DNA of 23,295 nt. Origin: a virus. The number at the start of each line of letters is the position of its first letter. Positions within the stretch are counted from its first letter, which is position 1. A program made the translations under genes and the position numbers. Below the pieces are notes generated by a model. The model was not told the DNA's origin, made no database searches, and saw only the letters and a program-made list of their open reading frames with translations. The DNA lies in IMG/VR virus record IMGVR_UViG_3300007363_000107, positions 1 through 23,295 of that record, one strand, 5' to 3'. Positions 1 to 23,295 of the stretch are shown here, piece by piece.

Positions 1-39
1 ACCACGTTAAAAAAAACTTCCGGAAAAAAGGCTTGAACT

Positions 40-498
40 GTGGCAAAAAACCAACTTCAGGGCTTGAACAGTGTTGAAAAAGTAGTTCAGCTTGTCGGCG
101 AATTGTCTGAAAAAATCCCTTTGCCCGAGGGAGTTGTCTTGCGTAACGATGACGAGATTATAATCTGGGGACAGTTCACGCGCGCACGCGCACGCGAGGG
201 GTGGCGAGATTTTGATTTGCTACTGGTCGCAAAAGCGGTCAGGCTCGAGGCAGACATTCGAAAACATCAGCAATCTCTCGATCGCACCGGCATCATTGTT
301 AAGAATGATCGCGGCACACCGATACCTAACCCGCTTATCAGCATTGTTGACTCGCTTCAGCGGCAACAACTTGCCATCATTAGAAGCCTGAGCCTTAACC
401 AGACAGCGCAAGACCCGCGCACATTGAATGGTCAAGGGACAGAGCAGACTAAGTTCTCTAAGCAGTTCAACTCCTTTGATGATCTGATTGCACGATGA
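40..498 (+). CDS. terS: Terminase small subunit, P27-like (TerS)
   Basis: This is probably the DNA-recognition subunit of the packaging motor, acting with the large subunit encoded next. It is 152 aa, mostly helical, with a basic, arginine-rich first half. The segment around residues 93-120 (NDRGTPIPNPLISIVDSLQR) has the G-x-x-x-x-NP-x(n) pattern followed by a long helix and an L-S-L-N turn that I know from P27-family small terminases. The start is GTG, preceded by AAAAAAGG about 8 bases upstream; no ATG in this frame gives a better start. The stop overlaps the TerL start (ATGA), so the two are translationally coupled. Family assignment rests on pattern and position, since small terminases diverge strongly. 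Confidence 0.75.
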   Translation: MAKNQLQGLNSVEKVVQLVGELSEKIPLPEGVVLRNDDEIIIWGQFTRARAREGWRDFDLLLVAKAVRLEADIRKHQQSLDRTGIIVKNDRGTPIPNPLISIVDSLQRQQLAIIRSLSLNQTAQDPRTLNGQGTEQTKFSKQFNSFDDLIAR

Positions 499-2027
499 CA
501 AAACAAATTACTCGCGGCGCAAGGGTAGTCGCCTTCATTGAGAAGTATTGCCATGTCCCAAGTGGCAAGGATGTCGGCAAGCAATTGGTACTTGATGACT
601 TTCAAAAGAAATTTATTCTCGATGTTTATGACAACCCGCATGGCACACGCCGTGGGTATCTGAGCATCGGGCGCAAGAATGGTAAGACAGCTTTGATCGC
701 TTGCTTGCTACTGGCTCACCTTGTCGGACCTGAAGCCAAGCGCAACAGCCAACTTATCAGTGGCGCGATGAGCCGAGAGCAAGCGGCAATCGTCTATGAC
801 CTTGCATCAAAAATAGTCAACTTGTCGCCAGAGCTGCGAACAATCATTAGGGAAGTGCCAAGCTCAAAGAAGCTCGTAGGCATTCCGTTGAATACTGAGT
901 ACCGAGCTATCAGTGCCGAGGGAAAAACGGCGCATGGTTTGTCTCCGGTGCTTGCGATCTTGGACGAGCTTGGGCAAGTCCGTGGACCGCAGAGCGATTT
1001 TGTTGATGCCATCACAACCAGTCAGGGTGCTCACGACAATCCGTTGTTATTGGCAATCAGTACCCAAGCACCGAATGATGCTGACTTGTTTAGCGTCTGG
1101 TTAGATGATGCAAAGACAAGCGAAGATAAAAATATTGTCTGCCATCTGTATGAGGCAGAGAAGGATTGCGACCTAGAAGATGAGGTGGCATGGCAAGCGG
1201 CTAATCCCGCGCTTGGTCACTTCAGAAGTTTAGAAGATGTAATTGAGCAAGCCGCTAGAGCAAAGCGGATGCCGAGCTTTGAACCGACTTTTCGCAACCT
1301 AGTGTTGAATCAGCGAGTTGAGATGGTTGCCCCATTCGTAAGCAGAGGCGTTTGGATTCTCAATAGTTCTGAGCCTGACGAGTCGGTTTTTTATGAAGAG
1401 CCTGTTTATGTAGGGCTTGACCTATCCGGCAAGAATGACTTGACCGCGATGGTTATGATTGCATGGCGTGATCGTTGGCACACCAAGTCAATATTCTGGA
1501 CACCAGAAAAAGGACTGGCAGATAGGTCGAGAAAAGATCGCGCGCCTTATGACATTTGGGAAAGCCAAGGATATATCCGCACTATCTTAGGCGCGTCAAT
1601 TGACTATGAAGTCGTGGCGCAAGAGATGATGGAAGTATTGGCTGACTGTAATGTGGTGGCTGTCGGATTCGACAGATGGCGATTCGACTTGCTGAAGAAA
1701 GAGATTGATGAGCTTGGGTTTGTGTTACCCTTAGTCCCATTTGGACAAGGCTTCAAAGACATGGCTCCTGCAATTGATTCCTTGGAGACTGCATTACTTA
1801 ACGAGCAGTTGGCTCATGGTGGTAATCCAGTGCTGACGATGTGTATGGCGAATGCGCGTGTCGAGAAGGATGCGGCGGGAAATAGGAAGTTGAACAAAGC
1901 TAAAGCGACTGGGCGCATCGATGGTGCGGTCGCATTGGCAATGGCTATCGGTGTTGCCGGTATGTCAAAACAAACTGAAGGCGATCTTGACGGATTCTTA
2001 GATGCACCTCTTGTAATGAAACACTAA
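495..2027 (+). CDS. terL: Terminase large subunit (TerL)
   Basis: This is the ATPase and nuclease of the packaging motor. It moves DNA through the portal into the prohead and cuts concatemers. Visible motifs are a Walker A at residues 59-65 (GRKNGKT), a Walker B at about 152-158 (VLAILDE, with D157 and E158), and a C-terminal RNase H-like nuclease domain with candidate metal-binding aspartates D309 (VGLDLSG), D393 (VGFDRW) and D476 (GRIDGAVAL). Its 510 aa is slightly short but normal for the HK97/YmfN-type terminase group (COG4626-like). It overlaps terS by four bases and lacks a strong Shine-Dalgarno, as expected for coupled translation. The portal gene follows after four bases. Confidence 0.95.
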   Translation: MTKQITRGARVVAFIEKYCHVPSGKDVGKQLVLDDFQKKFILDVYDNPHGTRRGYLSIGRKNGKTALIACLLLAHLVGPEAKRNSQLISGAMSREQAAIVYDLASKIVNLSPELRTIIREVPSSKKLVGIPLNTEYRAISAEGKTAHGLSPVLAILDELGQVRGPQSDFVDAITTSQGAHDNPLLLAISTQAPNDADLFSVWLDDAKTSEDKNIVCHLYEAEKDCDLEDEVAWQAANPALGHFRSLEDVIEQAARAKRMPSFEPTFRNLVLNQRVEMVAPFVSRGVWILNSSEPDESVFYEEPVYVGLDLSGKNDLTAMVMIAWRDRWHTKSIFWTPEKGLADRSRKDRAPYDIWESQGYIRTILGASIDYEVVAQEMMEVLADCNVVAVGFDRWRFDLLKKEIDELGFVLPLVPFGQGFKDMAPAIDSLETALLNEQLAHGGNPVLTMCMANARVEKDAAGNRKLNKAKATGRIDGAVALAMAIGVAGMSKQTEGDLDGFLDAPLVMKH

Positions 2028-2031
2028 TCCA

Positions 2032-3258
2032 ATGGCAACACTTTATCAATCCCTACGCCGATGGTTCGGCAATGTTGGCTCTACCGGTCAACAAGATGGC
2101 GTCCAGTTAGGCGAACCATTCACGCGAGTCTATGACAGCAACAAAGACTATGGCATTGATGGTGCGTTGCAAGTGTCCGCAGTATGGGCATCGATTGAAT
2201 TACTGACAGACAACATAGCGTCACTGCCTCTTTTTGTTTACAAGAAAGATGCAAGCATGGAGGGTCACAAGACCCTAGCGCGTGACACGCAACTGTGGAC
2301 ACTGCTTCATACATCGCCTAATCGCCGCCACACTCCAATGGAGTTCTGGCAATTCATGGTGATGAACTATCTACTGCGCGGCAATGCTTATGCAAGATTG
2401 GTTCGCAATGATGCTGGTGAAGTTATTGAGATGTGGCCTCTGGCATCTGATCAAGTTGAGGTAGATGTTCAGGTTGATAAGTCGGTCATTTATAAATATC
2501 AATATGAAGGTCAGGTCGCAGTCTATGACGAGAAGTCAATTCTGCATTGGCGTGATAAGGGCAATGGCATTGTTGGTATGTCGCGTTTGGACTATATGCG
2601 TTCAAGCGTTGGCGTTGCTATCTCGGCGCAGAATCATACAGCCGATGTTTATAAGAAGTCCGGCAAACGACCTGGCGTCTTTATGATCGACAAGTTGTTG
2701 ACAGCAGATCAGCGCACCGCTATCCGCAACAATTACAAAGGTCTAACAGAAGGTTCTGATGATGACTTGTTGGTACTCGAGGCGGGTGCAAAGTTTGAGC
2801 CGCTGAGTTTGACACCGGCAGATTTGCAGTTGCTTGATACTCGCAAGTTCTCAGTTGAGGATATTGCTCGTTGGTTTGGCATCTCCTCTGTGATGATCAA
2901 CGACACAAACAAGACAACAACTTGGGGTACTGGCATTGGTCAATTGATCGAAGGCTTCTACAAATTCAGATTGCGCCCAATGCTTGAGTCACTTGAGCAA
3001 TGCTTAGAGCGTAGAGTATTGTCGGCAGGACAGCGTGAAATTTACACAGTAGAGTTTTCTCTTGATGCTATCTTGCGTGGATCACTTGCTGATCGTTTGG
3101 ATGCCGGTGCTAAAGGAGTTCAGAATGGACTATACACTCGCAACGAATGGCGACAGCTTGAGAATCTTCCAAAGATGGAAGGCGGCGACTTGCTGACAGC
3201 CCAAGTTAACTTAGCCCCAGTCGATCAACTAGGACAAAGCAATGCCAATCCCCAATGA
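2032..3258 (+). CDS. Portal protein, HK97 family
   Basis: This is the dodecameric ring at the capsid vertex through which DNA enters and leaves. It docks the terminase during packaging and the connector afterwards. The 408-aa length is typical of the HK97 gp3 family. Recognisable stretches are the N-terminal VSAVWASIELLTDNIASLPL (residues 48-67), PNRRHTPMEFW (96-106) followed by LLRGNAYARL (114-123), and later IARWFGISSVMI, which carries the conserved W-F-G-I-x-x-x-M segment. The start is the ATG four bases after the TerL stop, without an obvious Shine-Dalgarno. The 3' end overlaps the protease start by 17 bases. Confidence 0.95.
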   Translation: MATLYQSLRRWFGNVGSTGQQDGVQLGEPFTRVYDSNKDYGIDGALQVSAVWASIELLTDNIASLPLFVYKKDASMEGHKTLARDTQLWTLLHTSPNRRHTPMEFWQFMVMNYLLRGNAYARLVRNDAGEVIEMWPLASDQVEVDVQVDKSVIYKYQYEGQVAVYDEKSILHWRDKGNGIVGMSRLDYMRSSVGVAISAQNHTADVYKKSGKRPGVFMIDKLLTADQRTAIRNNYKGLTEGSDDDLLVLEAGAKFEPLSLTPADLQLLDTRKFSVEDIARWFGISSVMINDTNKTTTWGTGIGQLIEGFYKFRLRPMLESLEQCLERRVLSAGQREIYTVEFSLDAILRGSLADRLDAGAKGVQNGLYTRNEWRQLENLPKMEGGDLLTAQVNLAPVDQLGQSNANPQ

Positions 3259-4264
3259 TGCGATGGCGCGTGAAGCACAGCGCGGTCTTGACTGGCGCAG
3301 TGAGTTTGGTCGCGGCGGTACAGAAGTTGGCATCGCTAGGGCGCGAGACATTAGCAACAAAGTAGATTTATCTGACGAGACAATTGGTCGCATGGTGTCA
3401 TACTTCGCACGACATGAAGTTGATAAACAAGCCGAAGGTTTCCGTCAGGGTGAAGAAGGTTATCCCAGTAATGGTCGCATCGCTTGGGCATTGTGGGGAG
3501 GTGATGCCGGTAAGACTTGGGCAGATCGTGAATGGGCTAAGATACAAGACTCGGAGAGTAAGATGATTGCAAGAAAGCAACTTTCATTAAATAGCGTTAG
3601 CCTCAAATTTGCAGACGCATCAAGCGGCAAGTTTGGTGGCTATGCTTCAACCTTTGGTGGCATTGACAGCTACAACGACACAATCATGGCGGGTGCTTAT
3701 AAATCCGTCATTGATGCCGTGATGAGTGGTTCGGCTCGTATGCCTAAGATGTTTGTCAATCATAAATCTTGGGATGTGCCAATCGGCAAGTGGACTAAGA
3801 TGTATGAGGATGAAAAGGGTTTGTACATCGAGGGCGAGTTGACCAATGGCAATCCAGAAGCCGCCATTGTCAAAGCCGCCATGCAACATGAAACAATCGA
3901 TGGCTTGAGCATTGGTTATATGCTGAAGCAAAGCGACATTGAATTTTCTGAGATCAACGGACAGACAGTTCGCGTGATCAAAAATATTAGCGACTTATCA
4001 GAAGTATCAGTCGTAACTTTCCCCGCTGACGATATGGCTCGCGTTGACTTAACTAGCGTTAAGACTTCGCTTGATCAGATTGAAAGCATCAAGGATTTTG
4101 AGGACTTCTTGCGTGAGGCAGGAGGTTTCTCGAAGTCGCTCGCTACGGCAACGGCAAGTCGTGCGAAGCGTTTGTTTACTCGGAGTGAGTCCGAGGAATT
4201 GCAATTGCCAAGTGAACTTCAGCGAATGATCGCTGAGAATCTTAAATCATCTCGGACTCTTTAA
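3242..4264 (+). CDS. Prohead maturation protease with an extra N-terminal domain
   Basis: This serine protease (HK97 gp4 / U35-like) cleaves the capsid protein scaffold segment during prohead maturation. The protease domain spans about residues 112-270. The candidate catalytic His174 lies in VNHKSWDVPIGKW and the nucleophile Ser223 in DGLSIGY. The motif LSEVSVVTFPA (252-262) is typical of the family. HK97 gp4 is about 225 aa; this protein is 340 aa because residues 1-105 form a separate, conserved domain (RARDISN, MVSYFARHEVDKQ, GRIAWALWGGDAGKTWADR) that I recognise as a mobile domain in head proteins of other phages. Role of that domain is unknown. The ATG at 3242 overlaps the portal gene and keeps the whole conserved domain. 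Confidence 0.93.
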   Translation: MPIPNDAMAREAQRGLDWRSEFGRGGTEVGIARARDISNKVDLSDETIGRMVSYFARHEVDKQAEGFRQGEEGYPSNGRIAWALWGGDAGKTWADREWAKIQDSESKMIARKQLSLNSVSLKFADASSGKFGGYASTFGGIDSYNDTIMAGAYKSVIDAVMSGSARMPKMFVNHKSWDVPIGKWTKMYEDEKGLYIEGELTNGNPEAAIVKAAMQHETIDGLSIGYMLKQSDIEFSEINGQTVRVIKNISDLSEVSVVTFPADDMARVDLTSVKTSLDQIESIKDFEDFLREAGGFSKSLATATASRAKRLFTRSESEELQLPSELQRMIAENLKSSRTL

Positions 4265-4275
4265 AAGGAAATACC

Positions 4276-5469
4276 ATGTCTGACATTACAGAAATCAAAG
4301 CCCTTGCAGAAACACAAGGCACATTGCTGACTACTACCCGTGAATTGAAAACATGGATGGAAAAAGCTAATGGCGAGATCGCCGCTTCTAAATCTGTGGA
4401 AATTGAAACAAAATCCGCAATGGAGAAGTTGAGTTCTAAAGCCGCTGAGTTGACAGAGAAGTGCTTGGAACTCGAGCGCAAATTGTCTGACTCACACAAA
4501 GAAGGTCAGAAGCAAGCTGAATCTATTGGCGAACAATTCGTCAAGTCTGATGCATTCTTGCAGATGGCTCAAGGCAAGAGCAAGTTTGCTCGCATGGAAA
4601 TCAAGACTGCTATCGTTAACGCGACTGGTCAGAATCAGCCATTGGTTCAGGATATGCGAGTCCCAGGAATCAACACTGCACCGAACCGCGTGTTGACAAT
4701 CCGTGACATCTTGCCTTCTGGTCGTACATCTTCTAACTTGGTTCAGTACACCAAGGAAAATGTGTTCACCAACAACGCCGGTGCTCAGTATTCAAGCCCT
4801 GCTCGCGAGAACGTGACTAAGCCTGAGTCAGCAATTACATTTACATTGGCTAACGCCCCTGTGGTGACATTGGCTCACTTCATTCCTGTCTCTCGTCAAG
4901 TCTTGGATGACGCTCCCCAGTTGCAGTCTTATGTTAACGGTCGTTTGACTTATGGTCTGAAATTGGAAGAAGAAGATCAGTTGTTGAATGGTGCGGGTAC
5001 AAGCGGCAACATCGCCGGTATCTTGGCATCAGGCAACTACACTGCCTTCAATCGTCATGTCACTGGCGACACAGCATTGGACACATTGCGTAAAGCTATT
5101 ACTCAAGCCCAGTTGTCTGAGTACCAAGCCGACACAATCGTGATCAACCCCGCTGACTGGGAAGAAATCGAGTTGGCTAAGACTACTTACGGCGAGTACA
5201 TCTTTGGTGGCGACATGGGTCCTGTCAATGCTTTGGCTCCTCGCGTCTGGGGTAAGAATGTTGTTGCTACCAACAGCATCGCCGCCGGTACATTCTTGGT
5301 CGGTGCGTTCACAATGGGCGCGCAAATCTGGGATCGTATGGATGCCGCAGTGCAAATCTCTTTTGAAGATGGCGACAACTTCAAGAAGAACATGGCGACA
5401 TTGTTGGCAGAAGAGCGTTTGGCTCTGACTGTTTACCGTCCCGCCGCTTTCATTAGCGGTTCACTGTAA
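4276..5469 (+). CDS. Major capsid protein, HK97 gp5-like
   Basis: This forms the icosahedral shell. Residues 1 to about 110 are an acidic/basic coiled-coil segment equivalent to the HK97 delta (scaffold) domain, and the rest matches the gp5 fold closely: LTIRDILPSGRTSSN, VSRQVLDDAPQLQSYVNGRL, WDRMDAAVQIS and EERLALTVYRP. From memory of the HK97 sequence, cleavage would fall near Lys110-Thr111. The residues that make the HK97 covalent chainmail are present by alignment: Lys182 (in TKPES), Asn372 (in KKNM) and Glu379 (in AEERL). The start has a strong AAAAGGAAA Shine-Dalgarno, in keeping with high expression, and a terminator follows directly. Confidence 0.97.
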   Translation: MSDITEIKALAETQGTLLTTTRELKTWMEKANGEIAASKSVEIETKSAMEKLSSKAAELTEKCLELERKLSDSHKEGQKQAESIGEQFVKSDAFLQMAQGKSKFARMEIKTAIVNATGQNQPLVQDMRVPGINTAPNRVLTIRDILPSGRTSSNLVQYTKENVFTNNAGAQYSSPARENVTKPESAITFTLANAPVVTLAHFIPVSRQVLDDAPQLQSYVNGRLTYGLKLEEEDQLLNGAGTSGNIAGILASGNYTAFNRHVTGDTALDTLRKAITQAQLSEYQADTIVINPADWEEIELAKTTYGEYIFGGDMGPVNALAPRVWGKNVVATNSIAAGTFLVGAFTMGAQIWDRMDAAVQISFEDGDNFKKNMATLLAEERLALTVYRPAAFISGSL

Positions 5470-5476
5470 AGTGACT

Positions 5477-5509
5477 GCCCCTGTGCTTAACGGCATGGGG
5501 GCTTTTTTT
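5477..5509 (+). terminator. Rho-independent terminator after the capsid gene
   Basis: The stem is GCCCCTGTG (5477-5485) pairing with CATGGGGGC (5494-5502), nine pairs including two G-U, with an 8-base loop and seven T. It lies eight bases after the capsid stop codon. Because head genes continue downstream with no clear new promoter, it probably reduces rather than stops read-through, giving more capsid transcript than connector transcript. Confidence 0.85.
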
Positions 5510-5534
5510 AAACTAAAACCGAAATAACCCCGCG

Positions 5535-5987
5535 ATGGAATTAGTTGAAATTATTGCCTTGTCTCACTTTGATGATTCACGCATTGGTAGCGTGAGTAAG
5601 AAGATGAGATTAAAAGTTCCGTCAGTTGTTGCTGACGATCTGGAATCAATTGGCTTGGTTCAAATCATAAACCCTCGAGTGGCGACCGCACCAAGAAGCG
5701 CATCGATCGTACCGCCGGTCGTTGGGCAGGGCGTGTCGCCTGTATTGTTGCAAGCGGACCAAGTCTCACCGAGGAAGATTGCAAGATCGTTGGAGACCAA
5801 GGATGGGCGACCATTGCTGTCAATGACAGCTATCGCCGCGCGCCATTCGCAGACTGTCTCTATGCCTGTGATGAACAATGGTGGCGAGTCCACATTGACA
5901 GAGTTAGAGCAGACTACAAAGGCGAATGTTGGACGCAAGATGAGAGGGCGTCCGAAAGGTTCAAGATCAATCGCATCGGCTCTGTAA
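5535..5987 (+). CDS. Small head-region protein; only the N-terminal ~47 residues look conserved
   Basis: The first 47 residues (MELVEIIALSHFDDSRIGSV onwards, to LVQIINP) resemble the short proteins found just after the capsid gene in many HK97-like phages, with the pattern of a hydrophobic start, D-S-R-x-G-x-V and a VPxxVADDLExxGLV helix. Past residue 47 the frame stays open for another 100 codons, but composition becomes irregular and the overlapping -1 frame carries a much better conserved protein (see 5675-6316). The C-terminus RGRPKGSRS resembles basic tails of such proteins, so the full 150 aa cannot be excluded. No good Shine-Dalgarno precedes the ATG. It may be translated alone, as a -1 frameshift fusion, or be interrupted by an indel. 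Confidence 0.55.
   Translation: MELVEIIALSHFDDSRIGSVSKKMRLKVPSVVADDLESIGLVQIINPRVATAPRSASIVPPVVGQGVSPVLLQADQVSPRKIARSLETKDGRPLLSMTAIAARHSQTVSMPVMNNGGESTLTELEQTTKANVGRKMRGRPKGSRSIASAL
5669..5675 (+). promoter_or_regulatory. Candidate -1 slippery heptamer A AAC CCT
   Basis: In the frame of the gene that starts at 5535 the codons ATA AAC CCT give a heptamer of X XXY YYZ form. A -1 slip here would read AAA CCC and continue into the 213-codon frame that ends at 6316. The CCC core is not a classic efficient slippery sequence, and AAC-to-AAA re-pairing is imperfect, so this is only a candidate. No clear downstream stem was found by eye. Confidence 0.3.
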
Positions 5988-6316
5988 ACAAAGCGGGATT
6001 AGGCGTTGATGGCTTAATACATCAAGGCGGTAACAGTGGTTATCAGGCGATCAATCTGGCATACCTTTGGGGTGCAAAGACAATTGTTCTGCTAGGATTA
6101 GATTGTTCTGCATCTCCTAAAGGTGAGGCTCATTGGTTTGGTCAGCATGGCGAAGGACTAACAAATCAACAGCCATTCAAGATGTGGCAAGCTAAGTTTC
6201 CGCAACTTGCAATTGATCTGCAAGCCGAGGGAGTAAGAGTTATAAATGCAAGCAGGGAAACGGCTCTGACTTGCTTTGAGCGTATGTCGCTCGAGGAAGC
6301 AATTAAAGTATGTTGA
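5675..6316 (+). CDS. Rossmann-like (DUF115/MptE-like) protein in the -1 frame, no normal start codon
   Basis: This frame is open from 5636 to the TGA at 6314-6316. It encodes a coherent domain: RWAGRVACIVASGPSLTEED (a nucleotide-binding-like G-P-S-L turn), ATIAVNDSYRRAPFADCLYA, then GGNSGYQAINLAYLWGAKTI, the strand VLLGLDC, HWFG and INASRETALTCF. I recognise it as a family common beside capsid genes of betaproteobacterial phages and distantly like DUF115/sialyltransferase-type folds; substrate unknown. No ATG, GTG or TTG lies before the conserved part. ATC at 5702 is where homologues would be expected to start. Translation therefore needs a -1 frameshift from the 5535 gene, a rare start, or correction of an indel. 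It overlaps the next gene by seven bases. Confidence 0.7.
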   Translation, partial: SSGDRTKKRIDRTAGRWAGRVACIVASGPSLTEEDCKIVGDQGWATIAVNDSYRRAPFADCLYACDEQWWRVHIDRVRADYKGECWTQDERASERFKINRIGSVNKAGLGVDGLIHQGGNSGYQAINLAYLWGAKTIVLLGLDCSASPKGEAHWFGQHGEGLTNQQPFKMWQAKFPQLAIDLQAEGVRVINASRETALTCFERMSLEEAIKVC

Positions 6317-7029
6317 CCTTACTGACTGCGACTGGTGCAAGACCAAAGGCGTGGGCGATCTGCGAAATGTGGATGGCTCGTCAGACTTATCGCGGTAAGG
6401 TGCGATGGGTAATTGTTGATGATGGCGAAGTTGCACAGCAAATCACATTCAGCAAAGACAATTGGACATTAGAAGTTATCCGTCCTACTCCTTACTGGCA
6501 AGCGGGTATGAATACGCAAGCGCGTAATCTTCGCGCCGGTATGGAAGTAATCAGTGGTGACGAGCGCGTTGTCTTTATCGAGGATGACGATTGGTATGCG
6601 GCAGACTGGTTAGAGACAATTGATAAGAAGTTTGAGAAAGCTGAGTTAATTGGCGAAGCTAATTCGCGCTATTACAACTTGCCTCAGAAGTCTTATAAAA
6701 AAATGGATAACACTTTGCATAGCAGTCTTTGCTCGACAGCTATTCGCGGTCAAGCATTGGAAACATTTAAGTCTGTATGCAGAGACACAATTCAATTCAT
6801 TGATCATATACTTTGGCAAGCACACAGCAACAATCATTTGTTCAGTGGCGAACGAGTATTGGGTATCAAGGGAATTGAAGGTCGACACGGCATTGGTATT
6901 GGACACGCAAAAAATTTCCGTGGAACTAAGGATGTTGGCGGTAAAATTTTGAAATCGTGGATTGGTGATGACGCTTTGGTTTATAAGCCAGAGGGAAAAA
7001 TAAATGACGCAATTAGCTCGGAAGATTAA
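6310..7029 (+). CDS. Glycosyltransferase, family 2-like (GT-A fold)
   Basis: This probably transfers a sugar from a nucleotide-sugar donor; the acceptor is unknown. The 239-aa protein begins with a strand-rich LTLLTATGARP segment, then VRWVIVDDGE with D37-D38, and VVFIEDDDWYAADWL with E91-D94, the DXD-type metal and nucleotide site of GT-A enzymes. A loop HGIGIGHA follows near residue 193. A GAGGAAG Shine-Dalgarno precedes the ATG. It overlaps the Rossmann-like gene by seven bases and the connector gene by 26 bases, so all three are probably co-translated. Two sugar-related genes inside a head module suggest modification of a virion protein or of the host surface; that is inference. Confidence 0.8.
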   Translation: MLTLLTATGARPKAWAICEMWMARQTYRGKVRWVIVDDGEVAQQITFSKDNWTLEVIRPTPYWQAGMNTQARNLRAGMEVISGDERVVFIEDDDWYAADWLETIDKKFEKAELIGEANSRYYNLPQKSYKKMDNTLHSSLCSTAIRGQALETFKSVCRDTIQFIDHILWQAHSNNHLFSGERVLGIKGIEGRHGIGIGHAKNFRGTKDVGGKILKSWIGDDALVYKPEGKINDAISSED

Positions 7030-7621
7030 ACGTACAGCAGAAGTAACGACTGAGCCAATTACATTGGCAACAGCTCGATTGCATTTGCGTCTTGATGCAG
7101 TAGGCTCACCACCTTCACACCCAGATGATGCACTGGTGACAAACTTAATCAAGACAGCGCGTGAGGCAGTAGAAGCCTACACTGAATTGACAGTTGCTCA
7201 AACTACATACGCATTGGCATTAGATGAATTCCCAGTTGATGCAATTGAGTTGGGAACATACCCAATCAATTCAATCACTAGCATCACATACACAGACACG
7301 AACGGCGCGACACAAACACTGAGTGCGGGTTCATATATTTTTGATTCGTATAGCAAGCCTTCAAAGATTTTCCCGACAACAATCTGGCCTCATACAAAGC
7401 AAGTTCCTAATGCAGTGATCGTGCGATTCGCGGCAGGGTTTACAGACGGATTGAGTCCTAATGATTACCCAATGCCAGTCGCGTTGAAACAAGCGATGTT
7501 GTTATACATCGGCGAGCTTTATGAGAATCGTGAAGCAATCAATGTCGGTAACTTGGTGACAACAATCCCATACGGCATGATTCATTTGATGACACCTCAT
7601 CGCATTAACATGGGCGCGTAA
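7004..7621 (+). CDS. Head-tail connector (HK97 gp6-like)
   Basis: This is likely the ring below the portal that joins head and tail. The 205-aa protein has the family signature near the N-terminus, ITLATARLHLRLD (residues 19-31), then DDALVTNLIKTAREAVEAYT, an alpha-helical half, and a strand-containing C-terminal part with ALKQAMLLYIGELYENRE. It has an N-terminal extension of about 15 basic residues relative to the core motif. A GAGGGAAAA Shine-Dalgarno lies just before the ATG. The start overlaps the glycosyltransferase by 26 bases and the stop shares one base with the next start (TAATG). Confidence 0.88.
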   Translation: MTQLARKIKRTAEVTTEPITLATARLHLRLDAVGSPPSHPDDALVTNLIKTAREAVEAYTELTVAQTTYALALDEFPVDAIELGTYPINSITSITYTDTNGATQTLSAGSYIFDSYSKPSKIFPTTIWPHTKQVPNAVIVRFAAGFTDGLSPNDYPMPVALKQAMLLYIGELYENREAINVGNLVTTIPYGMIHLMTPHRINMGA

Positions 7622-7971
7622 TGAGAATCTCTCGACTTCAACAACGCATTACTGTTCAGCGTAGAAGCTCTACGCTCGATGCCTATGGACAAGAGATTAA
7701 CTCTTGGACAAACATCGGCACAGTATGGGCAGAAGTCAAGCCAATGCGCGGCACAGAAAAAATGCGAGCGAATGCGATGGTTGTTGAATCGCAATTGACA
7801 CATCAAGTCACTGTGAGATTCTCTGAATTATTTTTGCCATCAATTGAAGCTGATGCTTGGCGTATTCTTTTTGGTACGCGAGTTTTTAATATCACTTCCT
7901 CAATGAATGTAGATGAAGAAGATAAGCTGATTATTTTTGATTGCACAGAGGGAAGTCTCGATGGCCAGTGA
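7621..7971 (+). CDS. Head closure / head-tail adaptor protein (SPP1 gp16-like)
   Basis: A 116-aa beta-rich protein of the type that forms the second connector ring and closes the head after packaging. Its N-terminus ISRLQQRITVQRRSSTLDAY with GQEINSWTNIGTVWAEVKP matches the head-tail adaptor pattern (RI-x-I-Q-x4-D-x-G-x4-W-x3-T-VWA-x-V). HQVTVRF and the VFNITS strand near the end also fit. Start overlaps the gp6-like stop by one base, and the end overlaps the gp10-like gene by 11 bases. Confidence 0.88.
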   Translation: MRISRLQQRITVQRRSSTLDAYGQEINSWTNIGTVWAEVKPMRGTEKMRANAMVVESQLTHQVTVRFSELFLPSIEADAWRILFGTRVFNITSSMNVDEEDKLIIFDCTEGSLDGQ

Positions 7972-8476
7972 TCAATCAATTAGTATTAGCGGTCTGGCAG
8001 ATTTGCAAAAAATGTTAGACGAGTTACCCGCAAAAATTGAATCCAATATCATGCGCGGTGCTCTACGCGCAGGGGCTAATGTCTATCGTGATCGTGCAAG
8101 AGCCGCCGCCCCAGTTGGCAAGACTGGTAAGCTCAAGAAAAGTATCAAGGTCAAGGCAAGCGTAAGGCGCGGCAGAGTAACAGCTTCTGTTGTCGCCGGT
8201 GGCGGTGACGCATGGTATGCAAAATTTGTAGAGTTCGGTACTGCCTCATTCTATGAGGGCAATGGTAAGACAGTTGGCGCACCATACGAGATCAAACCAA
8301 AGAAAGGCAAAGCCTTAAAGTTTGGAAATGTATTTGCGCCTAGCATTGTTCATGAAGGCGTAAGACCGACTGGCTTTATGCGTCGTGCATTTGATGGTGG
8401 AACAAACGAGGTGATCGATCAAACGGCGGCTTACATTCGTATGCGCATCGGACGAGAGATTATTAAGAACACATGA
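7961..8476 (+). CDS. HK97 gp10-like tail completion protein
   Basis: A neck/tail completion protein of the HK97 gp10 family. The chosen start at 7961 (ATGGCCAGTGAT) gives 171 aa and is preceded by GAGGGAAG; an in-frame ATG at 7937 would add eight residues but has no Shine-Dalgarno. Family features are the opening SISGLADLQKMLDELPAKIE, the run of Ala-Arg helices MRGALRAGANVYRDRARAAAPV with K-TG-KLKKSI, the strand pair AWYAKFVEFGT and C-terminal RPTGFMRRAFD. It overlaps the following gene by ATGA. Confidence 0.9.
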   Translation: MASDQSISISGLADLQKMLDELPAKIESNIMRGALRAGANVYRDRARAAAPVGKTGKLKKSIKVKASVRRGRVTASVVAGGGDAWYAKFVEFGTASFYEGNGKTVGAPYEIKPKKGKALKFGNVFAPSIVHEGVRPTGFMRRAFDGGTNEVIDQTAAYIRMRIGREIIKNT

Positions 8477-8871
8477 ATCCAGAACTCATAATCGCCGCAA
8501 TGCTTAACACTTCCGGAATCACGGCGTTGGTAAGCACACGCAAAGCAATGTCACAGTTGCCGCAGAATACAGCCTTTCCTGCGCTTGTTTACACTGTGAT
8601 TGATGCAGTACCCTTGCCACACTTGCATTACAGCGTAGAACGCCAGATGGCGCGTGCTAGAGTGCAGATCAATCCTATTGCTAAGACGATGGCAGAAGTA
8701 AAATCAATTCATGACCAAGTTCGATTAGCGATGGACTTTAAATTGCAACAGACATATGCCGGTAAGACAGTTATCAGTAGTCGCCTAGATTTATTCGGAC
8801 CACCCGAAAAAGATTTAGACACTGGTACTTGGACACAACCCGCTGATTATTTGGTGTCTTACTATGAGTAA
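8473..8871 (+). CDS. DUF3168 tail terminator-like protein
   Basis: A 132-aa protein of the DUF3168 family, which by structure and position acts as the tail terminator capping the tail tube and meeting the neck. Visible features: an N-terminal helix MNPELIIAAMLNTSGITALV, then FPALVYTVID (the conserved P-x-hydrophobic-V-Y strand), ARARVQINPIAKT and a long helix, with SRLDLFGPPEKDLDTG and a final strand YLVSYYE. It is coupled to the gp10-like gene by a four-base overlap and is the last gene before the second terminator. Confidence 0.85.
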   Translation: MNPELIIAAMLNTSGITALVSTRKAMSQLPQNTAFPALVYTVIDAVPLPHLHYSVERQMARARVQINPIAKTMAEVKSIHDQVRLAMDFKLQQTYAGKTVISSRLDLFGPPEKDLDTGTWTQPADYLVSYYE

Positions 8872-8908
8872 GGCGCAAACAAGTTTCAGGCAATTGCTTG
8901 AAAATTCT

Positions 8909-8933
8909 GCCCGCATCCCTGTGGGCTTTTTTT
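8909..8933 (+). terminator. Rho-independent terminator before the tail tube gene
   Basis: Stem GCCCGCA (8909-8915) pairs with TGTGGGC (8920-8926), seven pairs with one G-U, tetraloop TCCC and seven T. The bases GGGCTTTTTTTAAACT at its 3' side are identical to those of the terminator after the capsid gene. It separates the connector block from the tail tube gene, whose start lies 18 bases past the T tract. Confidence 0.85.
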
Positions 8934-8951
8934 AAACTGAGAGGAAAGACC

Positions 8952-9428
8952 ATGACAGTCCGCACATCCGCAGGGACGACACTCCGAGTCACTGCATCTG
9001 CACCCGCTACCTACGATAGCTCCGGCTATAACACTCTGTTCACAGCATCACCCGTTCCCGCTCTGGTTGGTGAAATCACCGACTTGGGCGAGTTTGGTCG
9101 TGAGTTTGCTTTGGTCACGCATATGCCAGTCGGCTCGCGTGGCACACAGAAATTCAAAGGCTCATTCAACGAAGGCACTATGTCTTTGTCTTTGGGCTTG
9201 GACACCGATGACGCAGGTCAAATCGTTATGAAAGCCGCAAGCCTTTCTGACAATGACTATTCGTTCATGGTGACAACACAGAACGGCGACCGCTACTTCT
9301 TCCGTTCCAAGGTTATGTCTTGGAAGGTTGGCGTTGGCTCTGTTGATTCAATCACTACTGCCACAGCTACATTGGAGATCACAACCAATGCCGCCGGTGT
9401 TGGTATCGTTGAATCTCTCGCCGCCTAA
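8952..9428 (+). CDS. Major tail tube protein
   Basis: Probably the subunit that polymerises into the tail tube. Position between DUF3168 and the frameshifting chaperone is diagnostic in siphoviruses. The 158-aa protein is rich in Ser, Thr and beta-strand patterns: GEITDLGEFGREFALVTHMP, QKFKGSFNEGTMSLSLGLD, DYSFMVTTQNGDRYFFRSKV and TATATLEITT near the end. The start at 8952 has a strong GAGAGGAAAG Shine-Dalgarno. A TTG at 8898 in the same frame would place the terminator hairpin inside the gene and is rejected. Isolation between two control elements suggests separately tuned high expression. Confidence 0.88.
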   Translation: MTVRTSAGTTLRVTASAPATYDSSGYNTLFTASPVPALVGEITDLGEFGREFALVTHMPVGSRGTQKFKGSFNEGTMSLSLGLDTDDAGQIVMKAASLSDNDYSFMVTTQNGDRYFFRSKVMSWKVGVGSVDSITTATATLEITTNAAGVGIVESLAA

Positions 9429-9472
9429 GAATTGCCGTAAATGGCAACACGCGCACCTACTCGGGTCAGTTC

Positions 9473-9537
9473 GCATCCTTCGCGGGGTGCGGCTGACTTG
9501 AGCAAGGGCAATAACTCTCCCCGCGAAAGGATTACTA
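9473..9537 (+). promoter_or_regulatory. Two mutually exclusive hairpins in the leader of the tail chaperone gene
   Basis: Hairpin A: GCATCC (9473-9478) pairs with GGGTGC (9485-9490), loop TTCGCG. Hairpin B: TTCGCGGGG (9479-9487) pairs perfectly with CCCCGCGAA (9529-9537) over nine bases, with a 41-base loop. The two share bases and cannot form together. Hairpin B ends in the first two A of the AAAGGA Shine-Dalgarno of the gene at 9540, so it could reduce ribosome access. The structure is seen in sequence; any regulatory role is inference. Confidence 0.4.
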
Positions 9538-9539
9538 AA

Positions 9540-9944
9540 ATGTTTGATATTTCACAACTAGCCGTTAAAGAAACCGCAATCATCGAATTGGAAACAGTTG
9601 ATGGTGATGCACTGCTCGATGCCAATGGAAATCAGCTCAGTATCACAGTCTATGGTCCAGGCTCTAAGGCATTCCAGAAAGCGCAAAGCATCCGCAATCG
9701 CGCAATTCTTGAGTATGTCAAGAAGGGTGGCAAGAAGATGAAAGAAGGCGAACAGCGCGAGCTTGATGCTGAGTTCTTGTCGGCTTGCACAGTCAGCTTC
9801 AATGGCTTTGGTTACAAAGACTACACAGGCGTTGAAATGTTTAAAGCCGCTTATTTGGATTCTGCAATCGGCTTCATTACTGAGCAAGTAAACAAAGCTG
9901 TCGGTGACTGGGCAAATTTTACTCCGGCATCATCGAAGACCTGA
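9540..9944 (+). CDS. Tail assembly chaperone, short form (gpG-like)
   Basis: Short product of the lambda G/GT type gene that assists tape measure folding and tail tube assembly. The 134-aa protein begins MFDISQLAVKETAIIELET, contains the frequent segment AILEYVKKGGKKMKEGEQRE and a conserved acidic-aromatic stretch with W in AVGDWANF just before the shift site. The start at 9540 has AAAGGA eight bases upstream; an in-frame ATG at 9441 would add 33 irregular residues without a ribosome site and would place the leader hairpins inside the gene. It precedes the tape measure, as in nearly all siphoviruses. Confidence 0.9.
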   Translation: MFDISQLAVKETAIIELETVDGDALLDANGNQLSITVYGPGSKAFQKAQSIRNRAILEYVKKGGKKMKEGEQRELDAEFLSACTVSFNGFGYKDYTGVEMFKAAYLDSAIGFITEQVNKAVGDWANFTPASSKT

Positions 9945-10396
9945 CTCTGTATGCGAGGCAACTGGCTTGGTTCAGATCAATCCCAGTTGCCAAGCAAGAG
10001 AAATCGGTTGCATCAGGCGAGAAGCAAGCTGAGTTAACGCGCGCTGAGAAGATACAAAAAAACGGCGGCAAGCCATTGATGCCTGATGTTGGTGATGCAG
10101 AATATGTGATAACCTACTGGCAAGATTTAGGCATGGTAGAGATGGGCGCGATGGGTCCAGTACCATTGTCAGCGAAAGAAATTATTTCATGGCAACACTG
10201 CACAGGCGTTGACCTTGAAGCATGGGAATACAGGGCGATCAAGCAGATGTCTCAAGCGTATTTGATGCAAGCCAAAGAGAGCGAGAAGCCAGAGTGCGAG
10301 CCTCCATTTGGTGACCCAGTAAATGAGTTTGACAGAAGCATTGTGAGCAAGAAAGTTGGCAACGCATTTAAAGCGTTCATACAGGCAAGAAGGTAA
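9540..10396 (+). CDS. Tail assembly chaperone, frameshifted long form (gpGT-like)
   Basis: The -1 frame is open from 9908 to the TAA at 10394-10396. It has no start near its beginning, so it is made by -1 frameshift: 127 codons in the first frame through TTT at 9918-9920, then TAC TCC GGC onward, 158 more residues, giving 285 aa. The T part contains LYARQLAWFRSIPV, a Lys/Glu-rich linker, EYVITYWQDLG and WEYRAIKQMSQAYLM. In lambda the long form links tail tube subunits to the tape measure while the short form coats it, and a set ratio is needed. An ATG at 10076 exists but would lose the conserved first 52 codons. Confidence 0.88.
9914..9920 (+). promoter_or_regulatory. Programmed -1 slippery heptamer A AAT TTT
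   Basis: Codons GCA AAT TTT in the G frame form a classic X XXY YYZ heptamer, AAATTTT. After slipping, the tRNAs re-pair on AAA TTT and reading continues in the T frame. It lies eight codons before the G stop, the usual place in siphovirus chaperone genes. I see no strong stem immediately 3' by eye. Confidence 0.9.
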
Positions 10397-10399
10397 GTC

Positions 10400-13300
10400 A
10401 TGGCAACAACAGTCGGGCAACTAACAATCGAGATGGCGGCGAACATTGTTCGACTCCAACAAGATATGGAGAAAGCCAAGAATACTGTTGCGGGTGCGAT
10501 GCAATCAATCCAGAAATCCGCAAGCATGGCGGCTACTGCATTGGGTGCAATCGGTGTCGGCTTATCTGTTGCCGCTTTCTCAGGGTGGATTCGTAGCGCG
10601 ATCGATGCGGCTGACGAAACAAACAAGATGGCGCAGAAGATCGGTGTCGCTGTCAAAGATGTTGCAGGGCTTCAACTCGCCTTTAGACAGGCGGGTATTG
10701 AGGGCGGCGCATTGCAAACAAGCATGAGCAAATTATCTGTCGCGATTGCGAACGGCAATGATGCGCTTGTTGCCATGAACATCAACACACGAAATGCTGA
10801 TGGCACACTCAAGTCCACACGCCAAGTCTTGGGCGAAGTCGCTGACAAATTTGCATCATACGAAGATGGTGCAAGCAAGACCGCATTGGCTGTCCAGTTG
10901 TTCGGCAAAGCGGGTGCAGAGCTTATTCCATTGCTGAACGCAGGAGCAGACAGCCTAGATCAGTTTGACGAGATGGCTCGCAAGCTAGGTCTTACATTGA
11001 CCGATGAGACAGCGGCTCGCGCTGAGAAGTTCAATGACACATTGGATTTGATGGGTCAGGGATTCAAAGGCATTGCTATGCAAGTCGCGGCTGACTTGTT
11101 GCCAACTCTTGAAGGTCTTGCAGATCAATTTTTCGCAAGCATGACAGAAGGCGATCGTCTGAAGCGCATTGCTGAAGGCTTGTCGCTTGGACTTAAAGGC
11201 TTGTACATCACAGTCGTTCTCGTTTACGAAGCTGTCGAGACAATGGTTGATACGCTATACACAGCGGGTCGACAAATCTATTCTGTGATGAGTGGCGACA
11301 TTCAAGGTGCGATGAAGCTAGGCACAGAGTGGTCTGGTCGCATGAAGTCAAACTGGACATCTGCATTGGATGAAGTTAACAAAGCATGGAACGCAAACGG
11401 AAGCACAGCAGTTTCTACAATGACCGCCATTACAGCGGCTACTAGGAAGCAAGCTCCGTATGTAAGCGATGCTACAAAGAAACAAACTGACGAGTTGAAG
11501 AAGCAAGAAGAAGCGTATCTGAAACTTATCACTAGCATTGATGATAAAGTCGCTACAAATAAATTGGAAGTGAATGCTTCTGAGAAATTAACTGAATCAC
11601 AAAAGCTAGAAATCAAATACACGACTGAGATTGAAGCGGGTACTCTGAAGCTGACCAAAGCACAGCAAGATAATTTATTCGCAAAACTGAAAGGCTTGAA
11701 AGCGACAGAAGATACGATCGCCCTTGCGAAGCTAGAGAAAGATATTCTTGATGATTCTGCAAAATCCAATCTTGCAGTTTATGACGCATTGATCAAAAAG
11801 AATAAATCTATTCAAGATGAAATTGAAAAGCAAAAAGAATCCAATGCAGAAATGTTATTGGGTGCTGATGCAGTAGCACAATTAGCGATTGAAAAATTAC
11901 GCGATCAAGCAATCTCCGCAGATCGTCTCGCAACTATCATGGAAGAAATCAATCCAGATGTTGCCAAGACATATCGCGATCAAGCTCAAGCATTGCGTGA
12001 TTTAGCGACTGCAAGAGAAGAAGGAATTGGTGCTAAAGCCGCTAAAGAATCTGCTGATGCTTGGAAGAAAACAAGCGATTCTATTCAAGGTACATTGACA
12101 GATGCTTTGATGAGGGGCTTTGAATCAGGCAAAGACTTTGGAAAAAATCTTAAAGATGCCTTGGTCAATATGTTCAAGACACTTATCCTGCAACCAATTA
12201 TTCAGCCTATTGCTACTGGCACTTCGGCTGTCATGATGCAAATGATGGGGATGAATGTTGCTAATGCCGCAACTGGTGGTGGCGGTGGTGGCGGTGCGTC
12301 AACCGCTATGTCAGGCATGGCATTATCTATGTCAACATTCGGTGAGTACCTTGCTGTCGGATTTAAAAATGCTATGTATGGAACTTTCGGTGGTGGAGTA
12401 GAAGCTACACAAATGCTTGCCGCAAATGGTTCTTACGCGCAAGCCGCAGGAATGGGCGCGGGTACTGTTGCAGGATATGCGGCAGGGGCGGCAGTAGGCG
12501 TATATGGTGGCAGAGCTATCGGTAATGGTTATTCATTAAGCGGTGGAACTGGTAACGGAACTATCAATGCAGGAACTGCAATCGGTATGGTTCTTGGCGG
12601 TCCTATTGGTGCGGCTATCGGTGGAGCTATCGCAGGAACAGTTAACAGGGCTTTTGGTAGAAAACAAACTGATATTGGTATTGAGGGAACACTCAGTACC
12701 GCAGAAGGTATTGAAGGTCAGACATATAAATTCCTAAAAGGTGGATGGTTTAGATCAAACAAGACAATCAAAGAAGCATTGTCAAATGATATTGAAGTAA
12801 TGTTTGATAGTTCAATTGAATTGATTACTAAACAAACTAAATTCTATGCAAATGCTTTAGGACTTCCCGCAAAAGCTATTGATACATTCACGCAATCAAT
12901 CAAATTGAGTTTCCAAGGATTGACTGAGGAAGAAATCAATCAAAAAATTGCAGATGCGTTAGTTGCTTTCCAAGAAGGATTAGTTGCTCAGTATGCGGCT
13001 ATCCTTGAGCCTTTGCAATTAGCGGGTGAGACATTCGCTCAGACATTAGAACGACTTGCAATCATTCAAGAGGTATCTATCTATCTGAATGAATTTGGTG
13101 GAGCGTTCACAACATTTGCAACTGCATCCATTCAAGCAAGACAAGGAATCATTGAGCTTGCGGGTGGATTGGATGAGCTTGTTAAAAAGACTCAAGGCTT
13201 TGTTGCTAACTTCTATTCAAAAGAAGAGCAAGCGGGTATCACAGCTAAAGGTGTTGTTCAAGCTCTTACAGAAGCCGGATTTACAGCCGCACAAATTGCG

Positions 13301-14107
13301 GCATTAGAAACAAGAGCAGACTTCAGATCATTACTTGAAAGTCTTGATGTAAACACTAGAACTGGTCAAGAACAATTTGTTGCATTGCTTGATGTTGCAT
13401 CGACTTTTGCAGAGCTTACTCCAATCATGGAGGAGCAATCTAAGTCATTAGTTGAATTGATTGAAGCCGCTCCTCAAGTTAAGATACTACAAAAGATGTT
13501 TGAGTCTGATGCAGATTATCAAAGTCGCGTAGCTTCAGCGGAGGAACTTGCACAAATCACTTTGACAAGCATGGAAACTCTGCTTGGTGATTTGAATATA
13601 AGTGTTTCAAGTCTTTCTACTATCATGGCTAATGGATTAGATAATATTGCATCAGCAACATCAAGTGCTGTCAGTCTTGCTAATGATGCAATAGCTTCTG
13701 CAAATAGTGCAATTGATTCTGCAAATGCAAGTGCGGCAACTGCCATAAATGCACTCAATGCGGTTACAAACGCAAATGCTTCCAAAACAGTAGCGGTTAC
13801 ACAGACCCTTGCAAGTGGTGGTCAATATAATGGCGGTATGGCTCTTGTTGGTGAGCGTGGTCCTGAATTAATTGACCTGAACTCAAGTGGTCAAGTCTAT
13901 AACGCAAATCAATCAGCTAATATTATTGGCGGTGAAGTAGCGGGTGAGATTCGTGCATTGCGTGAGGAAGTTTCTTTGCTTCGTTATGAGGCAAGATCAA
14001 CCGCAGTTAACACTAGCAAGATTGCCAAGTTGCAAGATAATTGGGATGTGCGCGGTCTTACAGTCAAGACAGATGCAGATCAACCTTTAGATACGGTGAC
14101 AGTATGA
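10400..14107 (+). CDS. Tail tape measure protein
   Basis: The 1235-aa protein fills the tail tube, sets its length and is released at infection. It starts with the typical VGQLTIEMAANIVRLQQDME segment, a hydrophobic helix at about 37-60, and a phage tape measure core with AMKLGTEWSGRMKSNW. A Lys/Glu-rich coiled-coil stretch covers roughly 370-560. Near 571-603 is RGFESGKDFGKNLKDALVNM, typical of the lambda-like C-terminal part. Glycine-rich and small-residue membrane-active segments follow (about 625-650 and 725-755). An Ala/Asn/Ser repeat lies at about 1085-1130, and GGQYNGGMALVGERGPELID is close to the C-terminus, a motif common to these proteins. Shine-Dalgarno AAGGTAAG lies before the ATG. 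Using about 1.5 angstrom per residue, the tail would be about 185 nm. Confidence 0.95.
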   Translation: MATTVGQLTIEMAANIVRLQQDMEKAKNTVAGAMQSIQKSASMAATALGAIGVGLSVAAFSGWIRSAIDAADETNKMAQKIGVAVKDVAGLQLAFRQAGIEGGALQTSMSKLSVAIANGNDALVAMNINTRNADGTLKSTRQVLGEVADKFASYEDGASKTALAVQLFGKAGAELIPLLNAGADSLDQFDEMARKLGLTLTDETAARAEKFNDTLDLMGQGFKGIAMQVAADLLPTLEGLADQFFASMTEGDRLKRIAEGLSLGLKGLYITVVLVYEAVETMVDTLYTAGRQIYSVMSGDIQGAMKLGTEWSGRMKSNWTSALDEVNKAWNANGSTAVSTMTAITAATRKQAPYVSDATKKQTDELKKQEEAYLKLITSIDDKVATNKLEVNASEKLTESQKLEIKYTTEIEAGTLKLTKAQQDNLFAKLKGLKATEDTIALAKLEKDILDDSAKSNLAVYDALIKKNKSIQDEIEKQKESNAEMLLGADAVAQLAIEKLRDQAISADRLATIMEEINPDVAKTYRDQAQALRDLATAREEGIGAKAAKESADAWKKTSDSIQGTLTDALMRGFESGKDFGKNLKDALVNMFKTLILQPIIQPIATGTSAVMMQMMGMNVANAATGGGGGGGASTAMSGMALSMSTFGEYLAVGFKNAMYGTFGGGVEATQMLAANGSYAQAAGMGAGTVAGYAAGAAVGVYGGRAIGNGYSLSGGTGNGTINAGTAIGMVLGGPIGAAIGGAIAGTVNRAFGRKQTDIGIEGTLSTAEGIEGQTYKFLKGGWFRSNKTIKEALSNDIEVMFDSSIELITKQTKFYANALGLPAKAIDTFTQSIKLSFQGLTEEEINQKIADALVAFQEGLVAQYAAILEPLQLAGETFAQTLERLAIIQEVSIYLNEFGGAFTTFATASIQARQGIIELAGGLDELVKKTQGFVANFYSKEEQAGITAKGVVQALTEAGFTAAQIAALETRADFRSLLESLDVNTRTGQEQFVALLDVASTFAELTPIMEEQSKSLVELIEAAPQVKILQKMFESDADYQSRVASAEELAQITLTSMETLLGDLNISVSSLSTIMANGLDNIASATSSAVSLANDAIASANSAIDSANASAATAINALNAVTNANASKTVAVTQTLASGGQYNGGMALVGERGPELIDLNSSGQVYNANQSANIIGGEVAGEIRALREEVSLLRYEARSTAVNTSKIAKLQDNWDVRGLTVKTDADQPLDTVTV

Positions 14108-15006
14108 AAGTAATTAAGCCAGTCACTTTCGATGCAAGCACAATGCTTCTATCGAGCAATGCAGTTGAGGCTTATTCCGCTTGGAGTTCTGCAACAACAT
14201 ATTCCAAAGATGCAATCGTTGATTACCAAACACACTATTACATCAGCCTAGTTAATTCAAATCTGAATAATATACCGAGCGTTGTTGGTTCAACATTCTG
14301 GTCGTTAGTTGGTCCTGATAATACTCATGCCATGTTTGATGGTCAGATCAGCACAGAGACAACAAAAGCGACATCACCTCTGACAGTTACAGTAGCTTGC
14401 GGAATTGTGAATAGTGTTGCGCTGATTGGATTGACAGGTTCAAGTGTCACAATCACAGTACGAGATGATGGCGCAAGTCCACCAGTCTACACACGCACAG
14501 TAGGTCTTGATGGAACAATCATTACAGACTGGTATATGTATTTCTTTGAACCATTCGTTCAACTTGGTGAGGTAGTTCTGACTGACTTACCTCCTTACGC
14601 ATTAAGTCAGATAACAATGACATTATCAGGTGGCGGTGCAGTCGCCATTGGAGAGATGATTATTGGAACATCTTATGTTCTGGGTTCAGAAGGAACAGAG
14701 CAAGGAGCTACTGTTGGCATCATTGATTACAGCCGCAAGGACACAGACCCAGATACAGGCGTAACAACGTTCACACGCAGAGCATTTTCTAAGAGAATGT
14801 CTGGTCAGTTCTTGGTTGCCAATAATCAGATCAATGGTGTTCAGCGAATCCTTGCCGACATTCGCGCTGTGCCTAGCGTGTTTATTGGTTCAGAGTTGAC
14901 AGATTACGCGCCTCTGGTGGTCTATGGTTTCTATCGTGATTTCAGCATTGATATTGCATATCCAACAAAGAGTTGGTGCAGGCTTGAAGTTGAAGGTTTG
15001 ATCTAA
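14104..15006 (+). CDS. Tail tip/distal tail protein with a carbohydrate-binding-like N-terminal module
   Basis: This 300-aa protein follows the tape measure directly (ATGA overlap at 14104; the upstream in-frame ATG at 14041 lies inside the tape measure gene and is not preferred). Residues 25-70 form a small module with W27, TTYSKDAIVDYQTHYYISL and W66, resembling CBM5/12-type chitin-binding modules. The remainder is beta-rich with MFDGQISTETT, a strand pattern like a carbohydrate-binding jelly roll, and a C-terminal region (SGQFLVANNQINGVQRIL and a final VEGLI) that I recall from distal tail proteins in phages without a lambda J-type protein. Exact role is inferred from position. Confidence 0.65.
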   Translation: MKVIKPVTFDASTMLLSSNAVEAYSAWSSATTYSKDAIVDYQTHYYISLVNSNLNNIPSVVGSTFWSLVGPDNTHAMFDGQISTETTKATSPLTVTVACGIVNSVALIGLTGSSVTITVRDDGASPPVYTRTVGLDGTIITDWYMYFFEPFVQLGEVVLTDLPPYALSQITMTLSGGGAVAIGEMIIGTSYVLGSEGTEQGATVGIIDYSRKDTDPDTGVTTFTRRAFSKRMSGQFLVANNQINGVQRILADIRAVPSVFIGSELTDYAPLVVYGFYRDFSIDIAYPTKSWCRLEVEGLI

Positions 15007-15021
15007 AAGGAAAATTTTAAA

Positions 15022-15546
15022 ATGGCAATTACTCCATTACCAACGCCACCCAGTAGGGATGACCCAACAAACTTCGCAACACGCGCAGATGCATTTCTAG
15101 GCGCATTGCCTGATTTCGCTACTGAGGCAAATGCACTAGCAGTTGATGTAAATGCAGATGCGGCGGATGCGGCGCAGAGTGTTTTAGATGCGGCGGCAGA
15201 AGTTGCATTAGCTGAAGCCGCAGTAGTAGAAGCTGAAACAGCGGCGGCGGCGGCAACAGCGGCGGCAAATGTTACAAAGTGGATAAGTGGAACGACATAC
15301 ACACAAGGCGCAGTTGTTTGGTCGCCTACCACATATCTATCTTATCGCAGAAAATCTACTGGTGGCGGAACAACAGACCCTAGTTCAGATACAACTAATT
15401 GGGCGCAAGCCGCAGGAACTGGTGATGTCACATTGAATGGCTCTCAGACTCTAACCAATAAAACAATTTCATCCGCGAACAACACATTAGTTGGCGTGGC
15501 ATCAACAGGCAAAGCCATCGCAATGGCAATCGTTTTCGGAGGTTAA
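15022..15546 (+). CDS. Fibre-like structural protein with alanine coil and carbohydrate-binding-like module
   Basis: The 174-aa protein starts with LPTPPSRDDPTNFATRADAF and ALPDFATEANALA, a typical N-terminus of phage fibre or tip-attachment proteins. Residues 41-84 are an alanine-rich coiled coil (AAAAATAAANVTKW at its end). Residues 87-127 form a module with WISGTTYTQGAVVW and TTNW that resembles the one in the preceding gene. The C-terminal part has LNGSQTLTNKTISSANN, common in phage tail fibres as a beta-prism collar. AAAAGGAAAA precedes the ATG. It is short for a full fibre, so it may be an adaptor on which the following proteins assemble. Confidence 0.7.
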   Translation: MAITPLPTPPSRDDPTNFATRADAFLGALPDFATEANALAVDVNADAADAAQSVLDAAAEVALAEAAVVEAETAAAAATAAANVTKWISGTTYTQGAVVWSPTTYLSYRRKSTGGGTTDPSSDTTNWAQAAGTGDVTLNGSQTLTNKTISSANNTLVGVASTGKAIAMAIVFGG

Positions 15547-15549
15547 ATC

Positions 15550-15903
15550 ATGACAGCACCTAATATCGTCAATGTAGCAACAATCACAGGCAAGACAGCA
15601 GTTCAAGCCGTTGGTACTTCTGCAACAGCCATTGTCACAAACTCTGGTTCAAGTGGAAAAGTTGTGAAAGTAAATGCGCTATATGTTTCAAATATTGATG
15701 GAACAAACAACGCGGATATCACTATTGATTTATATCGTAGTGCAACAGCATATCGACTAGCTCATACAGTTGTAGTTCCCGCTGATGCAGTTCTTGATGT
15801 AATTTCAAAATCTTTTTATTTAGAAGAAGGTGATTCTTTAAGATTGACCGCTAGCGCATCTGGTGATCTTGAGGCTATTTGTTCTTATGAGGAGATTTCC
15901 TAA
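15550..15903 (+). CDS. Small virion structural protein, beta-sandwich
   Basis: A 117-aa protein that I recognise as a family seen in aquatic phages near fibre genes. It has the pattern of an N-terminal strand, GKVVKVNALYVSNIDG, NADITIDLYRS, VVVPADAVLDVISKSFYLEE, then GDSLRLTASASGDLEAICSY and the end EEIS. No catalytic motif is visible; a decoration or fibre-base role is inferred. Shine-Dalgarno GGAGG lies six bases before the ATG. It overlaps the next gene by one base (TAATG). Confidence 0.65.
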   Translation: MTAPNIVNVATITGKTAVQAVGTSATAIVTNSGSSGKVVKVNALYVSNIDGTNNADITIDLYRSATAYRLAHTVVVPADAVLDVISKSFYLEEGDSLRLTASASGDLEAICSYEEIS

Positions 15904-16814
15904 TGGCACAATTTCCAAGTGATACATCGGCAAGTGGTGTTTGGAATCTTGACGAAGTAAAAAAAGCAAAACAAGGTGGTAATTGGCCTCGACCAACAGT
16001 AAGTGTTACAGCGGATGCTCTCATCATTGCAGGAGGAGGCGGAGGTGCGGCTGAGCGTGGTGGCGCGGGTGGCGCGGGTGGTTATGTATATGCAACATCA
16101 TTAGCTCTATCTTCTGGAGTTAACTATACTGTTGCAGTAGGTGCAGGAGGAGCAGGCTCTATTGGTAATGGTACAACAGGGACACAAGGAGCCAATGGTA
16201 GCAATACCACATTCCATACGATGACAACTGCTATCGGTGGTGGTAGAGGCTCTGGTAGAGCGGGTGGTGGTTATGCCGCTAGCTCTGGTGGCTCTGGTGG
16301 TGGCGGTGGTCCTGACAATACATCAGCAGGTGCAGGAACTACTGGACAAGGTTTTGCAGGCGGTGCAGGTCAATATGGTGCAGGGGGAGGCGCGGGTGCT
16401 GTTGGTCAGGCAGGAAGTTCGGGTGGTAATGGCGGTGTTGGTATATCAACTTACAGCACATTACTAGGTGTAGTATCAGCAGGACAAAATGTATCAGGAA
16501 CTCGATATATATGCGGTGGTGGTAGTGGTGCTGGTCCTGATGGTTCGCAACGAGAAGGTGGACTTGGTGGTGGCGGCAGAGCTATGGATAGTGGACATCA
16601 AACTTCTGGGTACTCAGACGCAACTGCAAACACTGGCGGCGGTGGTGGTGGAACATTTGATCAAACATCTGTCCCCGCAGGAAATGGAGGTTCAGGAATT
16701 GTCATTTTAAAATGTAGTGCGCAGGCATATGCAACAACAGGAACAGTCACCGAAGTAATCAATGGTGGTTTCTACTATTACAAATTTACTTCTAGTGGTT
16801 CAATTTCATTCTAA
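15903..16814 (+). CDS. Glycine-rich tail adhesin (receptor-binding candidate)
   Basis: The 303-aa protein has a short attachment-like N-terminus (SASGVWNLDEVKKAKQGGNW) then a long glycine-rich domain, about residues 43-260, with many GGGG and GAGG runs interrupted by polar or aromatic loops, and a compact C-terminal part (SGIVILKC, GGFYYYKFTSSGSISF). This layout matches phage adhesins that form polyglycine-II bundles, where variable loops between glycine runs touch the receptor (compare T-even gp38-type adhesins). It is probably the main host-range determinant. Start shares one base with the preceding stop. Internal GGT/GGA repeats make the gene prone to recombination. Confidence 0.75.
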   Translation: MAQFPSDTSASGVWNLDEVKKAKQGGNWPRPTVSVTADALIIAGGGGGAAERGGAGGAGGYVYATSLALSSGVNYTVAVGAGGAGSIGNGTTGTQGANGSNTTFHTMTTAIGGGRGSGRAGGGYAASSGGSGGGGGPDNTSAGAGTTGQGFAGGAGQYGAGGGAGAVGQAGSSGGNGGVGISTYSTLLGVVSAGQNVSGTRYICGGGSGAGPDGSQREGGLGGGGRAMDSGHQTSGYSDATANTGGGGGGTFDQTSVPAGNGGSGIVILKCSAQAYATTGTVTEVINGGFYYYKFTSSGSISF

Positions 16815-16822
16815 GGATAGAT

Positions 16823-17188
16823 ATGGCACATTTCGCAGAAATCGGAATAGACGGAAAAGTCTTGCGTGTTATTGTTGTAGATAATAAAGATACAAGTAAT
16901 GCCGATGGTGTTGAACAAGAAGAAATTGGCTCTGCATTTTGCAATAAATTATTTGGCGGAACTTGGAAGCAAACAAGTTACAACAGAAGTTTCAGAAAGC
17001 ATTTTGCGGCACAAGGTTTCACATACGATGCGACACGAAATGCTTTCATTTCACCGAAGCCTTTTCCATCTTGGATGTTGGATGAGGAAACTTGTCATTG
17101 GACATCGCCAATAGCAATGCCTAATGATGGGAAGAAATATAGATGGAATGAAGATACTTTGTCATGGATTGAGGATTCTCAACAATGA
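16823..17188 (+). CDS. Small fibre-associated protein common in aquatic phages
   Basis: This 121-aa protein matches a family that I know from cyanophages and pelagiphages: opening MAHFAEIGIDGKVLRVIVVD, then SAFCNKLFGGTWKQTSYN, IRKN-like SFRKHFAAQGFTYD, FISPKPFPSWMLDEETCHW and a C-terminal GKKYRWNEDTLSWIE. It contains several W and two Cys. It usually sits next to tail fibre genes; the biochemical role is not known. AAGGATAGAT precedes the ATG, and the gene overlaps the holin-like gene by ATGA. Confidence 0.75.
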   Translation: MAHFAEIGIDGKVLRVIVVDNKDTSNADGVEQEEIGSAFCNKLFGGTWKQTSYNRSFRKHFAAQGFTYDATRNAFISPKPFPSWMLDEETCHWTSPIAMPNDGKKYRWNEDTLSWIEDSQQ

Positions 17189-17397
17189 CAACTGAAGCAG
17201 TAACAACTAAAGCCGCATCAGCCGCGACATACGCAGGGTCTGGTGCGGCAGTTATATTCGGCTTAACGGCAAACGAGTTTGCGGCAATCAGTGGCGTTGT
17301 CATTGCATTGTGCGGCTTATTGGTTAACATCTACTTCAAGCATCAACACTTGAAGATTGCGCAAGCATCAGCGAAAGCTGACGAGCAAGAAAAATGA
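17185..17397 (+). CDS. Holin-like small membrane protein
   Basis: The 70-aa protein has a short N-terminal polar segment, a weakly hydrophobic segment at about 14-28 (AATYAGSGAAVIFGL) and a clear membrane helix at about 33-52 (AAISGVVIALCGLLVNIYF), followed by a charged C-terminus with many Lys, Glu and Asp. This size and pattern fit small phage holins with one or two helices. It opens the lysis region and is followed by spanins and an endolysin. It overlaps its upstream neighbour by ATGA and the next small gene by ATGA. Confidence 0.7.
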   Translation: MTTEAVTTKAASAATYAGSGAAVIFGLTANEFAAISGVVIALCGLLVNIYFKHQHLKIAQASAKADEQEK

Positions 17398-17486
17398 AAG
17401 ACTGGGCTGTCGCTATCCTCGCGGCAGTCCTTCTACTAAGCACTATTCTTTGGTGCATCTCAATTTTTATTTGGTACTGGTCGTGA
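17394..17486 (+). CDS. 30-aa transmembrane peptide
   Basis: An ATGA overlap with the holin-like gene opens a 30-codon frame: MKDWAVAILAAVLLLSTILW then CISIFIWYWS. It is nearly all hydrophobic and can form one membrane helix. Tight coupling, a start codon overlapping the holin-like stop and overlap of its own stop by the next start (GTGA) support a real gene. It could be a holin partner or inhibitor; this is inference from context only. Confidence 0.5.
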   Translation: MKDWAVAILAAVLLLSTILWCISIFIWYWS

Positions 17487-17602
17487 CATTTATCACGATC
17501 TTTTTTTTTGTCTCCGTAGAATATCGTTGTGTCAAATGGACTTGGACTGGCGATGTATTTAATCGCAAAGTAGTCTGTCTCAAGTGGGAGAGAAGGAAAT
17601 GA
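17483..17602 (+). CDS. 39-aa conserved small protein, W-T-G-D motif
   Basis: GTG at 17483 overlaps the previous stop (GTGA), and the frame runs to the TGA at 17600-17602. The product has a hydrophobic N-terminal stretch VTFITIFFFVSVEY and the segment C-x-K-WTWTGDVFNRKVVCLKW, which I recall in small proteins of other phages, with two Cys and three Trp. A TTG at 17471 in the same frame would add LVLV and give a full-length membrane helix, so the start is uncertain. It overlaps the next gene by ATGA. Function is unknown. Confidence 0.5.
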   Translation: MTFITIFFFVSVEYRCVKWTWTGDVFNRKVVCLKWERRK

Positions 17603-18096
17603 TTGATCCAGTAACTGCACTAGCAGGAATACAGTCTGCGATCTCAATGGTAAAGAAGGCGAGCAAGGTCGCCAACGATCTAGGCTCACTCGCGCCAATG
17701 ATCGGAAAGATGTTTGATGCCAAAAGTACCGCCACTAAAGCGATGCTTCAAGCCAAGCGCGATAAGAAAGGCTCGAACATGGGGACAGCACTCCAGATCG
17801 AGATGGCACTCGAGCAAGCTCGCGCATTCGAGGAAGAACTGAAAATGCTATTCATGCAGACAGGCAAGATCGATGTGTGGAACAAGATCAAGGCGCGTCA
17901 GGCAGAGATGGATAGAGATGATGCTAAAGAGATGGCGGCATTGAAAGCGGCAGATAAGAAGGCTAAAGAAAAAGAACAAGAGATGAATGAGCTTGCAATG
18001 ATCATTGCGGGATGTGCATTAGTTTTGTTCTTAGTCTTTGTTGGCATCAATGAGATGATGGACTTCTGCCAAACTACGAAGCGTTGCGGAAGATGA
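17599..18096 (+). CDS. Membrane-anchored coiled-coil phage protein of unknown function
   Basis: The 165-aa protein starts at 17599 after GAGAAGGA; an in-frame ATG five codons upstream is less well placed. Order: hydrophobic N-terminal helix (IDPVTALAGIQSAISMVKKA), long charged helices with MLQAKRDKKGSN and ALEQARAFEEELKMLF, an acidic/basic coil to residue 130, then one membrane helix at about 133-151 (MIIAGCALVLFLVFVGI) and a short tail with two Cys. I recognise the family from pelagiphage and cyanophage genomes, where it lies near lysis or packaging genes. Its function is unknown; the C-terminal anchor suggests the inner membrane. Confidence 0.7.
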   Translation: MIDPVTALAGIQSAISMVKKASKVANDLGSLAPMIGKMFDAKSTATKAMLQAKRDKKGSNMGTALQIEMALEQARAFEEELKMLFMQTGKIDVWNKIKARQAEMDRDDAKEMAALKAADKKAKEKEQEMNELAMIIAGCALVLFLVFVGINEMMDFCQTTKRCGR

Positions 18097-18248
18097 ACGA
18101 GTATCAAAAGACATTTGATCTAGCACTAAAGATCATTGTCTATGGTCTTGTTGCTCTATGGTTTCTTGGATTTCTAAAGTTTTTGCCTGATGATTTGGCA
18201 GACAGATTGGTCAATCTGTTGCTAGGGAAGGTGGGTCTAGGGAAATGA
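18093..18248 (+). CDS. 51-aa single-helix membrane protein
   Basis: ATGA coupling at 18093 starts a 51-codon frame: MNEYQKTFDLALKIIVYGLV then ALWFLGFLKFLPDDLADRLVN. One membrane helix covers about residues 12-30. The C-terminus is amphipathic. It lies in the unbroken chain of four-base overlaps between the holin-like gene and the lipoprotein. I do not recognise a family. A role in lysis regulation is possible but rests on position alone. Confidence 0.5.
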   Translation: MNEYQKTFDLALKIIVYGLVALWFLGFLKFLPDDLADRLVNLLLGKVGLGK

Positions 18249-18421
18249 GAATCAGCGCATATCAGGAAAATGCTCGGATGCTTTGGGAAGCTCAGAGAGT
18301 TATACATCAGCAGAACATGGAACAGCTAGCCAAGCTCAATCGCCAAGCTGATCAACAGCAGAAGGTGCAAGAGATAAAATCTCACTGGGTCAAAGTTAAT
18401 CAAGTGGATGTAATGGCATGA
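18245..18421 (+). CDS. 58-aa helical protein, soluble
   Basis: This starts by ATGA overlap and ends by ATGA overlap with the lipoprotein gene. The product MRISAYQENARMLWEAQRVI and onward is rich in Gln, Glu, Arg and Lys and looks like a single amphipathic helix or coiled coil (LAKLNRQADQQQKVQEIKS). No membrane segment. Position in the overlap chain and lack of stops support it as a gene; the function is unknown. Confidence 0.45.
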   Translation: MRISAYQENARMLWEAQRVIHQQNMEQLAKLNRQADQQQKVQEIKSHWVKVNQVDVMA

Positions 18422-18621
18422 AATATTTATTGCTGATCTTGTTGCTGTCTGGGTGCAAGGATGTTTACCGCTATCCATGCCAGAACCCAGATAACTTCAT
18501 ATTGCCTGAGTGCCAGAAGCCAAAGTGCTTGTTTACGCAACAATGTCCTGAATACTTAGTCGCCCCAATCTTGGAGAAGAAAGTCAATGAACAGCAATCA
18601 GAAGCCAAACCTAACAACTGA
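18418..18621 (+). CDS. Small cysteine-rich lipoprotein
   Basis: The 67-aa protein has a lipoprotein signal peptide MKYLLLILLLSGC with lipobox LSGC, lipidated Cys13 after processing. The mature part, with DVYRYPCQNPDNF, PECQKPKC and CP pairs (six Cys in all), matches a lipoprotein family found in lysis or tail regions of aquatic phages. It would sit in the inner or outer membrane facing the periplasm. Roles suggested for such proteins include superinfection exclusion or lysis; neither is shown here. It overlaps the next gene by 35 bases. Confidence 0.75.
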   Translation: MKYLLLILLLSGCKDVYRYPCQNPDNFILPECQKPKCLFTQQCPEYLVAPILEKKVNEQQSEAKPNN

Positions 18622-19129
18622 CGAGATTGAGGTTCGTGTCTGGGGTTTTGTGGTGATCATGATCACAGTGATTCTTTTCGGCATTGTATTTGCGCTTCTG
18701 TATTCTGTGACCTTCGTGACACAGCCAATCAAGAGCATGGCTCCAATTGACCAAGCCTATACCAAGATGCTCAATGACATTGTGTTGCTGATCGTTGGCG
18801 GCATCGGCGGCATTGTGGGCAAGAGGGCGGTTTCCACAGCCACCAACGCATTTAAACCAACGCCACCATCCCAACCTATGTGTCCGCCATATCAAGGGCA
18901 TGGAGGCGGTTATAACCAACCTTACAATTCTGGCTTCAACCAACCCTATAACCCGCCTTCGGCTTACGGAGGTTTGCCAAGTCAGCCATTCGGTGCAATG
19001 CCGGTCTTTGTGAATCCGCAACTGGATGAGTCTTGGACACCGCCGCCGCCACCAGATACCCCGCCCGAGCATCTTGAGCCAGATGCCGAACGCGAGACAA
19101 TTGCGCAAGCTAGAAACGAGGCAGACTAA
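18587..19129 (+). CDS. Two-helix membrane protein with proline-rich tail
   Basis: The 180-aa protein has membrane helices at about 19-41 (WGFVVIMITVILFGIVFALL) and 64-79 (DIVLLIVGGIGGIVG), a linker, then a long Pro/Gly/Tyr/Gln-rich tail with two similar pieces (YNQPYNSGFNQPYNPP) and a run of prolines (WTPPPPPDTPP). Both ends probably face the same side. It sits immediately before the spanins (TAATG). It may be a second holin, a pinholin, or a membrane scaffold; the proline-rich tail is unusual for a holin. Family recalled from environmental phages, function unknown. Confidence 0.65.
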   Translation: MNSNQKPNLTTDEIEVRVWGFVVIMITVILFGIVFALLYSVTFVTQPIKSMAPIDQAYTKMLNDIVLLIVGGIGGIVGKRAVSTATNAFKPTPPSQPMCPPYQGHGGGYNQPYNSGFNQPYNPPSAYGGLPSQPFGAMPVFVNPQLDESWTPPPPPDTPPEHLEPDAERETIAQARNEAD

Positions 19130-19629
19130 TGTTTCCAATTCCATTGCCGTGGCTTATCGTTGGCGTTCTTATTTCCTTGTTCGGCACATACCAAGTCGGG
19201 CATCACTTCGGATGGATTGAACGCGACAACGACATGAAGATTGCCATTGCAAAAAAGAATGAAGAAGCAAGGGCGACTGAGCAGAAGCTCGGTGAACAAT
19301 TGAACACCAACGCAACTAAATTACAGGAGGCAAACAATGTCCTTACGCAAAAACAGTCTGCCCTTGATCGCGCTATCCGTTCTGGCAGGGTGCGCATCCC
19401 AACCCCAAGTTGTCAGCAAGCCGCCTCAAGTCCCGCCATTGCCACCACAGATAGCAAAGAAACAGGAAGCAAACCTGACGGAGCGATTGACACAGCTTCT
19501 AATGCCGAGCGAGAAACACTCGCCGCAATCGCAGAAATAGTCGCGCAGGGCGACAGGAATACATTGCAACTCAATGCTTGCATCGATGCTTATAACGAAG
19601 TGAGGAATCTTCTCAATGGTAAGTCCTGA
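19129..19629 (+). CDS. Rz: Inner membrane spanin (Rz-like)
   Basis: A 166-aa protein with an N-terminal membrane helix at about 5-25 (PLPWLIVGVLISLFGTYQVG) and a mostly coiled-coil periplasmic domain with EEARATEQKLGEQLNTNATK and further helices to the end. This is the layout of Rz i-spanins, which join with an o-spanin to fuse inner and outer membranes at the end of lysis. A full o-spanin gene is nested inside it in the +1 frame. Conserved C-terminal Cys residues (Q-L-N-A-C-I-D-A-Y-N) are also typical. It overlaps the endolysin by 14 bases. Confidence 0.88.
   Translation: MFPIPLPWLIVGVLISLFGTYQVGHHFGWIERDNDMKIAIAKKNEEARATEQKLGEQLNTNATKLQEANNVLTQKQSALDRAIRSGRVRIPTPSCQQAASSPAIATTDSKETGSKPDGAIDTASNAERETLAAIAEIVAQGDRNTLQLNACIDAYNEVRNLLNGKS
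19337..19540 (+). CDS. Rz1: Outer membrane spanin lipoprotein (Rz1-like), nested in Rz
   Basis: The 67-aa protein lies wholly inside the Rz-like gene in the +1 frame. It has a signal peptide with lipobox (ALSVLAGC, lipidated Cys19) and a proline-rich mature N-terminus (SKPPQVPPLPPQ), the hallmarks of Rz1. A near-perfect AGGAGG Shine-Dalgarno lies seven bases before the ATG, showing that the nested frame is translated independently. It would be anchored in the outer membrane and span the periplasm with Rz. Confidence 0.9.
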   Translation: MSLRKNSLPLIALSVLAGCASQPQVVSKPPQVPPLPPQIAKKQEANLTERLTQLLMPSEKHSPQSQK

Positions 19630-20236
19630 CCAATTACGCCAACTCAAGATTGACCCATCGTTGGCTGACCCATTCAACGAAACATTCGAGCGTTTTGGAA
19701 TTCTTACGCCACAGCAACAAGCCGCATGGATTGGACAGTGCGGTCATGAGTGCAACAACTTCCGAGTCCTTGAGGAAAATCTGAACTATCGTGCGGCGAC
19801 TTTATTGAAGCTCTTTCCATTGACAGCGAAACGCGCTTGGGGTTTCACGCCTGAGAGTGCGGCACAGTATGAGCGTCAGCCAGTCAAGATCGCCAATCGT
19901 ATTTATGGCAATCGGATGGGCAACAGGGATGAGGCATCAGGGGATGGATTTTTGTACCGAGGCTCTGGCTATCTTCAGTTGACTGGCGCGGCTAACTTCT
20001 TCCACGCAGGTAAGGCATTAGGTGAGGACTTCGTTCGCAACCCTGATATGGTACGGACACCGAAGTATGCGAGCCTCACAGCCGGATGGTTCTGGCAGAC
20101 ACATCGCTTGAATCAATACGCTGATAACAATGACATTCTGACCATGACAAAAAAGATCAATGGCGGGACTATTGGTTTAGAAGATCGCAAGAAGCACATC
20201 GAAGAAGCGATGCACATTCTTACTGGCTCGCATTAG
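19616..20236 (+). CDS. Endolysin, GH19 family
   Basis: A 206-aa peptidoglycan-degrading enzyme of the glycoside hydrolase 19 (chitinase-like) group, common as a phage lysin. QAAWIGQCGHECNNFRVLEE with candidate catalytic Glu45, followed by ENLNYRAATLLKLFP, and SGDGFLYRGSGYLQLTG (about 110-126) are family signatures; a second acid near Glu54 may be part of the active site. INGGTIGLEDRK near the C-terminus is also typical. No signal peptide, so it needs a holin for release. The stop overlaps the opposing gene stop by four bases. Confidence 0.93.
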   Translation: MVSPDQLRQLKIDPSLADPFNETFERFGILTPQQQAAWIGQCGHECNNFRVLEENLNYRAATLLKLFPLTAKRAWGFTPESAAQYERQPVKIANRIYGNRMGNRDEASGDGFLYRGSGYLQLTGAANFFHAGKALGEDFVRNPDMVRTPKYASLTAGWFWQTHRLNQYADNNDILTMTKKINGGTIGLEDRKKHIEEAMHILTGSH

Positions 20237-20595
20237 ATCGGCATATAGATTTCACCGACACCGATGAAGTCTTTTTGCGTTGCTTGTTTAGCTTTCCACT
20301 CTCGCTCATTCCTACCAGTGTTCGACTTCACTGTGTTGCCAGTCAACTCAATCAAGTCTCGCTTCGCCAATTCACTAAGTCGCCTTGCAACTTGATTGCT
20401 ATCGAGTTTCGTATGCAACGCGATGCCATCCTTGCCTAGCGCACCATGAATAATCAAGCACTCCAAGATTATGTCGTGATGTTGCTTTGCCATGTCTTTG
20501 ATTGAATCAGCGGCTTCGTAAGAAGTCACTGGGTCATTCGCTCTTACTCTTGGAAACTCTGGAAACATCTTGTCAAATAATTTGCGATAGTACAT
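20233..20595 (-). CDS. Winged-helix DNA-binding protein
   Basis: The 120-aa protein has RANDPVTSYEAADSIKDM near the N-terminus, a sequence common at the start of small phage winged-helix proteins, then HHDIILECLIIHGALGKDGI and a recognition region DSNQVARRLSELAKRDLIEL (residues 65-84), followed by a wing with a TGRNEREW element. It ends the leftward operon. Shine-Dalgarno GGAG lies before the ATG. Possible roles are transcription regulation or a replication-initiation accessory factor; sequence alone does not decide. Confidence 0.7.
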   Translation of the reverse strand: MYYRKLFDKMFPEFPRVRANDPVTSYEAADSIKDMAKQHHDIILECLIIHGALGKDGIALHTKLDSNQVARRLSELAKRDLIELTGNTVKSNTGRNEREWKAKQATQKDFIGVGEIYMPI

Positions 20596-20669
20596 TTGCT
20601 TCTCCAGTAAGGTGATGGTACTGGCGTTCGTCCGACATTGCTGTCCGTTTTCCCCTCGTTAATCAATAC

Positions 20670-20918
20670 TCAAAATGGGATATCGTCATCTTCCAATTGT
20701 GGCAAGCCTTGAGGATTTGCCTCCTTCGGTTTAGGAGCGTTCAGATAAGCCCACCCATTCCATCCACCATCGATCAATGGCGAACTGTCTAGCTTCAGCA
20801 TTGGACCATTCTTGGTTTCAATGATAGAGCCAATTCGTTGATAGCGATTCTTCTGCTCACCATCTTTGTTCACATACTTTCCGTTGATCACGGAAACTTC
20901 ATACACAGTCTTAGACAT
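20670..20918 (-). CDS. Small SSB-like protein with an acidic C-terminal tip
   Basis: An 82-aa protein of a family that I recall from Burkholderiales phages, beginning MSKTVYEVSVINGKYVNKDG with YQRIGSIIETKNGPMLKLDS and ending LEDDDIPF. The tip D-D-D-I-P-F matches the C-terminal partner-binding end of bacterial SSB. At 82 aa it is too short for a standard SSB OB-fold. It follows the exonuclease and annealing genes, so a role in loading or protecting single strands is reasonable. GAAAGAAG precedes the ATG. Overlaps the exonuclease gene by eight bases. Confidence 0.7.
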   Translation of the reverse strand: MSKTVYEVSVINGKYVNKDGEQKNRYQRIGSIIETKNGPMLKLDSSPLIDGGWNGWAYLNAPKPKEANPQGLPQLEDDDIPF

Positions 20919-21573
20919 TTGCTTCTTTCGTTAAGTTAAAAAATTGGTGTTGATCTGTAATGTCGTAGATCACTCTGTCGTAATACTCTCGAGCCGCATC
21001 AACTTTGAATTTGATTTTGTCCTCGAGTTCCTTATCGCGTTTGTAGTGAACAAGTGTCACGCGCAACTCTGGTGTGATGTGTGAGACTTCATGCAGTTTG
21101 CGATCTTCATAACCGATAAGGTCTTGCGGCGTATCAACAAGGCAGTAAGCGATGCTGAACTCTGGGATATCCCAAAGCATCATGTAAGCGCGACCTTGCC
21201 ATTCGTAGCGTGTCTCCTCACCCAGTGATGGCAGGACAGGGAATGTCGCAAGACTCCAACTGGATTTGATATCGATGATTCTGTTGTCGCCAACAATGTC
21301 ACATTCACCAGTCAGCCAATCATTGTTCTTGCGTTCCTCATTCTTGGAGTAGTTAGTTCCAAGGACAACATTCAGCAAGTCGATCGAATCGTTCTCAACG
21401 CGATTACCTTTTTCCATATATTTGTTTGTGATGAACTCGTCATACCCGTAAACAAATTCTTTTGCCATCTTGGTGATCGCTGTCTTAGCACCAACCGACA
21501 GAATCTCTCCCTTGCCTTTCGGGTCGGTCATGATGTCGGCTAGGCTCGATGCTCTGAATCTTTTGATGTTCAT
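20911..21573 (-). CDS. YqaJ-type (lambda Exo-like) recombination exonuclease
   Basis: The start at 21573 gives 220 aa beginning MNIKRFRASSLADIMTDPKG, a usual N-terminus for phage YqaJ-like nucleases; a longer reading from 21633 lies inside the annealing protein gene. PD-(D/E)XK features: Glu60 in GNRVE, Asp92 in GECDIV, D101-I-K103 in IIDIKSS and Gln126 in WQGRAYMMLW, the order seen in lambda Exo and RecB-type cores. It likely resects double-stranded ends 5' to 3' to make single strands for the annealing protein encoded just upstream (four-base overlap). Confidence is high on the family, lower on polarity. Confidence 0.88.
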   Translation of the reverse strand: MNIKRFRASSLADIMTDPKGKGEILSVGAKTAITKMAKEFVYGYDEFITNKYMEKGNRVENDSIDLLNVVLGTNYSKNEERKNNDWLTGECDIVGDNRIIDIKSSWSLATFPVLPSLGEETRYEWQGRAYMMLWDIPEFSIAYCLVDTPQDLIGYEDRKLHEVSHITPELRVTLVHYKRDKELEDKIKFKVDAAREYYDRVIYDITDQHQFFNLTKEANV

Positions 21574-22166
21574 TGCTTCGCATCCAGTAACGCTTTTACT
21601 TCGTTCTTTTTGTTGATCACTTTGGTGTTCCATTCTTTGTGTCCGGCTGACTCTTTGTAAGCCTCTGCGAAAGCCTTGCGCAACTCATCTTCAGTCTCGC
21701 AACTAGCGATAGCAATCAGCAAGTCAGTCATGCGGTTCTCATCGATAGGATTTTCAATCTTCTGTGAAATCCTCTCTATTCTTTCCTCTTTCTTTTTGGA
21801 TGCGGCGTTGCCATCGTCATCTTCTGGCGCGATGCCACAGGCAGACATGAGGCTATAACGGCGAGCATAAGTAAGCGCGCTTCCGTACCCTTGCGCGTCA
21901 TGCTTCACCGCAGGGATATGCAACTTGCCGCAGTTGAACATCTCGCCTGATTCGTGCAGGAAGATTGTTTCCACAATCACGCCATCATTGCATTCGCTTA
22001 GTTGCTGAACCAAAGCGATTCCATTGGCATTCAATCCGTCCATAACGGCTTCAACGCAAGCGGCAAGGTCTGCATACTTAGATCGGAAATGCGGGTTTGT
22101 AGAGCTTTTGAGTGCAGGACCAAAAGCCTTTTGTGCATTTACTAAAGCTGTCGCGATTTGTTTCAT
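21570..22166 (-). CDS. erf: Erf-family single-strand annealing protein
   Basis: This 198-aa recombinase pairs complementary single strands in phage recombination. The Erf core spans residues 1-120: KSSTNPHFRSKYADLAACVE (20-39), a strand set with GDGxxVET-like VIVETIFLHESGE, then GYGSALTYARRYSLMSACGI (93-112) followed by EDDDGNAA. The C-terminal third (about 125-198) is a variable charged helix region. It overlaps the exonuclease start by four bases, forming the usual annealase/exonuclease pair. Upstream it overlaps a small gene by ATGA, so it is translated by coupling. Confidence 0.92.
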   Translation of the reverse strand: MKQIATALVNAQKAFGPALKSSTNPHFRSKYADLAACVEAVMDGLNANGIALVQQLSECNDGVIVETIFLHESGEMFNCGKLHIPAVKHDAQGYGSALTYARRYSLMSACGIAPEDDDGNAASKKKEERIERISQKIENPIDENRMTDLLIAIASCETEDELRKAFAEAYKESAGHKEWNTKVINKKNEVKALLDAKQ

Positions 22167-22321
22167 GATTGGAGTCTTTCAATTTGTTTTGCCACTAGCC
22201 ACTTGTCGCCAAGTCGCCTTACTGATTTGACCCACTGTCGCTGATAAGACCGGATGGTCTCTGGCGGCGCATCATAGGTCGCGAAGATTCTTCGCACATG
22301 GGTTAGGAATCGTGTGTTCAT
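22163..22321 (-). CDS. 52-aa conserved small phage protein
   Basis: A 52-codon frame, overlapped by ATGA at both ends, encodes MNTRFLTHVRRIFATYDAPP, then RSYQRQWVKSVRRLGDKWLV. It is strongly basic. The segment W-V-K-SVRRLGDKWLVA resembles a very small protein family I know from betaproteobacterial phage early operons. No catalytic motif; it may bind nucleic acid or a host protein. It is invisible to gene callers with a 60-residue cut-off. Confidence 0.6.
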   Translation of the reverse strand: MNTRFLTHVRRIFATYDAPPETIRSYQRQWVKSVRRLGDKWLVAKQIERLQS

Positions 22322-22521
22322 CGTTCTCTCGCTTTCATCATGGCATTGGCAACGATATACGCATAGCTACCAATCCAAAGATCAACTTCTTCAACATTGG
22401 TAGATTGCCTATCTGAGTTAATGATTACAGCGGTCATCGCTTGAGCCGCAAAGTAATCTCGCAAAGTAATTCCTTGCATGGATTGATTGGCGTTCTGATT
22501 TGGGAATAATGGAATATTCAT
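22318..22521 (-). CDS. 67-aa conserved phage protein (GxTLRDYFAAQAM)
   Basis: The protein has the pattern GITLRDYFAAQAMTAVIINS followed by a C-terminal AYIVANAMMKARE, which I recognise as a widespread small phage/prophage family of unknown function. It overlaps neighbours by ATGA on both sides. Helical and soluble, with no membrane segment. Its place in the early operon next to recombination genes is typical. Confidence 0.72.
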   Translation of the reverse strand: MNIPLFPNQNANQSMQGITLRDYFAAQAMTAVIINSDRQSTNVEEVDLWIGSYAYIVANAMMKARER

Positions 22522-22730
22522 TTCAACTCCGTTAGTTCAAGTACAAGACCTTCTTCATCTGGGTCGCCTCCATAACTGAGAACGCCGTATCGTTTGTTCT
22601 TCAGTCTGACAACAAGCGGAACATCTGGGTTACAGAAGTCATCTTTGTCTGGTGCGTTGTCATACTTGACCATGCTATCTGCCATCGCTTTGCAGACTTG
22701 TCGTGTGGTGAATGGTAGTAAGAACGCCAT
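22518..22730 (-). CDS. 70-aa hypothetical protein, early operon
   Basis: Start at 22730 (MAFLLPFTTRQVCKAMADSM) is chosen because GGAGGGG lies eight bases upstream; the in-frame upstream ATG at 22796 lies inside the preceding small gene and lacks a ribosome site. The C-terminal half is beta-rich: VPLVVRLKNKRYGVLSYGGD then EEGLVLELTELK. I do not recognise the family. It overlaps the next gene by ATGA. Confidence 0.6.
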   Translation of the reverse strand: MAFLLPFTTRQVCKAMADSMVKYDNAPDKDDFCNPDVPLVVRLKNKRYGVLSYGGDPDEEGLVLELTELK

Positions 22731-22732
22731 GA

Positions 22733-22822
22733 TCAGCCCCTCCATGCCAACATTACACCGATGCCACCGAACACAATTACGCATCCGATAAAGCACAAAA
22801 AGTCGATTGTTTTTTCTTTCAT
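22733..22822 (-). CDS. 29-aa transmembrane peptide in the early operon
   Basis: ATG at 22822 is preceded by AAGGAG at ideal spacing. The product MKEKTIDFLCFIGCVIVFGG then IGVMLAWRG is a basic N-terminus plus one membrane helix, with the stop two bases before the next start. Good ribosome site and fit between neighbours support translation. Small early membrane peptides can inhibit host proteins or block superinfection, but nothing in the sequence shows which. Confidence 0.55.
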   Translation of the reverse strand: MKEKTIDFLCFIGCVIVFGGIGVMLAWRG

Positions 22823-22836
22823 GATTTACTCCTTAA

Positions 22837-23004
22837 TTAAGCGAACAATTTACGAGCATCGCCCATGAAGACGCGATACGCTGTCAGTGTCTCTTGCGTC
22901 TGAGCCATTGGGTTTTCTTTAATGAACTGCAAGAGTTCCAAAAGTCCAATGCCAAGGAACTGTGCGTCTTTGTTCAATTGTTTGATTGCTGTTTCGATTT
23001 TCAT
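22837..23004 (-). CDS. 55-aa helical protein, first gene of the leftward operon
   Basis: ATG at 23004 follows AAAGGGGATTAAAA. The 55-aa product begins MKIETAIKQLNKDAQFLGIG and continues LLELLQFIKENPMAQTQETL, ending DARKLFA. It looks like two or three amphipathic helices. I do not recognise it. Being promoter-proximal, with an untranslated leader containing a 5' stem-loop, it is probably the most abundant early product. Confidence 0.6.
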   Translation of the reverse strand: MKIETAIKQLNKDAQFLGIGLLELLQFIKENPMAQTQETLTAYRVFMGDARKLFA

Positions 23005-23034
23005 TTTTAATCCCCTTTAAGGTACTTAGTTAGA

Positions 23035-23051
23035 CCCCGAGAAGTTCGGGG
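23035..23051 (-). promoter_or_regulatory. Stem-loop near the 5' end of the leftward early transcript
   Basis: On the minus strand CCCCGA pairs with TCGGGG around the loop ACTTC. No T tract follows, so it is not a terminator. With the -10 box at 23061-23066, transcription would start near 23054, leaving only a few bases before the stem. Such 5'-terminal hairpins commonly protect messages from RNase E; that role is inferred. Confidence 0.5.
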
Positions 23052-23060
23052 CATGGTGCA

Positions 23061-23089
23061 ATTATAAGCCAAGTTACAAGGATAAATCA
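23061..23089 (-). promoter_or_regulatory. Putative leftward early promoter
   Basis: On the minus strand a perfect TATAAT lies at 23066-23061, with a weak -35 candidate TGATTT at 23089-23084 at 17-base spacing. It is the only good -10 upstream of the nine-gene leftward operon. The weak -35 lies inside the left arm of an inverted repeat, suggesting control by a bound regulator. No experimental support. Confidence 0.5.
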
Positions 23090-23126
23090 CCTAGATTAAA
23101 TTATTTTCTAAGTGATTACCCTTGTA
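23075..23126. repeat. Long imperfect inverted repeat over the early promoter -35 region
   Basis: Left arm 23075-23095 (TACAAGGATAAATCACCTAG then A) and right arm 23107-23126 (TCTAAGTGATTACCCTTGTA) are reverse complements except for two substitutions and one extra base, around an 11-base A/T loop. It starts five bases after the stop of the DUF932-like gene and overlaps the -35 of the leftward promoter. It may be a double operator site, or a hairpin at the end of the upstream message, or both. Confidence 0.6.
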
Positions 23127-23130
23127 TCAA

Positions 23131-23295
23131 TCAAGCTATCAATATGCTCTCAGCTTCTGACTTCATGCGATTGCCATTGCCGAACCAAGCATTGTTCATT
23201 CGGCTATCGACATTGTGTCCCTTGTTGTGATCGATGTATTCGGTCACAGCATTAAGCAATCCCCATCGAGTGCCATTCGCGCCATCGATTGTTGA
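23131..23295 (-). CDS. DUF932-like protein, C-terminal fragment (runs off the window)
   Basis: The last 54 codons of a minus-strand gene. The reading contains GTRWGLLNAVTEYIDHNKGH then MNNAWFGNGNRMKSEAESIL and stops at 23131-23133. The W-G-L-x-N-A-V-T-E-Y-x-D-H and AWFGxG motifs are the C-terminal signature of the DUF932 phage/plasmid-like family, whose biochemical role is unsettled. The 5' part is outside the window, so length and start cannot be given. Confidence 0.75.
   Translation of the reverse strand, partial: STIDGANGTRWGLLNAVTEYIDHNKGHNVDSRMNNAWFGNGNRMKSEAESILIA

Follow-up and report, generated by a model that had tools for sequence, protein, structure and literature searches.

The gene pair directly downstream of the major capsid gene in this phage is very probably expressed by a programmed -1 ribosomal frameshift, which would produce a fusion protein with a glycosyltransferase-fold domain. 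This reading is based on sequence comparison: a frame break that is common to the relatives, a conserved slippery site, a downstream stem in the group of the analysed phage, a switch of the coding frame at the site, and natural in-frame fusions. According to the proposed mechanism, ribosomes that translate the first gene would mostly finish a short 0-frame protein, and some would slip back by one base at the heptamer A AAC CCT. There, the tRNA-Asn would re-pair from AAC to AAA and the tRNA-Pro from CCT to CCC, and a stem that starts 5 nt downstream may help the slip. The slipped ribosomes would read to position 6316 and yield a 260-aa fusion in which the N-terminal domain (N-domain) is joined to a domain of GT42/Maf/MptE-like glycosyltransferase fold. 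The locus would thus give two products with a common N-domain, in a ratio set by the efficiency of the slip.

The analysed stretch of DNA, here called the window, is a virus record of 23,295 bases and part of a tailed-phage genome. In order, it carries the genes of the small and large terminase subunits, the portal, the prohead protease and the major capsid protein; these are followed by the gene pair, a weak GT2-like gene, the head-tail adaptor and the head closure gene. The features of the locus are listed in Table 1. The ATG of the GT2-like gene overlaps the stop codon of the fusion (ATGTTGA), and this gene is a possible functional partner of the fusion. Counting the domain of the fusion, two glycosyltransferase-like genes are located between the capsid and the connector genes. 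The interval that separates the capsid gene from the 0-frame gene contains a terminator-like hairpin followed by TTTTTTT, at 5477-5502. It yielded no promoter-like site, and by eye no clear Shine-Dalgarno sequence precedes position 5535.

Table 1. Features of the frameshift locus, with positions in the window
Feature	Position	Strand	Description
0-frame gene	5535..5987	+	150 aa; ORF conserved in 80 clusters; folded N-domain at about residues 1-46, followed by a probably disordered tail
Slippery heptamer A AAC CCT	5669..5675	+	0-frame codons AAC CCT; in register
Spacer, heptamer to stem	5676..5680	+	5 nt; same spacing in 27 aligned clusters
Stimulatory stem (predicted)	5681..5740	+	arms 5681-5689 and 5731-5740, 5734 bulged; from fold and covariation
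Shifted-frame part of fusion	5675..6316	+	213 codons from the slip onward; the frame is open from 5636; domain with a GT42/Maf/MptE-like glycosyltransferase fold
Next gene, GT2-like glycosyltransferase	6310..7029	+	Pfam Glycos_transf_2 just under the curated cut-off (21.5 vs 23.3 bits)

In the window, the shifted frame has a stop codon just upstream of 5636 and is open up to the TGA at 6314-6316, with no ATG, GTG or TTG ahead of a conserved core (ASGPSL). The initial annotation had noticed this open frame without a start codon, had noted that a -1 slip out of the frame of the preceding gene leads into it, and had named A AAC CCT as the only in-register heptamer of the useful stretch. We confirmed all three observations. 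Likewise, a slip at this heptamer joins 47 and 213 residues to the predicted 260 aa, and the 0 frame remains open beyond the slip site, for about 103 further codons.

When searching phage records with the 0-frame protein, we found no match; the relatives were therefore sought by way of the proteins of the shifted frame and the capsid gene. We found 363 loci in viral contigs, one genome collection and phage records, and none in a search of plasmids. The loci contain 165 distinct sites that form 88 clusters at 85% DNA identity, where counts of clusters are not independent owing to shared ancestry. A 0-frame ORF overlaps the shifted frame in 80 of the 88 clusters, and the other eight comprise stand-alone genes or continuous fusions. 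Among the overlapping clusters, 70 resemble the window in having no ATG, GTG or TTG ahead of the core; in ten, the shifted frame contains a start codon of some kind. In nine overlapping clusters, ATT, ATC, ATA and CTG are also absent.

These relatives bear on the simplest alternative, which had also been raised in the initial annotation, namely that the gene was broken or mis-assembled by one base or has lost its start codon, and that its relatives are normal. One heptamer in one sequence could indeed occur by chance, and stand-alone relatives with their own ATG or GTG exist in PAJU2, P1 and phiNP; however, the overlapping upstream gene is absent from these. Furthermore, homologues with the same frame break, whose presence had been suggested as a test, were found in 80 clusters of independent assemblies and in the isolated phage D3, which argues for recoding. 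As the slippery site and the stem are also conserved and the domain appears to be under selection in this layout (see below), we consider an indel, a sequencing error or a lost start codon to be ruled out for practical purposes.

The overlapping layout is also seen in cultured phages, where the second gene is annotated incompletely. In D3, orf6.5 and orf7 are the same gene pair, with C CCA AAG at 5837-5843 of NC_002484, and orf7 is annotated from an internal start past the conserved motif. The second gene as annotated in Psp6 and in Tetraselmis virus S20 starts downstream of where the conserved match begins; no convincing heptamer was found near the core of Psp6. We also observed a match to the D3 domain (60% identity) at 2001-2414 of Pseudomonas phage PACT201 (L365), in a stretch without an annotated gene. 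At two further loci (L330 and L280), the ORF just upstream of a stand-alone gene carries another family member at its end, with NSG... and HWHGDHP motifs, suggesting tandem copies of this family; in L330, this ORF ends 32 nt before the core.

The comparison with relatives indicates that selection acts on the slippery site itself. The initial annotation had considered that the heptamer might be a chance occurrence, which is possible for the lone sequence of the window but does not hold for the relatives. Within the useful stretch, an X XXY YYZ heptamer occurs in register in 65 of the 80 overlapping clusters, whereas shuffling the codons of the 0 frame gave 17.3 +/- 3.5 clusters (at most 29 in 2000 runs), and the other two registers gave 14 and 9. 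The heptamers belong to the classes A AAC CCN, C CCA AAR/AAC, C CCU UUN, G GGA AAR, A AAA AAN and others. All 15 clusters without a heptamer have an in-register C_CCU, C_CCC or U_UUU tetramer near the junction. Tetramers of the types C_CCY and U_UUU have been measured as shifty in Escherichia coli, where the order is A_AAG >> U_UUC > U_UUU > C_CCU = C_CCC > A_AAA, and A AAC CCN is outside the strongest E. coli slippery motifs (PMC4066793).

The nucleotides of the site are conserved beyond the encoded Asn-Pro and far above background. The Asn codon is AAC in 33/33 cases (background 42%), the base ahead of it is A in 29/33 (background 20%) and the Pro codon is CCY in 30/33 (background 48%). The codon before the Asn varies in its meaning (V, L, A, P, I, T, E or K). 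Site classes, taken together with layouts, require at least 34 changes on the maximum-likelihood tree, with a site being kept. The position of the site differs as well, the heptamer of the D3-like group being 45 nt nearer to the core than that of the window's group.

The periodicity of substitutions changes its frame at the site in two groups, whose sites are at -81 and -36. Among the close relatives of the window, 55-76% of the changes upstream of the heptamer are on third positions of the 0 frame and 0-10% on those of the shifted frame. From the heptamer onward, the latter take 39%, then 74% and then up to 82%. An exception to this switch is a nearly invariant stretch at -21 to 0, which holds the 3' arm of the stem. 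In the D3-like group, the switch moves along with the heptamer, with 15% before it and 49% and then 62% after it. These patterns indicate that the shifted-frame domain is under selection in the overlapping layout.

We analysed the downstream stem in the 27 clusters that have a slippery heptamer at the position of the window's. Standard pairs occur in 85.6% of the stem cells. Doubly changed stem cells number 48, compared to 19.3 +/- 3.7 in column shuffles (0/500 shuffles reached this number) and at most 14 in slid controls. When comparing the folding energy to synonymous permutations of the shifted gene, we obtained a z of -4.4 for the window and a mean of -1.55 for the A AAC CCN class, whereas the G GGA AAA class has a z of about 0. 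With dinucleotide shuffles of single sequences, z was only -0.25 to -2.4, varying with the stretch that is shuffled. In the D3-like group, some members have a hairpin of 10-12 bp after the site, and D3 itself gave no stem signal (z near zero). A common covarying stem was not established for this group, as hairpins occur in several members but not generally. Covariation and folding together make the predicted stem well supported for the group of the window only.

Two further explanations were weighed. First, the domain might be translated alone from a non-AUG start such as ATT, ATC, ATA or CTG, with the heptamer being incidental. Some near-cognate codon is present in the stretch in 71 of the 80 clusters; however, the only positions in common are -3 and -6, which are within the first strand of the fold, and nine clusters have no near-cognate codon at all. 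Since such initiation also leaves the heptamer, the stem, the coding switch and the natural fusions unexplained, we consider it unlikely. Second, and even less probable, RNA polymerase rather than the ribosome might slip and change the frame. Although homopolymer runs lie close to the junction in a few members (e.g. L322 and L304), the common sites (AAACCC, CCCAAA, CCCUUU and GGGAAA) hold only three-base runs, and the sites are in the ribosomal register with a 3' stem at the usual spacing. Programmed ribosomal frameshifting thus remains the preferred reading.

Homologues with a continuous fused frame, the second test that had been suggested, were also found. At two loci downstream of the capsid gene, L316 and L325, a single uninterrupted frame beginning with ATG codes for both the N-domain and the glycosyltransferase-fold domain. 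The N-terminus of L316 and the 0-frame domain of the window match along 46 residues, as far as the slip site (E 4e-7); the likeness of the L325 N-terminus was recognized by eye. The two loci are on separate branches of the tree, and L316 is nested among frameshifting members, though on a long branch of its own. When using the L316 fusion as a query, no further full-length fusions were found. These in-frame fusions argue that the shift serves to make the fused protein. Together with the conserved site, the stem and the frame break, they support the suggestion of the initial annotation that a -1 shift at A AAC CCT makes this a two-product locus.

Next, we describe the shifted-frame domain. It matches phrog_4603 (E 4e-46), and its AlphaFold2 model has a pLDDT of 95.2. 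The best structural match is the glycosyltransferase Maf (5mu5; Z 15.9 over 190 residues at 3.4 A), followed by the sialyltransferases CstI (Z 12.6) and CstII (Z about 12) and an archaeal MptE-type pterin kinase (Z 12.3). The earlier description as Rossmann-like can thus be narrowed to a glycosyltransferase-like fold of the Maf/CstI-CstII/MptE type. Maf, CstI/CstII (GT42) and MptE share the fold with the domain at Z 12-16, but the identity is 10-14%. Six polar residues (D68, N122, D145, H155, H160 and N193) are invariant in 42 diverse sequences; H155, H160 and the others are compatible with sugar transfer, and the conserved HxxGxH motif may resemble the region of the CstII catalytic histidine.

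Alternatively, the domain could be catalytically dead and serve as a structural add-on to the head, as in Ig-like capsid extensions. Profile searches of solved structures gave no match for either domain of the fusion, including any solved transferase, and the Pfam family MptE-like (PF01973) scores 26.6 bits, under its gathering score of 34.6, so that the domain is not filed as a member. In addition, the homologues in PAJU2 and Klebsiella phage Eowyn are annotated as 'structural protein'. The invariance of the polar residues across diverse sequences and the weak glycosyltransferase-like gene directly after the fusion speak against such an add-on, which we regard as less likely than an enzyme.

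The 0-frame protein has a confident AlphaFold2 fold only for about residues 1-46 (pLDDT >90 for 42 residues); past the slip site, the low-confidence model suggests that it is probably disordered. The first Foldseek match of the N-domain is the C-terminal domain of lambda gpFI (2lsm; E 0.03), with Z 5.4 and an rmsd of 1.3 A over 45 residues at 24% identity. This is a small common fold: the likeness is tied with unrelated small folds (GINS and L9 domains), and hhalign gives a probability of 7%. The C-terminal domain of gpFI binds the capsid protein, and FI follows its capsid gene in lambda as the 0-frame gene does here. Because of the weak likeness to gpFI, the shared map position and the capsid binding of the gpFI domain, we propose that the small 0-frame product acts in head assembly and that the shifted product would bring a glycosyltransferase to the head. 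The more specific version, in which the N-domain is a gpFI-like prohead-binding module by which the minor product carries the glycosyltransferase to the assembling capsid, is put forward tentatively, as somewhat short of probable.

The initial annotation had pointed to a plausible basic tail of the 0-frame protein (RGRPKGSRS). A basic motif does exceed the expectation, as it occurs in 40 of 79 0-frame tails compared to 20.2 expected from synonymous permutation; however, the overlapping protein accounts for at least part of this tail. The 0 frame is open for 44 vs 22 codons in the short-overlap group and for 100 vs 30 in the long-overlap group, with a median per-cluster P of about 0.2. Motif excess and open length give moderate support, and we did not accept the tail as proof of a second selected product. 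Many 0-frame tails have AT-hook-like RGRP or RGR/KKGRK ends (e.g. L331, L251 and L189), and a role in DNA binding is possible.

Phage -1 frameshifts are already known from tail chaperones and capsid extensions (PMC5009743). The tail assembly chaperone G/GT of lambda and HK97 similarly combines a -1 frameshift in the late structural module with a minor, C-terminally extended protein, but here other genes are involved, after the capsid gene, and the extension has a glycosyltransferase fold. The phage of the window appears to have a shift of the G/GT type as well: between the genes of the major tail protein and the tape measure, a second -1 frame opens at 9908 (ORFs 9441-9944 and 9908-10396) with A AAT TTT in register at 9914-9920, which is probably the classical tail-assembly-chaperone frameshift. 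The capsid-protein frameshifts of T3/T7, A2 and Listeria phages (PMC5009743) also affect a head-module gene and yield two products with a common N-terminus; in those cases the extension, often of Ig-like domains, is added to the major head protein, whereas here a small neighbour gene gains an enzyme-like domain. Phage D3 shares the layout, although it is annotated as two genes, and differs from the window in its closer slip site and in having no clear stem. The likeness to lambda gpFI concerns the gene right after the major capsid gene and an N-domain that weakly resembles the gpFI C-terminal domain end to end; unlike here, gpFI bears this domain at its C-terminus. The kind of event is thus known, a phage -1 frameshift, and the outcome, an enzyme-like domain on a head-module protein, is unusual. 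In a limited search of the open-access literature without supplements, we found no earlier description of this gene pair as frameshifted.

The logic also resembles that of retroviral Gag-Pol, where -1 slippage sets the ratio of a structural protein to a minor enzyme-bearing form. The proteins are unrelated, and packaging of an enzyme is hypothetical here. In such a strategy, the frameshift would set the ratio of a prohead-binding protein to a minor glycosyltransferase form, so that few enzyme copies per assembling capsid would glycosylate the virion or other head components. We consider this doubtful.

If our reading is true, a widespread -1 frameshift joins those known from phage head modules, as the frameshifted pair is found in D3-like Pseudomonas prophages, freshwater phages and others. 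Gene annotations overlook this frameshift, as in D3, Psp6 and Tetraselmis virus S20, where the second gene is annotated from too far downstream. The product is retained as the site shifts among A AAC CCN, C CCA AAR, C CCU UUN, G GGA AAR and tetramers alone. The varied sites and the two lineages in which the genes are joined in one frame thus form a natural series for studying the evolution of slippery sites. Lastly, the gene pair provides a testable lead to glycosylation of the phage head, where the fusion may modify the virion.
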